NCBI RefSeq assembly: GCF_002009425.1
Contig: NZ_CP019936.1
Location: forward strand, 1,163,001-1,227,000
DNA length: 64,000 bases
Source: Thiosocius teredinicola
GTDB lineage: Bacteria > Pseudomonadota > Gammaproteobacteria > Chromatiales > Chromatiaceae
Direction of reading: 5' to 3'
In this document: piece after piece, positions 1 through 64,000 of the stretch
Position numbering within the stretch: position 1 is the stretch's first letter
Layout: each line of letters opens with the position of its first letter
Notes under the pieces: model-generated
Seen by the model: the letters and a program-made list of their open reading frames with translations, nothing else
Told to the model about the DNA's origin: nothing
Databases searched by the model: none
Program-made: the position numbers and the translations under genes

Positions 1-3000
1 TGCACGACCGCATGACCGAGATCGTGCTCGAGGATATGGATCGTGCCGACGTGCTGTTTCAACACGCGGAACCGAAACCGTTCACCAGCGTCGACGTCCT
101 GGCCGGCGGCCGTGAAGCGCTGGCGAAGGCAAATACCGAACTGGGTTTGGCTTTGTCGGATGACGAAGTCGATTACCTGGTCGAGAGCTTCACGGCGCTG
201 GGGCGCAATCCGAGTGACGTCGAATTGATGATGTTCGCCCAGGCTAATTCCGAGCACTGCCGGCACAAGATATTCAACGCGAGTTGGACGATCGACAGCG
301 AAGATCAGCCACACTCGCTGTTCGGCATGATTCGCAACACGACCGAGCAATCGCCCGCGGATGTGTTGTCGGCGTATAAGGACAATGCTGCGGTGATCAA
401 GGGCAGCGAGGGTTACCGTTTCTATCCCGATCCGCACAACGGTATCTATGGCCGTCACGACGAAGACATCCATATCCTGATGAAGGTCGAGACGCACAAC
501 CACCCGACCGCCATCTCGCCCGACCCCGGTGCGGCAACCGGCTCGGGCGGCGAGATCCGCGACGAAGGCGCGACCGGCGTCGGTGCCAAACCTAAGGCCG
601 GCCTGTGCGGCTTTTCGGTCTCGAATCTTCGCATTCCCGACGCGGAGCAACCGTGGGAGCATGACTTCGGCAAGCCCGGACGTATCGTCAGCGCGCTCGA
701 GATCATGACCGAAGGCCCGATCGGCGCCGCGGCGTTCAACAACGAGTTCGGGCGTCCCAATCTGCTCGGCTATTTCCGTACCTTCGAAGAGCAGGTGCCG
801 GCGGCCGAAGGTGACGAACTGCGTGGCTACCATAAACCCATCATGCTGGCCGGTGGCCTGGGCAACATCCGCGCGGCACATGTCGAGAAGAAGCCCTTCC
901 CGGCCGGTACGCCGCTGATCGTCCTGGGCGGCCCGGCGATGCTGATCGGACTAGGCGGCGGCGCCGCCTCGTCCATGGCGTCGGGCACCTCGGCCGAGGA
1001 TCTGGACTTTGCCTCCGTGCAACGCGCCAATCCTGAGATGGAACGGCGATGCCAAGAGGTGATCGACCGTTGCTGGCAACGTGGCGCGGACAACCCCATC
1101 CTGTTCATCCACGATGTCGGCGCCGGTGGTCTGTCGAATGCCTTGCCGGAACTGGTGCACGACGGAGAGCGCGGCGGAAACTTCGAATTGCGCGAGGTGC
1201 CGAATGACGACCCCGGCATGTCGCCGATGGAAATCTGGTGCAATGAGTCGCAGGAACGCTATGTGCTCGCGGTGGCTGCAGACCAGCTCGACACCTTCAA
1301 GGCGATCTGTGAGCGTGAGCGCTGTCCCTTTGCGGTCGTCGGCGAGGCGACCGACGAGCAGCACCTGACACTGGGTGACCGACACTTCGACGCCAATCCG
1401 ATCGACATGCCGATGAGTCTGCTGTTCGGCAAACCGCCGCGCATGCATCGCGACGTACAACGTCTGCAACCTGCTCTCAAAGAACTTGCGCTCGACGGCG
1501 TTACCGCAGCCGCTGCCGGTGAACGTGTATTGCGCCTGCCGACGGTTGCCAACAAAACATTTCTGATCACCATCGGCGATCGCAGCATCACCGGCATGGT
1601 GGCGCGCGACCAGATGGTTGGTCCCTGGCAGGTACCGGTCGCCGATGTCGCCGTGACCGTGGCCGATTTCGACGGCTACCGTGGCGAGGCGATGAGCATG
1701 GGTGAGCGCACGCCGCTTGCACTGCTGGATGCCGCCGCATCCGGGCGAATGGCGATCGGTGAGGCGTTGGCCAACCTGGCGGCCGCTTCGATCGACAGGC
1801 TCGGCGATGTGAAACTTTCCGCCAACTGGATGGCGGCCGCAGGTCACCCTGGTGAAGATGCTCGCCTGTACGAGACGGTCAGCGCGGTCGGTCTGGAGCT
1901 CTGTCCGGCGCTCGGTATCGCGATACCGGTGGGCAAAGACTCAATGTCGATGAAGACGGTCTGGCAGCAGGGCGACGAGCGTCGCGAAATGACGGCACCG
2001 TTGTCGTTGATCATCTCGGCGTTCGCCCCGGTCAACGATGTGCGTCGCACGTTAACGCCACAGTTGCGCACGGATCGTGGCGATACCGACCTGGTGCTGA
2101 TCGACCTCGGCCAGGGACGCAATCGCCTCGGTGGCTCGGCGCTGGCCCAGGTGTACCGACAGATCGGCAACCAGGCGCCGGACGTGGACGATGCGGCGTT
2201 GCTGAAGGCCATGTTCGACGCGGTGCAGGACCTCAACCGCGAAGGCCTGCTGCTTGCCTATCACGACCGTTCCGACGGCGGGCTGTTCACCACCTTGTGC
2301 GAGATGGCGTTCGCCGGACGCTGCGGGCTCGAGATCGATCTGGCCGGGCTCGCGCAAGATGATCTTGCCGTACTGTTCAACGAAGAGTTGGGCGCTGTGC
2401 TGCAGGTGCGGCACACCGACAGCGACGATGTCATGAACATGTTGGAGCAGGCCGGTCTGGGTACCTGCTGTCAGCTCATCGGAACCGTTGTCGAATCCGA
2501 TGTGATTCACATCCGTCACGGCGAGCGGCATATCTTCGAAGACCGGCGCTCGAATCTGCAGCAGATCTGGTCGGAAACAACCCGGCATATGCAGGCGCTG
2601 CGTGACGATCCGGATTGCGCCGCCGAAGAGTTCGCGCGGATCACCGAAGCAGACCCGGGTCTTTCGGTAAAACTCACGTTCGACGTGAACGACGATATCG
2701 CGGCACCGTTCGTCGAAACGCGCCGGCCCCGAGTGGCGATCCTGCGCGAACAGGGCGTCAACGGCCAGGTCGAGATGGCTGCGTCGTTCAGCAAGGCCGG
2801 ATTCGAGTGCGTCGATGTACATATGTCCGACATCTTGAGCGGTCGGGTCACGTTGGATGACTTCCAGGGTCTGGCGGCGTGCGGTGGCTTCAGCTACGGC
2901 GACGTGCTGGGGGCCGGCGAGGGCTGGGCCAAGTCGATCCTGTTCAACTCCCGTGCTCGTGACCAGTTCAGTGCCTTCTTCGACCGCCAAGACACCTTCA

Positions 3001-3491
3001 GCCTCGGCGTGTGCAACGGCTGCCAGATGTTGTCGAACCTCAAGAGCCTGATACCGGGGGCGGACCATTGGCCGCATTTCGTGCGCAACCGCTCGGAGCA
3101 GTTCGAGGCCCGGTTCGTCATGGTCGAGGTGGCCAAGACACCGTCGGTCCTACTCGACGGCATGGCCGGTTCGCGCATCCCGATTGCGGTCGCACACGGC
3201 GAAGGGCGCGCAGAGTTCGGCAACGATGTGCATCGTTCCAGTGCGCAGCCGTTCGTCGCCATGCGCTATATCGAAAACAGTGGCGATATCGCCCACCGCT
3301 ATCCCGCCAATCCGAACGGTTCGCCGGACGGCATCAGCGGGCTGTGCAGTGCCGATGGCCGTGTGACCATCATGATGCCGCATCCCGAGCGCGTCGTGCG
3401 CGCGGTGCAGAACTCCTGGCACCCCGACACCTGGCTCGAAGATGCGCCGTGGCGTCGCCTGTTCCGCAACGCGCGTCGCTGGTTGGGCTGA
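1..3491 (+). CDS. purL: Phosphoribosylformylglycinamidine synthase, 5'-truncated by the window
   Basis: Fourth step of purine synthesis: FGAR plus glutamine and ATP gives FGAM in the cytoplasm. This is the large single-chain proteobacterial PurL type. The frame is open from base 3, and the residues before the first in-window Met (His-Asp-Arg) belong to the protein, so roughly the first 130 residues lie outside the window. The FGAM synthase ATPase core is visible ([48 protein letters not shown]). The C-terminal class I glutaminase has the nucleophile in [10 protein letters not shown] and the catalytic His/Glu in PHPER. The stop codon abuts the slyX start. Identification is secure. Confidence 0.98.
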
Positions 3492-3492
3492 T

Positions 3493-3699
3493 ATGCAAGA
3501 CGCCATCGAAGATCTGCAGGTGAAGTTCGCCCACCAGGAACTCGAGTTGGAATCGCTCAGCAAGACGGTGATCGAGCAGCAACAACTGATCGACCGCCTG
3601 CGCGACGAACTCGAGCACGTGAAAAATGTACTGGCGGAACTCAAACCGTCGCCGTTGGGCGAAGCGGGCGCGCCGGAACCACCGCCGCCGCACTACTGA
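3493..3699 (+). CDS. slyX: SlyX family protein
   Basis: A 68-residue protein that is almost entirely coiled coil, with the SlyX pattern IEDLQVKFAHQELELESL followed by a leucine-rich helix and a proline-rich tail ending PPPHY, the usual SlyX ending. The molecular role of SlyX is not known; it was named from a linkage with the SlyD locus in E. coli. The ATG at 3493 lies one base beyond the purL stop, so it is probably translated from the purL transcript. Confidence 0.9.
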   Translation: MQDAIEDLQVKFAHQELELESLSKTVIEQQQLIDRLRDELEHVKNVLAELKPSPLGEAGAPEPPPPHY

Positions 3700-3756
3700 T
3701 GGTTGGGCTGTTCACGTGATTGCTATTGACCTCGCCAAACGCGTGAGCTCCGCGAC

Positions 3757-5304
3757 ATGACATCGCCGCAGCAACGCATCGCGCTGTACGCCGTCGTTGT
3801 CTTCCTGAGCTCGGCACTGCTGCTCGTGCTCGAGATCGTCGCGGCGCGTCTGATTGCACCCTATGTCGGCGTGTCGTTGTACACCTGGTCGGCCGTCATC
3901 GGCATCGTGTTGGCCGGCCTGTCGGTCGGTAACGCGCTCGGCGGTGCCTGGGCCGACCGCCGGGCGACCGCGGGCGCGGCCGGTGGCGTCCTGCTGCTGT
4001 CCGGGCTGGCCTCGCTGGCGGTCCCGTGGATCTTGTGGCTCATTGCCAGTCGGCTTGAACACATCGAACTGTCGATCCTGAGCACCAGCCTGGTGCTCGT
4101 GATGGCGCTGTTTCTGCTTCCGGCGATCCTGATCGGCATCGTTACACCGCTGCTGACGACGCTGGCGTTGGCACAGAGTGAGCGTACCGGCCATATTGTC
4201 GGCATGATGCACGCGCTGAGTGCAACCGGCAGCATCATCGGCACCTTCGCTGCTGCCTGGTGGCTGATTCCGGCACTCGGATCGCGCAATGTGGTGCTGG
4301 CCAGCGGTGTATCTCTGTTTCTCTGCGGTCTGGTGTTGATGACGCCGTTGACCGGACCGAAGCGGTTGACGGCAACGGCGGTTGCCTTTGCAGCGGCGAT
4401 AGGCCTGGGGATCTCCACCTGGTTCAACCCGGCGTTGGCGTCTCCCTGCGATCACGAAAGCAGCTATTTCTGTATTCGCACGATCGACGAAGGCGAGCAC
4501 CCGACCTTGGGCAAGGCACGCAGCCTGGTGCTGGATCATCTATTGCACGGCACCAACGTCGAGAACGATGGCACCTATCTCTCTGCGCCCTACGTGCAGT
4601 TGATGCAGGAACTGATGTGTCGCCACCATCATGACAAGGCATCGCTCAAGGCGTTCTTTGTCGGCGGCGGCGCCTACACGCAACCGCGCGCCATGTGGCT
4701 CGCGAGTATGCCGGTCGACATTACGGTTGCCGAACTCGATCCGGTGGTCACGCAGATCGCCCGCGACGAATTGTTTCTCGACGACGGCGACATGCGCGTT
4801 ATCCACGGCGATGCGCGCGCCGTGCTGCGTCGCTTACCCGCGGGCGAACGTTTCGACATCATCGTCGGCGATGCCTTCCACGATGTTTCTGTGCCGTACC
4901 ACCTAGTGACACGAGAGTTTGCCGAGCTCCTTCACGCGCGCCTCACAGACGACGGCATCTACGTGTTGAACCTGGTCGACACCTATCCGGACGGGCGACT
5001 GGCCATGGCGATGATGCGCACGCTGGGCGATGTGTTTGCCCACGTCGATGTCTGGCTGCACGAGGTTCCGTACGAAAAGTCACGCGTCACTTACGTGCTC
5101 AGTGCGTCGAAGAAACCTACCGAGATCGTCGGCGTGCCCGATGAGTTGAATGCGGTGACTCAGCCGCGTCGCCGTTGGTTGCGTGTCACCCAGCGCCTGT
5201 CGACCGATATCGAAGCGCTCGGCACGGTCCCGATCCTCACCGACGACAATGCACCGGTCGAACAGTTGATCTCGTCACTGTTCACTACAGGGATCGGCCA
5301 GTAA
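3757..5304 (+). CDS. Membrane-anchored spermidine synthase-like fusion protein
   Basis: A 515-residue protein. Residues 1-220 are hydrophobic with about seven membrane segments (for example YAVVVFLSSALLLVLEIVAA and IVGMMHALSATGSIIGTFAA). Residues 240-510 are a Rossmann methyltransferase fold of the spermidine synthase family: FFVGGGAYTQPR (glycine-rich loop), VAELDPVV (acidic residue after strand 2) and IIVGDAFHDVSVPYHL (DAF with the gatekeeper loop). This is the widespread fused-MFS/spermidine synthase architecture. The true substrate of such fusions is usually unknown, so aminopropyltransferase activity is an inference. Convergent with the next gene, 13 bases apart. Confidence 0.85.
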   Translation: MTSPQQRIALYAVVVFLSSALLLVLEIVAARLIAPYVGVSLYTWSAVIGIVLAGLSVGNALGGAWADRRATAGAAGGVLLLSGLASLAVPWILWLIASRLEHIELSILSTSLVLVMALFLLPAILIGIVTPLLTTLALAQSERTGHIVGMMHALSATGSIIGTFAAAWWLIPALGSRNVVLASGVSLFLCGLVLMTPLTGPKRLTATAVAFAAAIGLGISTWFNPALASPCDHESSYFCIRTIDEGEHPTLGKARSLVLDHLLHGTNVENDGTYLSAPYVQLMQELMCRHHHDKASLKAFFVGGGAYTQPRAMWLASMPVDITVAELDPVVTQIARDELFLDDGDMRVIHGDARAVLRRLPAGERFDIIVGDAFHDVSVPYHLVTREFAELLHARLTDDGIYVLNLVDTYPDGRLAMAMMRTLGDVFAHVDVWLHEVPYEKSRVTYVLSASKKPTEIVGVPDELNAVTQPRRRWLRVTQRLSTDIEALGTVPILTDDNAPVEQLISSLFTTGIGQ

Positions 5305-5317
5305 GCGGCGTAGCACG

Positions 5318-6283
5318 CTATGCGTCGGGTATCTCGATGTAGTCGGGTGACAGGCTGCCGCCGGACGCGGCGCTGTCGAGGGTGGCGCCGGTCGTGCGGC
5401 GTAGTCGTGCCTCGACCAGCGCGGCGGTGATCTGCGTCTCATCGAGGACGCAGGGATAGAGCGGCAATTGCTCGGCCAGGCGCAAGGCATGTCGACAGGC
5501 CGCGGTTTCGAACTCTCTGCGCTGTGCATTGCTGAGTGTCGGTAACTGCAGCAGTGCCGGTGCCTGCCAAGCCAGCACCTGCTCGAACAAATGCGCCAGT
5601 CCGTCATCGAGTGCGTTGGCGTCGAGGTAGAACTCGGCGAAGGTGTCGGCCGCGAGCGGCGTTTCTCCTTTCGCCGCTGCTCCGCCAGCGTGGACGACCG
5701 GGGTGCCGCTGCCATCGGCATGGCGCTCGAACCACATTGCCTGCGGTTGTTGGCCGGCCAATCGGTTGACCGCGTCATGCAGCGTGCGCGATTCGGCCAT
5801 TTCGGCCATGCACAGTTGTCCCGGCGTCCAACGCAACACCACCGGCGGCTCGAACTCGGAGCTGCAGCTTGACGCAATCAGCGCAAGCGGCAAACGCGAC
5901 TCACCGTGCAGCAGCCAGTATTCGAACCGGTCGGTCAATGGGAAGGGCAGTTGGTCAGCATGGGCTTGCACGGCTGTCAGCAGCCGTTCGCCTTCGTGTC
6001 TGACCTTGGCATCGAAGGTGGGTAGCCGGATCGGTGATCGCGCGAAACCCGCCGCTGCCGACCAAGTACCATATTTGACGTCGGGGATCGTGAGTTTCTC
6101 ACCCTCGAAATCCGCCAGATCGTCGTAAAGGCATTCGCCACGCACGTATAGCGTCCATTCCCGGCCGTCGGTGGTCACGGCATCTGCCCATTCGGTCACG
6201 ACCGAGTGCATGACGCCGCGAAACGGGCTGAGCATGCGTTGTCCAAAACAACGCGCGGCAGGGATGTCGGTAGCGCTCGACAT
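5318..6283 (-). CDS. Conserved-looking protein of unknown function
   Basis: A 321-residue soluble protein that I do not recognise. It has no signal peptide or membrane segment. It contains phrases such as REWTLYVRGECLYDDL and VKYGTWSAAAGFARSPIR, and is acidic with regular codon use matching the neighbours, so it is a real gene. The ATG at 6283 is chosen; an alternative Met lies 16 residues in. It is transcribed away from the small membrane protein that starts 60 bases upstream. Confidence 0.75.
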   Translation of the reverse strand: MSSATDIPAARCFGQRMLSPFRGVMHSVVTEWADAVTTDGREWTLYVRGECLYDDLADFEGEKLTIPDVKYGTWSAAAGFARSPIRLPTFDAKVRHEGERLLTAVQAHADQLPFPLTDRFEYWLLHGESRLPLALIASSCSSEFEPPVVLRWTPGQLCMAEMAESRTLHDAVNRLAGQQPQAMWFERHADGSGTPVVHAGGAAAKGETPLAADTFAEFYLDANALDDGLAHLFEQVLAWQAPALLQLPTLSNAQRREFETAACRHALRLAEQLPLYPCVLDETQITAALVEARLRRTTGATLDSAASGGSLSPDYIEIPDA

Positions 6284-6343
6284 GCCACTTTTGTATTACG
6301 CTGGGACTTCGAACTCAAGTCGTGGTGGGGCCCAGATCAGCAC

Positions 6344-6544
6344 ATGGCGCGAAAAAGATGCTCGGTCTGCCGGAGAATTCGTCTGGTTTTGCTGTCAGTG
6401 TTACTGGGTGGCAGCGCCGGATTCGGCGTGCTCGCCTATGGTGGGTCGCAGGAATGGTCGATGATGGCCACGTTCTTCGGCGCATTGGCTCCGATTTTGT
6501 GGCAGGTGAGGCGAAACCGCGTCCGTCCCGGGGATTCATCGTGA
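6344..6544 (+). CDS. Small membrane protein, unknown function
   Basis: A 66-residue ORF. It begins MARKRCSVCRRIR, a cationic leader with two cysteines. A glycine-rich hydrophobic segment (LVLLSVLLGGSAGFGVLAY) and a second one (MMATFFGALAPILWQV) follow, and it ends in a basic tail, so two membrane passes are likely. No clear Shine-Dalgarno sequence is visible. It could belong to the msrPQ transcription unit that starts 55 bases downstream. Assignment rests only on the plausible topology. Confidence 0.5.
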   Translation: MARKRCSVCRRIRLVLLSVLLGGSAGFGVLAYGGSQEWSMMATFFGALAPILWQVRRNRVRPGDSS

Positions 6545-6599
6545 AATGAAACCGCGCGCCGGCAGGTCTCATTGCGAACAAGCGCTACAGGTGTAACAC

Positions 6600-7561
<962 letters not shown>

Positions 7562-7562
<1 letters not shown>

Positions 7563-8215
7563 TGTCTGCTGCCGTATTACCCGATCGATGGCTGAGGTTC
7601 GTGGTCAAACCATGGGTGTTTGTACTGTGCCTCGTGCCGTTTCTGATGCTTGCTTATGGCACGGTGATCGGTGATCTCGGTGCAAATCCTTTGGAGCGCG
7701 TGACCGATGTGACCGGTCAGTGGGGATTGCGATTTCTGCTGATCACCTTGGCGGTTACGCCGTTGCGGCAACTGACGGGTATGTCGCAACTCCTACGCTT
7801 TCGGCGCATGTTGGGGCTATTCGCCTTCTTCTATATCTCACTGCATTTTCTGACCTGGGTCTGGCTCGATCAGCAGTTGAGCTGGGGCAATATCGTTGCG
7901 GATATCGCCAAGCGGCCGTACGTCACGGTCGGTTTTGCGGCGTGGCTGTTGCTCGTGCCGCTCGCGGTGACCTCGACCAAGGGCATGATGCGTTGGCTCG
8001 GCAGGCGTTGGAAGTCGCTGCACAAGCTGATCTATCTGATCGCACCGTTAGGCGTGTTGCACTTCGTTTGGCTGGTCAAGGCCGATGTGCTTGAGCCGGT
8101 GATCTATGGTGGGATTCTGGTGGTACTGCTGGTGCTGCGCCTTAAGCCGCTGGGTGGGTCGCGACAGCATCGTGTGGGCACTGCCTTCAAGGGAAGTTCT
8201 GCAAACCAACTCTGA
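7562..8215 (+). CDS. msrQ: Haem-binding membrane subunit of the MsrPQ system
   Basis: A 217-residue ferric-reductase-like membrane protein that passes quinol electrons to MsrP. About six hydrophobic segments are seen, with haem-ligand histidines in FYISLHFLTWVW, RWKSLHKLIYL and LGVLHFVWLV. The start ATG overlaps the msrP stop by one base, so translation is probably coupled. No convincing terminator follows. Confidence 0.95.
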
Positions 8216-8582
8216 AAAGCGCGGTAGCCTAGTCGTCGGCCGGAATCGACGAGTCAGCTTTCTCGATCACGAAAGGTCTCGCTTTAGCGATCGTCGCTAT
8301 GGCGATAGGGGAGTATCCGATGAGGTCTTTGATATGTATCGCGCGATTAGTGCGAGCAGTCCCGCTAACTCTGTGCAGGATGGCGATAGTTCGACCAGCG
8401 GTAATGCTGTGGTGCGCTCACCACACCGGCGCGTACCGGGTTGATTCCCATTCAATGACCGTATGCGGGAAGATTGGACTCAGAATCGACAACGTTTGAC
8501 TCAAAGCGCCGTCACCGTTTCAAGTACTCTGGTCCCTTGATGTTGTTCTGATCTTGATCCTGGCGATGTATCGTCGCCGTGG
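8216..8582. other. Intergenic stretch with a decayed transposase fragment
   Basis: There is no intact gene here. The only recognisable content is the reverse-strand RAYT remnant annotated separately at 8368-8460. The rest (8216-8367 and 8461-8582) carries only short shadow reading frames. Confidence 0.6.
8368..8460 (-). pseudogene. Remnant of a REP-associated tyrosine transposase (RAYT)
   Basis: Reading the reverse strand from 8445 to 8368 gives INPVRAGVVSAPQHYRWSNY, then RHPAQS and a stop. This is the highly conserved C-terminal signature of RAYT/IS200-like Y1 transposases (IELNPVRAGMV..P..YRWSSYR). Just upstream, the expected (I)EW appears in another frame, so the piece is frameshifted as well as truncated. 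The catalytic HUH and Tyr regions are absent. It is a fossil, not a functional transposase. Confidence 0.75.
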
Positions 8583-9266
8583 CTACGCTTGGTGACGTTT
8601 TCTACAGACGAAGAACACCGCTTCGCTTACGGCGGGCATCACGCTGTACCTCTGTTCCTCAACCAAGCCTGCACCGTCGATAAGCTGATTTACTTCATCA
8701 CTTGATAGCGGGAATGCCGCCGGCGCCTGATTACGAAGCATTTTCTTCAACGCTCGACGCGCACGATGATAGCCGGTCACTACCGATTGATTGAATATAA
8801 CCGGACCATCGGTCAGCTTGGCCACGGCCGAGAGAAAATCGATCTGCTCCGACAATGGGAAGTGCATCAGAACGCGAGCGCAGACTACTGCGTCGACGTG
8901 CAAAGCATCGCCATGCAGGTCATGGACGTCGGAATGGATGGTCGTGTATCGATCGCCGAATGGGGCAAGCTTGCGTTCGGCAACATGCAGCATCTGGGGC
9001 GAAATGTCCGCGCCCACAACTCGATGTCCCATCTGCAACATCTTCTCGGCCAGCCGCCCTGTACCCGTCGGTGCATCAAGAATCAGGGAGTCGTTTGGGA
9101 GCGCCGACAGCGCTTTTCCGAGGGCGTTCTTTTCGAGTCGGTCGAAAACACGGCCGGCCACGCTGGAGAACCGGGCCTTGTCATAAGCCTCAGCCACGGC
9201 GATATCTTTGTAATGCTCTGAGGGGTCCCAGTTCTTCCGGTATTTACCCCCGCTAGCCTGTTCCAT
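8583..9266 (-). CDS. Class I SAM-dependent methyltransferase
   Basis: A 227-residue soluble enzyme. SAM-binding motif I is ILDAPTGTGRLAEKML, motif II follows in HRVVGADISPQML, and the post-I region continues through DAVVCARVLMHFPL. The N-terminus (NWDPSEHYKDIAVAEAYD) is typical of small-molecule methyltransferases. The substrate cannot be read from sequence. It lies 99 bases downstream of the phosphotransferase gene on the same strand, and the two may share the promoter at 10482-10510. The phosphorylating partner suggests a jointly modified small molecule or glycan, but that is inference. Confidence 0.85.
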   Translation of the reverse strand: MEQASGGKYRKNWDPSEHYKDIAVAEAYDKARFSSVAGRVFDRLEKNALGKALSALPNDSLILDAPTGTGRLAEKMLQMGHRVVGADISPQMLHVAERKLAPFGDRYTTIHSDVHDLHGDALHVDAVVCARVLMHFPLSEQIDFLSAVAKLTDGPVIFNQSVVTGYHRARRALKKMLRNQAPAAFPLSSDEVNQLIDGAGLVEEQRYSVMPAVSEAVFFVCRKRHQA

Positions 9267-9365
9267 CGTGCAACTCCCTGCAAGAAAAGCCGATCTTGCG
9301 TTCGATTATTTCATAGCGACTCATACAACACTATCTGGGCCGGGTACTTCAAAAAGGCGCCGACA

Positions 9366-10394
9366 TCAGTGTGCGTCGCGGTCAATCTGGTGTGTCAGAG
9401 CGATAATCTGTTTCCTCAGCCAAGAGGCCTGAAGCCTGCCTTTCCACGAACCGCGCAGTCGCTCTTCGCTCCAGTGACGAAGGTAATGATGCAACCGCAG
9501 CCAGCGCAAAGCCTCTTCGGGAAAGTCATATGGCGGCTGGCGGTAGGCTTGAAGAAAAATCCGTACCCAATTCTCCGTTCGCCGCATGTGTCGGATGCCA
9601 AGCGGATGAATGCCGAGCAGACGTAGGTTGTTGACGAACTGCGCCACATCCATGACTTGGGGGCCGCGGGCGCCGTCACGGAAGTCGATGCCTGCTACAC
9701 GCTCCGCCCCGAACAGAAGGTTCGCTGGTTTGCAATCGCCATGAATGATCCCCGTGGGAACTGGTAGCTCCTGCAGCTGTTCAGCATCAGCGAAGAACTG
9801 GCGGATAACGGCATTCAACCGGGGGTCGTTCTCATAATGTACTCGTACGCGATCAAGGGCTCGGCGGACATTTCTTAGCTTCTTATCTACGTCGATGGGG
9901 GAAGGCGTCGCCACATTGATGCTGTGAAAAGCCCGGAGCCACTGACCAGCCATTTCGACCGAGCGGTCTTTGTCGTACTTCGGATCGTCACCGGCGAGCA
10001 GTAGTCTTCGCAGATCCGGTCCATCGACGTGCTCCATGAAAATCGTTTGTTCGGGAAGGTCGTAACCGATCGCACGTGGCACACAGAAATACGGGTCGCG
10101 AAATGACTCACCAATCTCGACGAGTGATCGGTATTGACGGTCGGCGTCGTGCGTATTGACGCGCTTGACCAGGATGTCGGATGGAAGCGTTTCGCCGCTG
10201 ACGCGGAAGAGGCTGGAATTGTTGGTGATGGCCAAGGGCTTTACAGATATGCCCGTTGGCTGACGCAGGTCGAAGTGGCGGGCGACGAGCGACAATACCT
10301 CGCTGTCGGCGCTAGATGTGCCTTTCGGTTTTGTCCACGCCGCGAGTCCGGCCGCAATTCTTCCTGCAGCTGGATCGGTAAATGGAATTCTCAC
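9366..10394 (-). CDS. Phosphotransferase of the aminoglycoside/choline kinase-like fold
   Basis: A 342-residue protein kinase-like small-molecule kinase. The catalytic loop is IIHGDCKPANLLF (HxDxxxxN), and the Mg-binding aspartate is in VAGIDFRDGARGP. Upstream, a P-loop-like and Lys region is seen (NNSSLFRVSG...ILVKRV) and TIFMEHVDGPDLRRLL forms the hinge. This fold includes APH, choline kinase and lipopolysaccharide kinases; the substrate is unknown. The codon pattern and the AT-rich upstream region differ from the housekeeping neighbours, which suggests acquisition. Confidence 0.85.
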   Translation of the reverse strand: MRIPFTDPAAGRIAAGLAAWTKPKGTSSADSEVLSLVARHFDLRQPTGISVKPLAITNNSSLFRVSGETLPSDILVKRVNTHDADRQYRSLVEIGESFRDPYFCVPRAIGYDLPEQTIFMEHVDGPDLRRLLLAGDDPKYDKDRSVEMAGQWLRAFHSINVATPSPIDVDKKLRNVRRALDRVRVHYENDPRLNAVIRQFFADAEQLQELPVPTGIIHGDCKPANLLFGAERVAGIDFRDGARGPQVMDVAQFVNNLRLLGIHPLGIRHMRRTENWVRIFLQAYRQPPYDFPEEALRWLRLHHYLRHWSEERLRGSWKGRLQASWLRKQIIALTHQIDRDAH

Positions 10395-10976
10395 CGGTAC
10401 TGCCTGGCGATTGTTGCCAGCATGATGGCTGGCACTCCGCGAGGAAGCATCTCGTGTCCTTTTGAGATTTGTGACAGATAAACTATAAATTTATTTCATT
10501 TTTTTGACAAACAGAGTTGGATTGGTCCGACGGCTGCGACCTCGTGGATGATGAATGGGGTCGCTCGTCCCGCCCGCGGTGGTAAGGGGCGATGATTTCA
10601 ATGGATTGATTGGAAAGGGACTTTCTCGTCCGTCGTCGTGCGAAGTGTCGTTGTAAACCGACTCGCAGCGCTCGCCCTCGGGTAGCGGTTGTTTGATCTT
10701 GAGGTCTGCGTGTGGTGGCCGCAGCCGAGCGGGCGCGCCGCGTCCTGCTTACGTCCGCTGGTGCCTTTTCGAAGGCGATTGTTGAGGTAATTGGACCCCT
10801 TGACCCTCAGGCTCGGCGGCATTCCGAGCGACGACTGAGAACGCCCGTTGGTGTAAGGTCGACGGCCAACTCCACGCGAATCGACGCAGTGCAATCCGCA
10901 TGAATGTTTTTCGAGCTTGGCGGCAAGCCGCCACGACCACCCGTCCCACGTCACGCCCGCTGCCTGAGTCATCAAT
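10395..10976. other. Intergenic stretch without a recognised gene
   Basis: Holds the reverse-strand promoter at 10482-10510 next to an AT-rich block. The remainder contains only short reading frames without recognisable protein character. A reverse-strand frame at 10598-11014 starts with a signal-like hydrophobic stretch but then becomes low-complexity basic sequence, and I do not call it. Confidence 0.5.
10482..10510 (-). promoter_or_regulatory. Sigma70-type promoter of the phosphotransferase-methyltransferase unit
   Basis: On the reverse strand, TTGTCA (10510-10505) and TATAGT (10487-10482) are separated by 17 bases inside an AT-rich block. The -10 lies about 90 bases before the phosphotransferase start codon. 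The match to consensus and the spacing are good. Confidence 0.65.
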
Positions 10977-11450
10977 ATGACGACGAAGGCGACGCTGATC
11001 ATCACCTTTGCCATGGCCGCAATTTACTTCGCCATCGGTTGGGTTGGTCACGATTGGGCGATTCGATACGTGGTCGATAGCCTGCAGCTAAAGTTCTTTG
11101 CCACATCGGTGGCGGAGTCTTTTCGGTCCCCATTGTTTGCTGGGCTATCGCTTGGACTTGCAGGGGTCGCCGTTGGCTTCGGTGCGTGGTTTGGCGGGCG
11201 GTCATCGATTGCGCGGCACGTCGGATTGCTGTTGGTGCTCGGCGTGATGTCGGCGGTGGCTGCCGCCTATTGGCTGACTCGCCTGCGACAACGGTTGTCC
11301 GACCTTGCGACTCAGGTCGCCGACCTGCCGGACACTTTGCTGCCGTTGTCCGCCTTGTCGCTTGATGAGGTTGGGTTGTTTGCCAGCGCCGTCGTGCTAG
11401 GCGCCGCGGGTGTTGCTGCGTTGCAGCAAAACTTGGCCGCCAGCGGCTGA
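10977..11450 (+). CDS. Small integral membrane protein, unknown function
   Basis: A 157-residue protein with an N-terminal hydrophobic segment (ATLIITFAMAAIYFAIGWVG), two central ones (LFAGLSLGLAGVAVGFGAWF and VGLLLVLGVMSAVAAAYWL) and a C-terminal one (LFASAVVLGAAGVAALQ), so about four membrane passes. I recognise no family. No strong ribosome binding site precedes the ATG. The coherent topology argues that it is real; nothing nearby suggests a role. Confidence 0.55.
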   Translation: MTTKATLIITFAMAAIYFAIGWVGHDWAIRYVVDSLQLKFFATSVAESFRSPLFAGLSLGLAGVAVGFGAWFGGRSSIARHVGLLLVLGVMSAVAAAYWLTRLRQRLSDLATQVADLPDTLLPLSALSLDEVGLFASAVVLGAAGVAALQQNLAASG

Positions 11451-11564
11451 TGTTTCGCTGTGACTTCGTGGCGGCCAGTCGGCCACCAAGCGCGTTATCT
11501 GACCGTCGGTAAGAGGTTGAAGCGTATTAACAACCGCTTATTTTTCTTAACTTAACTTGGTCTG

Positions 11565-11570
11565 TATACT
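11565..11570 (+). promoter_or_regulatory. Candidate -10 element for a short transcript
   Basis: TATACT directly preceded by TG (11563-11564) within the AT-rich stretch 11526-11570. The -35 region (around 11542-11547) is T-rich and poor. No coding sequence follows before the terminator at 11627-11652. Confidence 0.45.
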
Positions 11571-11576
11571 CCCGCG

Positions 11577-11652
11577 CAAACCGAGGACTCACAGACACAG
11601 AAAGAGTTCACAAGGTGGATGGAGGAACGCCCCTGCTTGGGGCGTTTTTTTT
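11577..11652 (+). ncRNA. Candidate small RNA of about 75 nt ending in an intrinsic terminator
   Basis: Bounded by a good -10 (TATACT, 11565-11570) and a strong intrinsic terminator (11627-11652). The body has no ORF of note and carries several GGA triplets (CCGAGGACT, GTGGATGGAGGAACG). The arrangement of isolated promoter, short body and terminator is that of a stand-alone sRNA. No known family is recognised. The 5' end is estimated from the -10. Confidence 0.4.
11627..11652 (+). terminator. Rho-independent terminator
   Basis: AACGCCCC, a short TGCTT loop, then GGGGCGTT running into eight T residues. A perfect GC-rich stem plus a T-tract on the + strand. Confidence 0.85.
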
Positions 11653-11687
11653 GCTCTGCATTCTGGCAGCAAGGGATAGCGGGCCAT

Positions 11688-12164
11688 TTATCGATCGATC
11701 GACTTGGTCATGAACAAGCTGCAGTCGGCCGGACTGAATCCCGCTGCGCGATAGACCGACTGCGCGCGCGGGTTGTCTTCGCGCACTTCGAGGGTGACCC
11801 GACAACAATCGAGTGAACGTGCGAGATCGACGATCCCTTCCAGCAGTATCTTGGCGACCGATCTGCCGCGCCACGTCGGCAGTACGGCGATGTCGTGGAT
11901 ATTCAGCAACGGCTGCGCGCGAAACGTGGAGTAGCCGAGAAAACAGGTCGCGAAGCCAACCGGTGCGGCGTCGATTTCGGCAAACAGACCATGCGCGGTT
12001 GGATGGCTCGCCAGGTCGCCGGGCAGGCGCTCGCGGACTTCATCCGGCAGCGCAGTGCCGCCACCCATCGGATCGCGCGCATAGGCATCGAGTAAATCGA
12101 CATACTGTCGAGCATCGGCTGGGTCGTCGAAGCGGATGCGTCGTACGGTCACTTCTTCAGTCAT
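11688..12164 (-). CDS. GNAT family N-acetyltransferase
   Basis: A 158-residue GNAT protein starting at MTEEVTVRRIRFDD (ATG 12164). The acetyl-CoA-binding motif A is VLPTWRGRSVAKILLEGIVD (the R/Q-x-x-G-x-G/A variant RGRSVA), and motif B is VTLEVREDNPRAQSVYRAAGF. The first eight bases overlap the end of the DUF815 ATPase gene, so the two are translationally coupled. The acceptor substrate is not predictable. A longer reading frame extends upstream, but it is only the tail of the neighbour in another frame. Confidence 0.85.
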   Translation of the reverse strand: MTEEVTVRRIRFDDPADARQYVDLLDAYARDPMGGGTALPDEVRERLPGDLASHPTAHGLFAEIDAAPVGFATCFLGYSTFRAQPLLNIHDIAVLPTWRGRSVAKILLEGIVDLARSLDCCRVTLEVREDNPRAQSVYRAAGFSPADCSLFMTKSIDR

Positions 12165-13014
12165 GTCGACCTGCCTGATCGACGGCAAACTGACGAGCGA
12201 CCCGTCCGCTGCGCGAACCGCGTTGGCCGGCCCACTGCACTGCGGCCAATCGTGTCGCTTCATCGTCGCAGCTTCCTGCATCCAGCTGGGCCAGCCAGTG
12301 CTCGACGATCTGCAGGTACTCGTCCTGGGTGAACGGATAGAACGACAACCACAGGCCGAAGCGTTCTGATAAGGACACCTTCTCCTCGATTGCCTCGCCG
12401 GGGTGGATTTCGCCGTCGACCTGGTGCACGTCTAGGTTCTCGGCCTTCATCTCGGGCAACAGGTGACGACGATTTGAACTGGCGTAGATCAGCACGTTGT
12501 CGGCCGGTGCAGCGATCGAACCTTCGAGGACCGCTTTAAGGGATTTGTAGCCGGCGTCATCGGCCTCGAACGACAGGTCGTCGCAGTACAGCAGGAAGCG
12601 CTCCTGGCGGCCTTCGAGTGTTTCGACGATCTCCACCAGGTCGACCAGATGCTCCTTTTCGACTTCGATCAGGCGCAGGCCTTGATCGACGAAGTTATTG
12701 AACACCGCCTTGATCAGGGTCGACTTGCCGGTGCCGCGTGCACCCCACAGCAGCACGTTGTTGGCCGGCTTGCGCGCGACGAACTGTGCCGTGTTGCGCA
12801 CCACCTCGGCTTTTTGTCGCTCCATGCACAGCAGGTCTTTGAGGTCGACCCGATGTGGATGGCGGACGGGCACCAGCCGTACGCCGCGCCGGTCGTGGCG
12901 CCAGCGGTAGGCATCGTAGGTCCAATCAGGCGGCTGCGCGCGGCCGTCTATCTGGGCCTCCCAGCGTTCCAGCAGACGGTTGGCCCGGGCGAAGAATTGG
13001 TCGGCATCGGTCAT
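12157..13014 (-). CDS. DUF815-family AAA ATPase
   Basis: A 285-residue P-loop ATPase. Walker A is LLWGARGTGKSTLIKAV, Walker B is FLLYCDDLSFE, and sensor 1 is VLIYASSNRRHLLP. The N-terminus MTDADQFFARANRLLERWE and the central RHPHRVDLKDLLCMERQK are typical of DUF815, a family of unknown function sometimes annotated as YjeF/ZapE-like helper ATPases. The start is set at ATG 13014; a longer frame adds 14 residues without support. It forms a two-gene unit with the GNAT gene. Confidence 0.9.
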   Translation of the reverse strand: MTDADQFFARANRLLERWEAQIDGRAQPPDWTYDAYRWRHDRRGVRLVPVRHPHRVDLKDLLCMERQKAEVVRNTAQFVARKPANNVLLWGARGTGKSTLIKAVFNNFVDQGLRLIEVEKEHLVDLVEIVETLEGRQERFLLYCDDLSFEADDAGYKSLKAVLEGSIAAPADNVLIYASSNRRHLLPEMKAENLDVHQVDGEIHPGEAIEEKVSLSERFGLWLSFYPFTQDEYLQIVEHWLAQLDAGSCDDEATRLAAVQWAGQRGSRSGRVARQFAVDQAGRHD

Positions 13015-13084
13015 GTTGAGCTCCGCATACGGCGATTCAGGAACAGCAGTCCTCAAGAAAAAAACTTTCGGCCGATAAAAAGAC

Positions 13085-13112
13085 TTGATACTTCAGAATA
13101 TACTTATATACT
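13085..13112 (+). promoter_or_regulatory. Promoter of the sulfur globule-like gene
   Basis: TTGATA (13085-13090), 16 bases, then TATACT (13107-13112), all within an AT-rich stretch between divergently oriented genes. The start codon follows 66 bases downstream. Confidence 0.6.
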
Positions 13113-13178
13113 TCACAAGTGTGGCACTGGCGACAGAAAGGTCGTCGATGCGCGCTAAGCAGTACAAAGGATTTAAAC

Positions 13179-13502
13179 ATGAAACTGATCATCGCAATGG
13201 TTGCCATGCTGGCTACGGCACATGCGTGGTCCTTCTGGGGCTGGAACGACGCGAGTGGTTTCGGCAGCGGTTACAACAACGGCTTCGCTGACGGTATTGG
13301 CGACGCCGATTTCACGTTCGATATGACGTTCTCGGCCTCGATGCGTGGCAACGGGTATGGATCGGGTAACGGCAACGGCCACGGATACGGCTCGGGACAC
13401 GGCTACAACCGCTATGTCCCTTACTATGGCGCGCCTTACGGTTATCTACCCCCGATGCCGCAGCCGGGTGCTCCGGCGGCACCGCAGGCAGAAGCGCAAT
13501 AG
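13179..13502 (+). CDS. Sulfur globule protein-like secreted Gly/Asn/Tyr-rich protein
   Basis: A 107-residue exported protein. The signal peptide is MKLIIAMVAMLATAHA, with mature WSFWGWNDASGFGSG. Next come a GFADGIGDADFTFDMTFSAS segment, a G/N/H/Y-rich repeat stretch (YGSGNGNGHGYGSGHGY) and a tail of PYYGAPYGYLPPMPQPG. Composition, the W-rich mature start, the F-rich DMTFSAS core and the PYGAPYGY tail resemble the CV1-type sulfur globule envelope proteins of purple sulfur bacteria. If so, it coats intracellular or periplasmic sulfur stores. It is a single-gene unit with its own promoter and strong terminator, which suggests high expression. Other Gly-rich structural proteins are the alternative. 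Confidence 0.7.
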   Translation: MKLIIAMVAMLATAHAWSFWGWNDASGFGSGYNNGFADGIGDADFTFDMTFSASMRGNGYGSGNGNGHGYGSGHGYNRYVPYYGAPYGYLPPMPQPGAPAAPQAEAQ

Positions 13503-13546
13503 ATCGAAAAGCAGTGTGGTTACCGGCGTAGCGGCCGGTGATGCAG

Positions 13547-13577
13547 AAAGGCCCCGATACTGATCGGGGCCTTTTTG
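13547..13577 (+). terminator. Rho-independent terminator after the sulfur globule-like gene
   Basis: AAAGGCCCCGAT, loop ACTG, ATCGGGGCCTTTTT. A 12-bp perfect stem with a T-run. The A-rich opposite arm could also terminate transcripts of ettA from the other side. Confidence 0.9.
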
Positions 13578-13606
13578 TTTGCGTCGACTGTGCTCTTGGG
13601 GGGAGC

Positions 13607-15274
13607 TCAGGCGTCGATGCGCTTGTACTTGATGCGATGCGGGTTGATCGCCTCGTCGCCAAGCCGGCGTTTCTTGTCTTCTTCATAGTCGGCAAAGTTG
13701 CCTTCGTACCAGACCACTTCCGAATCGCCTTCGAATGCCAGGATGTGGGTCGCGATGCGGTCGAGGAACCAGCGATCGTGCGAGATCACCACTGCGCAGC
13801 CGGGAAAGGCCAGCAAGGCCTCTTCAAGCGCGCGCAGGGTTTCGACGTCGAGGTCGTTGGTCGGTTCGTCGAGCAGCAACACGTTGCCGCCGGATTTCAG
13901 CAGCTTTGCCAGATGTACGCGGTTGCGTTCACCGCCGGACAGGTCACCGACCTTCTTCTGCTGATCCGAACCACGGAAGTTGAAACGCGAGCAGTATGCG
14001 CGTGACGGCATCTGGAAGTTGCCGACCGTGATGATTTCCTGATCGTCTGAGATCTCCTGCCAGACGGTCTTTTTGTCATCCAGTGAATCGCGGCTCTGGT
14101 CGACTGCAGCGATTTTGACGGTGTCGCCGATGCGCAATTCGCCCGAGTCAGGCTTCTCGTCACCGGTCAACATGCGGAACAGTGTCGTTTTACCCGCGCC
14201 ATTCGGGCCGATGATCCCGACGATGCCGCCTTTCGGCAGGTTGAAGGTCAGATCCTTGTACAGCAGTTTGTCGCCAAACGATTTTTGCAGGCCGTTGGCT
14301 TCGATCACCAGGTCGCCGAGGCGTTCGCCGGGCGGAATGTAGATTTCGTTGGTTTCATTGCGCTTCTGGAAGTCCTGGTTCTGGAGTTCTTCGAATCGGG
14401 CGAGGCGGGCCTTGCTTTTTGCCTGACGCCCTTTCGGATTCGAGCGAACCCACTCCAGTTCTTCTTTCATGGCCTTGATGCGGCCTTGTTCCTGCTTTTC
14501 TTCCAGTTCGAGGCGGTTCTCTTTCTGTTCCAGCCAGGATGAATAGTTGCCTTCCCACGGAATACCGTGGCCGCGGTCGAGTTCCAGAATCCAACCGGCA
14601 ACGTTGTCGAGGAAGTAGCGGTCGTGGGTAACCGCAACCACAGTGCCGGAGTAATCGTGCAGGAAACGCTCGAGCCAGGCGACGGACTCGGCATCCAGGT
14701 GGTTGGTCGGTTCGTCGAGCAGCAGCATGTCGGGTTGCGACAGCAGCAGTTTGCACAGCGCCACACGACGACGCTCGCCACCCGAAAGCTTGGTGACATC
14801 GGCGTCCCAAGGGGGCAGGCGCAATGCATCAGCCGCAACGTCGAGTTGACGCTCGAGGTTATGACCGTCCGATGCCTGCAGGATGTTCTCCAGTTCGCCC
14901 TGGCGTTTGGCCAGTGCGTCGAAATCGGCATCCGGCTCAGCATAGGCGGCGTATACCTTGTCGAGCTCGGCCTGCGCATCGGTAATGTGACTTAGGGCCT
15001 CTTCAATATTGCCGCGTACATCTTTGTTCGGATCGAGCTGCGGCTCTTGCGGCAGATACCCGACCTTGATTCCGGGCTGAGGGCGGGCCTCGCCATCGAT
15101 ATCGGTATCGACTCCTGCCATGATGCGCAACAATGTCGATTTACCCGCGCCGTTCAGGCCGAGCACGCCGATCTTGGCGCCGGGGAAAAACGACAAAGAG
15201 ATGTCTCGCAGAATCTGCCGTTTCGGCGGCACGATCTTGCTGACGCGATTCATGGTGTAAATGTATTGGGCCAT
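13607..15274 (-). CDS. ettA: Energy-dependent translational throttle protein EttA (ABC-F ATPase)
   Basis: A 555-residue cytoplasmic ABC-F protein that binds the ribosomal E site and gates the first peptide bond according to ADP/ATP ratio. Two ABC cassettes are seen: Walker [17 protein letters not shown] and [16 protein letters not shown], signatures [14 protein letters not shown] and [14 protein letters not shown], and Walker [12 protein letters not shown] and [11 protein letters not shown]. The arm and P-site linker are between them ([22 protein letters not shown]). The start [13 protein letters not shown] at 15274 gives the E. coli length; the longer frame upstream is not real. Confidence 0.97.
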
Positions 15275-15397
15275 AGCGATTGGCTGCCTCAAACTGCTCG
15301 GGTGCGAAGGTAGGCGATTGTACACAGGCCGACCGGTTTTAAAAAAAGGTCGGCCTGCCGCTAGCGTGCAAATGGGCATTCGATCAGGAAAAGTGTG

Positions 15398-16168
15398 ATG
15401 AGAGGCGCTGCGGATGCTGCAGACGATAAGCCGATGAAACGCACAGCGTTTTTGTTTGCCTTGGTCGCGGTCGGCTTGTTCGGTCTGTTGCTCGGTGGGT
15501 GGTTCACACCGGGGTTCGACCTGAGCGCACAAGGGCAGCCACCTGCACCGCAGACCGAAACCGTTGCGGTTACTGGCGTCTCGCTCGTTTCGGTCGCACT
15601 GCTGCTCGCTGCGGTCCTGATGATCGTCGCTTCGTTGGCGCTGCTATGGCAGGTTCGCCGTTTGAAGGCGGACAATGGCACGCGCGATCCGGCCACCGGC
15701 CTGTATCGCCAGTCGTACGTCGATGAGGCGGTTTCCAACCAGATGGCGCGCGACGATCGCAGCGGGCGCAGCCAGCTCGCGGTAGTGCGCATCCAGATCG
15801 ATTATCTCGACGATGTTGAGCGTCGCTACGGCGAACAGGCGGTAGAGACGCTGATCGAGTTCGCCGGTCGCCAACTGCGTGGCCAGACGCGCGAAGGCGA
15901 CCTGCCGGTGCGCGAGCACGATGGCGGCGATTTCACCGTGTATCTGCAGTGCGAGGAGCTGACGCAGGCCGAGGCATTCTGCCGGCGTCTGGCGATGATG
16001 TTGTCGCGCGAGCAGCTGGAGTTCCGCGGCGATATCGTCAAGATCACGGCCAGCATGGGCGTGGTGTTGCGTGAGCCGGGTGAGCCGCTGACCGATCTGC
16101 GCGAGCGCGCCGGGGCCAAGTTGGCGGAAGCGCGAACTAACGGCGATCACCGCCGCATTGTCGCCTGA
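15398..16168 (+). CDS. Membrane protein with a degenerate GGDEF domain
   Basis: About 256 residues. An N-terminal membrane segment ([20 protein letters not shown]) and a second ([25 protein letters not shown]) enclose a short periplasmic loop. A cytoplasmic diguanylate cyclase fold follows ([20 protein letters not shown]...[29 protein letters not shown]). The active-site motif reads [10 protein letters not shown] where RxGGDEFAVL is expected, so catalysis is doubtful and it may act as a c-di-GMP or GTP sensor. ATG 15398 is used; GTG 15395 and ATG 15434 are alternatives. Confidence 0.75.
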
Positions 16169-16177
16169 CCTTCGACC

Positions 16178-16828
16178 TCAGCGACGCTCGAACACCGCCA
16201 GTTGCAGCGAGTGCAGAAACGGCGACCATTCGCTGTGATGGTGAAGGGTGAAACCTTCTGCGGCGAACGCCGACACCATCTCGTCGCGCGACGCCGGATG
16301 CTGCCGTATTGGTTTGCCGCTGATGCGGTTGCGGATACGGCGTCTCACGGTGGCGATCGACCAGGGTGAGTGGTACGACATCACCACGTAACGGTCGGCA
16401 ACGCGGCACATCTCTTTGATCATCTCGCGACGCTGGGCCGGGTCGGCAAAGTGATGCAGCAGACGAAAACACAGGACCGCGTCGAAAGTACGGTCTGCAT
16501 AGGCCATGTCGAAGACATTCTGTGCCTCGATTCTGACGTGAACACCGGCTGCTTTGACCTGCTCAGCCGCGACTCTCAGGGCAGCCTCACCGAGATCGAC
16601 GCCGGTGACGTCATAACCCTGTTGTGCCAACCAGATCGATGCGCGCCCAACACCGCACGGTGCATCGAGTACCGTGTGGATCGGCGCGAGCGAATCGAAC
16701 GCCGCTTCGATCAGCCGCATCTCCTTGCGATGTTTTTCAGGGCGACGCTCGAGGTAGGCCTCGGCTTTTTCAAGGCTATGCTTGACGCGTGGCGCGTAGG
16801 ACGGGTGATCGTGAGAGCTTGCGTGCAT
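16178..16828 (-). CDS. Class I SAM-dependent methyltransferase
   Basis: A 216-residue enzyme with motif I VLDAPCGVGRASIWLAQQG, motif II YDVTGVDLGEAAL and a post-motif FDAVLCFRLLHHFADPAQRR. The N-terminal YLERRPEKHRKEMRLIEAAF is a helical cap. The methyl acceptor is unknown. Convergent with the GGDEF-like gene (9 bases apart) and followed upstream by a 125-base gap to folD. Confidence 0.85.
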   Translation of the reverse strand: MHASSHDHPSYAPRVKHSLEKAEAYLERRPEKHRKEMRLIEAAFDSLAPIHTVLDAPCGVGRASIWLAQQGYDVTGVDLGEAALRVAAEQVKAAGVHVRIEAQNVFDMAYADRTFDAVLCFRLLHHFADPAQRREMIKEMCRVADRYVVMSYHSPWSIATVRRRIRNRISGKPIRQHPASRDEMVSAFAAEGFTLHHHSEWSPFLHSLQLAVFERR

Positions 16829-16953
16829 TGTGTCGTTTCGTTCCGCCGTTTTGGGGCTTTAAACCGGCCCTAACGACACGATGAACGCAATGACTTAAAC
16901 CAAGCTTAAAACCGGCACTGCAGCCGGTGGCTGTGCTATTCGGCTCGCCAGAC

Positions 16954-17817
16954 TCAGGCGTTTTGCTCGGCGTGAAGCTCCGCGGCTTGCAGCGTGTTTT
17001 CCAGCAAGGTGGCGATGGTCATCGGTCCGACGCCGCCGGGCACCGGTGTGATCCACGAGGCGACCTCGCTGACCGGGCCGGTGTCGACGTCGCCGCACAG
17101 CGTGCCGTCATCCAGCCGGTTGATGCCGACATCGATCACAATCGCGCCCGGTTTTACCCAATCCGCTTTGACGAACTTCGGAACACCGACGGCGGCGACG
17201 ACGATATCCGCCGCGCCGACCTTGCCGGCCAGATCCTTGGTCTTGCTGTGGCACACGGTGACGGTGCAACGTGCCATCAACAGCTCGAGAAACATCGGTC
17301 GGCCGACAATATTGGATTGCCCGATGATGACCGCGTCCTTACCCACCAGATCGATACCGGTGCGTTCGAGCATCGTCATCACGCCTCTCGGCGTGCACGG
17401 GCGCAGGATCGGCTGGCGCAGCACCAGGCGGCCGATGTTGTACGGATGAAACCCATCGACGTCCTTGGTCGGCAGGATGCGCTCGGTCACCGCATCTTCG
17501 TCGATCTGCTCAGGCAGCGGAAGCTGCACCAGGATGCCGTCGACCTCGTTGCGGCCGTTCAGCTCGTCGATCAGTCGGAGGAGTTCGTCCTGGCTGGTCT
17601 CCTTGGGGAGTTCGATCAGTTCGGAATGGAAGCCGACTTGTTCGCAGGCCTTCTGTTTGTTGCGCACATAGACCTGGGATGCCGGGTTTTCGCCGACCAG
17701 CACCACCACAAGACCCGGAGCGCTCTGCCCGGAGGCGAGCCGCTCGGCGACGCGGTGCTTGATCTTTTCGCGGAGGTCGGCGGCGATGGCCTTGCCGTCG
17801 AGAATCTGTGCGCTCAT
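16954..17817 (-). CDS. folD: Bifunctional methylenetetrahydrofolate dehydrogenase/cyclohydrolase
   Basis: Interconverts 5,10-methylene-, methenyl- and 10-formyl-tetrahydrofolate using NADP. The 287 residues start [20 protein letters not shown]. The catalytic lysine region [29 protein letters not shown], and the dinucleotide fold [14 protein letters not shown] are present, with the C-terminal [19 protein letters not shown]. The ATG 17817 gives the usual family length. With glyA and purL nearby, the region is rich in one-carbon metabolism. Confidence 0.97.
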
Positions 17818-17887
17818 CGGGTTTCCTGCTGTGCTGTCCGGCAATTCGAGGGGCAAACCGGCATGATACCAGAGTGCCTCGCCTCGA

Positions 17888-17916
17888 TTGACGCCATTGT
17901 GGGCCGCCCGTATCAT
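17888..17916 (+). promoter_or_regulatory. Promoter of tRNA-Pro
   Basis: TTGACG (17888-17893), 17 bases, then TATCAT (17911-17916), followed by a GC-rich discriminator. It lies 32 bases before tRNA-Pro, as expected for a stable RNA promoter. Confidence 0.7.
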
Positions 17917-17948
17917 ATGGCGCCTTCGCAAATTGGCGAAGACCTATT

Positions 17949-18025
17949 CGGGGTATAGCGCAGTCTGGTAGCGCGCCTGCTTTGGGAGCAGGATGTCGGG
18001 AGTTCGAATCTCTCTACCCCGACCA
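17949..18025 (+). tRNA. tRNA-Pro (anticodon TGG)
   Basis: A 77-nt cloverleaf. Acceptor CGGGGTA pairs with TACCCCG, anticodon arm CCTGC-TTTGGGA-GCAGG gives TGG, T-loop TTCGAAT, and CCA is encoded. The last 19 bases are copied again 253 bases downstream. Confidence 0.97.
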
Positions 18026-18075
18026 GATTTGAGTGTTGCTGGCGGGCCATGTGCAATGCCCGGCTGGCAGCACGG
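18007..18075 (+). repeat. Direct repeat copy 1, spanning the tRNA-Pro 3' end
   Basis: 69 bases starting AATCTCTCTACCCCGACCA, that is the T-arm and acceptor 3' half of tRNA-Pro plus 50 bases of downstream spacer. It recurs at 18260-18328 with about five mismatches, all in the spacer part. Confidence 0.9.
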
Positions 18076-18092
18076 TAGGGCGAGAGAGATGA

Positions 18093-18259
18093 GAACTCCC
18101 GAAGGGAGTTTGATAAAAAACGACAGGACGTCGTTTTTAACGGCCGCAGGCCGGCCCATAGGGCGAAATGCAGGAAGTATTTCGTAGAAAAAACGACAGG
18201 ACGTCGTTTTTGACGGCCGCAGGCCGGCCCGCAGGGCAAAATGCAGGACAGCATTTTGC
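18093..18259 (+). ncRNA. Candidate structured RNA: tandem hairpin array with AGGA loops
   Basis: Two tandem 73-base units (18115-18187 and 18188-18260) preceded by a hairpin AACTCCC-GAA-GGGAGTT. Each unit folds into AAAAACGAC-AGGAC-GTCGTTTTT, CGGCC-GCA-GGCCG, and a third stem: CGAAATGC-AGGAA-GTATTTCG in unit 1, GCAAAATGC-AGGACA-GCATTTTGC in unit 2. Four of the loops read CAGGA(C/A), matching the CAGGA(U/A/C)G loop repeats of CsrB-type sponges of CsrA/RsmA. The third stem keeps pairing although its sequence changes between units, which supports an RNA fold. Alternatives are REP-like palindromes or a terminator array. Transcription from the tRNA-Pro promoter is inferred. Confidence 0.45.
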
Positions 18260-18260
18260 A
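18115..18260 (+). repeat. Two tandem 73-base repeat units
   Basis: Unit 1 18115-18187 and unit 2 18188-18260 share AAAAAACGACAGGACGTCG and the following GC-rich block almost exactly, then diverge in the last third, where compensating changes preserve a hairpin. Confidence 0.85.
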
Positions 18261-18328
18261 ATCTCTCTACCCCGACCAGATTTAAGTGGTGCCAGCGGGC
18301 CATGTGCAATGCCCGGCTGACAGCACGG
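18260..18328 (+). repeat. Direct repeat copy 2 of the tRNA-Pro 3' end and spacer
   Basis: Repeats 18007-18075 with about 93% identity and the same length. The tRNA part (AATCTCTCTACCCCGACCA) is identical. A G-to-A change in this copy creates CTGACA at 18317-18322, which could serve as a -35 for tRNA-Arg together with TACATT at 18342-18347 (19-base spacing). Confidence 0.9.
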
Positions 18329-18357
18329 ACCAATTTTCGGGTACATTCCTGAATACG

Positions 18358-18434
<77 letters not shown>

Positions 18435-18511
18435 TTCATCCCGCGGGGTGATCGCAAAAACAGGCTGAACGGGCCTGGTTCGATGCACGCATCGAGCAAA
18501 ACCGGTTCAAT

Positions 18512-18588
18512 GGTGGGCGTAGCTCAGTTGGTAGAGCCCTGGTTTGTGGCACCAGTGGTCGTGGGTTCGAGCCCCATCGTCCACCCCA
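18512..18588 (+). tRNA. tRNA-His (anticodon GTG)
   Basis: Cloverleaf with the extra 5' G (18512) opposite C73, acceptor GTGGGCG paired with CGTCCAC, anticodon arm CTGGT-TTGTGGC-ACCAG giving GTG, T-loop TTCGAGC, and CCA encoded. The -1 G is diagnostic of tRNA-His. Confidence 0.97.
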
Positions 18589-18602
18589 TACATCGCGAGA
18601 CA

Positions 18603-18630
18603 AGCGGCGGCCGTCAGGCGCCGCTTTTTT
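18603..18630 (+). terminator. Terminator of the tRNA cluster
   Basis: AGCGGCG, loop, CGCCGCT followed by a T6 run, 15 bases after tRNA-His. Confidence 0.8.
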
Positions 18631-18733
18631 CGTTTTCGGGGCCGCCGACACCCCATTCCGGCCGGGTTGACGGTATCCCTGTTCTCCATCAGACTTTCCG
18701 TTTCCCCGGGGCCTTTTGGCTGCTCCGGCCGAG

Positions 18734-18762
18734 CGGCCCCGTACAGGGGCCGTTTGCATTTT
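18734..18762 (+). terminator. Possible attenuator hairpin upstream of glyA
   Basis: CGGCCCC-GTACA-GGGGCCG followed by TTTGCATTTT, ending 26 bases before the glyA start. The interrupted T-tract makes it weak, and a TTGACG (18666-18671) lies upstream in the same leader. It may be a transcription attenuator or a stray terminator. No glycine or folate riboswitch core is recognised. Confidence 0.35.
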
Positions 18763-18787
18763 GAATACACGCGAGACGAGGTGGTCG

Positions 18788-20041
18788 ATGTTCAGCAAAG
18801 ACATGAAGATTGAAGGCTACGATGACGAGCTTTTTGCAGCCATCAAAGCCGAGGAGCGTCGGCAGGAAGAACACATCGAACTGATCGCCTCCGAGAACTA
18901 CACCAGCCCGCGCGTGATGGAGGCCCAGGGTTCGGTGCTGACCAACAAGTACGCCGAAGGTTATCCGGCCAAGCGTTATTACGGCGGCTGTGAATACGTC
19001 GATAAGGCCGAGCAACTCGCTATCGATCGTGCCAAGAAGCTGTTTGGCGCCGACTATGCCAACGTGCAGCCGCACTCCGGCTCGCAGGCCAACTCGGCGG
19101 TGTTCATGGCGCTGTGTCAGCCGGGCGACACCATCCTCGGTATGAGCCTGGCGCATGGCGGCCACCTGACGCATGGCGCCAAGCCGAACTTTTCCGGCAA
19201 GATCTATAACGCCGTGCAGTATGGCCTGAATCCGGAGACCGGCGAGATCGATTACGACGAGGTCGAGCGACTCGCGCGTGAGCACAAGCCGAAGATGATC
19301 ATCGCCGGTTTCTCGGCCTACTCGCGCATCGTCGATTGGCAGCGCTTCCGCGCCATCGCCGACGAGGTCGGAGCCTACCTGTTCGTCGACATGGCACACA
19401 TCGCCGGTCTGGTCGCTGCCGGCATCTACCCGAGCCCGGTTCAAATCGCCGACGTCACCACGACGACGACGCACAAGACCCTGCGCGGCCCGCGTGCCGG
19501 CCTGATCCTGGCCAAAGCCAATGAAGAGGTCGAGAAGAAGCTCAACTCGGCGGTCTTCCCCGGTGGGCAGGGCGGCCCGCTGATGCATGCCATCGCGGCC
19601 AAGGCGGTAGCGTTCAAAGAGGCGATGGAGCCGGCGTTCGTCGAATATCAGAAGCAGGTCGTCAAGAACGCGCAGGTCATGGCGCAGGTGTTCATGGATC
19701 GCGGCTACGATGTCGTATCCAAGGGTACCGACGATCACCTGTTCCTGGTCAGCTTCATCGAGGCCGGCCTGACCGGTAAAGACGTCGACGCCTGGCTGGG
19801 CGCGGCCAACATCACGGTCAACAAAAACGCCGTGCCCAACGATCCGCAATCGCCGTTCGTCACGTCGGGTATCCGTGTCGGCACGCCGGCCGTCACCACG
19901 CGTGGCTTCGGCGAAAACGAGTGCCGCGACCTGGCGGGCTGGATGTGCGATGTGATCGACGCGCGCGGCAGTGATGAGGTCATCGCCAAGGTCAAAGACA
20001 AGGTGTTGACCATCTGCAGCAACTACCCGGTCTATCGCTGA
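18788..20041 (+). CDS. glyA: Serine hydroxymethyltransferase
   Basis: PLP enzyme converting serine and THF to glycine and methylene-THF. 417 residues, the E. coli length. The motifs [36 protein letters not shown] and the PLP-lysine segment [16 protein letters not shown] are all present. ATG 18788 ([16 protein letters not shown]) is chosen by family length over an upstream frame extension. It heads the glyA-nrdR-ribD-ribE run. Confidence 0.98.
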
Positions 20042-20094
20042 GCCTCAGCGGCACAAGCTGCGACCGGATGACGAGACAGGTCGGGAACTGAACG

Positions 20095-20598
20095 ATGCGT
20101 TGCCCCTTCTGCGGCGCCCAGGACACCAAGGTCGTCGACTCGCGCCTGCACGGCGACGGCGACCAGGTGCGGCGTCGCCGTGAATGCACCGTTTGCAAGG
20201 AACGCTTCACGACCTACGAAGGCGCCGAGTTGAACCTGCCGCGGGTGGTCAAGAGCGACGGGCGGCGGGTTATCTTCGATGGGCGCAAGCTGCGCGCCGG
20301 CATCGAACGCGCACTCGAAAAGCGTCCCGTTTCGACCGAGGCCACCGATGCCGCCATCAATCACATCATGCGTAAACTGATGGCCGGCGGTGAGGCCGAG
20401 GTGTCTTCGCGCAAGATCGGCGAGCTGGTCATGGATGAGCTCAAGGGCTTGGACCAGGTCGCCTTCGTGCGCTTTGCCTCGGTCTACCGCCAGTTCGAAG
20501 ACGTCAACGCGTTTCGCGAAGAGATCGAGAAGCTGGAGAAGCAGCTGTCGCCCGAGGCGCGGCGTCACCAGCTCGACCTGCTCGATCCGGAAAAATGA
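20095..20598 (+). CDS. nrdR: Transcriptional repressor NrdR
   Basis: ATP-cone zinc-ribbon repressor of ribonucleotide reductase genes. Zn ribbon [17 protein letters not shown]...[17 protein letters not shown], then the ATP-cone ([28 protein letters not shown]). 167 residues, slightly longer than E. coli NrdR owing to the C-terminal tail. Its stop overlaps the ribD start by four bases (ATGA). Confidence 0.97.
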
Positions 20599-21734
20599 CC
20601 GCCGTATTTAACGACGACGATCATCGTTACATGGCGCGCGCACTGCGCCTGGCCGAACGCGGCCTGTACACCACCGATCCCAATCCGCGCGTCGGCTGCG
20701 TGCTGGTGAGAGACGGGCGGGTGGTCGGCGAGGGCTGGCACCGCAAGACCGGTGAGCCGCATGCCGAACGCATCGCGCTGGCTGCCGCCGGCGATGCCGC
20801 ACGCGGCGCCACGGCCTATGTCACGCTCGAACCGTGCTCACACCACGGTCGCACACCGCCGTGTGCCGATGGCCTGATCGAAGCGGGCGTGGCGCGCGTT
20901 GTCGCGGCCATGACCGACCCCAATCCCCAAGTCGCCGGTGACGGTCTGCAACGCCTGCGCGATGCCGGCATCTCGGTAGATGTGGGCCTGCTCAAAGCGG
21001 ATGCCATGGCGCTCAACCCCGGTTTCGTCAAGCGCATGACAAGCGGCGTGCCGCTGGTGCGCTGCAAGTTGGCGATGAGCCTCGACGGGCGCACCGCGAT
21101 GGCCAGCGGCGAGAGCAAATGGATCACCGGCGAGGATGCGCGTCGCGATGTGCAATTGCTGCGCGCGCGCAGCAGCGCGGTGCTGACCGGCGTATTGACC
21201 GTCATGGCAGACGATCCGTCGATGAACGTTCGCCTGCCGGTGGCTGATCTGCCGGGCGTCGAGTCTGAAGCCTATCTGCGTCAGCCGCTGCGCGTCGTGC
21301 TCGATACCCGGCTGCGCACCTTGCCGCGTGCCCGCCTGCTGCAACTGGCGGGCGACGTACTGATCGTCTGCGGTCAGGGCGCGTCGCAAGACAGCGAAGA
21401 CGAACTGCGTGCCGCCGGTGCCGACGTGTTGCGTCTGCCGCAACTGGGCGGACGTATCGATCTGACGGCGTTGCTCAAGGCGCTGGCGCAGCGCGGTATC
21501 AACGAGTTGTTGATCGAGAGCGGCGCCACGCTCGCCGGCAGTGCCCTGTCGGCAGGCATCGTGGACGAGTTGATCGTGTACATGGCGCCGCACCTGATGG
21601 GGGATGCCGCGCGTGGCCTGGTGCACCTGCCGGGTATCGAACGCATGGCGCAACGGGTGGCGCTTGAGTTTGCCGATGTGCGCCGGGTCGGTGCCGACCT
21701 GCGTCTGACACTGCGCCCACTGGCGCGCGATTGA
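20595..21734 (+). CDS. ribD: Riboflavin biosynthesis deaminase/reductase RibD
   Basis: 379 residues. The N-terminal deaminase carries the zinc site in [10 protein letters not shown] and [19 protein letters not shown]. The C-terminal NADPH-dependent reductase contains [25 protein letters not shown] and [14 protein letters not shown]. It performs the deamination and side-chain reduction steps between RibA and RibB/RibH products. Translationally coupled to nrdR. Confidence 0.97.
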
Positions 21735-21804
21735 TCGAGATCGTCTGCGCCGCGTCGAACGCGTAACATTCTTTTATCTCGAGCAGTAACGCCGGAGGCA
21801 GTCT

Positions 21805-22467
21805 ATGTTCACGGGAATCATCCAGGCCATTGGCGAGGTCGCCGATCTGCAGCAGCGCGGCGGCGACGTGCGTCTGCGCGTTCTGACCGGCAAGCTGGAT
21901 CTGTCGGATGTCGAGCTGGGCGACAGCATCGCGGTCAATGGCGTGTGCCTGACGGCGGTCGATCTGCCCGGCGACGGTTTCGTGGCCGACGTGTCGCGCG
22001 AAACATTGTCATTGACCAGCCTCGGCCAGCTCGGCTCAGGCAGCAAGGTCAATCTGGAAAAGGCGTTGACCCTGGCGACGCGCCTCGGTGGTCATTTGGT
22101 TAGCGGGCATGTCGACGGTCTGGGCAAGGTCGTCGAGCGCCACGACGATGCGCGTTCGGTGCGGTTTTCGATCGAGGCGCCGACGGAGTTGGCGCGCTAC
22201 ATCGCACACAAGGGTTCGATCACGGTCGACGGCACCAGCCTGACTGTCAACGCCGTCGACGGTTGCCGTTTCGAACTGAATATCGTGCCGCACACCCTGC
22301 AGGAAACCATCATGGGTGGCTATGGCGTCGGCAGTAAGGTCAATCTCGAGGTGGACCTGGTGGCACGCTATCTCGAACGCCTGTTGCTCGGCGACAAGGC
22401 GGCCGAACCAGGTGCTGGATCGATCGACATGGACCTGCTGGCGCGAACGGGCTTTCTTAAGGGCTGA
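21805..22467 (+). CDS. ribE: Riboflavin synthase, alpha subunit
   Basis: Dismutes two 6,7-dimethyl-8-ribityllumazine to riboflavin. 220 residues with the family start MFTGIIQAIGEV and two homologous barrels: VNGVCLTAV...KVNLEKALTLATRLGGHLVSGHVDG and VDGTSLTVNAV...GSKVNLEVDLVARYLERL. A Shine-Dalgarno (GGAGGC) precedes the ATG. Sometimes named ribC in other bacteria. Confidence 0.97.
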   Translation: MFTGIIQAIGEVADLQQRGGDVRLRVLTGKLDLSDVELGDSIAVNGVCLTAVDLPGDGFVADVSRETLSLTSLGQLGSGSKVNLEKALTLATRLGGHLVSGHVDGLGKVVERHDDARSVRFSIEAPTELARYIAHKGSITVDGTSLTVNAVDGCRFELNIVPHTLQETIMGGYGVGSKVNLEVDLVARYLERLLLGDKAAEPGAGSIDMDLLARTGFLKG

Positions 22468-22487
22468 CGCGCAGCCTGCCAGCCCGT

Positions 22488-23441
22488 CTAATCGTGATTC
22501 GGAAGTTGGCCGTTGTCGGCCGAGAAGCGATCGAGCGCGACCTGGGCCCAGTATTCACCGGCCGCGATCACCTCTGCGGCACGGTAGAACTCGTGTGCCC
22601 CACAGGTGTCGATCGGGATCTCGATCAACAGGTCCGGCGGGTAGGCGGCGAGCATGCAGCGCGCGATGCTGGCCTGCATGGCGTCGAGCGATAACAGCGC
22701 CGTATCGGTGATCGACAGGTTCGGCCCTTGCTCTGTCTCGTCGTTGTCGAAACCGAGGCGTTCCTGCAACTGGTCGATGAACTCCTCGATCTTCTTCTGG
22801 TAGCGGTGTTTCTCCCTGGCGGGTTTCTGCGGCGTTTTCATTTCCCGTCTTTGCAGCCGGTTGCTGCCGCCCATGTGCTTCGGTACGCCGGACAGGCTCA
22901 CCGCGATCACCGCGTCGGTCGGATCCTGCAGCGTTGGGGCGATCGGCACCGGATTCAGGATGCCGCCATCGAGCAGGGGGCGGCCGTTGATCATGTGTGG
23001 TGTCATAACCGTGGGAACGGCAATCGACGCGCGGATGGCGTCGAACAGGTCGCCCTTGGTCAACCAGACCTCTTTGCGTGCGAGTACGTCGGTCGCAACG
23101 ATCGTCAGCGGGGTCGGCAGGTCTTCGATCTTGTGACGGCCGACGAAATCCTGCAGCGTCTCCATGATCATCTGGCCCTTGAGCATACCGGCGCCGCGCC
23201 AGGCGATGTCGAGATAGCGCAGCACGTTGAATTCGGTCAGTTCTTCGACCCATTCGGCATACTCATCGAGCTTGCCGGCGGCATAGAAGCCGCCGATGAG
23301 TGCGCCGATCGAGCTGCCGGCAATGGCACCAATCTTCCAGCCGTTGCGCTCCAGCGCCCGGATAACGCCGATGTGCGCCAGGCCGCGCGCGCCGCCGCTG
23401 CCGAGGACCAGCGAAATTGTTTTCTTGTCGGATGTGTTCAC
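22488..23441 (-). CDS. Patatin-like phospholipase, RssA type
   Basis: 317 residues. The oxyanion-hole glycine strip is VLGSGGARGLAHIGVI, the nucleophile elbow is GSSIGALIGG, and the catalytic Asp is in LLDGGILNPVPI (DGG). This is the RssA/YchK branch of bacterial patatins, whose physiological substrates are unclear. It sits on the opposite strand inside the riboflavin block, convergent with ribE. Confidence 0.92.
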   Translation of the reverse strand: MNTSDKKTISLVLGSGGARGLAHIGVIRALERNGWKIGAIAGSSIGALIGGFYAAGKLDEYAEWVEELTEFNVLRYLDIAWRGAGMLKGQMIMETLQDFVGRHKIEDLPTPLTIVATDVLARKEVWLTKGDLFDAIRASIAVPTVMTPHMINGRPLLDGGILNPVPIAPTLQDPTDAVIAVSLSGVPKHMGGSNRLQRREMKTPQKPAREKHRYQKKIEEFIDQLQERLGFDNDETEQGPNLSITDTALLSLDAMQASIARCMLAAYPPDLLIEIPIDTCGAHEFYRAAEVIAAGEYWAQVALDRFSADNGQLPNHD

Positions 23442-23607
23442 AGCCGTTCCGGTGTCTACCTGGGGTGATCATTGCGCTGGCACGATCGGTATTGCACGCC
23501 GTTGCCAGGCAAGTCTTATTGTCTCATGGGCTGCATGCAGCCGGGCAGCGGTTTCGCGGCTATGTAACGGCTCGTCTCTTGCCGTTATCGACGCCGCACG
23601 CCGCGTT

Positions 23608-24222
23608 TCAAGCAACGCGTTGGTAGGTGGCGAGCAGTAGTTCGCCGGCCTCGTCGAGGTCTTTGCCGTAGGCCACGATGCCGTCTTCGTGTCCGCCCAT
23701 CGAGAAGATGCCCTTGGCGGGTGCGCCATCGGCGCGCACCAGGCGGTCGACTTCGGCTGCCATCGCGGGTGTGCCGTAGCCGGCCGTGGGGTCGGTCTGT
23801 GCCAGCCCGAGTCGCTGTGCATTCGTCCAGATCACAGGGGTGTGGACGTGGATCACGGCATTGGCATGCGGCAATGCCCGGTAGATCTGGCCATGCGTCA
23901 TCGCCTCGGACGAGGGCGGGGTGGGGCCGCTTGCCGACAGGGCGTTGGCGTCGATGTCGAAATCGTGCACCCACGCAAGGTCCTGATCGCTCAGCCGGTT
24001 CTTTCCGCCGGTCTGGGTGCCGGTGATGATGAAGCCGTGCGCGATGCGCAGGCTGATGTTGCCGTAGGCGTAGCCGCCGTAGCGACCCCGCGACTGGCCG
24101 ATCAGCTCGCGTGCGCGGCAGCGGCCAAACCAGTCGAACAACGGTTTGAGGTCGGCGTCGGCCGGTAGCGGGCCGGGCCGGTAGTCGAGTTTGTACTGGA
24201 TGACGCCCTCAGATTCTGTCAT
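23608..24222 (-). CDS. Class II aldolase/adducin family protein
   Basis: 204 residues. SRGRYGGYAYGNISLRI (phosphate-binding loop), SSEAMTHGQIYRALPHANAVIHVHTP (catalytic Glu and two zinc His) and IFSMGGHEDGIVAYGKD (third zinc His) match the family that includes fuculose-phosphate aldolase and methylthioribulose dehydratase. The substrate is not predictable. It is divergent from ribBA, whose start is 53 bases away. Confidence 0.88.
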   Translation of the reverse strand: MTESEGVIQYKLDYRPGPLPADADLKPLFDWFGRCRARELIGQSRGRYGGYAYGNISLRIAHGFIITGTQTGGKNRLSDQDLAWVHDFDIDANALSASGPTPPSSEAMTHGQIYRALPHANAVIHVHTPVIWTNAQRLGLAQTDPTAGYGTPAMAAEVDRLVRADGAPAKGIFSMGGHEDGIVAYGKDLDEAGELLLATYQRVA

Positions 24223-24275
24223 TGGGGGTGGCTCTACTGTTAAACTGCACCGTTTGCCGAATTCGTCGCATTATC

Positions 24276-25391
24276 ATGGCTCTGAATACTACTGAAGAAA
24301 TCATCGAAGACATGCGCCAGGGCCGCATGGTCATCATCATGGATGATGAGAACCGCGAAAACGAGGGCGATCTGATCCTCGCGTCGGAAAAGACCACGCC
24401 CGAAGCGATCAATTTCATGGCCAAGTACGGCCGCGGCCTGATCTGCATGACGCTGACCAAGGAGCGCTGCCGCCAACTGCGTCTGCCGCTGATGGTCAAC
24501 AGCGACGATCAGCTCGCATCGACCAACTTCACCGTGTCGATCGAGGCCGCCGAGGGCGTGACCACCGGCATCTCGGCCGCCGACCGCGCCACCACGGTGC
24601 TCGCCGCGGTCAAGGCCGATGCCCAACCGCAGGACCTGGTCCAGCCGGGCCACATCTTTCCGCTGATGGCCCAGCCCGGCGGGGTGCTGGTGCGTGCCGG
24701 CCATACTGAGGCGGGCTGCGATCTGGCGCGCCTTGCGGGGCTTTCGCCGAGCTCGGTGATCGTCGAGATCCTCAACGAAGACGGCAGCATGGCGCGCCGT
24801 CCCGACCTGGAGAAGTTCGCCGCCGAGCACGATCTTAAGATCGGCACCATCGCCGACCTGATCCAGTACCGGATCAAGAACGAGAAGACCGTCGAGCGGG
24901 TGACCTCGTGCAATCTGCCGACCAAGCGTGGCGATTTCCAGTTGCTGGCCTACCAGGACGTGATCGGCAACGACATCCACCTGGCCCTGGTCAAAGGCGA
25001 GATCAGCCCGGACCGACCGACGCTGGTGCGCGTGCACGTGCAGAACAGCCTGTGCGATCTGTTCGAGAGCACCCGCGACTGCGGCTGGCCGCTGCGCCGG
25101 GTCATGGACCAGGTGTCGGAAGAGGGCGAAGGCGTTATCGTGGTGCTGCGCAATTACGATACGGCGCGCGATATCGTGCATCGTATCCAGGATTACAAAT
25201 GGCACGGTGTGGACGATCAGATCCCTGATCGCAGAAAAGGCGACGACGATGATCTGCGTACCATCGGCGTCGGCGCACAGATCCTGGTCGATCTGGGGGT
25301 GCGCAAGATGCGCGTGATGAGCGCGCCCAAACACCTGCATGCCTTGGCCGGCTTCGAGTTGGAAGTGGTCGAGTTTGTTAGTACCGAGTAG
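24276..25391 (+). CDS. ribBA: 3,4-dihydroxy-2-butanone-4-phosphate synthase with inactive GTP cyclohydrolase II-like domain
   Basis: 371 residues. The N-terminal RibB half is intact: [31 protein letters not shown] and [20 protein letters not shown]. The C-terminal RibA-like half keeps the fold ([20 protein letters not shown]) but where active enzymes have the C-x11-C-x-C zinc site it reads [20 protein letters not shown], so the metal site is lost. This is a known state of many gammaproteobacterial RibBA proteins. ATG 24276 is chosen; an upstream extension is not homologous. Confidence 0.93.
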
Positions 25392-25424
25392 CTCGGCGCG
25401 ACAGGCGTCGAAGAGGAAATCTGC

Positions 25425-25892
<468 letters not shown>

Positions 25893-25905
25893 GGGGTAGC
25901 GGGAA

Positions 25906-26334
25906 GTGAGCCGGCAGCGCAGCCGCGCACGCAGTCTGGCCATCCAGGCGCTGTACCAATGGCAGATGGCCGGCCAGGACATCTCCGCCATCATCAACCA
26001 TTTCATGATCGAACAGGACGCCAAGAAGTTCGACACCGATTATTTTGCCGAACTGGTGCGCTCGGTGCCGACCCGTCTGGCCGAGTTGGACGCGGCGCTG
26101 GCGCCGTGTGTCGACCGCTCGCTCGAAGCAGTCGATCCGGTCGAGCGGGCGATTCTGCGCCTGGGTGCCTATGAACTGCTCGAACATCCCGAGATTCCTT
26201 ATCGCGTGGTGATCAACGAGGCGGTGGAACTGGCCAAGACCTTCGGCGCCGAAAAAGGCCATCGCTATGTCAACGGTGTGCTCGACAAGGCCGCACGCTC
26301 GCTGCGCCCGATGGAGGCAGCGTCGCGGCGCTGA
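25906..26334 (+). CDS. nusB: Transcription antitermination protein NusB
   Basis: 142-residue all-helical protein that binds boxA RNA with NusE (S10) during rRNA transcription. It starts at GTG 25906 (SRQRSRARSLAIQALYQWQM). The conserved DPVERAILRLGAYELLEHPEIPYRVVINEAVELAKTFGAEKGHRYVNGVLDK is intact when read in pieces. Next gene begins 9 bases later. Confidence 0.97.
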   Translation: MSRQRSRARSLAIQALYQWQMAGQDISAIINHFMIEQDAKKFDTDYFAELVRSVPTRLAELDAALAPCVDRSLEAVDPVERAILRLGAYELLEHPEIPYRVVINEAVELAKTFGAEKGHRYVNGVLDKAARSLRPMEAASRR

Positions 26335-26343
26335 CAGCCGGGC

Positions 26344-27303
26344 TTGGCCGAATCCGAGTTCGACCTGATCCGACAATTCTTCGCCGACGCCACGCCGGCA
26401 CGTGATGACGTGTCCCTCGGCATCGGCGACGACTGCGCGCTGCTGCAGGTGCCGGTCGGCAAGGAACTCGCCGTCAGCATGGATACCCTGGTCGAAGGTC
26501 GGCATTTCGTCGCCGGTGCCGACCCCGAGGCGCTCGGCCACAAGGCGCTGGCGGTCAACCTCAGCGATCTGGCCGCGATGGGTGCCGAACCTGCCTGGGT
26601 GACCCTGGCGCTGACCCTGCCGAATGCCGACACCGGTTGGCTGGCCGCCTTCATGCGCGGATTCAGTCGGCTCGCTGCTGAATACGACGTCGACCTGGTC
26701 GGCGGCGACACCACTCGCGGGCCGCTGAGTATTACCGTGCAGGTTCACGGTTTTGTCGCGCCCGGCAGTGCGCTGCGGCGTGCGGGTGCGCGCCCCGGCG
26801 ATCGCCTGCTGGTCAGCGGTACGCTGGGCGACGCCTCGCTGGCCCTCGCGCAGCTTCAATCGGGCAGTAGCGCCCCTGATCCCGCGCTGCAGCAGCAACT
26901 CGACAGGCCCGCGCCGCGCGTGACGCTGGGGCGGTTATTGGCAGGCCGGGCGAGTGCGGCAATCGACATCTCCGACGGCCTGATCGGCGATCTGCGACAC
27001 ATCTGCGCGGCGAGCGGGGTGGGTGCGCGCATTGACCTGGCGCGACTGCCGCTGTCGGATGCTGTTCGCCAAGCCTGCGATAATGGCGACTGGCGCCATC
27101 CCCTGGCCGGGGGGGATGATTACGAACTGCTGTTCAGTGTCGCCAAAGCCAAGGTCGCCGATCTGCTGGCGGACTGCCGCAAGGCCGGGCACGCGATACA
27201 AGAAATCGGCGTGCTGGTCGATGAACAAGGCATTGTGCTGGTCTACCCGGATGGCCACGAAAGCTTGGAGACCCCCGATGGGTTCGACCATTTCCGATCC
27301 TGA
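26344..27303 (+). CDS. thiL: Thiamine-monophosphate kinase
   Basis: Phosphorylates TMP to the active cofactor TPP. 319 residues in the AIR-synthase fold: VSLGIGDDCALLQVP (metal/ATP), AVSMDTLVEGRHF, ALAVNLSDLAAMGAEP and VDLVGGDTTRGPLSITV. It starts with TTG at 26344, fixed by the family start (ESEFDLIRQFF). Its last 26 bases overlap pgpA. Confidence 0.96.
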   Translation: MAESEFDLIRQFFADATPARDDVSLGIGDDCALLQVPVGKELAVSMDTLVEGRHFVAGADPEALGHKALAVNLSDLAAMGAEPAWVTLALTLPNADTGWLAAFMRGFSRLAAEYDVDLVGGDTTRGPLSITVQVHGFVAPGSALRRAGARPGDRLLVSGTLGDASLALAQLQSGSSAPDPALQQQLDRPAPRVTLGRLLAGRASAAIDISDGLIGDLRHICAASGVGARIDLARLPLSDAVRQACDNGDWRHPLAGGDDYELLFSVAKAKVADLLADCRKAGHAIQEIGVLVDEQGIVLVYPDGHESLETPDGFDHFRS

Positions 27304-27772
27304 AACGCTGCCGAAACCGACCCCGGGAAACCCGGTGCATATGCTGGCGTTCGGCCTGGGTGCGGGCTGCACGCCCAAGGCGCCGGGCACCATGGGTACG
27401 ATTCTGGCCGTGGCGTTCTATCTGCCGCTGTCGCATCTGTCGCTGGTTACCTACGGCGCGGTGTTGGCCGTGGTGATCGGCGTCGGCATCTGGTTGTGTG
27501 ACAAGACCACCCGCGACCTGGGCGTACACGATCACCCCGGCATCGTGTGGGACGAGATCGCCGGTTACCTGGTGACGATGTTTGCCGCGCCGGCCGGCTG
27601 GTTGTGGATCGTGCTGGGTTTCGTGTTTTTTCGGCTGTTCGATATCTGGAAGCCCTGGCCGATCGGTTGGCTCGACCGTCAGGTCGGCGGTGGGCTGGGT
27701 ATCATGCTCGACGATCTGGTGGCGGGGGTCTTCGCGGCTGCCTGCCTGCAACTGTTGGCGTTGTGGCTATGA
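27278..27772 (+). CDS. pgpA: Phosphatidylglycerophosphatase A
   Basis: 164-residue membrane phosphatase giving phosphatidylglycerol. HMLAFGLGAGCTPKAPGTMGT at the N-terminus, HPGIVWDEIAGYLVTM (acidic active-site residues), FRLFDIWKPWPIGWLDRQV and GGLGIMLDDLVAGVFAA are diagnostic. Overlaps thiL by 26 bases and the next gene by four (ATGA). Confidence 0.96.
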   Translation: MGSTISDPETLPKPTPGNPVHMLAFGLGAGCTPKAPGTMGTILAVAFYLPLSHLSLVTYGAVLAVVIGVGIWLCDKTTRDLGVHDHPGIVWDEIAGYLVTMFAAPAGWLWIVLGFVFFRLFDIWKPWPIGWLDRQVGGGLGIMLDDLVAGVFAAACLQLLALWL

Positions 27773-28419
27773 CGGTGCGGCTTCACCTGTTGGCACTGGC
27801 CGCCGTCGCGTTGCTGGCGGGTTCGGCCTTGGCCGGCCCTTCGGTTCAGGTTTTGGCCCTGTTCCCCGACAAGGCGATGCTGGACATCGATGGCAAGCGT
27901 AAGGTGCTGGCAGCGGGTCAGACCGGGCCTGCCGGGGTGCGTCTGATCAGTGCCTCGCCGGCCAAGGCGGTGGTTGAGATCGATGGCGAACGCCAGGAAC
28001 TGAAGCTGGGTTCTCGCATCAGTGCGAACTACCAGAAGCGCGAGCGGCGTGAGATCCGTATTCTGAAAGACCCGCGAGAAGGCTACTTCGTCGACGGTTT
28101 GATCAATGGTCAGCCGGTGAACTTTCTGGTCGATACCGGCGCCACCAGCATCGCGATGAGTGAGCCGCAGGCCGAGCGCCTGGGTTTACAGCACCGGGTC
28201 GACGGTCGGCGTATCGGCGTGTCTACCGCGTCCGGCTTCGCCGAGGGTCACGAGGTGACGTTGCGTTCGCTATCGGTCAACGGTGTGCGTTTCGACAATG
28301 TGCGCGCCGTTGTGATCAGCGGCGATAGCCCGCGCAACGTGTTGCTGGGCATGAATGTACTCAAACGCTTCGACATCGATCAGCGCGAGAATCTGCTGAT
28401 CCTGCGCACCAAGTACTGA
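27769..28419 (+). CDS. Retropepsin-like aspartic protease, exported (TIGR02281 type)
   Basis: 216 residues. Signal peptide MTVRLHLLALAAVALLAGSALA, then an SH3-like N-terminal region (VQVLALFPDKAMLDIDGKRK). The single-lobe retropepsin domain has active site FLVDTGATSIAMS and the second conserved NVLLGMNVLKRFDID. Such clan AA periplasmic proteases act as dimers; substrates are unknown. It ends the pgpA unit and is convergent with folE2, 8 bases away. Confidence 0.88.
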   Translation: MTVRLHLLALAAVALLAGSALAGPSVQVLALFPDKAMLDIDGKRKVLAAGQTGPAGVRLISASPAKAVVEIDGERQELKLGSRISANYQKRERREIRILKDPREGYFVDGLINGQPVNFLVDTGATSIAMSEPQAERLGLQHRVDGRRIGVSTASGFAEGHEVTLRSLSVNGVRFDNVRAVVISGDSPRNVLLGMNVLKRFDIDQRENLLILRTKY

Positions 28420-28427
28420 GCGGCGAT

Positions 28428-29261
28428 TTACTCGGCGGCTTTTTGTTCCGCTTCCTTGTCGCGCTCGATCAGGGCGTAGGCAGAGTGATTGTGGATCGAC
28501 TCGAAGTTTTCCGCCTCGACGGTGTACGCGCAGATGCGGTCGTCGGCGTTCAGGCGGGCGGCCACGTCGCGCACCGTGTCTTCGACGAACTTGGGGTTGT
28601 CGTAGGCACGTTCGGTCACGTACTTCTCGTCCGGACGCTTCAGCAGGCCGTACAGTTCACACGAGGCCTCTTTCTCGACCAGGTCGATCAGTTCTTCGAT
28701 CCAGACGAAATCACAGGTGCGCACAGTCAGCGTGACGTGTGAACGCTGGTTGTGTGCGCCGCGATCGGAAATGGATTTGGAGCACGGGCACAGGCTGGTC
28801 GTCGGTACGATCACCCGGATGTACATCTCGGGCTTGCCGTTGCGGATCTCGCCGATCAGGGTCACTTCGTAGTCGAGCAGGCTCTGTACACCGGAGATCG
28901 GTGCCTTCTTGTTGACGAAGAAGGGGAAGGTCATCTCGATATGGCCGCGCTCGGACTCGAGGCGATCGACCATTTCGCTGAGCATCTCCTTGAACGATTC
29001 GACCGAGATCTCGCGCTCGTGACTATTGAGGATCTGGACGAAGCGCGACATGTGTGTGCCTTTGAAATTGTGCGGCAGAAACACATACATGCTGAACGTG
29101 GCGACCGTGTGCTGTTCACCTTCGGTGCGGTCTTTCACGCGTACCGGATGGCGAATGTCTTTGATGCCGACCTTGTTGATGGCAATACGGCGGGTATCCG
29201 CGCTGCTCTGCACATCTTCGATCTCGGCACCGATTGTCGGTTTCGGATTGGCTACGGTCAT
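28428..29261 (-). CDS. folE2: GTP cyclohydrolase FolE2 (type IB)
   Basis: 277-residue enzyme making 7,8-dihydroneopterin triphosphate for folate or queuosine-type pathways, structurally unrelated in its metal use to FolE. Conserved [48 protein letters not shown] and the metal-binding [23 protein letters not shown] (read in two parts) are present. It accepts metals other than zinc and is often made under zinc limitation; no Zur site could be defended here. Confidence 0.95.
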
Positions 29262-29455
29262 GTCGAGTTCGCGGGACCCGGTCCCACCTCAATAGTTGAG
29301 TGATTTTCTCAGAATTATATCTGCCGCCGGCGTCACAACAAAACACCGCAAAAGGTGTGGCGGAGCCGCGTATTATCGCCCGCTAATGGAAAAGACGCCA
29401 TCGCTATGTTTTGGGGGCGGATTAGTGGATCGGGGGCAGGCCCTGCCGACGTCCG

Positions 29456-30358
29456 CTAGCGCTTGCGGCCGATGATGTAGCGCGCCAATTGGCGCAGCGG
29501 ATCGGCCGTTTTGTCGAACCCGGCGATGTTGTCGAGCGCTTCGTCGATCAGCCGGGCCGCCATGTCGCGTGCGCCGTCGAGGCCGATCAGCGCCGGGTAG
29601 GTGGCTTTGTCTGTCGCGGCGTCTTTGCCGCGGGTTTTGCCCAGGACAGAGGTCTCGCCCTCGATATCCAGCACGTCGTCATGCACCTGGAACGCCAGGC
29701 CGATGCAGCGGGCGAAATGTTCGAGGCCGGCAAGCCGGTCGTCGTGCGAGGCACCGGCCGCATAGGCGCCGAGGCGCACGCTGGCAACGATCAAAGCGCC
29801 CGTTTTGTGGATGTGCAGCGCTTCCAGCTGGGCCAGATCGATCTCCTTGCCGGTCGCCTCCATGTCGAGCGCCTGGCCACCGGCCATGCCGCGCGAACCG
29901 CTGGCATGAGACAGTTCGGCCAGCATGCGCAGCCGGTCGTGATGATCGACGCACAGGCTGTCGTCGTTGCACAACACCCTGAACGCCAGGGTCTGCAGTG
30001 CGTCGCCGGTCAGGATTGCGGTCGCCTCGTCGAAGGCTTTGTGGCAAGTGGCCCGGCCGCGCCGCAGGTCGTCGTCATCCATCGCCGGCAGGTCGTCGTG
30101 CACCAGCGAATAGGCGTGGATCAGTTCGACCGCGCAGGCCGCGCCGTCGAGGCATTCGGGCTGCGCGCCGAACGCCTGACCCGCGGCATACACCAGCACC
30201 GGGCGCACCCGCTTGCCGTCACCGAGTGTCGCGTAGCGCATCGCGCTGTGCAGCTTAGTGGGCTGTGTCGAATCGGGGGGCAGCCAGCTATCCAGTGCGC
30301 GTTCCACACGCACCCGGCAATCGCCGAGAAAGACCTGGAAAGCCGGATCAAGCGTCAT
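29456..30358 (-). CDS. ispA: Farnesyl diphosphate synthase
   Basis: 300-residue short-chain trans-prenyl synthase (GPP and FPP). The first aspartate-rich motif is VHDDLPAMDDDDLRRG and the second is LAFQVHDDVLDIEG. GDGKRVRPVLVYAAG binds IPP. The start overlaps xseB by 11 bases, the usual xseB-ispA pair; dxs, which often follows, is absent here. Confidence 0.96.
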   Translation of the reverse strand: MTLDPAFQVFLGDCRVRVERALDSWLPPDSTQPTKLHSAMRYATLGDGKRVRPVLVYAAGQAFGAQPECLDGAACAVELIHAYSLVHDDLPAMDDDDLRRGRATCHKAFDEATAILTGDALQTLAFRVLCNDDSLCVDHHDRLRMLAELSHASGSRGMAGGQALDMEATGKEIDLAQLEALHIHKTGALIVASVRLGAYAAGASHDDRLAGLEHFARCIGLAFQVHDDVLDIEGETSVLGKTRGKDAATDKATYPALIGLDGARDMAARLIDEALDNIAGFDKTADPLRQLARYIIGRKR

Positions 30359-30587
30359 TGTCGAACGGCTCGGTGGGCGCGTCGGGGGTATTGGCAGTGA
30401 GGATCTCGACCTTCTGCTCGGCCGCCTGCAGTGCCTGCTGGCAATGTTTTGTCAGCGCTATTCCGCGCTCAAAGGCGCCGAGCGACTCGTCGAGCGTCAT
30501 CTCGCCGCCCTCCATTTTTTCGACCAGGGCTTCGAGCTCTGCGAGCGATTCTTCGAACGATGCCGGTTCGGTTTTCTTCTTGCTCAT
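30348..30587 (-). CDS. xseB: Exodeoxyribonuclease VII small subunit
   Basis: 79 residues, mostly helical: SFEESLAELEALVEKMEGGE, LSLDESLGAFERG-like segment (TLDESLGAFERGIALTKHCQ), then QKVEIL. Partner of XseA, which is not in the window. ATG 30587 chosen over a frame that runs much further upstream. Confidence 0.95.
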   Translation of the reverse strand: MSKKKTEPASFEESLAELEALVEKMEGGEMTLDESLGAFERGIALTKHCQQALQAAEQKVEILTANTPDAPTEPFDNDA

Positions 30588-30684
30588 GCCGTTTCCTGTC
30601 AATGTGACTAAGCTAACGCAACGGAGCGTCCGGCGTAAACCCGACGGATGCAAGAAGGCGCCTTCGCGCGGTAAAATCGCCGCC

Positions 30685-31293
30685 ATGACAAATACACTCG
30701 GATTTCGATGGCTGGCCGCCGTTATTACCGTCGCCGGCTTCACCTGTTTAATGCCTATGAACGCCGCGGCGAAGGATCTCATCATCGATCCTTATTACGA
30801 ATACCGCGACGAAGTCAGCAAAGGCGAGTTCGAATACGACGACAGCCAGGACATCCCGTGGATCGAGAATGAGACGGAAGTGCTGGCGGTGCCGCAGCCG
30901 GACAATCTGAGCCAGATAAAGCTCGACCAGCTGCCGGAAGGCTTCACCCTGTTCATCGACAAATCGCGGATCGATGTCAACGAGAACGACGATGTGATCC
31001 GTGTCTGGTTGTGGATCCGTAGCCAGTCCGGTTCGGAAAGCGGAACCTTCGAAGGTTTTCGCTGTGCGACCGGTGAGAACAAGGTCTACGCCTACGCCAA
31101 TCCGCAGCGCGATCCGCCGGTCACCAAGGCCAAGCGGCCGCGTTGGCAGTTCGTCAACGCCAACCGCAACGGCAACTACCGCTTCGAACTGATGAAAGAC
31201 TATTTCTGCGGTATCCGCGGAACACGTACGGCAGGTGAGATTCGCGATTACCTGACCGGCGAGTTCCGCCGCGAATATTTCATGTCCCAGTAA
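30685..31293 (+). CDS. CNP1-like exported protein
   Basis: 202 residues with a signal peptide (MTNTLGFRWLAAVITVAGF... cleaved near MNAAA). The mature part DDSQDIPWIENETEVLAVPQ, FTLFIDKSRIDVNENDDVIR and YANPQRDPPVTKAKRPRW matches the CNP1 (cryptic neisserial protein 1) domain, of unknown function. Four cysteines at most are present, including EGFRCATG and KDYFCGIRG, which could form a disulfide. Divergent from xseB. Confidence 0.85.
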   Translation: MTNTLGFRWLAAVITVAGFTCLMPMNAAAKDLIIDPYYEYRDEVSKGEFEYDDSQDIPWIENETEVLAVPQPDNLSQIKLDQLPEGFTLFIDKSRIDVNENDDVIRVWLWIRSQSGSESGTFEGFRCATGENKVYAYANPQRDPPVTKAKRPRWQFVNANRNGNYRFELMKDYFCGIRGTRTAGEIRDYLTGEFRREYFMSQ

Positions 31294-33207
<1,914 letters not shown>

Positions 33208-33213
33208 TGGCGG

Positions 33214-33232
33214 GCGCCAAATCGGCGCTTTC
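33214..33232 (+). terminator. Weak intrinsic terminator after parE
   Basis: GCGCC-AAATC-GGCGC followed by TTTCT. Short stem and interrupted T-run, but positioned seven bases after the parE stop. Confidence 0.4.
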
Positions 33233-33321
33233 TGACCCGCCTCAAGCTATTAGGTCTAAACTTTTCCATCAGTAGCCGCTAATATTGCGATGCAATAAAT
33301 GCTGACTTGCGGGTTTGAAGG

Positions 33322-34380
33322 ATGAGTTTGCGACGTTACCTGGTCCTTGCGGGCGCCCTGTTGTCGGGGATCGGCAGCCCCGCGTTGCTGCTGGCCGCGC
33401 CCAACGGCCAAGCGTTGTATGAAGAACACTGCAGCGCCTGTCATCAGATGGAAGGCCAGGGCGGTATCGGTCTGCCGCTGATGAATGCCAAGCTCTCGGA
33501 TGTTTCCGACCTGTACCTGCGCAAAACCATCCGTCTGGGGCGCCCCGGCCGCGTGATGCCGGCCTTTCAGAAGATGAGCGACGCACAGGTCGATGCGATC
33601 GTGAAATTCCTGCGTGACAGCTCCGGTACGGTGGCGCGCACCTTCACCGACGAACCGGTCGTCGGTGACGCAGCCAATGGCGAAAAGCTCTACACCGAGA
33701 ACTGCGTGAAATGTCATGGCGAAGATGGCAGCGGTGAAGGCGAGGGTACCGGTGTGACGCTGTCGCGCGAGCGCACGTTCCTCGTCATGCCTGCCTCTAT
33801 CTCCAACAGCGGATTCCTGGCTTCGGCGTCGGATCAGATGATCAAGCAGGTGATCATCAATGGTCGCCGGCTCTCCGGCATGCCGTCGTTCGGCCATGAT
33901 CGATTGCAGGAATCCGAGATCAACGACCTGGTCGCCTATGTGCGCTCGTTCGAAGAACAGGAACGTCAGGTCGAGGCGCTCGACGAAGATGAACGTCCGA
34001 CCCATGTCTACGAGTCGCCGTACGACTTCGATACCACCGTGAGCAACGTCAAGGCTGCATTGACCGGTGCCAACTTCCGCATCTTCCCCGACCGCTACAT
34101 CGAGCAGGGCCTGGTCGATGAGTTCAGCATGAACACGCGCCAGGTTGGCGTGCGCTTCTGCAACTTCAACGTGATGTACGGCATGTTGAAGATCGAGCCG
34201 CGGCTCGGCACCGTGTTGCCCTGTCGAATCAGCATTCTGGAGCGCAAGGACGGCAGCGTTCTGCTCGTCGTGCCGAATCTGCGTGTCGTCTCGCGCTGGT
34301 TCAACAACGATGAACTGGTCGGCCTGTGGGACCGCATGGAAGAGACATTCACTGAGATCGTCGACGAGGTGACCCTATGA
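33322..34380 (+). CDS. Dihaem c-type cytochrome fused to a DUF302 domain
   Basis: 352 residues, exported (signal ends near LLLAAPNG). Two cytochrome c domains: CSACH with Met ligand in RVMPAFQKM, and CVKCH with GMPSFG. After the linker, residues about 225-350 are a DUF302 domain (DFDTTVSNVKAALTGANFRI...NFNVMYGMLKIEPRLGTVLPCRISILERKDG). DUF302 proteins are found with oxidoreductases and sulfur metabolism genes; their ligand is unknown. The last four bases overlap the next gene, which is DUF302-like as well. Confidence 0.88.
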   Translation: MSLRRYLVLAGALLSGIGSPALLLAAPNGQALYEEHCSACHQMEGQGGIGLPLMNAKLSDVSDLYLRKTIRLGRPGRVMPAFQKMSDAQVDAIVKFLRDSSGTVARTFTDEPVVGDAANGEKLYTENCVKCHGEDGSGEGEGTGVTLSRERTFLVMPASISNSGFLASASDQMIKQVIINGRRLSGMPSFGHDRLQESEINDLVAYVRSFEEQERQVEALDEDERPTHVYESPYDFDTTVSNVKAALTGANFRIFPDRYIEQGLVDEFSMNTRQVGVRFCNFNVMYGMLKIEPRLGTVLPCRISILERKDGSVLLVVPNLRVVSRWFNNDELVGLWDRMEETFTEIVDEVTL

Positions 34381-34859
34381 TCCGTCGCCTGAGTTTCGTT
34401 TGCTTATTGCTTGGCGCATTGTTCATTCCTGCGATTGCGCAGGCGGACAATATGCTGATGGGTCGGATGCCGCTACGTGCCGAGATCGTTCTTGAATACC
34501 TCAAAGAGAGTATCGAGGAACACGGCTACACGATCGCGCATCTGCAACTGTGCGACGGCGGCATGAAAGATTTCGGCTACAAGTCGGACTTCTATCGCGT
34601 CGTGTTTTTCGGTAAGGCCGATGAGGTGCGACACCTCACTGAGAAATACCCGGAAATCGTGTCGTACCTGCCGTTGAAGATGGCGGTGATCGCCGAAAAA
34701 GATGAAACACTGCTGGCGATCATGAACCCGGAGGCGCTCGCGCCTTACTTCCCCGGTCAGGAGATGCAGATCCAATTGGGTCGTTGGCACAGCGATCTCG
34801 TCAGTATCTTCGACGAAGTCCGTCGCGAGACCGCCCAGCACAAACCGATCGGCCAATAG
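34377..34859 (+). CDS. Exported DUF302-like protein
   Basis: 160 residues. Signal peptide MIRRLSFVCLLLGALFIPAIAQA, then LRAEIVLEYLKESIEEHGYT (the helix seen in DUF302), YRVVFFGKADEVRHLTEKYP, YLPLKMAVIAEKDETLLAIM and a C-terminal helix. It resembles the tail of the upstream cytochrome and overlaps it ATGA, so the two probably form one periplasmic assembly. No haem motif. Confidence 0.75.
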   Translation: MIRRLSFVCLLLGALFIPAIAQADNMLMGRMPLRAEIVLEYLKESIEEHGYTIAHLQLCDGGMKDFGYKSDFYRVVFFGKADEVRHLTEKYPEIVSYLPLKMAVIAEKDETLLAIMNPEALAPYFPGQEMQIQLGRWHSDLVSIFDEVRRETAQHKPIGQ

Positions 34860-35060
34860 ACCTCTGCCGTACGCCATCCCCCGGCGCTCGCAATGAGCGC
34901 CCGCAGCCGCCTTGGTTGCTGTTTTGACGCTTTGTCCTAATATTTCTGAGGGATTTCGTTAACAAGTCTGGCGAGAGGGGAGCGACAAGCGTGGGCGCGC
35001 GACGGTTACCAACAGGCACACGGGTGTGCCGGTCGAGCTGACGGCCACCGCGCAGTCATC

Positions 35061-35501
35061 GTGTTTATACCTTCAATCAACGCCCGACTGCCTGCCATCC
35101 TCGGCCTGTTCCTGACGATAGGCTGTTCATCCTGCGTGGTCGCTGAACCCGTCGCCATCGCCAATTCGTCTGTTGGTTTGGATGCCGTGTCGCTGAATAC
35201 CGCGCGCCTGGTGTTCAGTCACCAGCTCGCACAATGGCCAAACGGTACCGAGGTACGCGTTTTTGTGCTGCCCGATAATCATAATGTTCACCGGACGTTC
35301 GCCAAACACACCCTGAGTCTGTATCCACGACAGCTCCGGCGGGTTTGGGATCGCCAGGTGTACACGGGTACCGGACAGGCGCCGGAAACGGTCGCCAATG
35401 AGCAAGAGATGTTATACAGGATTGCCACAACGCCAGGTGCCGTCGGGTACCTGTCGAGCGAGATGATCGATGAAACGGTACACAAACTTTCTGTTCGCTA
35501 G
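35061..35501 (+). CDS. Periplasmic phosphate-binding (PstS/SphX)-like protein
   Basis: 146 residues from GTG 35061. Hydrophobic leader FIPSINARLPAILGLFLTIG with CSSC, possibly a lipobox-like site. The mature part LNTARLVFSHQLAQWPNGTEVRVFVLP and YRIATTPGAVGYLSSEMI resembles the small, one-domain PBP-like proteins of the PstS superfamily. No ABC permease genes are nearby. It overlaps the porin gene by 32 bases and heads a three-gene unit, so it may present a ligand signal to the GGDEF-EAL protein rather than transport. Confidence 0.65.
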   Translation: MFIPSINARLPAILGLFLTIGCSSCVVAEPVAIANSSVGLDAVSLNTARLVFSHQLAQWPNGTEVRVFVLPDNHNVHRTFAKHTLSLYPRQLRRVWDRQVYTGTGQAPETVANEQEMLYRIATTPGAVGYLSSEMIDETVHKLSVR

Positions 35502-36690
35502 GGCTGTGCTCGGGCTCACCATCGCCTCGGTGTTGGCCGGCGTGCCCGCGGCGTGGGCGGAAGGCAGTACGGCCAAGGACGACATCCAGGTACACGGTTT
35601 CATTACGCAAGGCTACGTCGATACCAGCGACAACAGTTTCTTCGGCGACAGCGAGGACGGCAGTTTCGAATTCACCGAGATAGGGATCAATGCATCGTAC
35701 AAGGTCACGCCATCGCTGCTGCTGTCCGGCCAATTGCTGTCGCGTCGTGCCGGTGACATGTATGATGGTTCGCCAACGGTTGACTACGCGTTGATCGACT
35801 GGAATTTCGAGAATACCGAAGACCACTCGTACGGCGTGTTGGTCGGTCGGGTCAAGAACACCCTCGGCCTGTACAATGAGACCCGCGATGTGGCGTTTAC
35901 GCGGCCGAGCATCTTTCTACCGCAGCAGGTCTATTTCGACGCGGTGCGTAACTTGTTCCTGTCGTCGGACAGTGTGCACCTGTACGGCAAGTGGCATACC
36001 GACCTCGGGCAGTTGCACGTAAACGTCGGTGTGGGCCAGGGGTCGGTCGACAAGAACGTCGAGATCTCCTATCTGGGCACCGACTTCGGGGGAGAACTGG
36101 AACCGCGCGGCGCATCGTACCTGGCCAGTGCGATGTTCGAGTCGGCCAGCGGCAGCTGGCGGTTTGGCGTGAGTGCCGCCAAGAGCAAGATGGAGTTCGA
36201 TCGCGACCGATTCGATCCGATCGGGTCGGGTGATCTGGATTTCCTGTATTGGGTGGTTTCCGCTCAATACAACGCCGAGCGCTGGAGCCTGACGGCCGAA
36301 TACATGGAAGAGCCGGTGGATTTCGATAATTTCGGTCCACCGCTGGATCTCAAAGACAGTACCGTCCAGGGGTACTATCTGCAAGGGAGCTATCTGATAC
36401 GTGATGATCTGGAGTGGGTGGTCCGCTACAGTGAAGGATACAGTGCAAAGGACGATCACCGTGGCCGCGAACAGTCAGCACTTTCCGGAGGCTTGTTGCC
36501 GCCGTCCAACTTCTTTCAAAAGGATTGGATGGTTGGATTGCGCTGGGATGTCACACCCAGCTTCATGCTGCGTGCCGAGTATCAATGGAGTGACGGTACC
36601 TGGACATTATCGACCAGAGAGAATCCCGACCCGCTGGCCAGAGACCGCGATTGGGAGATGTTTTCGTTCCTCGCCTCGTATCGCTTTTGA
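35470..36690 (+). CDS. Outer membrane porin-like protein
   Basis: 406 residues. Signal peptide ends at VPAAWA-EGSTAKDD. The rest shows alternating beta-barrel strands (VHGFITQGYVDTSDNSFFGD, YALIDWNFENTEDHSYGVLV) and ends in SFLASYRF, the terminal aromatic expected for outer membrane insertion. The selectivity is not known. Its start lies inside the end of the upstream gene, so coupled translation is likely. Confidence 0.85.
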   Translation: MKRYTNFLFARAVLGLTIASVLAGVPAAWAEGSTAKDDIQVHGFITQGYVDTSDNSFFGDSEDGSFEFTEIGINASYKVTPSLLLSGQLLSRRAGDMYDGSPTVDYALIDWNFENTEDHSYGVLVGRVKNTLGLYNETRDVAFTRPSIFLPQQVYFDAVRNLFLSSDSVHLYGKWHTDLGQLHVNVGVGQGSVDKNVEISYLGTDFGGELEPRGASYLASAMFESASGSWRFGVSAAKSKMEFDRDRFDPIGSGDLDFLYWVVSAQYNAERWSLTAEYMEEPVDFDNFGPPLDLKDSTVQGYYLQGSYLIRDDLEWVVRYSEGYSAKDDHRGREQSALSGGLLPPSNFFQKDWMVGLRWDVTPSFMLRAEYQWSDGTWTLSTRENPDPLARDRDWEMFSFLASYRF

Positions 36691-36702
36691 ACGGGATCGC
36701 TG

Positions 36703-39147
36703 ATGGACGAACAACGCGAGGAGCGTCCGCAGAAGACGCCACGTTTTGTCAGCCTGAAGTGGAAAGTGGGCATCGTTGTCAGCGTGGTGCTCATCGTCGT
36801 CAATTCGCTGATCATCTACGTCGCCTACCGTCAGTCGAACGAACAGTTCTTTCAGCAGAAGCGTGACCTGCTGCATCAGCAGCAGCGAACCATCTCCGGT
36901 TTGCTACAGCGTGACTATGATTTGCTGACCAGCTTCGCCAGCTTTATTCCACTGCTCGGCGATCATTCGCAGGCGGCCAGCGAAGACGAACGCTTGCGTG
37001 CCGTTCTCGACCGCCATAGCGCTTTGTTGGGTCTGGAGTGGGGCATCACTTCGCTGTCTTTCTTCGATAGCAGCACGCGGCTGCGTTATGCCTGGGCGAG
37101 CAACTATGATCGCGAAGGGCATGCGCGGCTCGCCCGGCAGGCCGCCGAAACAGACGCACCGGCCGGGCGTATCGACTGCACACAAAATTGCGTGCTGACA
37201 CTTGCCGTACCGCAACTCGAAGGCGCATTGCGCGGCGGTGTGTTGGTGTTGAGCCGTTCGATCGCCGACGGCATCCTGCACTTTCAGCGACTGTCGGGTT
37301 CCGAGGTCGCCGTGCTGGTACAGCAGCCAAGGCAGGCCGACTCTGCCGGGCAGAATCGGCAGCGTTATCTTGCACGCTGGCAGGTCGCGGTGCCGGCACT
37401 GTCGCACCCGGCCATCACCTACGATGTGCTGCAGTTGCTCCAGCAACGTTATACCTTCGACGAACTGACCGACGAGACGGTGTTTGTCCAGCTCCGCAAC
37501 CAGTGGTTTGCCTGTCTGCTCGGCCATGACCGGGCGGCCGGCGAGGGCACGGCGTTTCTGGTGGTCAGTCCGATCAGCAACGACCTGGCGCAACTCGATC
37601 AGGCCAATCGCATCATCGTGATTGCCGGTGTGTTTGGTCTGATCGCGACCGGTGCGATCCTGATGCTGTTCCTGTGGAAGCCGATGAACCGCATCCGCCA
37701 GCTGGTTACCGCATTGCCTGCACTCGGACGAAGCAAGTTCGAAGCGTTGCGCGATGCCTTGCCGGTGCGCAGCGGCAACATCGTCGCCGACGAGATCGAT
37801 GTGGTGGTGGACTCGGTACAGCATCTTGCCGACGATCTGGAAACCGCGCTCGAGGCGCGTACCGAGGCCGAGCAGAACCTCGTGTGGCTGGCGGATCACG
37901 ATCCGCTGACCAACCTGTTCAACCGCCGGCGGTTCCAGGAGATCTTCGATCGTATCCTGGCGCTCGGCGTGCGCTATCAGCGCACCGGCGCCTTGCTGTT
38001 TCTCGACCTCGACCAGTTCAAGTTCGTCAACGACCTGAGTGGCCACCAAGCCGGTGATGCCTTGTTGTTGCTGGTGTCGAGCGCCCTGCGCGATACGGTA
38101 CGCCACTCCGACATCCTGGCCCGCCTCGGCGGTGATGAATTCGCCCTGGTGCTGCCGGAAAGCGGCGCCGAAGAAGCGATCTACATGGCGAACAAGTTGC
38201 AGCATGAGATGAAGCTGCTCGATTTTTCGTCCAGCGGCCGGATGCACAAAGTGAGCTGCAGTATCGGTATCACCTTGTTTCCCGATCACGGCAAGAACCT
38301 GAACGATCTGCTGGCCAACGCCGACATGGCGATGTATCAGGCCAAGGAGGCCGGCGGCGGTCGCTGGCATATGTACTCGCCCGATGAGCTCGCCAAGGAA
38401 CTGCTGGCGTCGCGGGCGAAGTGGCGTGAACGCATCAACCAAGCTTTGATCGAGGATGCATTCGAACTGCATTACCAGCCGATCTACGATATTCGTGAAC
38501 ATCGGGTCACGCGCTATGAAACGCTGGTGCGCATGCGCGACACCAAGGGCGATCTGGTCTTCCCCGACAACTTCATTCCGGTCGCCGAGCAGTCCGGCCA
38601 GATCCACGAGATCGACCGTTGGGTTATTCGCAAAGCCATCGACCGCATCACCGAGAACACCAAGCTGTCGCTGGCGGTCAACCTGTCGGGCCGCGTGCTC
38701 GATGATCCTTCGCTGCTGGTCTGGTTCCAGCGACAGCTTCAGGAAAGCCGCATCGATCCATCCAACCTGATCGTCGAAATCACCGAAACCGCAGCGGTGG
38801 CCAATGTGCAGGATGCGATTTCGTTCATGCGCGAGATCAAGGCATTGGGCTGCCGTTTCGCGCTCGATGATTTCGGCAGCGGTTTCTCCTCGTTTGCCTA
38901 TCTGAAGCAGCTGCCGGTCGACATCGTCAAGATCGATGGCGCCTTCATTCAGAACCTCAAGAGCAGTGAAGAAGACCAGCTGTTCGTCAAGGCGTTGACC
39001 GATGTGGCGAAGGGGCTGGGCAAGGTGACGGTGGCCGAGTTTGTCGAAGATCTCGATACCTTGATCCTGCTCGAGGCATTCGGTGTCGATTTCGCCCAGG
39101 GTTACCACATAGGCCGGCCGTCGCCTGAGATGGCTGTCGTGCTGTGA
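36703..39147 (+). CDS. Membrane-bound GGDEF-EAL protein with periplasmic sensor
   Basis: 814 residues. TM1 at about 22-45, a periplasmic sensor to about 300, TM2 (IIVIAGVFGLIATGAILMLF), then a short HAMP-like linker. The GGDEF domain has LARLGGDEFALVLPES with an I-site RHSD five residues ahead, so it is probably catalytic and inhibited by c-di-GMP. In the EAL domain the signature is YETLVRM, with NLSGR, EITET, ALDDFGSGFSS and VKIDGAF, so metal ligands are mostly kept. It could make or break c-di-GMP. It follows the porin by 12 bases, in one operon with the phosphate-binding-like protein. Confidence 0.9.
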   Translation: MDEQREERPQKTPRFVSLKWKVGIVVSVVLIVVNSLIIYVAYRQSNEQFFQQKRDLLHQQQRTISGLLQRDYDLLTSFASFIPLLGDHSQAASEDERLRAVLDRHSALLGLEWGITSLSFFDSSTRLRYAWASNYDREGHARLARQAAETDAPAGRIDCTQNCVLTLAVPQLEGALRGGVLVLSRSIADGILHFQRLSGSEVAVLVQQPRQADSAGQNRQRYLARWQVAVPALSHPAITYDVLQLLQQRYTFDELTDETVFVQLRNQWFACLLGHDRAAGEGTAFLVVSPISNDLAQLDQANRIIVIAGVFGLIATGAILMLFLWKPMNRIRQLVTALPALGRSKFEALRDALPVRSGNIVADEIDVVVDSVQHLADDLETALEARTEAEQNLVWLADHDPLTNLFNRRRFQEIFDRILALGVRYQRTGALLFLDLDQFKFVNDLSGHQAGDALLLLVSSALRDTVRHSDILARLGGDEFALVLPESGAEEAIYMANKLQHEMKLLDFSSSGRMHKVSCSIGITLFPDHGKNLNDLLANADMAMYQAKEAGGGRWHMYSPDELAKELLASRAKWRERINQALIEDAFELHYQPIYDIREHRVTRYETLVRMRDTKGDLVFPDNFIPVAEQSGQIHEIDRWVIRKAIDRITENTKLSLAVNLSGRVLDDPSLLVWFQRQLQESRIDPSNLIVEITETAAVANVQDAISFMREIKALGCRFALDDFGSGFSSFAYLKQLPVDIVKIDGAFIQNLKSSEEDQLFVKALTDVAKGLGKVTVAEFVEDLDTLILLEAFGVDFAQGYHIGRPSPEMAVVL

Positions 39148-39262
39148 AATTTGCTTACCGGCGTGCGCGCGCTGGTGCACATGTCGCGGCACCGTTGCCG
39201 TACAGCGACTGCCTGCCTGATGTCCGACCATCACGTTTAATGCCACGATCACAGTAAACGCC

Positions 39263-41524
39263 ATGCAGTCTCCCGCAACACCCATCGTTCACGACCTTGT
39301 GTTGGTTGGCGGAGGTCATGCGCACGTCGCGGTCTTGAGGCGCTTCGGCATGCAACCGATGCCGGGCATTCGTCTTACCTTGATTACGCGCGATATCCAT
39401 ACCCCCTACTCGGGCATGCTGCCCGGCTATATCGCCGGACACTACGACTACGACGATTGCCACATCGATCTCGCACCGTTGGCCAGGTTCGCCGGTGCAC
39501 GCTTGATTCATGCGACGGTCGATCGCCTCGACCTCGAACGCAAGCTGGTGTTTGCCGGTGATCGGCCGGGCATTCGCTACGACGTGCTGTCGATCAATAT
39601 CGGTTCGCGGCCGCAGACGATCGGTGTCGAAAGTGCGCAAGACCACACCCTGCCGGTCAAGCCGATCGACCGCTGGCTTGCGGCCTGGACGCGATTGCAG
39701 GAGAGGGTGGCAACGAGCGATGGGCCGTTTCGTATCGCCATCGTTGGTGGCGGTGCCGGCGGCGTCGAACTGGCGCTGGCGACACAATATCGATTGACGC
39801 GCATGCTCGAACGTCAAGGCGACGACCCGGGCCGGCTGCAGTTCATGTTGATCACTGCGGCCGACGAGGTGCTCGATACCCACAGCGCCGGGGTGCGGCG
39901 ACGCTTCCGGCGAGTGCTCGAGCAGCGCGGCGTCGGTGTGTACACGGGACGGCGTGTCAGCCGGGTCAGCGACACTTGTCTGGCGGACGACAGCGGCACC
40001 GAGTATCCGGCCGATGCCGTGATGTGGGTCACCGACGCGGCGGCGGCCGCCTGGCCCGGTGAGGCCGGCTTGGCAACCGATGAACACGGATTCATCCGAC
40101 TGAATTCGCATCTGCAGTCGCTCAGCCATCCCGAAGTCTTTGCCGCCGGCGATATCGCGGCGATGATCGATCCGCGGCCTAAATCAGGCGTGTTCGCGGT
40201 ACGCCAGGGCCCGGTGCTGACGGAGAACCTGCGACGCTACATCGCAGGCGATCCGCTGAAGGTGTATCACCCGCAACGCGACTTCCTCGGCCTGATCAGT
40301 ACCGGAGACCGCTACGCCGTCGCGTCGCGCGGTCGCTGGTCACTCGAAGGCAAGTGGTTGTGGACGCTCAAGGATGGTATCGACCGTCGCTTCATGCAGC
40401 GGTTCACCGAACTGCCGGCCATGCCTGCATTGGATGTCTCTGTGAAGTTGGGCGGCGTCGCCGATCAGCAGGCCATCGAAACGTTATCGGCCGCAGCGAT
40501 GCGTTGCGGCGGTTGTGGGGCCAAGGTCGGCAGCGACACCCTGGCGCGGGTGATCGAACAGCTTCCACCACAGCCGACCGCTGCGGTCGAGATCGGCCTG
40601 GATGCCCCGGACGATGCAGTCGTGTTCCGCGTGCCCGAGGGCAAGGCGTTGGTGCAGAGCGTCGACTATTTTCGCGCATTCATCGACGACGCCTTCGTGT
40701 TCGGCCAGATCGCGACCAACCATGCCTTGGGGGATGTGTTCGCGATGGGGGCCGAGCCGCACTCGGTATTGGCGATCGCGACCGTGCCCTATGCGGCGGA
40801 GGCGGTGGTGGAAGATACCTTGGCCAACCTGCTCGCCGGTACGCTCGAGATGCTGGCACATACCGGGGCGGTGCTGGCCGGCGGCCATTCGGGCGAGGGC
40901 AGCGAGCTGGCATTCGGCTTGGCGGTCAACGGCCTGGTCGATCCCGACGCGGTATTGCGCAAGGGCGGGCTGCAGCCGGGAAACGCCCTGATACTGACCA
41001 AACCAGTTGGTACCGGCACCCTGTTGGCGGCCGATATGCGAGGGCGCGCCAAGGGGCGCTGGATTCAGGCGGCGATCGACAACATGCTGCTGTCAAACCA
41101 GGCGGCAGCACAATGTCTGCGGCGCTACGCCGTCACGGCCTGCACCGACGTGACCGGCTTCGGCGTTGCCGGTCACCTGGTCGAGATGCTGACTGCGTCC
41201 AACGTAGCAGCGCGACTGCATATCGATCGCCTGCCGGTGTTGGGCGGCGCGGCAGAAACGGTTGCGGCCGGGATCTTTTCTTCGCTGCAGCCGCAGAATA
41301 TCCGGCTGCGCAGGGCGGTCGCGGATGTCGAGCAAGCCTCGCGCAATCCGAAATACCCTTTGCTGTTCGATCCGCAAACCGCCGGCGGTCTGCTCGCGGG
41401 TGTACCGGCAGACAAGGCCGACGACTGCGTTGCCGCGTTACACGAGCTGGGCTATGCGTCGGCCTGCGTCATTGGCGAGGTCAAGCCGATGGTTGCTGGA
41501 TGCCAGACGATAGAGATCGATTGA
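39263..41524 (+). CDS. selD: Flavoprotein dehydrogenase fused to selenide, water dikinase
   Basis: 753 residues. The N-terminal half (1-400) is a NADH/sulfide dehydrogenase-like flavoprotein: LVGGGHAHVAVL (FAD), IAIVGGGAGGVELALATQYR (NAD), FAAGDIAAMIDPRP. The C-terminal half is SelD: MRCGGCGAKVGSDT (Cys and Lys of the active site near residue 418, no selenocysteine), NHALGDVFAMGAEP, GGHSGEGSEL, TDVTGFGVAGHL and FDPQTAGGLLAGVP. This fusion occurs in several proteobacteria and makes selenophosphate; the flavin half may deliver reduced selenium or sulfur, but that is not established. No selA, selB or tRNA-Sec is seen here. Confidence 0.93.
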   Translation: MQSPATPIVHDLVLVGGGHAHVAVLRRFGMQPMPGIRLTLITRDIHTPYSGMLPGYIAGHYDYDDCHIDLAPLARFAGARLIHATVDRLDLERKLVFAGDRPGIRYDVLSINIGSRPQTIGVESAQDHTLPVKPIDRWLAAWTRLQERVATSDGPFRIAIVGGGAGGVELALATQYRLTRMLERQGDDPGRLQFMLITAADEVLDTHSAGVRRRFRRVLEQRGVGVYTGRRVSRVSDTCLADDSGTEYPADAVMWVTDAAAAAWPGEAGLATDEHGFIRLNSHLQSLSHPEVFAAGDIAAMIDPRPKSGVFAVRQGPVLTENLRRYIAGDPLKVYHPQRDFLGLISTGDRYAVASRGRWSLEGKWLWTLKDGIDRRFMQRFTELPAMPALDVSVKLGGVADQQAIETLSAAAMRCGGCGAKVGSDTLARVIEQLPPQPTAAVEIGLDAPDDAVVFRVPEGKALVQSVDYFRAFIDDAFVFGQIATNHALGDVFAMGAEPHSVLAIATVPYAAEAVVEDTLANLLAGTLEMLAHTGAVLAGGHSGEGSELAFGLAVNGLVDPDAVLRKGGLQPGNALILTKPVGTGTLLAADMRGRAKGRWIQAAIDNMLLSNQAAAQCLRRYAVTACTDVTGFGVAGHLVEMLTASNVAARLHIDRLPVLGGAAETVAAGIFSSLQPQNIRLRRAVADVEQASRNPKYPLLFDPQTAGGLLAGVPADKADDCVAALHELGYASACVIGEVKPMVAGCQTIEID

Positions 41525-41529
41525 CCAGG

Positions 41530-42264
41530 CTACTTGCTTGCGCTGTGCAATGCGACGATGCCGAAGGTGAGATTGTCGAACGTTACGTCGCGAAAACCGG
41601 CGTTTTCGATCTCGCGTGCAAACTGCGTCTGATCGGGGAAGTCGTGCACCCCTCGTAGCAGGTAGTCGTAGGCGCTGCGATCTCCCTTCGTGACCCAGAG
41701 GGCAATGAGCGGCACGCACAGGCGCATGTACGCCAGGTAGGCGCTGTGTACCAGGCGGTTGGGTATGCGGGCGGCTTCAAGACAGAAGAATCGGCCGCCG
41801 GGTTTGAGAACGCGATGGGCGGCGGCGAGGACATCGTCGCGGTTGCAGATCTTCATTGCGAAAGAGATCGACAGGATGTCGACCGATTCGTCGGCGACTC
41901 CGTCGAGGTCGTGGGCATTGAGCTCGCGATACTCGCACTCAACGCCGTTGCGCAGGGCTTTGCGCTCGGCCACTGCGAGCATCTTGCTACACAGATCACC
42001 GAGCACGATGTGCTTGTTGGGCCTTGTGCGGGCGGAAGCGTCGAGCAGTTTGGCGACGCGAAGTCCGATGTCGCCCGTACCCGCTGCCACGTCGAGAAGA
42101 TTTTCGCCGGGCGTGGCGGCGATCACCTTGGCGAGTGATGATTTCCAGTAACGATGGGCGTACAGGCTGAACAGGTCGCATAGCAGATCGTAGGATTCCG
42201 CCATGCGGCCGAAGATATCGTCGGCGGCATCGAACGACGCGGCGTTCTTGGAGTTGTCGGTCAT
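41530..42264 (-). CDS. UbiE/COQ5-family methyltransferase
   Basis: 244 residues from ATG 42264, chosen for an AGGAGGT ribosome binding site seven bases upstream over the GTG at 42273. Motif I LLDVAAGTGDIGLRVAKLL, then HDLDGVADESVDILSISFAMKICNRD (UbiE-type signature) and AHRVLKPGGRFFCLEAARI. It resembles UbiE but MenH/UbiE identity is not certain, since quinone pathway genes are absent. Convergent with the selD fusion. Confidence 0.85.
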   Translation of the reverse strand: MTDNSKNAASFDAADDIFGRMAESYDLLCDLFSLYAHRYWKSSLAKVIAATPGENLLDVAAGTGDIGLRVAKLLDASARTRPNKHIVLGDLCSKMLAVAERKALRNGVECEYRELNAHDLDGVADESVDILSISFAMKICNRDDVLAAAHRVLKPGGRFFCLEAARIPNRLVHSAYLAYMRLCVPLIALWVTKGDRSAYDYLLRGVHDFPDQTQFAREIENAGFRDVTFDNLTFGIVALHSASK

Positions 42265-42380
42265 GCTCTGCACCTCCTGTGTGCGCCTTGTTCCCCTGCG
42301 GCCGGGCAGTACCCGAAACGGGTCACCTGTGCCGATCTATCCGTGGCTTGTCGCGTGATCCTGCGAGACCTGCCCGTTCA

Positions 42381-43295
42381 CTACCGGCGACCCAGCGCCG
42401 TGGTTTGTCGAAAGAATCGCTGAGCATTGTCCCAACGGATCGCCTTCGCCTTATCGGCGGGTAATGTGTCGAGCCAGTTGCGATGAAACGACAGGAATCT
42501 GTGCAGTTCCTGCCAACCCGTGTCCGGTTCATCCCAGGGGTTGAGTTGTTCGACCGGCCAGACCGGATCGGAACCTACCATGAATCGATCGGCGTGTTGC
42601 ACAATCAAGGCACGCCATTCCGCTTTCAACTCGCCTTGTTCATCGACGATCGGATTGCCGCGATGTCTCCAGGGGTCACGGGCCGAAAGCTCGGCCTGCA
42701 CGTTCGGACAACCGTCGAGGACACGTTCGACTTCTGCCGGGCTCAGCATGGAACCGGCATGCGCCCACAGAAAGCGTGTGTTCGGGAACGCCTGGCACAT
42801 CGCCAGCGTGTAGTTGGCGCGTGAGAATTCGGTGTGAATCAGCACCGGCACATCGAACTCGGCGGCGAGTTCGAACAGACCGGCAATCACCGGGTTCTTC
42901 CAGTGGCTGATAAAGCCACCGATCATGTGCACCTCGCCGATGCCGCGATACTCGCCCGACGCCAGCGCTTTGCGCACGCGGCGCAACAGTCCGTCGTCGT
43001 GGTGCCAAGTCGACCATTCGCCCGGGATACGGTACAGGCCGTAGATCGGCACCACCGTTTCCGGGGCGAGTTCATGCAGTTCGAGCGCGAGTTCAGGCGG
43101 TGTGCCGGTAACCACTGCCAGCCCGACGTTCTCCTGTCGCAGAATGCCGATCGCCGCTTGCGGAGAAGTGACTTCTTTCTGATTCCACTTCCAGTGCAGG
43201 TGTATATCAGCCAGCGGTGGGGCCGCCAATAGTGCAACGGGAGACAAACATAACAGCGCGCCAAGTATCCAGCGGCGTCTTCGACGGTTCGACAT
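42381..43295 (-). CDS. Exported TIM-barrel metal-dependent hydrolase
   Basis: 304 residues. The signal peptide starts MSNRRRRRWILGALLCLSPV and ends near LLAAPP. Then the amidohydrolase/TatD-like metal sites: LADIHLHWKW (HxH), IGEVHMIGGF, VPVLIHTEF, RFLWAHAGSML and MVGSDPVWPV (Asp). The substrate is unknown. ATG 43295 is chosen; longer frames are not supported. Divergent from the next gene (44 bases), so the two may share a control region. Confidence 0.82.
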   Translation of the reverse strand: MSNRRRRRWILGALLCLSPVALLAAPPLADIHLHWKWNQKEVTSPQAAIGILRQENVGLAVVTGTPPELALELHELAPETVVPIYGLYRIPGEWSTWHHDDGLLRRVRKALASGEYRGIGEVHMIGGFISHWKNPVIAGLFELAAEFDVPVLIHTEFSRANYTLAMCQAFPNTRFLWAHAGSMLSPAEVERVLDGCPNVQAELSARDPWRHRGNPIVDEQGELKAEWRALIVQHADRFMVGSDPVWPVEQLNPWDEPDTGWQELHRFLSFHRNWLDTLPADKAKAIRWDNAQRFFRQTTALGRR

Positions 43296-43339
43296 ATCGT
43301 GACTTCCTCGTGGATCGGAATATTGGCTAAGGTTAGGCC

Positions 43340-44041
43340 ATGAGATTGCCACAGCAACATGGGATACCCAACCGGCTTGGTGCTGTGCTGCTCGCATTGT
43401 CGGTCGCGGCCGGCGGCGCGATCGCGGCCGGGCAGGATGCCGACGATTGGCCGGATTGGGTGGACGAACAGGAGCGTATGCGGGCCCGCATTGCCCAGGT
43501 CAACGAAGGCGAGCTGGCTTTCCTGCGTGGTAAGCCGGCGAATGGTGTGCATCACCACGTCAACCGGGTGGCGATCAGCGAACAGTCGCTGCGGGATGGT
43601 TGGGTGGTGTTGGAGCAGTGCCATGACAACCTGGATCGGGTACCGATGGCGGAGATCATGTTCAACCCCAAGCGACTGCGGGCACTCGACGTCATCAGCT
43701 CGCGCAATATCGATGCGGCCTATGTCGAGGGCAATACCGTGCAGTTGCGCGGTGTGAAAGGTGATTCACAGGTGTGCGTGCGCGCCGAGACCCAGGCCCT
43801 GCACATCGTTGGAGACGGGGTGTTCGAGCTGCGCAACGGTCCGTTCATGCGACGCTTTCTCGATGGCTACTACCCACTGCATCTGTCGATGCGGGTCGAT
43901 TATCCGGTGTCGCTGGCGCTGGCGGATTTCACACCGGAAGCCCAGCCGGGCTTCAGCGTCGTGCAACGTCCGGGGCGGGTAGATGTCGAGGCCTTGTTCG
44001 AAGGCCAATTGCGAACCCGGCTGCGCTTCTTTGCGGACTAA
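43340..44041 (+). CDS. Exported protein of unknown function
   Basis: 233 residues. A likely signal peptide (LGAVLLALSVAAGGAIA, cleaved near AAGQDADDWP) precedes an acidic, low-cysteine soluble domain: VNEGELAFLRGKPANGVHHH, SLRDGWVVLEQCHDNLDRVP, FNPKRLRALDVISSRNIDAA and ending QLRTRLRFFAD. I recognise no family. Divergent from the exported hydrolase, and next to a HDOD regulator. Confidence 0.7.
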   Translation: MRLPQQHGIPNRLGAVLLALSVAAGGAIAAGQDADDWPDWVDEQERMRARIAQVNEGELAFLRGKPANGVHHHVNRVAISEQSLRDGWVVLEQCHDNLDRVPMAEIMFNPKRLRALDVISSRNIDAAYVEGNTVQLRGVKGDSQVCVRAETQALHIVGDGVFELRNGPFMRRFLDGYYPLHLSMRVDYPVSLALADFTPEAQPGFSVVQRPGRVDVEALFEGQLRTRLRFFAD

Positions 44042-44114
44042 CGCGGCGATCACGCCGCTACTGGCCCGAGCGCTTACAAATTAAACTCCTATTTGCGCGT
44101 GCCGCTATGCTGGC

Positions 44115-45368
44115 ATGAACGCAACCACAGCCACTGAATTTCTGCGCCGCATCCCGCTGCTGGCCACGCTGCCCGATTGGCAGTTCGATCTGGTGGTCGA
44201 GGCCGCCCAGCCGGTCGAGGCACAGGAAGGCGCGACATTGATCACCCGCGGCACAGACGACGGCTTTACCTACTTTCTCACGCACGGTGATATATCGCTC
44301 GACTCTGCCGACGGTGTGGTGCGCCAGATCGAGGTGACGCCGGAAACGCGCATCCAACCCGTCGCCAACCTGAGACCGCGGATGTTCGGTGTGACTGCGC
44401 TGAGTCGGGTACAAGCGGTGCGCATCCCCGACCTGGTACTCGCCGCCGCCGGTTTCGACCATCCGTCGCAAGAGGATGGGGAAGCCGCGACGGCCGACGA
44501 CGCCGGCAAGCAACAACGCGATGAGATCGACAGCAAGCTGGGTTTTCGACTCTACCAGGACCTGCGTGCCAACAACCGCGTGCTGCCGACACTGCCCGAC
44601 CTGGCGTTGGCGGTACGCAAGGCGATCGACGCTGAAGAGAGCGACGCGCGCAAGATCGCCCGCCTGGTCGAGACCGACCCGGCGATGGCTGCGAAATTGG
44701 TAAAGGCCGCGAACAGCGCCATGTATGCGGGATCGGGCAATGCCAAGACCTGTTCGGCGGCGGTCGTGCGCCTGGGTATGGATACGACCAAGCAACTGGT
44801 ACTGACGTTCGCGCTCAAAGACGTTTTCAAGAGCCGCGACGAATCGAGCCGCCGGCAGATGCAGGCCCTATGGAAACACAGCGCCGAGATCGCCGCGCTG
44901 TGTTTCGTCATCGCCCGCGAGAGCGGTCTGGTGCAACCGGAAGAGGCGTTGCTGGCGGGGCTGGTGCACGACGTCGGCATCATCGCGATCCTGAACTACG
45001 CGCAACAGTATCCGCAGCTGATGAACGATCCGCACCTCGTGCAGCAGACGATCAAGCGTCTGCGCGGCGAACTCGGTGCAATGATCCTGCGTGATTGGCG
45101 ATTCTCACCGTCTGCCGTGTCGGCCGCGCGCGATGCCGAGAACTGGTCGCGACGCCACCATCGCGAGGCAGACCTCAGCGATCTGTTGATCGTTGCGCAG
45201 TTTCATGAACGCCTGCGGTACGACAAGGTGGACGAATTGCCGCCGATGCAGGAGATCTCGGCGATCCATCGCGTGCTCGGTGACGAGGCGTCGGTCGAGA
45301 AGAGTCACGAGTTGTTGCGCGCTGCGCGCGAACACATCGATGAGATGCAGAGCGTGCTGAGCAGTTGA
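44115..45368 (+). CDS. HDOD-domain signalling protein with N-terminal cyclic nucleotide-binding-like domain
   Basis: 417 residues. Residues 1-110 resemble a cNMP-binding jelly roll (FLRRIPLLATLPDWQFDLVV...GATLITRGTDDGFTYFLTHG). The HDOD domain spans about 145-340: LPTLPDLALAVRKAIDAEES, LVETDPAMAAKLVKAANSAM, AVVRLGMDTTKQLVLTFALK, KHSAEIAALCF, LLAGLVHDVGIIAILNYA. HDOD proteins adapt c-di-GMP and stress signals without the HD hydrolase metal pair. No partner is next to it. Confidence 0.85.
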   Translation: MNATTATEFLRRIPLLATLPDWQFDLVVEAAQPVEAQEGATLITRGTDDGFTYFLTHGDISLDSADGVVRQIEVTPETRIQPVANLRPRMFGVTALSRVQAVRIPDLVLAAAGFDHPSQEDGEAATADDAGKQQRDEIDSKLGFRLYQDLRANNRVLPTLPDLALAVRKAIDAEESDARKIARLVETDPAMAAKLVKAANSAMYAGSGNAKTCSAAVVRLGMDTTKQLVLTFALKDVFKSRDESSRRQMQALWKHSAEIAALCFVIARESGLVQPEEALLAGLVHDVGIIAILNYAQQYPQLMNDPHLVQQTIKRLRGELGAMILRDWRFSPSAVSAARDAENWSRRHHREADLSDLLIVAQFHERLRYDKVDELPPMQEISAIHRVLGDEASVEKSHELLRAAREHIDEMQSVLSS

Positions 45369-45402
45369 GACGGCGTCGCGCAACCAAGGGGCGCGCGATC
45401 CT

Positions 45403-45864
45403 TCAATCCAGCGGTTTGCGAAAGAACACGACGCGCTCGGTTTCCTCGAAACCCAATGCGCGGTGCGCGGCCTGGCTGACGGCGTTGTCCAACAGCGCAT
45501 CCGAGGCCATCTCGGTACACCCCAGCGATTTCACCCAGTCTTCGACACGCGCCACCAGGCGCCTTGCCACCCCTGCTTGTCTGGCATCTTCGCTGACGTA
45601 GATCCCCTCGAGAAAACCGACGGGCAAGGTCTCGGTGCCGTTGACGAAGTCGTAGCGAATCGACGCCTCGGCAAAGCCGAAGGTGTCGCCCGACGGCGAT
45701 TCGGCGACAAACGCCGCGAAGCGTTCCGGGTTGGCACACCATGCCCGCATCTCGTCCAGATGGGTGGCTTCCGGGCAGCTTGGCCAGAGCATTTTGCGCA
45801 GCGATAACCAGCCCGGTTCATCGTGTGAATAGCAACGTCTGACGGTGATTTCTACATGGTTCAT
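45403..45864 (-). CDS. GNAT acetyltransferase resembling aminoglycoside 6'-N-acetyltransferase AAC(6')-I
   Basis: 153 residues. The full frame matches the AAC(6')-I pattern: WLSLRKMLWPSCPEATHLDE at the start, AESPSGDTFGFAEASIRYDF, VNGTETLPVGFLEGIYVSED, then the CoA motif ARQAGVARRLVARVEDW and the ending RALGFEETERVVFFRKPLD. These enzymes acetylate the 6' amine of kanamycin-type drugs, but chromosomal homologues may have other natural substrates. There are no mobile elements adjacent, so it looks intrinsic. Confidence 0.85.
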   Translation of the reverse strand: MNHVEITVRRCYSHDEPGWLSLRKMLWPSCPEATHLDEMRAWCANPERFAAFVAESPSGDTFGFAEASIRYDFVNGTETLPVGFLEGIYVSEDARQAGVARRLVARVEDWVKSLGCTEMASDALLDNAVSQAAHRALGFEETERVVFFRKPLD

Positions 45865-45938
45865 GGCGTGGCGAAACGCGCTTGCGTTGGAGTGTGCAGA
45901 TGCATGACATCATGACAGACACGCGTTACGCTTGCGCG

Positions 45939-46580
45939 ATGGAAGTTCGCATCATCCCGGTCACGTCGTTCGAGCAGAATTGCTCCCTGTTGTGTTGTGA
46001 GTCGAGCGGCAAGGCCGCCCTGGTAGACCCCGGGGGCGACCCGGAGCGCATCAAGGCCGCGATTGAAGAGAGCGGTTTCACGGTCGAGAAGATCTTCGTG
46101 ACCCACGGGCACTTCGACCATGTGGGCGCGGTGAAGGTACTGGCGCGCGAACTTCAGGTGCCGATAGAAGGTCCGCAGGAAGACGATCTCTTTCTGCTCG
46201 AAACCCTGCCGCAGTGGTGCAGCCAGTTCGGGTTTCCACCGGGCGAGAGTTTCGTGCCCGACCGCTGGTTGAAGCAAGGTGACCAGATTGCCTTCGGTGA
46301 CCAGACGCTCGATGTGCACCATTGCCCCGGCCACACCCCCGGGCACGTGATCTTTCACCATCGACCGACCAGGATCGCGATCGTTGGCGACGTGATCTTC
46401 AAAGGATCGATCGGTCGCACCGATTTCCCAAGGGGCGATCATCCGACCTTGCTGGCATCCATTCGCGAGCGTATCTGGCCGCTGGGTGACGACGTCACGC
46501 TGTTGCCCGGTCACGGGCCGACGACCACGATTGGCGACGAGCGCCGCCACAACCCCTTTGTTCAAGGCGGCTACGGCTGA
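45939..46580 (+). CDS. Metallo-beta-lactamase-fold hydrolase, GloB-like (YcbL type)
   Basis: 213 residues. The zinc motif is FVTHGHFDHVGAVK (HxHxDH), followed by HCPGHTPGHVIFH and VGDVIFKGSIGRTDF, and ends with a C-terminal LLPGHGPTTTIGDE. This is the short hydroxyacylglutathione hydrolase-like (YcbL/GloC) branch. ATG 45939 follows family starts (MEVRIIPVTSFEQNC) rather than the upstream frame. Confidence 0.92.
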   Translation: MEVRIIPVTSFEQNCSLLCCESSGKAALVDPGGDPERIKAAIEESGFTVEKIFVTHGHFDHVGAVKVLARELQVPIEGPQEDDLFLLETLPQWCSQFGFPPGESFVPDRWLKQGDQIAFGDQTLDVHHCPGHTPGHVIFHHRPTRIAIVGDVIFKGSIGRTDFPRGDHPTLLASIRERIWPLGDDVTLLPGHGPTTTIGDERRHNPFVQGGYG

Positions 46581-46609
46581 CAGCCTGCAAGCGGATATAG
46601 AGCGCGTCG

Positions 46610-47359
46610 ATGAGTGGGCTGGAGATGCTGGCTGCCGCTGCAGCGGTGTTCGCTGCCTACCTGGTGCGAGGGGTATCGGGTTTTGGTTCGGCACTGATCG
46701 CGGTGCCGCTGCTGGTGCATGTGTTTCCGCTGACGTTCGTCGTGCCGTTCATGGCCGTGATGGATGTGATAGCGGCGGTGTTTCTGACCGGCGCCGGGCT
46801 GCGCGACAGACGGGTGCGCTGGCGTGAGGTCGGCTGGCTGATTCCGACCACGGTTGCAGGTATCGCGATCGGCCTGCTGTTGCTGGTGGGTATGGATGGG
46901 CAGGCACTGCAACTTGCCCTCGGCATCTTCGTTGTGGCGTTCGGTCTGCGCAATCTGCTTGGCCTGCAGGCGCACAAGATCGTGTCGCCCTGGTGGTCCA
47001 TCCCGGCTGGCCTGGTAGGCGGCGGTATCGGCGCAGTGTTTTCGACCGGCGGTCCGCCGTACGTGATCTACCTGAGCCACCGGCTTGCCGACAAAGGCGA
47101 ACTGCGGGCGACCATGTCGGCCATATTCCTGCTCGATGGCAGCATCCGTATCGTCGGCCTGTTGATCGCCGGGTTGCTGCTGCAGCCGCAACTGGGCTGG
47201 TTTCTGCTCGCCGGTCTACCGTTGATGGCCGCCGGTTTGTATGTAGGTCATCACATCCATGTCGGTCTCAGCCAGCGCCAGATGACGATCGTTGTCGCCC
47301 TCTTGCTGCTCGTCAGTGGCGGTTCGTTGATCTACCGGATGTTGCCGGATTTCTGGTAG
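46610..47359 (+). CDS. TauE/SafE family anion exporter
   Basis: 249-residue membrane protein with about eight hydrophobic segments, including the repeat-type motifs LVRGVSGFGSALIAVPLL and GLVGGGIGAVFSTGGPPYVI. The family exports sulfite, sulfoacetate or related sulfur anions, and fits a sulfur-oxidising lifestyle, but the substrate is not shown by sequence. It follows the hydrolase by 29 bases. Confidence 0.88.
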   Translation: MSGLEMLAAAAAVFAAYLVRGVSGFGSALIAVPLLVHVFPLTFVVPFMAVMDVIAAVFLTGAGLRDRRVRWREVGWLIPTTVAGIAIGLLLLVGMDGQALQLALGIFVVAFGLRNLLGLQAHKIVSPWWSIPAGLVGGGIGAVFSTGGPPYVIYLSHRLADKGELRATMSAIFLLDGSIRIVGLLIAGLLLQPQLGWFLLAGLPLMAAGLYVGHHIHVGLSQRQMTIVVALLLLVSGGSLIYRMLPDFW

Positions 47360-47461
47360 GCGGTCGTCAAGCGATTGCCGGCTGCAGCGTGCCGTGCAGT
47401 GCGAACTTCGCAGCGCTGTGCGAAAGTGTGTCGCAACGAGTCAGCGATTGGGGCGCACCCG

Positions 47462-48016
47462 GTGGATATCAAAGTCATAGCCGTAGTTGTAACGATTCTG
47501 TTGGCGATCACCGGTTATCTGTACAACTACAGCCAGAACCTGCTCTCTGAGCGGCGCAAAGAGCGCCTGAACCTGCTCAATCGACAACTCAACGACTTCT
47601 ACGGGCCTTTATATATCCTGACGCAATCGAGTCGGGCGTCGTTGGTCACCTTGCGCCAACGGCTCGGTGGTGTGCAGGTGTTCAAGGACGCCAAACAGCC
47701 GACCGATGCCGAGCTCGACGAATGGCGTGTCTGGGTCAAAGCGGTGCTGATGCCGATCAATGAAAAGATCGAGACGGTCATCGTCAACAACGCGCACCTG
47801 ATCCGCGAATCGGAGATGCCGCGTTGCCTGCTGACATTCATGTCGCATATGTCGAGTTATCGCGCCATCGTCAGCAAGTGGGATGCCGGCGATTTCAGTG
47901 AGTTTCTGTCACCGATCGAATTTCCGAAAGACCTCCATCAATATGCCGAGCAGAGTTACCAGGCGATAAAGAATGAACAGGTGAAGCTCCTCGGAAGCCG
48001 CAACGGTACACAATAG
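47462..48016 (+). CDS. Membrane-anchored coiled-coil protein, unknown function
   Basis: 184 residues from GTG 47462. A single N-terminal membrane segment (IKVIAVVVTILLAITGYLYN) leads into a long helical, charged cytoplasmic domain (SERRKERLNLLNRQLNDFYG, NNAHLIRESEMPRCLLTFMS). It resembles no family I can name. A PII-like gene follows 12 bases later with a good ribosome binding site (AGGAGAAATG region), so the pair may be an operon. Confidence 0.65.
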   Translation: MDIKVIAVVVTILLAITGYLYNYSQNLLSERRKERLNLLNRQLNDFYGPLYILTQSSRASLVTLRQRLGGVQVFKDAKQPTDAELDEWRVWVKAVLMPINEKIETVIVNNAHLIRESEMPRCLLTFMSHMSSYRAIVSKWDAGDFSEFLSPIEFPKDLHQYAEQSYQAIKNEQVKLLGSRNGTQ

Positions 48017-48028
48017 GAGAAATGAGCA

Positions 48029-48361
48029 ATGTACATGCTGATGGCCATCATTCAGCCGTTCCGTGTCGACGACGCCATACAAGAGCTACAAGAAGTCGGT
48101 GCGAGGGGGGTGACCGTGCAGGAGGTCAAAGGCTTCGGCCAGCAGCGAGGCCATGGCGAGGTCTATCGCGGATCGGAATATGCGTGTGACTTGCTGCCCA
48201 AGGTGCAGTTGACGGTGCTGGTCGGCGACAGCGATTTGGACAGGACGAAAGAGGCCATCGCGCGCGCGACGCAAACCGGGCGGATCGGCGACGGCATCAT
48301 GTGGGCAGTGCCGTTCGACAACTATGTGCGCATCCGAACCGGCGAAGCGGTCAGCGACTGA
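48029..48361 (+). CDS. PII family nitrogen/energy signalling protein
   Basis: 110 residues, GlnB/GlnK fold. The T-loop is GFGQQRGHGEVYRGSEY, with the uridylylatable Tyr in the RGSEY motif, the B-loop is TQTGRIGDGIMW, and the C-terminus VRIRTGE is conserved. PII proteins bind ATP, ADP and 2-oxoglutarate. No amtB or glnA is next to it; its partner may be the coiled-coil membrane protein upstream. Confidence 0.93.
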   Translation: MYMLMAIIQPFRVDDAIQELQEVGARGVTVQEVKGFGQQRGHGEVYRGSEYACDLLPKVQLTVLVGDSDLDRTKEAIARATQTGRIGDGIMWAVPFDNYVRIRTGEAVSD

Positions 48362-48379
48362 CCTGAACTCAGCAGTGCG

Positions 48380-49303
48380 TCAGGTGCCGGTCGGCGCATC
48401 CTGGAGGTAGGGCAGGGCGTCTTCGAATCGGCGTTCGACTTTCACGCTGATGAGGTCGTCGGCGCGCGTCCTGCCCGGATTGATCGCCGCGATCGGGATG
48501 TCGTTCTCGGCTGCGATACGGCAGAAGCGAAACCCCGAATACACCATCAACGACGATCCGATCACCAGCAAGGCATCTGCTCGATGCAGGGCGGCGACGG
48601 CCGCATCGACCCTGGCCTTCGGGATCGTTTCTCCGAAGAACACCACGTCCGGTTTCAACATGCCGCCACAGGCGGGACAGGGCGGAACGCGAAATCGACT
48701 GAAGTCGACATTCTCCAGGTAGGCGTCGCCGTCCGGCGCGATGTCGGCGGTACGCTCGGCAAACTCGGGGTTATCGTCGATCAGTTGCTGTTGAAAGCCG
48801 TCGCGCTCAATCCGCGTGCCGCAGTCGAGACAGGTAATCCGGTCGAGGCGACCATGCAGGTCAATGACGGCCTGTGATCCGGCGCGCTGGTGCAGGCGAT
48901 CGACATTCTGCGTGACCAGTTGTTCGATCCTGCCCGAGTGCTCCCAATCGGCCAGCGTGTAGTGGCAGCTGTTGGGCTCGGCGCGAGTGAACCAGCGCCA
49001 ACCCACCAGGCTGCGTGCCCAGTAGCGCTGTCGTGTGTGTTCGCGCTTGACGAAGTCCTGGTATTGCACCGGCGCCGGTCGTTTCCATTCGCCGCGCTCG
49101 TCGCGGTACTCGGGTATGCCCGAGCCGGTGCTCACCCCGGCGCCGGTGAGTGCGAAGAGGCGGGGATGACGTTCGAGGAACGCTCTCAACTCGTCGATGG
49201 CAGCAGTCTTGTCCAAGGATCGTCCGTCGGTCGCCAGCAGGTATTGTCGACGATGATAAGGTAGACCGGACACTCCGTCGGTAGCGACGTTCAGAACAGC
49301 CAT
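48380..49303 (-). CDS. Sir2-family NAD-dependent deacylase
   Basis: About 307 residues. NAD site LFALTGAGVSTGSGIPEYRD, catalytic TQNVDRLHQRAGS and IDLHGRL, and a four-cysteine zinc module (CLDCG, CPACGG), with FFGETIP and VIGSSLMVYSG. A long insertion separates the two zinc pairs, so it is of the larger bacterial class. ATG 49303 overlaps the divergent small ORF start, so a GTG at 49273 is a real alternative start. Confidence 0.92.
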   Translation of the reverse strand: MAVLNVATDGVSGLPYHRRQYLLATDGRSLDKTAAIDELRAFLERHPRLFALTGAGVSTGSGIPEYRDERGEWKRPAPVQYQDFVKREHTRQRYWARSLVGWRWFTRAEPNSCHYTLADWEHSGRIEQLVTQNVDRLHQRAGSQAVIDLHGRLDRITCLDCGTRIERDGFQQQLIDDNPEFAERTADIAPDGDAYLENVDFSRFRVPPCPACGGMLKPDVVFFGETIPKARVDAAVAALHRADALLVIGSSLMVYSGFRFCRIAAENDIPIAAINPGRTRADDLISVKVERRFEDALPYLQDAPTGT

Positions 49304-49388
49304 GTCTTCTACCGAAAACGATGATCGCGTACCGCCCTTTGCGCAGATGCCTGCCTGGGTGCGTTGGATCGCCCAATATGGCAAGTAG
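49302..49388 (+). pseudogene. Truncated small conserved ORF at the edge of an insertion
   Basis: A 28-residue frame MSSTENDDRVPPFAQMPAWV followed by RWIAQYGK and a stop. PxFxxMPxWVRWIAQ matches the start of a family of small conserved gammaproteobacterial proteins that I recall continuing with WWGYxVEP and a WYENEVGR segment. Those parts are missing, so this looks like a 5' stump. The recalled family is from memory and needs a search. Confidence 0.5.
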
Positions 49389-49775
49389 CTCGCTGCAGGG
49401 ACAGCTACATTTGACCCTGGACTCTAAACCGAACCGCTACTCAACATGGGGTAACGTCGCAGCGACGAAAATGTAAAGTCTACGGCCTCCCCCAGATAAG
49501 GGATGACCTCGAAGGAGGCGCAAACAACACATATAGGTTGCATTGTCGAAGCGTCGAACCGACATGCTGGGGGATGTAAAGTTGTTGGACAGGTGTTCCT
49601 GCCTGCAAACGCTGGAGTTGCCGAGCGCTTCTACAGAATTGGCTGCGCAAGGAACCGGGTGACGGCACAGCGCCTTTCCCTGATTGATGTGCATGCGAAC
49701 TGTGTGGAAGCTCTACCAGTCCTTGAGTAAAGCACTTCTTCCTACGGCGTAAGCGAGGCGTTGCGCTCGTGGTGC
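49389..49775. other. Intergenic stretch, part of the accessory segment
   Basis: No gene with recognisable protein character is seen on either strand. Short frames are shadows. The stretch is less GC-rich than the flanks. It sits between the truncated ORF and the PEP-CTERM gene and probably came in with them. Confidence 0.5.
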
Positions 49776-50564
49776 TTAGGGCTGGCCCCGTTGCCTTCGA
49801 CACTCCGAACGCAGCCTCGCCAGCCCGGCCACACCAAGAGCAAGTAACACAAGGGGGGCCGGTTCGGGCACATGTGTAATTTGGATGTTGTCGAGCAGCA
49901 AACCTGAGTTGACCGTTGGGTCGAAGTCCAGAGCGTCAACGATAGAGAACGTGAGCAGGAAGTCGCCACTCGTTGGGAACTGGTAAGAGAATCGCCAGTA
50001 CTGCGGACCGAACTCATACATCGGGTCGGCGAAGCTCGATTCGTACAGTGGCAGATCCAACGCGGGGCCGGTGAGCGGTGCGCCGGCGCCGCACAAGGGG
50101 AAAAAGAGCTCGGCATTCAAGCTGACAAAAGCGTAGTCGTTCGAGATGCCGTCCGGACAGCCCCATTCCCCTCCGACGGTGTACTCGAACGTTAGGACGT
50201 CGCCGGCGCGGACCGAGATAGGCCGCCAAAATAGACCGGCTTCGTACCAAGCAGCGTAGATGCCGTCTGGGAAGAGCAGGTCTGGCGGTTCGGGGTATGA
50301 GACGCCCCAGACAGGAGCTGGATCCCCCGGGACGGTACCACTCCCACCGTCGGAAGCGAGATAGCTCCCACCGGGTACGCCGTTGACGATGTACGCTTGA
50401 TGCTGCCCGGGTGACCCCACGACGTCGGTGTAGCCAGACCAATTCCAGCCTTCCAAAGTCCCGTTCTCGAAGTCGCCATTGGTGATCGTCGCGGCTCGCA
50501 ACGAAACAGATGAGAGTAGGCCTACGATTGCCACAACGAGTCTCCGAAGAAATCTAGCGTTCAT
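49776..50564 (-). CDS. PEP-CTERM sorting domain protein
   Basis: 262 residues from ATG 50564. Signal peptide (RRLVVAIVGLLSSVSLRA), a lectin/jelly-roll-like extracellular region starting ITNGDFENGTLEGWNWSGYT and ending DFDPTVNSGLLLDNIQI, then the C-terminal sorting tag VPEPAPLVLLALGVAGLARL with an Arg-rich end. PEP-CTERM proteins are processed by an exosortase and exported to the surface or exopolysaccharide. No exosortase is in the window. The GC pattern differs from housekeeping neighbours. Confidence 0.9.
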   Translation of the reverse strand: MNARFLRRLVVAIVGLLSSVSLRAATITNGDFENGTLEGWNWSGYTDVVGSPGQHQAYIVNGVPGGSYLASDGGSGTVPGDPAPVWGVSYPEPPDLLFPDGIYAAWYEAGLFWRPISVRAGDVLTFEYTVGGEWGCPDGISNDYAFVSLNAELFFPLCGAGAPLTGPALDLPLYESSFADPMYEFGPQYWRFSYQFPTSGDFLLTFSIVDALDFDPTVNSGLLLDNIQITHVPEPAPLVLLALGVAGLARLRSECRRQRGQP

Positions 50565-50953
50565 CGCTACCGTCCCTTTGCAGTTGGAAGTTGACACGCG
50601 TGAAATGGTGTTGAGCGTACATCATAAGTTGGCTTTATTCGTCCGCTTACCCATGACAATACGCTTTGCAATGCAATTCGGATTCCAATAGTCCGTACGG
50701 TATCTGACGACGAAATACGCGTAGGTAAGGAAGTTGTATGGGGGTAGATAGAGTCTTCTTGGATAGGTCACGCCTTCTGACGCCGACGAGCGTTGAAAAA
50801 AACTTGTCGATACGGTCATACGTGTAATGTAAAAAGCGTTGACAGTTCCCGGGTGGTCCAATAAACCTTCAAATGTAAACGCGCTACAGATTGAGATGCG
50901 CGCGAAGGGAGGGGTGTCATCATGGAACCACTATTTCATATCTAAAGAGCAGT
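50565..50953. other. Intergenic stretch upstream of the PEP-CTERM gene
   Basis: Lower GC than the surroundings. It must contain the PEP-CTERM promoter, but I find no clear -35/-10 pair. A minimal ATG (50922) with a GGGAGGGG upstream encodes only seven residues before a stop, just before the IS end. Confidence 0.45.
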
Positions 50954-50969
50954 TAGCAGGCCGTTGAAA
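50954..50969 (+). repeat. IS left inverted repeat
   Basis: TAGCAGGCCGTTGAAA, one mismatch against the right repeat. Confidence 0.8.
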
Positions 50970-51104
50970 TTGACCCCGATTTCGCTGTTGCATCGCTGGC
51001 CGAGTGAAATCGGTGGCTGTTTTCGAGGACGGAGTTGACCTCCGGTACTCGATGCGCTGAAAAAACCGACCAACAGACGGACTGCTCCCTTGACACCCGG
51101 ATCA

Positions 51105-52174
51105 TCAGCACGACACCACCCCGAGATAGCGCATCCGAACCAGGTTGTACGTCGCCATCGTCAGGACAAATTGGAAGTCCAGCTTCTCGCGGCCGACGAA
51201 CCGGCTCTTGCGCAGGCCACCGACGGTCTTGGCCCAGCCAAAGCATTCCTCGATGCGTTTGCGGAAGCACTGGCTGGCGGCGTAGCCGGGGTGGCGGGTG
51301 GTGCGCCCATCGATCGCCGTCGGACAGTTGCTGGTGTTCTGTGCGACATGCGGCGTCACGTTGACGCAACGCAACTCGTCGATCCAGCCGCGGGTGTCGT
51401 AGTTTTTGTCCGCGCCCAGTGTCACGCGGTGCGTGCCACCAAGCGCTTGAACCATATCGACAGCGGCCTCACGTTCGGCGGTGCCGGTGGCTTGGGTCAC
51501 TTGGGCATCAACCACCGGGCCGTGGCGGTTCTCCATCAGCAGATACCCCAGATAGGCCAGCTTCGATTCTGAACCCTTGGTCTTCTTGAACAGCAGGGCA
51601 TTCTTGTCGGTCTTCGATTTATGCGTGTCACGGCGGCGTTTTTTGCCGTGGAAATGCGACCACTGCCACTCGGCGGGCCGTCTTCGTCTTTCGAGCGATA
51701 GCTCTTCAGCGAGGCCAGCGCCTCGATCAGCGTGCCGTCGACGCTGAAGTGCTCCTTCGACAGCAGACCAGCCTGATCTGCTTGACCCAGAACCAGGGCG
51801 AAGAAGCGGCGCGCGACCTTGCCATCGAGCAGTCGGTCGCGGTTTTTGGTGAAGGTCGATTGGTTCCAGACCGCGTCGTCCATCGAGAAGCCAACGAACC
51901 AGCGGAACAGCCGGTTGTAGTCGATCTGCCCCATCGACTGCCGCTCGCTGTGGATCGTGTAAAACGCCACCAGTAACTGTGCCCGCAGCAGCCTCTCGGG
52001 CGGAATCGAGTCCCGACCTGAATCGGCGTACAGTGCGTTGAAGTCCTGATCCAGTTCCCGCAGCGCCGCATCGGTCATCGCCCGAATCGGGCGCAACGGA
52101 TGATCCTTCGGCACTCGCGATTCCGGGCTGACCGTGCTGAACAGGGAATCTTGCTGAATATCGGGGCCGCGCGT
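51105..52174 (-). pseudogene. IS5-family DDE transposase with a frameshift and a lost start codon
   Basis: Two reading frames, 52114-51536 (KDHPLRPIRAMTDAALREL, DYNRLFRWFVGFSMDDAVWN, FSVDGTLIEALASLKSYRSK) and 51536-51105 (MENRHGPVVDAQVTQATGTA, TLGADKNYDTRGWID, VAQNTSNCPTAIDGRTTRHP), give the two halves of a DDE transposase. The halves are joined in the right frame if one A is restored near 51655 (giving GRNFHGKKRRRDTHKS). The usual start Met-Arg-Gly reads ACG at 52174-52172, so the start is also damaged. Full length would be about 356 residues. An A6 tract at 51639-51644 sits just downstream of the deletion. Confidence 0.85.
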
Positions 52175-52229
52175 CGTGTCAATTGTCGTACTTACTGAAT
52201 GGCCGCTCTCTTCGCCGTCAGGCAGGGAG

Positions 52230-52245
52230 TTTCAACAGCCTGCTA
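52230..52245 (-). repeat. IS right inverted repeat
   Basis: Reverse complement reads TAGCAGGCTGTTGAAA. Confidence 0.8.
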
Positions 52246-52246
52246 G

Positions 52247-52586
52247 TTCTGGGCTCGGCAAAGGTTTGACCGAACTAGGTAAAGATCAGCGTTTGGCAGA
52301 AGCAGCTACCGTGGACATTAGTGCTGCTGTCAAATAACTTTTTTTCAACGTTTTAATCGATTTCCATCGTTGCAGTACTCGCAGTTGCGGCGAGGTCAGG
52401 CGCAATCTACGGCTCGGCGACGGCGCGCCGAACCCGAACTGGCGGCAGACGCTGCACAGGCGTGCGCCGGAGCACCGGTAGGACGGTTTGAATTACTGCG
52501 ATCAAGCACTTACAGCCTGACCGCAGCATCGGTGTAGAATCGCCGCTTCGCCTACGCCAGCCAACAGATAATCAGTCTACAGAGTG
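52247..52586. other. Intergenic stretch between the IS element and parC
   Basis: Holds no gene. TAGAAT (52535-52540) preceded by TG is a possible -10 for parC with no good -35. The rest has no recognisable signal. Confidence 0.45.
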
Positions 52587-54842
52587 ATGGATCAGGAACC
52601 CCCGCAGTACAACGCCGACGGCATCGAACAGCTACCGCTTCGTCAATTCACCGAGAAGGCCTACCTCGACTATTCGATGTACGTCATTCTCGATCGTGCC
52701 CTGCCGTTCATCGGCGACGGACTCAAACCCGTGCAACGCCGCATCGTGTATGCGATGTCGGAGCTAGGTCTCTCGGCCGTGTCGAAACACAAGAAGTCGG
52801 CGCGTACGGTGGGTGATGTGCTGGGTAAGTTCCACCCGCACGGTGATTCGGCCTGTTACGAGGCCATGGTGCTGATGGCGCAGGACTTCAGTTACCGCTA
52901 TCCCCTGGTCGACGGGCAAGGCAACTGGGGTTCGCAGGACGACCCGAAGTCGTTCGCGGCCATGCGTTATACCGAGGCAAGATTGGCGCCTTATGCGCAG
53001 GTACTGTTGTCGGAACTCGGTCAGGGCACGGTCGACTGGGTGCCCAATTTCGACGATTCCTTGAAAGAACCGGCCATGTTGCCGGCGCGTCTGCCGAACG
53101 TGTTGCTCAATGGCGGCACCGGTATCGCGGTTGGCATGGCGACCGATATCCCGCCGCACAACCTGCGCGAGGTCGCCACTGCCTGCATTCGATTGATCGA
53201 GGAACCGAAGGCCACGCTGGCCGACATCTGCGAACACATCCAGGGTCCGGATTTTCCGACCGAGGCAGAGATCATTACGCCGCGGGCCGATCTCAAGAAG
53301 GTGTATGAAAGCGGCAACGGCTCGGTACGCATGCGTGCGCGTTGGCAGAAAGACCAGGGCGCCATCGTCATCACCGCCTTGCCGTTCCAGGTTTCGGGAA
53401 CGCGCGTGCAGGAGCAGGTCGCTGCGCTGATGAACGCGAAGAAGCTGCCGTGGATCGAAGACGTCCGCGATGAATCGGATCACGAGAATCCGACACGCCT
53501 GGTGCTGTTGCCGCGTTCCAACCGTGTCGACATCGAGCGTGTGATGTTGCACCTGTTCGCGACGACCGATCTGGAGCGCACCTATCGTATCAATCTGAAT
53601 ATGATCGGTCTGGACGGCAAGCCGGCCGTCAAAGATCTGCGCGACATGTTGGTCGAGTGGCTGGAGTTCCGGTTCGAGACGGTCCGCCGGCGACTGCAAT
53701 ACAAGCTCGATAGGGTGCTTGATCGTCTGCACCTGTTGGACGGTCTGCTGATTGCCTTCCTGAATCTCGACGAAGTGATCCGCATCATCCGCACCGAAGA
53801 CGAACCCAAGCAGGTGTTGATGGCGCGCTTCGAGCTGAGCGAGCGTCAGGCCGACTACATCCTCGACACCAAGTTGCGCCAGTTGGCGCGCCTGGAAGAG
53901 ATGAAGATCCGTGACGAGCAGCAGGCGTTGATCGAAGAGCGCGACGACCTGGAAAAGACGCTCGGCTCGAAGCAGCGCATGAAAACGCTGGTCAAGAAGG
54001 AACTCGCGGCCGATGCCGAAAAGTACGGCGATGAGCGACGTTCACCGATCGTCGAGCGCGATGCGGCCGAAGCGATGGACGAAGCCGAACTCGCCCCGAG
54101 CGAGCCGGTAACGGTCGTGTTGTCGCAAAAGGGCTGGGTGCGGGCCGCCAAGGGTCACGACATCAACCCGGCCGAACTCAGCTACAAGGCCGGCGATGGT
54201 TTCTGTCAGGCAGTACGGCTACGCAGTAATCAGCAGGTGATCTTCGTCGATTCTGCGGGCCGCAGCTATTCGTTGGCTGCGCACACCTTGCCGTCGGCGC
54301 GCGGCCAGGGCGAACCGCTCACGGGTCGGTTCAATCCGCCGGCCGGGCATTCGTTCGTCGCGGTGCTGGGCGGTGATCCCGAGCAATGGTGGTTGTTGGC
54401 CTCGGATGCGGGCTACGGTTTCCGTGTGCAGGCGAAAGACCTGCTGGCGAACAAGAAGGCGGGCAAGGCGGTGTTGACCCTGCCGGCCGGCGCCAAGGTG
54501 TTAAAGCCGTCAATCGTCAACGATGCGGCGACCGATCGGCTGGTTGCAGTCACGACCGAAGGGCGCATGTTGGTGATCCCGGCAAACGACCTGCCGGAGC
54601 TGTCGCGCGGCAAAGGCAACAAGATCATCGGCGTGCCGCCCAAGTCGGTGGCCGACCGGAGCGAATATGTGGTCGACATTCTCGCGGTACCCGAGGGCGG
54701 CAAGGTCAAGCTCAACTCCGGCAAGCGCTACCTGAACCTGCGCGGTGCCGATCTGAATGCCTACGAAGGCGAGCGTGGCCGCCGCGGCAACAAGCTGCCG
54801 CGCGGTTTCCAGAAGGTCGACAGCATCGAACCAGACGAATGA
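52587..54842 (+). CDS. parC: DNA topoisomerase IV subunit A
   Basis: 751 residues. DNA cleavage domain with [54 protein letters not shown] and the catalytic tyrosine 128 in [12 protein letters not shown]. Quinolone-determining region [20 protein letters not shown] is intact with wild-type-looking Ser/Glu-type residues. The C-terminal domain is the ParC pinwheel without the GyrA box. ATG 52587 follows an in-frame GTG. The partner parE lies at 31.3 kb, so the pair is unlinked. Confidence 0.98.
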
Positions 54843-54888
54843 TTATCGTCGTTCGCAGTGCGAGCAATACTTATACAGGAGTCCAGGC

Positions 54889-55377
54889 ATGAAGCTTAAG
54901 CAGGCAGTTCGCATGCTCGGCAGCGCCGTTGCATTGAGTGGCATGGCGTTGCTGGCCGGTTGTTCGGATCGCGAAGATCCGCGTATCACCCTGTGTAAGA
55001 ACCTGACCACGGCCCTGCACCCGGAAGCTCAATCGATCGAGTGGACCGGCGGTGAGAACAGCTTTTATCGTCCGCGCTATGCCGTCACCGGCTTGACCTT
55101 CGACGTCGTCGACAGCGACGGCAATGCCGCGTCGAAGACGTCGGCCTGCCACTACGCCTACGAGGCGTTGGACGATACCGCGGTTACCCTGGCCGATCCG
55201 TTGTCTGCCTACGCCAATCTGCCTTTCAAGATGACGTTGAACGGCAAGGCGTTCAGCGATCGTGAGCTGCTGAACATGGTCAACACGGAGCAGAAGCGAT
55301 TGGGTCGCAAAGCGATCGACACGCTGCAGAAAGGCGCCAAGGATGCCATGGACAAGGTACGCGGCAGCGGTGGCTGA
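54889..55377 (+). CDS. Lipoprotein, unknown function
   Basis: 162 residues with a classical lipobox: MALLAGCSDREDPR, so a lipid-anchored periplasmic protein. The mature domain contains LCKNLTTALHPEAQSIEW, FYRPRYAVTGLTFDVVDSDG and ACHYAYEALDDTAVTL. Two conserved Cys could be disulfide-bonded. I recognise no named family. It is 46 bases after parC and 36 before lepB. Confidence 0.75.
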   Translation: MKLKQAVRMLGSAVALSGMALLAGCSDREDPRITLCKNLTTALHPEAQSIEWTGGENSFYRPRYAVTGLTFDVVDSDGNAASKTSACHYAYEALDDTAVTLADPLSAYANLPFKMTLNGKAFSDRELLNMVNTEQKRLGRKAIDTLQKGAKDAMDKVRGSGG

Positions 55378-55413
55378 TCGCGATTGATCAAGCCTCGTTT
55401 GCCGTGAGGGAAT

Positions 55414-56217
55414 ATGGCTGACCGCGCACGCAATCCTTTCATCGCCGCCCTGCTGTCCTTGTTGATGCCCGGTCTGGGGCATGTCTACGTAGGCGAGGCG
55501 CGCAAGGGTCTGCTGATCTTCTCGCTGCTCGTCGGTATCCAGCTGGTTTTCGGACTGGCAAGGCTGCAGGCGAGCTTTCAAGGATTCTTGGTGCTTTGGG
55601 GCGCTGTCGGCGTGCTCATGGTTTACGCCGTTGTCAGCGCGGTCAGAAGCGCTGCGCAACGCAAGCCGTTTGTGCGCAGACGATACAACCGCTGGTATTG
55701 GTATCCATTGTTCTTCGTGCCGATGTACGCAGTGCTCGCGGTGATGGCGGCAGCACGCGGCGAGTGGTTCGGCTTTGAGTCATTTCGCATCCCGGCCGGC
55801 TCGATGCACCCTACATTGCAGACCGGCGACCTGATCGCCGTCGATACCGACTACGCCGATCCGCAGGTTGGTGACATCGTTGTGTTCCGCTCACCGGAGA
55901 ACGGATCGATACAGTATGTGAAGCGTATTGCGGCGCTCGGCGGCGATCAGGTATCGATAAGCGACGGCCAGGTATTGCTTGACGGCGTTGTCGCCGACCG
56001 GCTCGCCGTGCAGCCGCAATACCGTCAGCTCGATTTCTCACTGGCTATGTCCGAAACACATGTGCCCGCACATCATGCCTTCATGCTCGGCGACGCACGC
56101 GACAACAGCAAGGACAGCCGGTTCTGGGGTACGGTGCCGGTGCAAAACATCATCGGCGAGGTCAGTTATATCTGGTACGCGCGCGACTGGAGCCGAATCG
56201 GTCAATCGCCGCGCTGA
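55414..56217 (+). CDS. lepB: Signal peptidase I with an extra N-terminal membrane domain
   Basis: 267 residues. Catalytic Ser130 in FRIPAGSMHPTLQTGD and the general-base Lys170 in SIQYVKRIAALGGD, then the C-terminal box FMLGDARDNSKDSRFWG. Residues 1-115 hold about four hydrophobic segments (NPFIAALLSLLMPGLGHVYV, LLIFSLLVGIQLVFGLARL, FLVLWGAVGVLMVYAVVSAV, YPLFFVPMYAVLAVMAAARG), more than the one or two of typical LepB. It may be a second or specialised signal peptidase, since the usual lepA-lepB-rnc context is missing. Confidence 0.88.
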   Translation: MADRARNPFIAALLSLLMPGLGHVYVGEARKGLLIFSLLVGIQLVFGLARLQASFQGFLVLWGAVGVLMVYAVVSAVRSAAQRKPFVRRRYNRWYWYPLFFVPMYAVLAVMAAARGEWFGFESFRIPAGSMHPTLQTGDLIAVDTDYADPQVGDIVVFRSPENGSIQYVKRIAALGGDQVSISDGQVLLDGVVADRLAVQPQYRQLDFSLAMSETHVPAHHAFMLGDARDNSKDSRFWGTVPVQNIIGEVSYIWYARDWSRIGQSPR

Positions 56218-56231
56218 CGATTGCGGCGAGT

Positions 56232-57245
56232 CTATTGCCAGCGGAATGCGCGGGACGACACGCTGAGCAGTACCACGCCGATGGTCAACAGCAGGCCGAT
56301 CTCGAACGCCACATCCGCGACGCCTGCGCCATCGAGCATGATCCGCCGCGCCGCCTCCACGACGTGTGTCAGCGGCAGGAACTCGGCGAAGCGCTGCGCC
56401 CAGATGTTGGTGCCTTCGAGCGAGAACCACACGCCGGACAGGATGATCATCGGCCACGACATCAGGTTCAACACGCCGTCGGCCAACTCTTCGCTGCGCA
56501 CGCGCGCCGATACCGTCAGTCCCATGCTGATCAAGGCGATCGACCCAGACAGGAAAACCAATGCCAAAGCAAGGTAAGAGCCGCGCATGGGAAAGTCGAG
56601 CAGCAGGTCGGTCCCGAGAAACACGATGACGGTTACCGCCATGACGACCAACAGGCGCGAGATGATCTGCGCCAACAGGAACTCGCTCGCGGTCAGCGGT
56701 GTGGCACGCAGGCGACGCAGTACGCCGTTCTTGCGGTAGCGCACGATGACCCAGCCGACCCCCCACAGGCTGCTGAACATCACGTTGATACCCAACACGC
56801 CCGGCAGCACCCAGTCGACGTAGCGCACGGCACGCCCGCTGACGGTTTGCCGTTCGATACCCGGCATCGGCTGACTGTGGCTCTGCAGAAACAGGCGCTC
56901 GGCAATGCTGCCGCGCGGCGATTCATCGTTGACCCAATAACGGGGGTTGTCACGCAGGTCGATCAACAGATCGATGCGGTGATAACGCACCTTGTCCACG
57001 GCGGCGTCTTCATCGTCCTGTGCGATGAAATCGATATGTTTCGTCTGCAGGAAGGCGGCCTCGGCGTTCGACGACATACCGAGCACACCGACCTTGTAAA
57101 ACGCCTCGTTGGGGTTGCTGAAGATGAAGGCGAAGCCGAGCACCATGACAACCGGCATGAACACATTCCAGCCCAGGCCGGCGGTGTCGCGATAGAACTC
57201 GCGGTTGCGGGCGACGACGACGGCGAGTACCCGATGCAGATTCAT
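56232..57245 (-). CDS. ABC-2 type export permease
   Basis: 337 residues. One N-terminal membrane segment (FMPVVMVLGFAFIFSNPNEA), a long extracytoplasmic loop (about residues 50-180), then five C-terminal segments, including WVLPGVLGINVMFSSLWGVG and FLLAQIISRLLVVMAVTVIV. This is the ABC-2 (YhhJ/YadH-like) topology. Start overlaps the stop of the ATPase gene by four bases. The substrate is unknown. Confidence 0.88.
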   Translation of the reverse strand: MNLHRVLAVVVARNREFYRDTAGLGWNVFMPVVMVLGFAFIFSNPNEAFYKVGVLGMSSNAEAAFLQTKHIDFIAQDDEDAAVDKVRYHRIDLLIDLRDNPRYWVNDESPRGSIAERLFLQSHSQPMPGIERQTVSGRAVRYVDWVLPGVLGINVMFSSLWGVGWVIVRYRKNGVLRRLRATPLTASEFLLAQIISRLLVVMAVTVIVFLGTDLLLDFPMRGSYLALALVFLSGSIALISMGLTVSARVRSEELADGVLNLMSWPMIILSGVWFSLEGTNIWAQRFAEFLPLTHVVEAARRIMLDGAGVADVAFEIGLLLTIGVVLLSVSSRAFRWQ

Positions 57246-58120
57246 GATTCGCGCAATCCATGGCCGGTGAGTTTGAGAAACAGATCGTCCAGCGTCGGCG
57301 TGCTCACATGCAGCTCGTCGAGCGGAATCGATTGGTTGCCGAGCCGCTGGATGGTGGCATCGATATCGTTGGTCGGCGCAACGGCGAACTCACCGCGCGT
57401 CTCGAAGCCCTCCGGCATCGCCTGCGGGCTCGGCAGGGCATGCAGCGGCACACGCACGAGGGCTCTTGGAAAATGTTTCGCGAGGAGCCGGTCCGGTACG
57501 CCTTGTTCGATGATCTTGCCGCGGTCGATCACGGCGATCTCGTCGCACAGCACGCTGGCTTCTTCCATGTAGTGCGTTGTCATCAAAACGGTTTTGCCTT
57601 CGGCCTTGATGCCTTCGACCAGGTACCAGAAGTTGCGCCGCGACTGCGGGTCGAGGCCCGTCGTCGGCTCATCGAGAAACACCAGCTCGGGATCGTTGAC
57701 CAGGGCGATCGCCAGCAGCAGGCGCTGGCGCTGGCCGCCGGACAATTTGCGGGTATCGCGATCGAGCAACTCGCCGAGGTTGCACAGCTTGACCAATTCA
57801 TCCAGCGGTCGGTGACGTGTATAGAAACTGTCAAACAGCTGCAACGCCTCGCGAACGGTCTGAAAGTCCTGCAACGCGGTGTTCTGAAACTGGATGCCGA
57901 CGACCTCGCGGTAGTTGCTGTCGCGCGGTGCGCCGCGATAGCGGATGGTGCCTGCATCGGCGTCGGTGATACCTTCGAGGATCTCCAGCGTCGTTGTCTT
58001 GCCGGCACCGTTCGGGCCCAGCAGGCCGAAACAGCGACCCTCGTCGACGCAGAAGCTCACGCCGTCGACCGCGCGTACGCCCGGGTAGTCCTTGACCAGA
58101 TTCTCTACTTCCAACAACAC
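57242..58120 (-). CDS. ABC transporter ATP-binding protein, CcmA/YhhG-like
   Basis: 292 residues. Walker [21 protein letters not shown]-loop VGIQFQNTALQDFQTV, signature LSGGQRQRLLLAIALVNDPE, Walker B LVFLDEPTTGLDPQSRRNFW and an H-loop TTHYMEEA. A C-terminal ~80-residue extension is typical for this branch. Forms an exporter with the overlapping permease. Confidence 0.93.
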   Translation of the reverse strand: MLLEVENLVKDYPGVRAVDGVSFCVDEGRCFGLLGPNGAGKTTTLEILEGITDADAGTIRYRGAPRDSNYREVVGIQFQNTALQDFQTVREALQLFDSFYTRHRPLDELVKLCNLGELLDRDTRKLSGGQRQRLLLAIALVNDPELVFLDEPTTGLDPQSRRNFWYLVEGIKAEGKTVLMTTHYMEEASVLCDEIAVIDRGKIIEQGVPDRLLAKHFPRALVRVPLHALPSPQAMPEGFETRGEFAVAPTNDIDATIQRLGNQSIPLDELHVSTPTLDDLFLKLTGHGLRES

Positions 58121-58302
58121 GCGTCTAACTCCATCGCTGGGATTTCAGCCCGGGACGAACATGTTAACCCCAGAGCCCGGCAGAAAGACCCGCGGTCGTT
58201 CAGTTTTGTTTCAGCTCGCGGGGCTAGCCTGACAACCGTGGTAGAGGAGCGCAGCTGCGCGACCTCCTTTTGATTCGGCATGGGTAGTGAGGCAACGAGA
58301 TT

Positions 58303-58836
58303 ATGCAGACAACTTCGCAAAAGATCCGGGTATGGGATCCGTTTATTCGCGTCTTCCACTGGTCGCTGGTGCTGGCCTATGCCGTCGCCTGGGCAAGCGC
58401 CGAAGAATGGAACCTGCTGCACGAGCGCGTCGGCTATTACATACTGGCGCTCGTCGGACTGCGCATCGTGTGGGGTTTGATCGGTTCCAAACATGCGCGC
58501 TTCACGGATTTCGTTGCCGGGCCGTCGCGCCTGGTCGACTATCTTCGTTCGCTGCGCGCAGGAAGGGCAAAACACTACCTTGGACATAACCCGGCGGGCG
58601 GTTTGATGGTGTTGTTGCTGATCGCAAGCCTGCTGGCCACCGGTGTAACCGGCTGGATGATGCAAGGTGGTGACCACGAAGTGTGGGAAGATGTTCACGA
58701 AGGCATGGCCAATCTGAGCCTGTTGTTGGTTCTGGTGCATGTTACGGGTGTCGTGGTCTCGAGCCGCCTGCATGGTGAGAACCTGGTGAAGGCGATGATC
58801 AGTGGCAACAAGGTGCGGGAGAATGTCGATGTCTGA
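58303..58836 (+). CDS. Cytochrome b561-type membrane protein
   Basis: 177 residues with four hydrophobic segments. Haem-ligand histidines are likely in VFHWSLVLAYAVAWASAEEW, WEDVHEGMANLSLLLVLVHV and the HERVGYYILALVGLRIVWGL region. This is the small quinol-oxidising cytochrome b/b6 family often linked to PepSY-type proteins. It starts a four-gene run with overlapping or near-abutting genes. Confidence 0.9.
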   Translation: MQTTSQKIRVWDPFIRVFHWSLVLAYAVAWASAEEWNLLHERVGYYILALVGLRIVWGLIGSKHARFTDFVAGPSRLVDYLRSLRAGRAKHYLGHNPAGGLMVLLLIASLLATGVTGWMMQGGDHEVWEDVHEGMANLSLLLVLVHVTGVVVSSRLHGENLVKAMISGNKVRENVDV

Positions 58837-59161
58837 GAACGCTTACTTCAAAACCGCATGGTTGTTCGTCGGCATCGTGTTGGCGATCGCCATAGCGCTG
58901 TTCGCCGGTGGACTGCCCGCGTCGGCTTCGGACGACCACGAAGACATCCGCCAGCTGCGTGACGACGGCAAGGTGCTGCCACTGTCGACACTGTTGGCCC
59001 GCGACGACCTGCGTGGACTGCGCATACTCGAGGCCGAGCTGGAACGCGAGGACAGCATGCTCGTCTATGAGCTCGAGGTGCTCGACGACGATGGCCGGGT
59101 CAGCGAGCGTCACTACGACGCACGCAGTGGGGAACTGCTGAAACAGGAAAGGGACGACTGA
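58829..59161 (+). CDS. Exported PepSY-like protein
   Basis: 110 residues from ATG 58829, chosen for the GGGAGA eight bases upstream over ATG 58823. Signal-anchor FKTAWLFVGIVLAIAIALF. The mature PepSY-like domain DDGKVLPLSTLLARDDLRGL...DSMLVYELEVLDDDGRVSER follows, ending with YDARSGELLKQERDD, the usual PepSY ending. It overlaps the cytochrome gene. PepSY proteins often sit beside PhoP/QseB-type systems. Confidence 0.82.
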   Translation: MSENAYFKTAWLFVGIVLAIAIALFAGGLPASASDDHEDIRQLRDDGKVLPLSTLLARDDLRGLRILEAELEREDSMLVYELEVLDDDGRVSERHYDARSGELLKQERDD

Positions 59162-59162
59162 G

Positions 59163-59828
59163 GTGCACATTCTGCTGGTCGAGGATGACCGCGAGCTGGC
59201 CGAAGGTGTTGCCGGTGACCTGCGCAAAGCAGGGTTCGCCGTCGATATCGCCGACAACGGTGTCGACGCCGAGTACCTGGGGCGCGAGCAACTCTTCGAT
59301 GCGGTCGTGCTCGACCTCGGCCTGCCGGGCAAACCGGGCCTGGACGTGTTGGCGGCGTGGCGCAAAGACGGTATCGCCACTCCGGTACTGATCCTGACGG
59401 CGCGCGACTCGTGGAACGAACGGGTAACCGGATTGCGTGCCGGTGCCGATGACTATCTGGGCAAACCGTTCCACGTCGAAGAGCTGCTGGCGCGATTGGA
59501 TGCGCTGCTGCGTCGTAGTACGGGCAGGGCCGCACCGGGGCTGGAAGTGGCGGGGCTCGTACTGGATGAAGAACGGCAGCGCGTACGACGTGCCGACGGC
59601 CTCGAGGTCGTACTCACAGCCACCGAGTTTCGCCTGCTGCGCTATCTGATGATGCATCCGGACCGCCTGTTGTCGAAGAGCCGACTGACCGACCATGTCT
59701 ACGAAGGCGATGCCGACCGCGACAGTAACGTGATCGAGGTCTATGTCAGTCGACTGCGCGACAAGCTTGGGCACGACGTGATCGAAACGCGGCGGGGACA
59801 GGGCTACGTGCTGCGGAGTCGCGGCTGA
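59163..59828 (+). CDS. OmpR-family response regulator
   Basis: 221 residues, GTG start at 59163. Receiver: VEDDRELAEGV (acidic pocket), phosphoacceptor Asp in VVLDLGLPGKPGLDVL, Thr in LILTARD, Lys in LGKPF. Winged helix: VVLTATEFRLLRYLMMHPDR...SNVIEVYVSRLRDKLG and GQGYVLRS. It is in the QseB/PhoP branch. The kinase follows with its start overlapping the last base. Confidence 0.94.
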   Translation: MHILLVEDDRELAEGVAGDLRKAGFAVDIADNGVDAEYLGREQLFDAVVLDLGLPGKPGLDVLAAWRKDGIATPVLILTARDSWNERVTGLRAGADDYLGKPFHVEELLARLDALLRRSTGRAAPGLEVAGLVLDEERQRVRRADGLEVVLTATEFRLLRYLMMHPDRLLSKSRLTDHVYEGDADRDSNVIEVYVSRLRDKLGHDVIETRRGQGYVLRSRG

Positions 59829-61153
59829 TGTCACTCGAACGCCGCCTGATGCTGGCGCTGGTCGCGGCGTTGGTGTTGGTATTTGCCGGTTTGTTCTGGG
59901 GTTCGGTGACCGTTGTTCGGTCGATCAGCGAAGCCTACATACTGACCCGCCTGGAACACGATGCCGAGGCCCTGCTGGCGGCCGTTGGGCCGAACCCGAT
60001 GGGCGTCGTCAAGCTTCGTGAGGGGCGGATCACGCCCATCTATCGCCAACCTTTGTCCGGCCACTACTACGTGGTCACCTGGCCCGATGGCAGCTTGTCC
60101 CGATCGCGTTCATTGTGGGACGAGTCTTTGGATATTCCGCAGGTCTCGACGGGCGACGTCGTGGTCGTCCACCGGCAAGGGCCGGCAGATCAGTTGCTTC
60201 AGATGCGCGTGGCCGGGTACGAAAAAAACGGCCTGCGATTCTCGATTGCGGTCGCCGAAGACCTGACCGCGATGAAAGCCGAGATCGGGCGTTTTCAGCT
60301 TGTCACGCTGGTGGCGCTGGCAGGCGTACTTTTGTTGATCATCGGTGTGCAGCGCATCGCCTTGCGTCGCGGTTTTCGCAGCCTCGATGCGGTGCGTGCA
60401 CAGATGCATGAGATATCCGACGGGGCGCGCCAACGGCTCGAGGCCATGGGGCCGGTCGAGGTGCGACCGTTGACCAGTGAGCTGAACCGGCTGCTCGCCC
60501 AGGTTGAACTGAGGCTGCAGCGGTCGCGTCAGGCCCTGGGAAACCTTGCCCATGCACTCAAAGGTCCGCTGAGCGTGCTGACCCGCACTATCGATGCATT
60601 GCCGGTGGATGCCGCCGAGCGTGGGCGGCTCAACACCCAATTGACGCGTGTACAGACCTTGATCGACCGTGAGCTCAAGCGCGCGCGGTTTGCCGGCGAG
60701 GGTGTCGGGCAGTTTTTCAACCCGCGTGAACAGCTTCCGGAACTGATCGAGGCGTTGCAGCAGATGTACCGCGAGCGTGATCTCGACATCGTGCATGGCG
60801 AACTGCCTGCAGGCCGCCTGCCGTTCGATCACGAAGACATGCTGGAACTGCTCGGCAACCTGATGGACAACGCCTGCAAGTGGGCCAAGCAGCGCGTCGA
60901 GGTTCAATTGACGCGCGGTGCTGATCTGCAGGTGCGTGTCGCTGACGACGGACCGGGGGTGACGAGCGATCAGTACGACAAGTTGATGCGCCGTGGTGGC
61001 CGACTCGATGAACAGGAGGCCGGGCACGGTCTCGGGCTGGCGATTGTGAAGGATCTCGTCAGCGACTATGGCGGAGAGATGACGTTCGCCAAGTCGGCGC
61101 TGGGCGGCTTGGAGGTGAGCGTTACCCTGCCGTTACCGACCGGTTCGCGGTGA
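59828..61153 (+). CDS. Sensor histidine kinase, PhoQ/QseC-like
   Basis: 441 residues. TM1 (LMLALVAALVLVFAGLFWG), a periplasmic sensor to about residue 150, TM2 (LVTLVALAGVLLLIIGVQ), a HAMP-like linker, then an unusual H-box LGNLAHALKGPLSVLTRTID. The ATP site contains LLGNLMDNACKWAKQRVEVQ (N), DDGPGVTSDQYD (G1) and GHGLGLAIVKDLVSDYGG (G2). The phosphoacceptor His in the NLAHALKGPL motif is PhoQ-like. It is coupled to the upstream response regulator. Confidence 0.93.
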   Translation: MSLERRLMLALVAALVLVFAGLFWGSVTVVRSISEAYILTRLEHDAEALLAAVGPNPMGVVKLREGRITPIYRQPLSGHYYVVTWPDGSLSRSRSLWDESLDIPQVSTGDVVVVHRQGPADQLLQMRVAGYEKNGLRFSIAVAEDLTAMKAEIGRFQLVTLVALAGVLLLIIGVQRIALRRGFRSLDAVRAQMHEISDGARQRLEAMGPVEVRPLTSELNRLLAQVELRLQRSRQALGNLAHALKGPLSVLTRTIDALPVDAAERGRLNTQLTRVQTLIDRELKRARFAGEGVGQFFNPREQLPELIEALQQMYRERDLDIVHGELPAGRLPFDHEDMLELLGNLMDNACKWAKQRVEVQLTRGADLQVRVADDGPGVTSDQYDKLMRRGGRLDEQEAGHGLGLAIVKDLVSDYGGEMTFAKSALGGLEVSVTLPLPTGSR

Positions 61154-61312
61154 AGGGCGACTGAGCCCCGGCGCGCAATGGATTACGCGTTTTCAGTGTC
61201 GATTCAGCTTGCCGGCATATCTTGATAGTCAAGGAAGGGAAGGGAATCCATGACGGGCCGTGTCGACCAGGGATGTTCGAAAGCCGCCGGCCACTGAATG
61301 AGGAATGCCGCC

Positions 61313-61678
61313 ATGTTAAGCAAAAAACTTCTGGTCACCGCCCTTGGGCTGACACTGGCTGCCGGAGCAGCCGTCGCAGCAGAGGGTACGTACGATAGCG
61401 ACGACTATGCGCGTCGGGGCCCACTGCCGTTCGAGGCCTATGACTTGAACGGCGACGGCCAGGTAACGGCCCAGGAACACGAGCGTGTTCGGGCGCAGCG
61501 CCGTGAGACCCGTGCGCAACAGGGATATCCGATGCGCAACGCACCGAACGCCCCGCGTTTCGAGCAGATCGACCGCGACGGTGATGGCGCGTTGAACCGC
61601 AGGGAAATGTCGGAGTGGCAGCTGCAACGTCAGCAGCAGCGTCGTCCGATGGGTGGCGGAGGCCGTTGGGCCCAGTAA
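61313..61678 (+). CDS. Exported EF-hand calcium-binding protein
   Basis: 121 residues. ATG 61313 with AGGA at 61301-61304 is chosen over ATG 61298. Signal peptide KKLLVTALGLTLAAGAAVAA. Two EF-hand-like loops, DLNGDGQVTAQE and DRDGDGALNRRE, both with all calcium-ligand positions. The ending is QQRRPMGGGGRWAQ. Periplasmic or surface calcium binding is inferred. It lies 159 bases after the kinase and could be its target or ligand partner. Confidence 0.82.
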   Translation: MLSKKLLVTALGLTLAAGAAVAAEGTYDSDDYARRGPLPFEAYDLNGDGQVTAQEHERVRAQRRETRAQQGYPMRNAPNAPRFEQIDRDGDGALNRREMSEWQLQRQQQRRPMGGGGRWAQ

Positions 61679-61685
61679 CCACCCG

Positions 61686-61755
61686 ACGTGGCAGGTAGTC
61701 TGCCGAGTGCATGCCACGTAAAAGCGTCAGGCGGAAGCGGTCAGCTCCCGCCTGA
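61686..61755. repeat. Two successive hairpins between convergent genes
   Basis: ACGTGGCA (61686-61693) pairs with TGCCACGT (61712-61719), and TCAGGCGG (61727-61734) with CCGCCTGA (61748-61755). Neither has a T-tract, so if they act as terminators, they do so weakly; a bidirectional role between the EF-hand gene and the 78-residue gene is possible. Confidence 0.4.
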
Positions 61756-61761
61756 TGTCGT

Positions 61762-61998
61762 TCAACCGTGGGTGCCGGTTCGCAGTATCTCGTCTTGTCG
61801 GTACGCAGGGTCTACCCAGCAACGGGGCAGGCTCTCGTTCGAACAGAACACCAGGTCGACCTTGTCGAAGGCCTGCGGGTCGGGCATCTCTTCACCCGCG
61901 TTGTAGCGGCCGACGATCGCATGCTGAAACGGATCGAACAGCATCGTGGTGTCCAAAACTTCAACCAATTCACCGGTTTTGCGTTCTTTCAGAAACAT
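61762..61998 (-). CDS. Small conserved-looking protein, unknown function
   Basis: 78 residues from ATG 61998 with AGGAGGT six bases upstream, a strong ribosome binding site. MFLKERKTGELVEVLDTTML, FDPFQHAIVGRYNAGEEMPD and VFCSNESLPRCWVDPAYRQD suggest a compact soluble domain with two cysteines. I recall similar short proteins in sulfur-oxidising gammaproteobacteria, but cannot name the family. Codon use is regular, supporting a real gene. Confidence 0.72.
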   Translation of the reverse strand: MFLKERKTGELVEVLDTTMLFDPFQHAIVGRYNAGEEMPDPQAFDKVDLVFCSNESLPRCWVDPAYRQDEILRTGTHG

Positions 61999-62219
61999 GT
62001 TGCACCTCCTGTTTGCGTGTAAGGAGAGACACACGGTGTGCTCAAAGTATGGTTCACGGTGGCGGCAATGCAATCGAACGGAGGACAGCCTACGCGGATT
62101 TGCTGACATGTTTTTGCGTCTTCGCCTGTCTCTTATGTCAACGGTGGCCGCGACGCGGCAATGTGTCCGCGATCGGTGCCGCCGTCACCGTCACATCAAA
62201 CAACCCCAGGTGGATTAGC

Positions 62220-62945
62220 GTGGAGATAAACCGCAATGCCCTCATCGTCGGCGCCAGTTCGGGGATCGGCTGGGAACTGGCCAGGTTGCTGCACGCACGC
62301 GGATACCGCTGCTGCGTCGCAGCACGCCGCTTGGGCCGTCTGCGTACCCTGCAGCAGGCGCTTGGCGGTCAAACCCTGGCCCGCGAGTTGGATATCAACG
62401 ACGCAGGCTGCGCGATGCAGGTGTGCGAGGCGTTGATCGAAGAGATGGGAGGCCTCGACCTGGTGGTGATTGCCAGCGGGGTGGGCGATATCAACCCGGC
62501 GCTGTCCTGGTCGACCGAAGCGCTGTGCATTCAAACAAACGTGACGGGATTCGCCGCCGTGGCCAACGTCGCGATCCGCCATTTCGAGAACAGCGGCAGG
62601 GGACACTTGGTCGGCATTTCGTCGATTGCGGCACTGCGCGGCAGCAAATCCGCGCCGGCCTACAGCGCCTCAAAAGCCTTCATGTCGAACTACCTGGAGG
62701 GGCTGAGACAGCGCGTGTCGCGCTTCGGGGACGCGATTGCCGTCACCGACGTCAGGCCCGGTTTCGTCGACACAGCGATGGCCAAGGGTGAGAACCAGTT
62801 CTGGGTCACGCCTGCCGATCGCGCTGCGTCGCAGATTGCCGATGCTATCGAGGCGCGCAGAGCCGTGGTCTACGTGAGCCGGCGTTGGCGCCTGATAGCC
62901 TGGTTGCTGAAGTTTGTCCCCGAGGCGATCTATCGGCGGCTGTAG
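62220..62945 (+). CDS. Short-chain dehydrogenase/reductase
   Basis: 241 residues from GTG 62220 (VEINRNALIVGASSGIGWEL). The cofactor loop is GASSGIGWEL, then the NNAG-like VVIASGVGDIN (variant), catalytic Ser in ISSIAALRGS, Tyr and Lys in YSASKAFMSNY, and the late PGFVDTAMA. The substrate is unknown. The AGGTGG (62209-62214) is the likely ribosome binding site. Confidence 0.88.
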   Translation: MEINRNALIVGASSGIGWELARLLHARGYRCCVAARRLGRLRTLQQALGGQTLARELDINDAGCAMQVCEALIEEMGGLDLVVIASGVGDINPALSWSTEALCIQTNVTGFAAVANVAIRHFENSGRGHLVGISSIAALRGSKSAPAYSASKAFMSNYLEGLRQRVSRFGDAIAVTDVRPGFVDTAMAKGENQFWVTPADRAASQIADAIEARRAVVYVSRRWRLIAWLLKFVPEAIYRRL

Positions 62946-63229
62946 CGGAACGAGGGCCGGATTCGTGCCAAGCCGGAACTACATTTGTGCGCGGCAGGGT
63001 GGCGACGTAAGCATTCAGTTCTCCTCACTATTGCCGTTATCGAATCGGAGGGGGCGAGGTCGTGCATCTCGCGCCAATGAACCTTTTTCCTGAAGTGCCG
63101 ACAAGGTAAGTACCTAGAACAAATAGCAGTGAGTGCCGTGAGCCCCGGGGCGGCGCAGCAGGTGGGCGGCTCAGCCGTTCGCTATCGCGCAACTGTTTCG
63201 ATGCAATGCGTCGCCGTAATTGATCGCTG

Positions 63230-64000
63230 ATGACGACAATGGATATTCCCGGTTTTCGCATAACAAGACTGATCGCCGAAGGCGGCATGGCCACGGTATT
63301 CCTGGCGATTCAGGAATCGCTGAATCGCAAGGTGGCGTTGAAGGTTCTCAAGAAGTTCGAGAGAGCCGACCAGTCTGAGCGGTTCATCAACGAAGGCCGC
63401 ATCATCGCTTCGTTGCGGCATCCCAACGTTATTACGATACACGACATCGGTCGCGTCGAATCCTGGCACTACATCGCCATGGAGTACCTGGAGGGTGGCG
63501 ATCTCGAAGGCCGGATTAGGGCCGGCATGAGCGCAGCAGAGGCGATGGCGCTGACCACGAAGATCGCGCAGTGCCTGGAGTTCATCCACAGCCAGGGTGT
63601 TGTTCACCGCGACATCAAGCCGGCGAACATCCTGTTCGACAGCGACGGTAATCCGATACTCACCGATTTCGGCATCGCCAAGCATCTCGATCAGGACAGC
63701 AACCTGACCATGGACGGTACCGCCATGGGAAGCCCGGACTACCTGAGTCCGGAACAGGCGCAGTGTAAGGAACTCGATGGAAGGACGGACATCTACAGCC
63801 TCGGTGTCGTCCTGCATGAGATGTTGACCGGTAAGAAACCCTATCGGCGCGACTCTTACATTGAGGCCGTTATGGCGCATATCACTGCGCCGATCCCGGC
63901 ATTGCCGACCGCGCTGGAAGGGTATCAGCGTCTGCTCGACCGAATGATCGCAAAAGATCCGAACGATCGGTTCGCATCGGCGCGCGAACTCGTCGCCTTT
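63230..64000 (+). CDS. Serine/threonine protein kinase, 3' end beyond the window
   Basis: 257 residues are visible and the frame is still open at base 64000. Glycine loop IAEGGMATVFLA, Lys in KVALKVLKKF, Glu in FINEGRIIASLRHPNV, catalytic VHRDIKPANILFD, LTDFGIAKHLD, activation segment MGSPDYLSPEQA and DGRTDIYSLGVVLHEMLTG. This is a Hanks-type PknB-like kinase. What follows (often TM and sensor domains) cannot be seen. The other start candidate at 63239 is also ATG. Confidence 0.92.
   Translation, partial: MTTMDIPGFRITRLIAEGGMATVFLAIQESLNRKVALKVLKKFERADQSERFINEGRIIASLRHPNVITIHDIGRVESWHYIAMEYLEGGDLEGRIRAGMSAAEAMALTTKIAQCLEFIHSQGVVHRDIKPANILFDSDGNPILTDFGIAKHLDQDSNLTMDGTAMGSPDYLSPEQAQCKELDGRTDIYSLGVVLHEMLTGKKPYRRDSYIEAVMAHITAPIPALPTALEGYQRLLDRMIAKDPNDRFASARELVAF

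Follow-up and report, generated by a model that had tools for sequence, protein, structure and literature searches.

Introduction

Stable-RNA operons of E. coli carry tRNA-linked repeats (TLRs), which were first described in 1978 and whose function is not known according to the available text of PMC8144298, the source of the E. coli background in this paragraph. There are 22 TLRs at ten loci, and the last 18-19 bp of the repeat are identical to the end of the tRNA or rRNA that precedes it. In rRNA operons lie RrA, RrB and RrF, three members of the group for which an interaction with CsrA has been reported. Gel shifts were made with RrB: a short form binds CsrA with a KD that is to a first approximation 100 nM (section 24), and a mutant in which three GGAs, including both loop GGAs, are changed to UUU gives no shift in the tested range. 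CsrB is a far better competitor than RrB, and CsrA phenotypes are modestly altered when rrA, rrB and rrF are deleted or overexpressed. The rrB repeat is present in at least 31 species of Enterobacteriales, its region is enclosed by both rrnB terminators, a pair in wide use on plasmids, and RNase E recognition has been proposed for its repeated end (Discussion of that paper). The 19 TLRs of E. coli tRNA operons score below 0.01 as CsrA binders, and binding is not predicted for them. Among the open-licence papers listed by our searches, the term "tRNA-linked repeats" appears only in PMC8144298 and in the editorial PMC9245011.

Here we analyse an array of GGA hairpins between the genes for tRNA-Pro and tRNA-Arg in a 64,000-nucleotide stretch of the Thiosocius teredinicola genome, which we call the window. 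An earlier note, made from the letters of the window, had read the array as a CsrB-like sponge for CsrA encoded in a tRNA transcript. The part of this claim that places CsrA-type GGA hairpins in a tRNA operon holds, and the assignment to a CsrB-like family gives way to a different one: the array is almost certainly a GGA-type TLR. It sits behind tRNA-Pro with two cores of the RrA/RrB/RrF type, and we argue that it is probably freed as a small RNA that would titrate CsrA. As far as our searches of papers show, neither a pair of CsrA-type cores in the TLR of a tRNA operon nor so wide a distribution of these cores has been described before.

Two other systems come close in one respect each. The 3'ETS-leuZ sponge of E. 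coli is also a regulatory RNA cut from a tRNA transcript, but it pairs with the sRNAs RyhB and RybB rather than binding CsrA as proposed for the array (PMC8144298, available text). CsrR1 and CsrR2 of Alcanivorax (PMC9788540) were considered and, going by the text available, are not the same thing as the array.

Results

Layout of the tRNA-Pro/tRNA-Arg spacer

The features of the locus are collected in Table 1. The spacer is 332 nt long and is made up of a trailer, an inverted copy of part of tRNA-Pro, the H0 hairpin, two cores, and a second tRNA end with its own trailer. As in TLRs, in which the final 18-19 bp repeat the end of the stable RNA just upstream, the element closes with an exact copy of the tRNA-Pro end (19 nt here), and it lies 3' of that tRNA with tRNA-Arg and tRNA-His following on the same strand. 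Co-transcription is predicted: a promoter-like site from a sigma-70-like scan and a terminator-like site, both consensus matches, enclose tRNA-Pro, the array, tRNA-Arg and tRNA-His. Together the tRNA-Pro end and trailer form a direct repeat of 69 nt whose copies are 93% identical; because these flanks are part of the element, we widen its span to about 18007-18328. The direct repeats suggested a classical integrase origin, which we rejected, since the 184-nt insert is too small for an integrase gene. An exact search with the 19-nt pattern in a collection of species genomes returned one match, in Treponema, which we take as chance. Elsewhere in the window, at 24373-24476 on the minus strand, the Rfam family V_AS9 (Vibrio antisense RNA) matches with 54.9 bits against a cut-off of 50.

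Table 1. Features of the predicted tRNA operon that holds the array (positions within the window).
Feature	Position	Strand	Remark
Promoter-like site TTGACG-17-TATCAT, 5' of tRNA-Pro	17888..17916	+	consensus match only, 10/12
tRNA-Pro (TGG), tRNA 5' of the repeat	17949..18025	+	
Last 19 nt of tRNA-Pro, exact copy at 18260-18278	18007..18025	+	identical run of 24 nt
Trailer copy 1, repeated at 18279-18328	18026..18075	+	part of the 69-nt direct repeat
Inverted copy of the tRNA-Pro 3' half (29 nt, against 17996-18024)	18074..18102	+	83% identity
H0 hairpin AACTCCC-GAA-GGGAGTT, ahead of the insertion point	18093..18111	+	
Core unit 1	18115..18184	+	R1 76.6 bits
Hairpins of unit 1	H1 18116-18138, H2 18141-18153, H3 18154-18164, H4 18165-18183	+	
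Loop GGAs of unit 1	18126 and 18173	+	
Core unit 2	18188..18258	+	R1 81.1 bits
Hairpins of unit 2	H1 18189-18211, H4 18236-18259	+	
Loop GGAs of unit 2	18199 and 18246	+	
tRNA-Pro 3' end, copy 2 (TLR hallmark)	18260..18278	+	exact, 19 nt
Trailer copy 2	18279..18328	+	
tRNA-Arg (TCT), next gene in the predicted operon	18358..18434	+	
tRNA-His (GTG)	18513..18588	+	
Terminator-like hairpin (18606-18625) and T-run, 3' of tRNA-His	18606..18630	+	consensus match only

Hairpins of the array

The earlier note had described tandem 73-base units of three hairpins each. We find the same tandem spacing of 73 nt, with four hairpins (H1 to H4) in place of three, and the two units share 61 nt at 93% identity. 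AGGA is found in four hairpin loops as had been claimed, with CAGGACG in H1 of both units and CAGGAAG and CAGGACA in H4; the presence of several GGA motifs in hairpin loops is a trait of CsrB/RsmZ RNAs, and the array has four. The computed probability that the GGA is unpaired is 0.96-1.00 at all four loops, both in the spacer alone and in the tRNA precursor. In the predicted fold of 18060-18290, H2 and H3 of unit 1 form some of their pairs with unit 2 and the four GGA hairpins are unaltered, and in the minimum-energy fold the first part of the inverted copy pairs with the second tRNA-Pro end, closing the array.

Two comparisons rule out hairpins that arose by chance. The fold of 18060-18290 has a z-score of -8.1, and none of 200 shuffled sequences is equally stable. 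Counting strict GGA hairpins, defined by GGA in the loop and a stem of 7 bp or more that includes no more than one G-T pair, we find 3 in the 168-nt array (H4 of unit 1 fell short), against a mean of 0.005 and a maximum of 1 in 1000 shuffles. The whole window has 9 strict hairpins on the plus strand and 8 on the minus strand. The four loops of the array do not count as four independent events, because the units are tandem copies.

The cores match RrB of E. coli

We built two covariance models, R1 from 18 units and R2, a model of the core, from 63 matches (52 distinct) with no E. coli rows among them. In a stretch of 901 bases R2 picks out rrB of E. coli (72.4 bits, E 6.5e-17) with no non-standard pair marked, and the match places an RrB-type core between the two rrnB terminators. 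The training row closest to the rrB core is 76% identical to it. The window units score 73.3 and 69.8 bits under the same model, with the difference that their rows are in the training set and rrB is not. Because R2, which matches the window units, also finds rrB without having been given E. coli rows, we read the array as a TLR with two four-hairpin cores of the RrB type.

Like the array, RrA, RrB and RrF (in rrnA, rrnB and rrnD) have a core of four hairpins in which the loops of H1 and H4 carry GGA (rrB was the one tested), a copy of the 3' end of the stable RNA before them, a place in a stable-RNA operon and a CsrA motif. They lie 3' of 5S rRNA between two terminators (PMC8144298, available text), whereas the array lies 3' of tRNA-Pro, and rrB has one core where the array has two in tandem, together with a tRNA end copied in inverted orientation. 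For RrB, CsrA binding was measured (same source); for the array it is what we infer.

Stems covary while the GGA loops are mostly kept

In an alignment of 52 distinct units fitted to the structure, two-sided changes occur at 19 of the 24 base pairs; the covariation score of 0.466 compares with 0.141 for shuffled alignments, is reached by 0 of 500 of them, and drops to at most 0.081 when the structure is slid along the alignment. An unfitted MAFFT alignment of 18 units gives the same picture, with two-sided changes at 14 of 24 pairs and a score of 0.387 against 0.147 when shuffled. The covariation that the earlier note saw between the two units in the third stem is thus supported across genera by these multi-unit alignments. 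In a full-length alignment of the tRNA-lodged elements (A4), the left arm aligned poorly.

The loops behave differently from the stems. GGA is kept in both H1 and H4 in 48 of 52 distinct units at the family level and in 34 of 42 at the class level, in a census that is biased toward GGA, as most of the units behind R1 and R2 carry GGA. Eight class-level units lack one or both GGAs; five of these score below 46 bits and three above 75 bits (L133, the second unit of L139, and L146). H1 loops are mainly of the form C-N-GGA and H4 loops mainly A(N)GGA(N) with a C-G closing pair, so written out as C-A(N)GGA(N)-G, a pattern that 40 of 52 family-level and 35 of 42 class-level H4 loops fit. C-A(N)GGA(N)-G is the CsrA/RsmE consensus. 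Because of the homology to RrB and of stem covariation around mostly kept GGA loops, CsrA binding is likely, and we expect that the array RNA would very probably bind CsrA in vitro.

Distribution and genomic setting of the cores

A DNA search of 210 family genomes finds related units in other genera, and the covariance-model search of relatives that had been proposed reaches well beyond the genus. R1 matches 84 of 204 family genomes (32 of 61 genera), R2 matches 159 of 369 class genomes (122 of 272 genera), and at a stricter cut-off R2 matches 83 of 398 phylum genomes, the own class among them. Family genomes hold up to at least 24 copies, and all copy counts are lower bounds from the best 12-24 candidates scored per genome. 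The T. teredinicola genome is different: the R2 search finds the two window units, one further clear unit and one weak one (E 0.003), rather than many copies, and the three clear units lie at two tRNA loci, all 3' of tRNAs. The alternative of a dispersed REP-type repeat is therefore excluded by copy number in the own genome, and it describes the relatives, where the units are multicopy and mobile.

None of the eight other genomes of the genus has a full-length match to the array. The gap between tRNA-Pro and tRNA-Arg is 15-90 nt in seven of these eight (G006 left out) against 332 nt here, and across 29 tRNA-Pro loci of relatives tRNA-Arg comes next at 26, with a gap of 9-90 nt; two of the remaining loci (L009 and L018) have no called tRNA-Arg and the third (L027) ends. 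Judged from these loci, the insertion at tRNA-Pro appears to be recent in this genome. At L009 and L018, the tRNA 3' of tRNA-Pro begins like tRNA-Arg and then runs into a long insert, with no ARAGORN call; the insert looks like a group I intron, and no Rfam intron family matches at cut-off at these two loci. The tRNA after tRNA-Pro has a similar start in L050 and L061.

Many units are flanked by GGTTCG on one side and AATCC on the other, or nearly so, which places them in the T-loop of an incomplete copy of a tRNA end. In one genus the units interrupt the T-loop of a tRNA-Pro copy that lies 5' of an intact one; tRNA-Pro copies broken in this way stand at L047, L049, L050 and L051, and L142 shows the same arrangement with a broken and an intact tRNA-Arg; in another genus two units lie 3' of tRNA-Tyr in both genomes drawn. 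A tRNA is called at 10 of 30 class-level unit loci. Other units are found inside reading frames or other dispersed repeats, and near-identical copies of about 75 nt occur at unrelated sites (100% identical in L106). At L105 (1624-1695 and 3898-3969) the unit lies within a frame that resembles an IS66 transposase by eye, in two near-identical neighbouring stretches. The units of L101, L102 and L125 lie within other palindromic sequence (CGTCATTGCGAG..., CCGTCATTCCGGCGAAAGCCGG...), which we take to be dispersed repeats.

We recounted orientation for 98 units at 74 loci with our own gene calls, excluding the window and dropping 8 duplicate placements. The neighbour counts leave aside units inside genes, and several units share one locus. 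At tRNAs there is an orientation bias: the unit has the same orientation as an upstream tRNA in 16 of 18 cases and as a downstream tRNA in 20 of 25. There is no clear bias elsewhere, with 30 same and 24 opposite for upstream coding neighbours, 22 and 26 for downstream ones, and 10 sense and 7 antisense for units inside genes. A directional target sequence could also produce the bias seen at tRNAs.

CsrA in genomes with units

In the own genome a single CsrA is matched; the protein has 60 aa and is unremarkable in length and sequence. Across 369 class genomes, 145 have both CsrA and units, 14 units only, 167 CsrA only and 43 neither; the odds ratio of 2.7 (p 0.002) ignores phylogeny, genome size and completeness, and we give it little weight. 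CsrA is undetected at E 1e-5 in those 14 of the 159 unit-bearing genomes, four of which (G042, G302, G332 and G550) carry at least 10-12 units. Some of the 14 are incomplete or have CsrA in another genome of the same genus, and others are at least 95% complete; in two of the latter (G499 and G332) the best unit read has GGA in both loops (L130 and L153). The unit family seems to spread as a repeat regardless of CsrA, and perhaps only some loci make use of CsrA binding. Among the matches listed, units or RF00391 repeats also occur about 0.3-1.4 kb 3' of csrA and share its contig and strand (G331, G341, G342, G349, G244, G045, G435, G458, G508, G520 and G535), perhaps through linkage of csrA to tRNA-Ser.

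RtT repeats and other TLRs of the same genome

The array does not belong to the RtT family (RF00391, gathering score 45), which gives no match in 17900-18520 at E up to 10. RtT and tyrT-tyrV TLRs resemble it in having an inverted tRNA end with GATGAGAA or similar, GGTTCG, a core with H2 and a CCCGAAGGG H3, and an AATCC tRNA end. The difference lies in the GGA: the rtT cores read have none and the core of the tyrT-tyrV spacer has one outside the H4 loop, whereas the array has GGA in loops. R2 matches weakly (9.1-15.1 bits) the same four repeats that RF00391 matches in E. coli tyrT-tyrV, and a repeat from another genome (L100) scores 53.3 bits with RF00391, above the cut-off of 45, and 65.7 bits with R1. 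RF00391 matches 57 of 312 class genomes, 20 above the cut-off. At 30 RF00391 loci a tRNA is called in 26, and an R2 match (E up to 0.01) is present in 22, not always at the RF00391 match itself.

The own genome has such repeats at two further loci. Two TLRs lie 3' of tRNA-Ser(TGA) (L157, C1 about 2,161,500-2,162,000, minus strand), where the 19-nt tRNA end occurs three times at 168/169-nt spacing with a hairpin after each. The first has a GGA core (R2 54.1 bits, RF00391 23.5 bits) and the second, with 45.8 bits for RF00391, has a core without GGA. An RF00391 repeat of 48.9 bits lies 3' of tRNA-Gln(TTG) (L182, C1:4366347-4366477, minus strand), and its core is also without GGA. Since these last two TLRs have no GGA in the core, GGA is not needed for a TLR.

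Discussion

How else could the array be read? A gene for a true sRNA of the CsrB/RsmZ family, as the earlier note suggested, would account for the repeated CAGGA loops in a genome with CsrA, and CsrB/CsrC and RsmX/Y/Z do carry several GGA hairpin loops on one RNA. Their architecture is different, the array offers only four sites, and no Csr/Rsm family of Rfam matches the window at gathering (the best weak match is RsmY with 11.3 bits, E 3.2, cut-off 57), which rules out membership on Rfam. Genes of that family have a GacA/UvrY-dependent promoter of their own, whereas the promoter scan at the array covered sigma-70-like sites. Genome-wide we searched with RF00166 only; it gave no match in nine genomes of the genus, a weak test in that the model scores below its cut-off in 2 of 14 control genomes. 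Together with the position between tRNA genes and the lack of the array at the relatives' loci read, this makes a CsrB/RsmZ gene a most improbable reading. The bidirectional terminator or attenuator array raised in the same note is scarcely better placed: the A5/T5 arms beside the H1 stems speak for it, but a scan finds no terminator in 18093-18260 on either strand, the T-run belongs to the H1 stem, and termination there would remove tRNA-Arg and tRNA-His from the transcript, so that we consider it very unlikely. We also think it unlikely, although less so, that the hairpins serve as a processing or antitermination spacer that separates tRNA-Pro from tRNA-Arg and guides cleavage by RNase E or RNase III, with the 19-nt copy as a recognition copy for RNase E. 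The array does lie within the predicted operon, and such recognition has been proposed for the repeated end of RrB (PMC8144298, available text); against it, 26 of 29 relatives' loci manage with a gap too short for such an array, and GGA loops kept through stem covariation are left unexplained.

The rival that weighs most, with in our judgement a little less than an even chance, is a selfish mobile hairpin DNA whose core is directed at G^AA sites, the tRNA T-loop among them, whose GGA loops are kept for a mobilising enzyme and for which CsrA binding is incidental. Multicopy units in 84 of 204 family genomes, with at least 24 copies at the upper end, favour it, as do the near-identical copies of about 75 nt at unrelated sites, the copies inside reading frames and other repeats, the lack of a clear orientation bias at coding neighbours or inside genes, and GGA units in genomes without detected CsrA. 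What speaks against it is that sense orientation prevails at tRNAs (16 to 2 upstream and 20 to 5 downstream), which a directional target could explain, that the three clear units of the own genome all lie 3' of tRNAs, that the H4 loop keeps A--GGA while the intervening letters vary, and that RrB binds CsrA (PMC8144298, available text). A mobile origin and CsrA binding are compatible and can both hold. Rickettsia palindromic elements are likewise short structured repeats inserted in coding and RNA genes. By description, their host lineage and structure differ from those of the array.

Returning to the TLR with two RrA/RrB/RrF-type cores, we picture its action as follows. The array would be transcribed within the Pro-Arg-His precursor, and tRNA processing would free the spacer, with RNase E cutting behind the CCA ends and RNase P before tRNA-Arg. 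The freed RNA, with its four GGA loops, could accommodate two CsrA dimers; it would titrate CsrA, and its amount would track stable-RNA transcription. That this amounts to measurable titration in vivo is a more doubtful proposition than binding itself, and we hold it only tentatively.

The array is a TLR of a tRNA operon and has two copies of the core of the CsrA-binding RrB; the TLRs of E. coli tRNA operons are not predicted CsrA binders (PMC8144298, available text). Our search places such cores in 159 of 369 class genomes, compared with the minimum of 31 Enterobacteriales species given for rrB in that paper. As a speculative extension, the core may be a mobile CsrA-binding module that moves from genome to genome and lodges at G^AA of tRNA T-loops and 5S ends and would turn stable-RNA operons into growth-rate-coupled titrators of CsrA, so that many bacteria of the class might have lineage-specific, tRNA-encoded sponges that replace CsrB/RsmZ or act beside them. 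If this is true, CsrA activity would be tied to tRNA transcription in many bacteria through a spreading RNA module.
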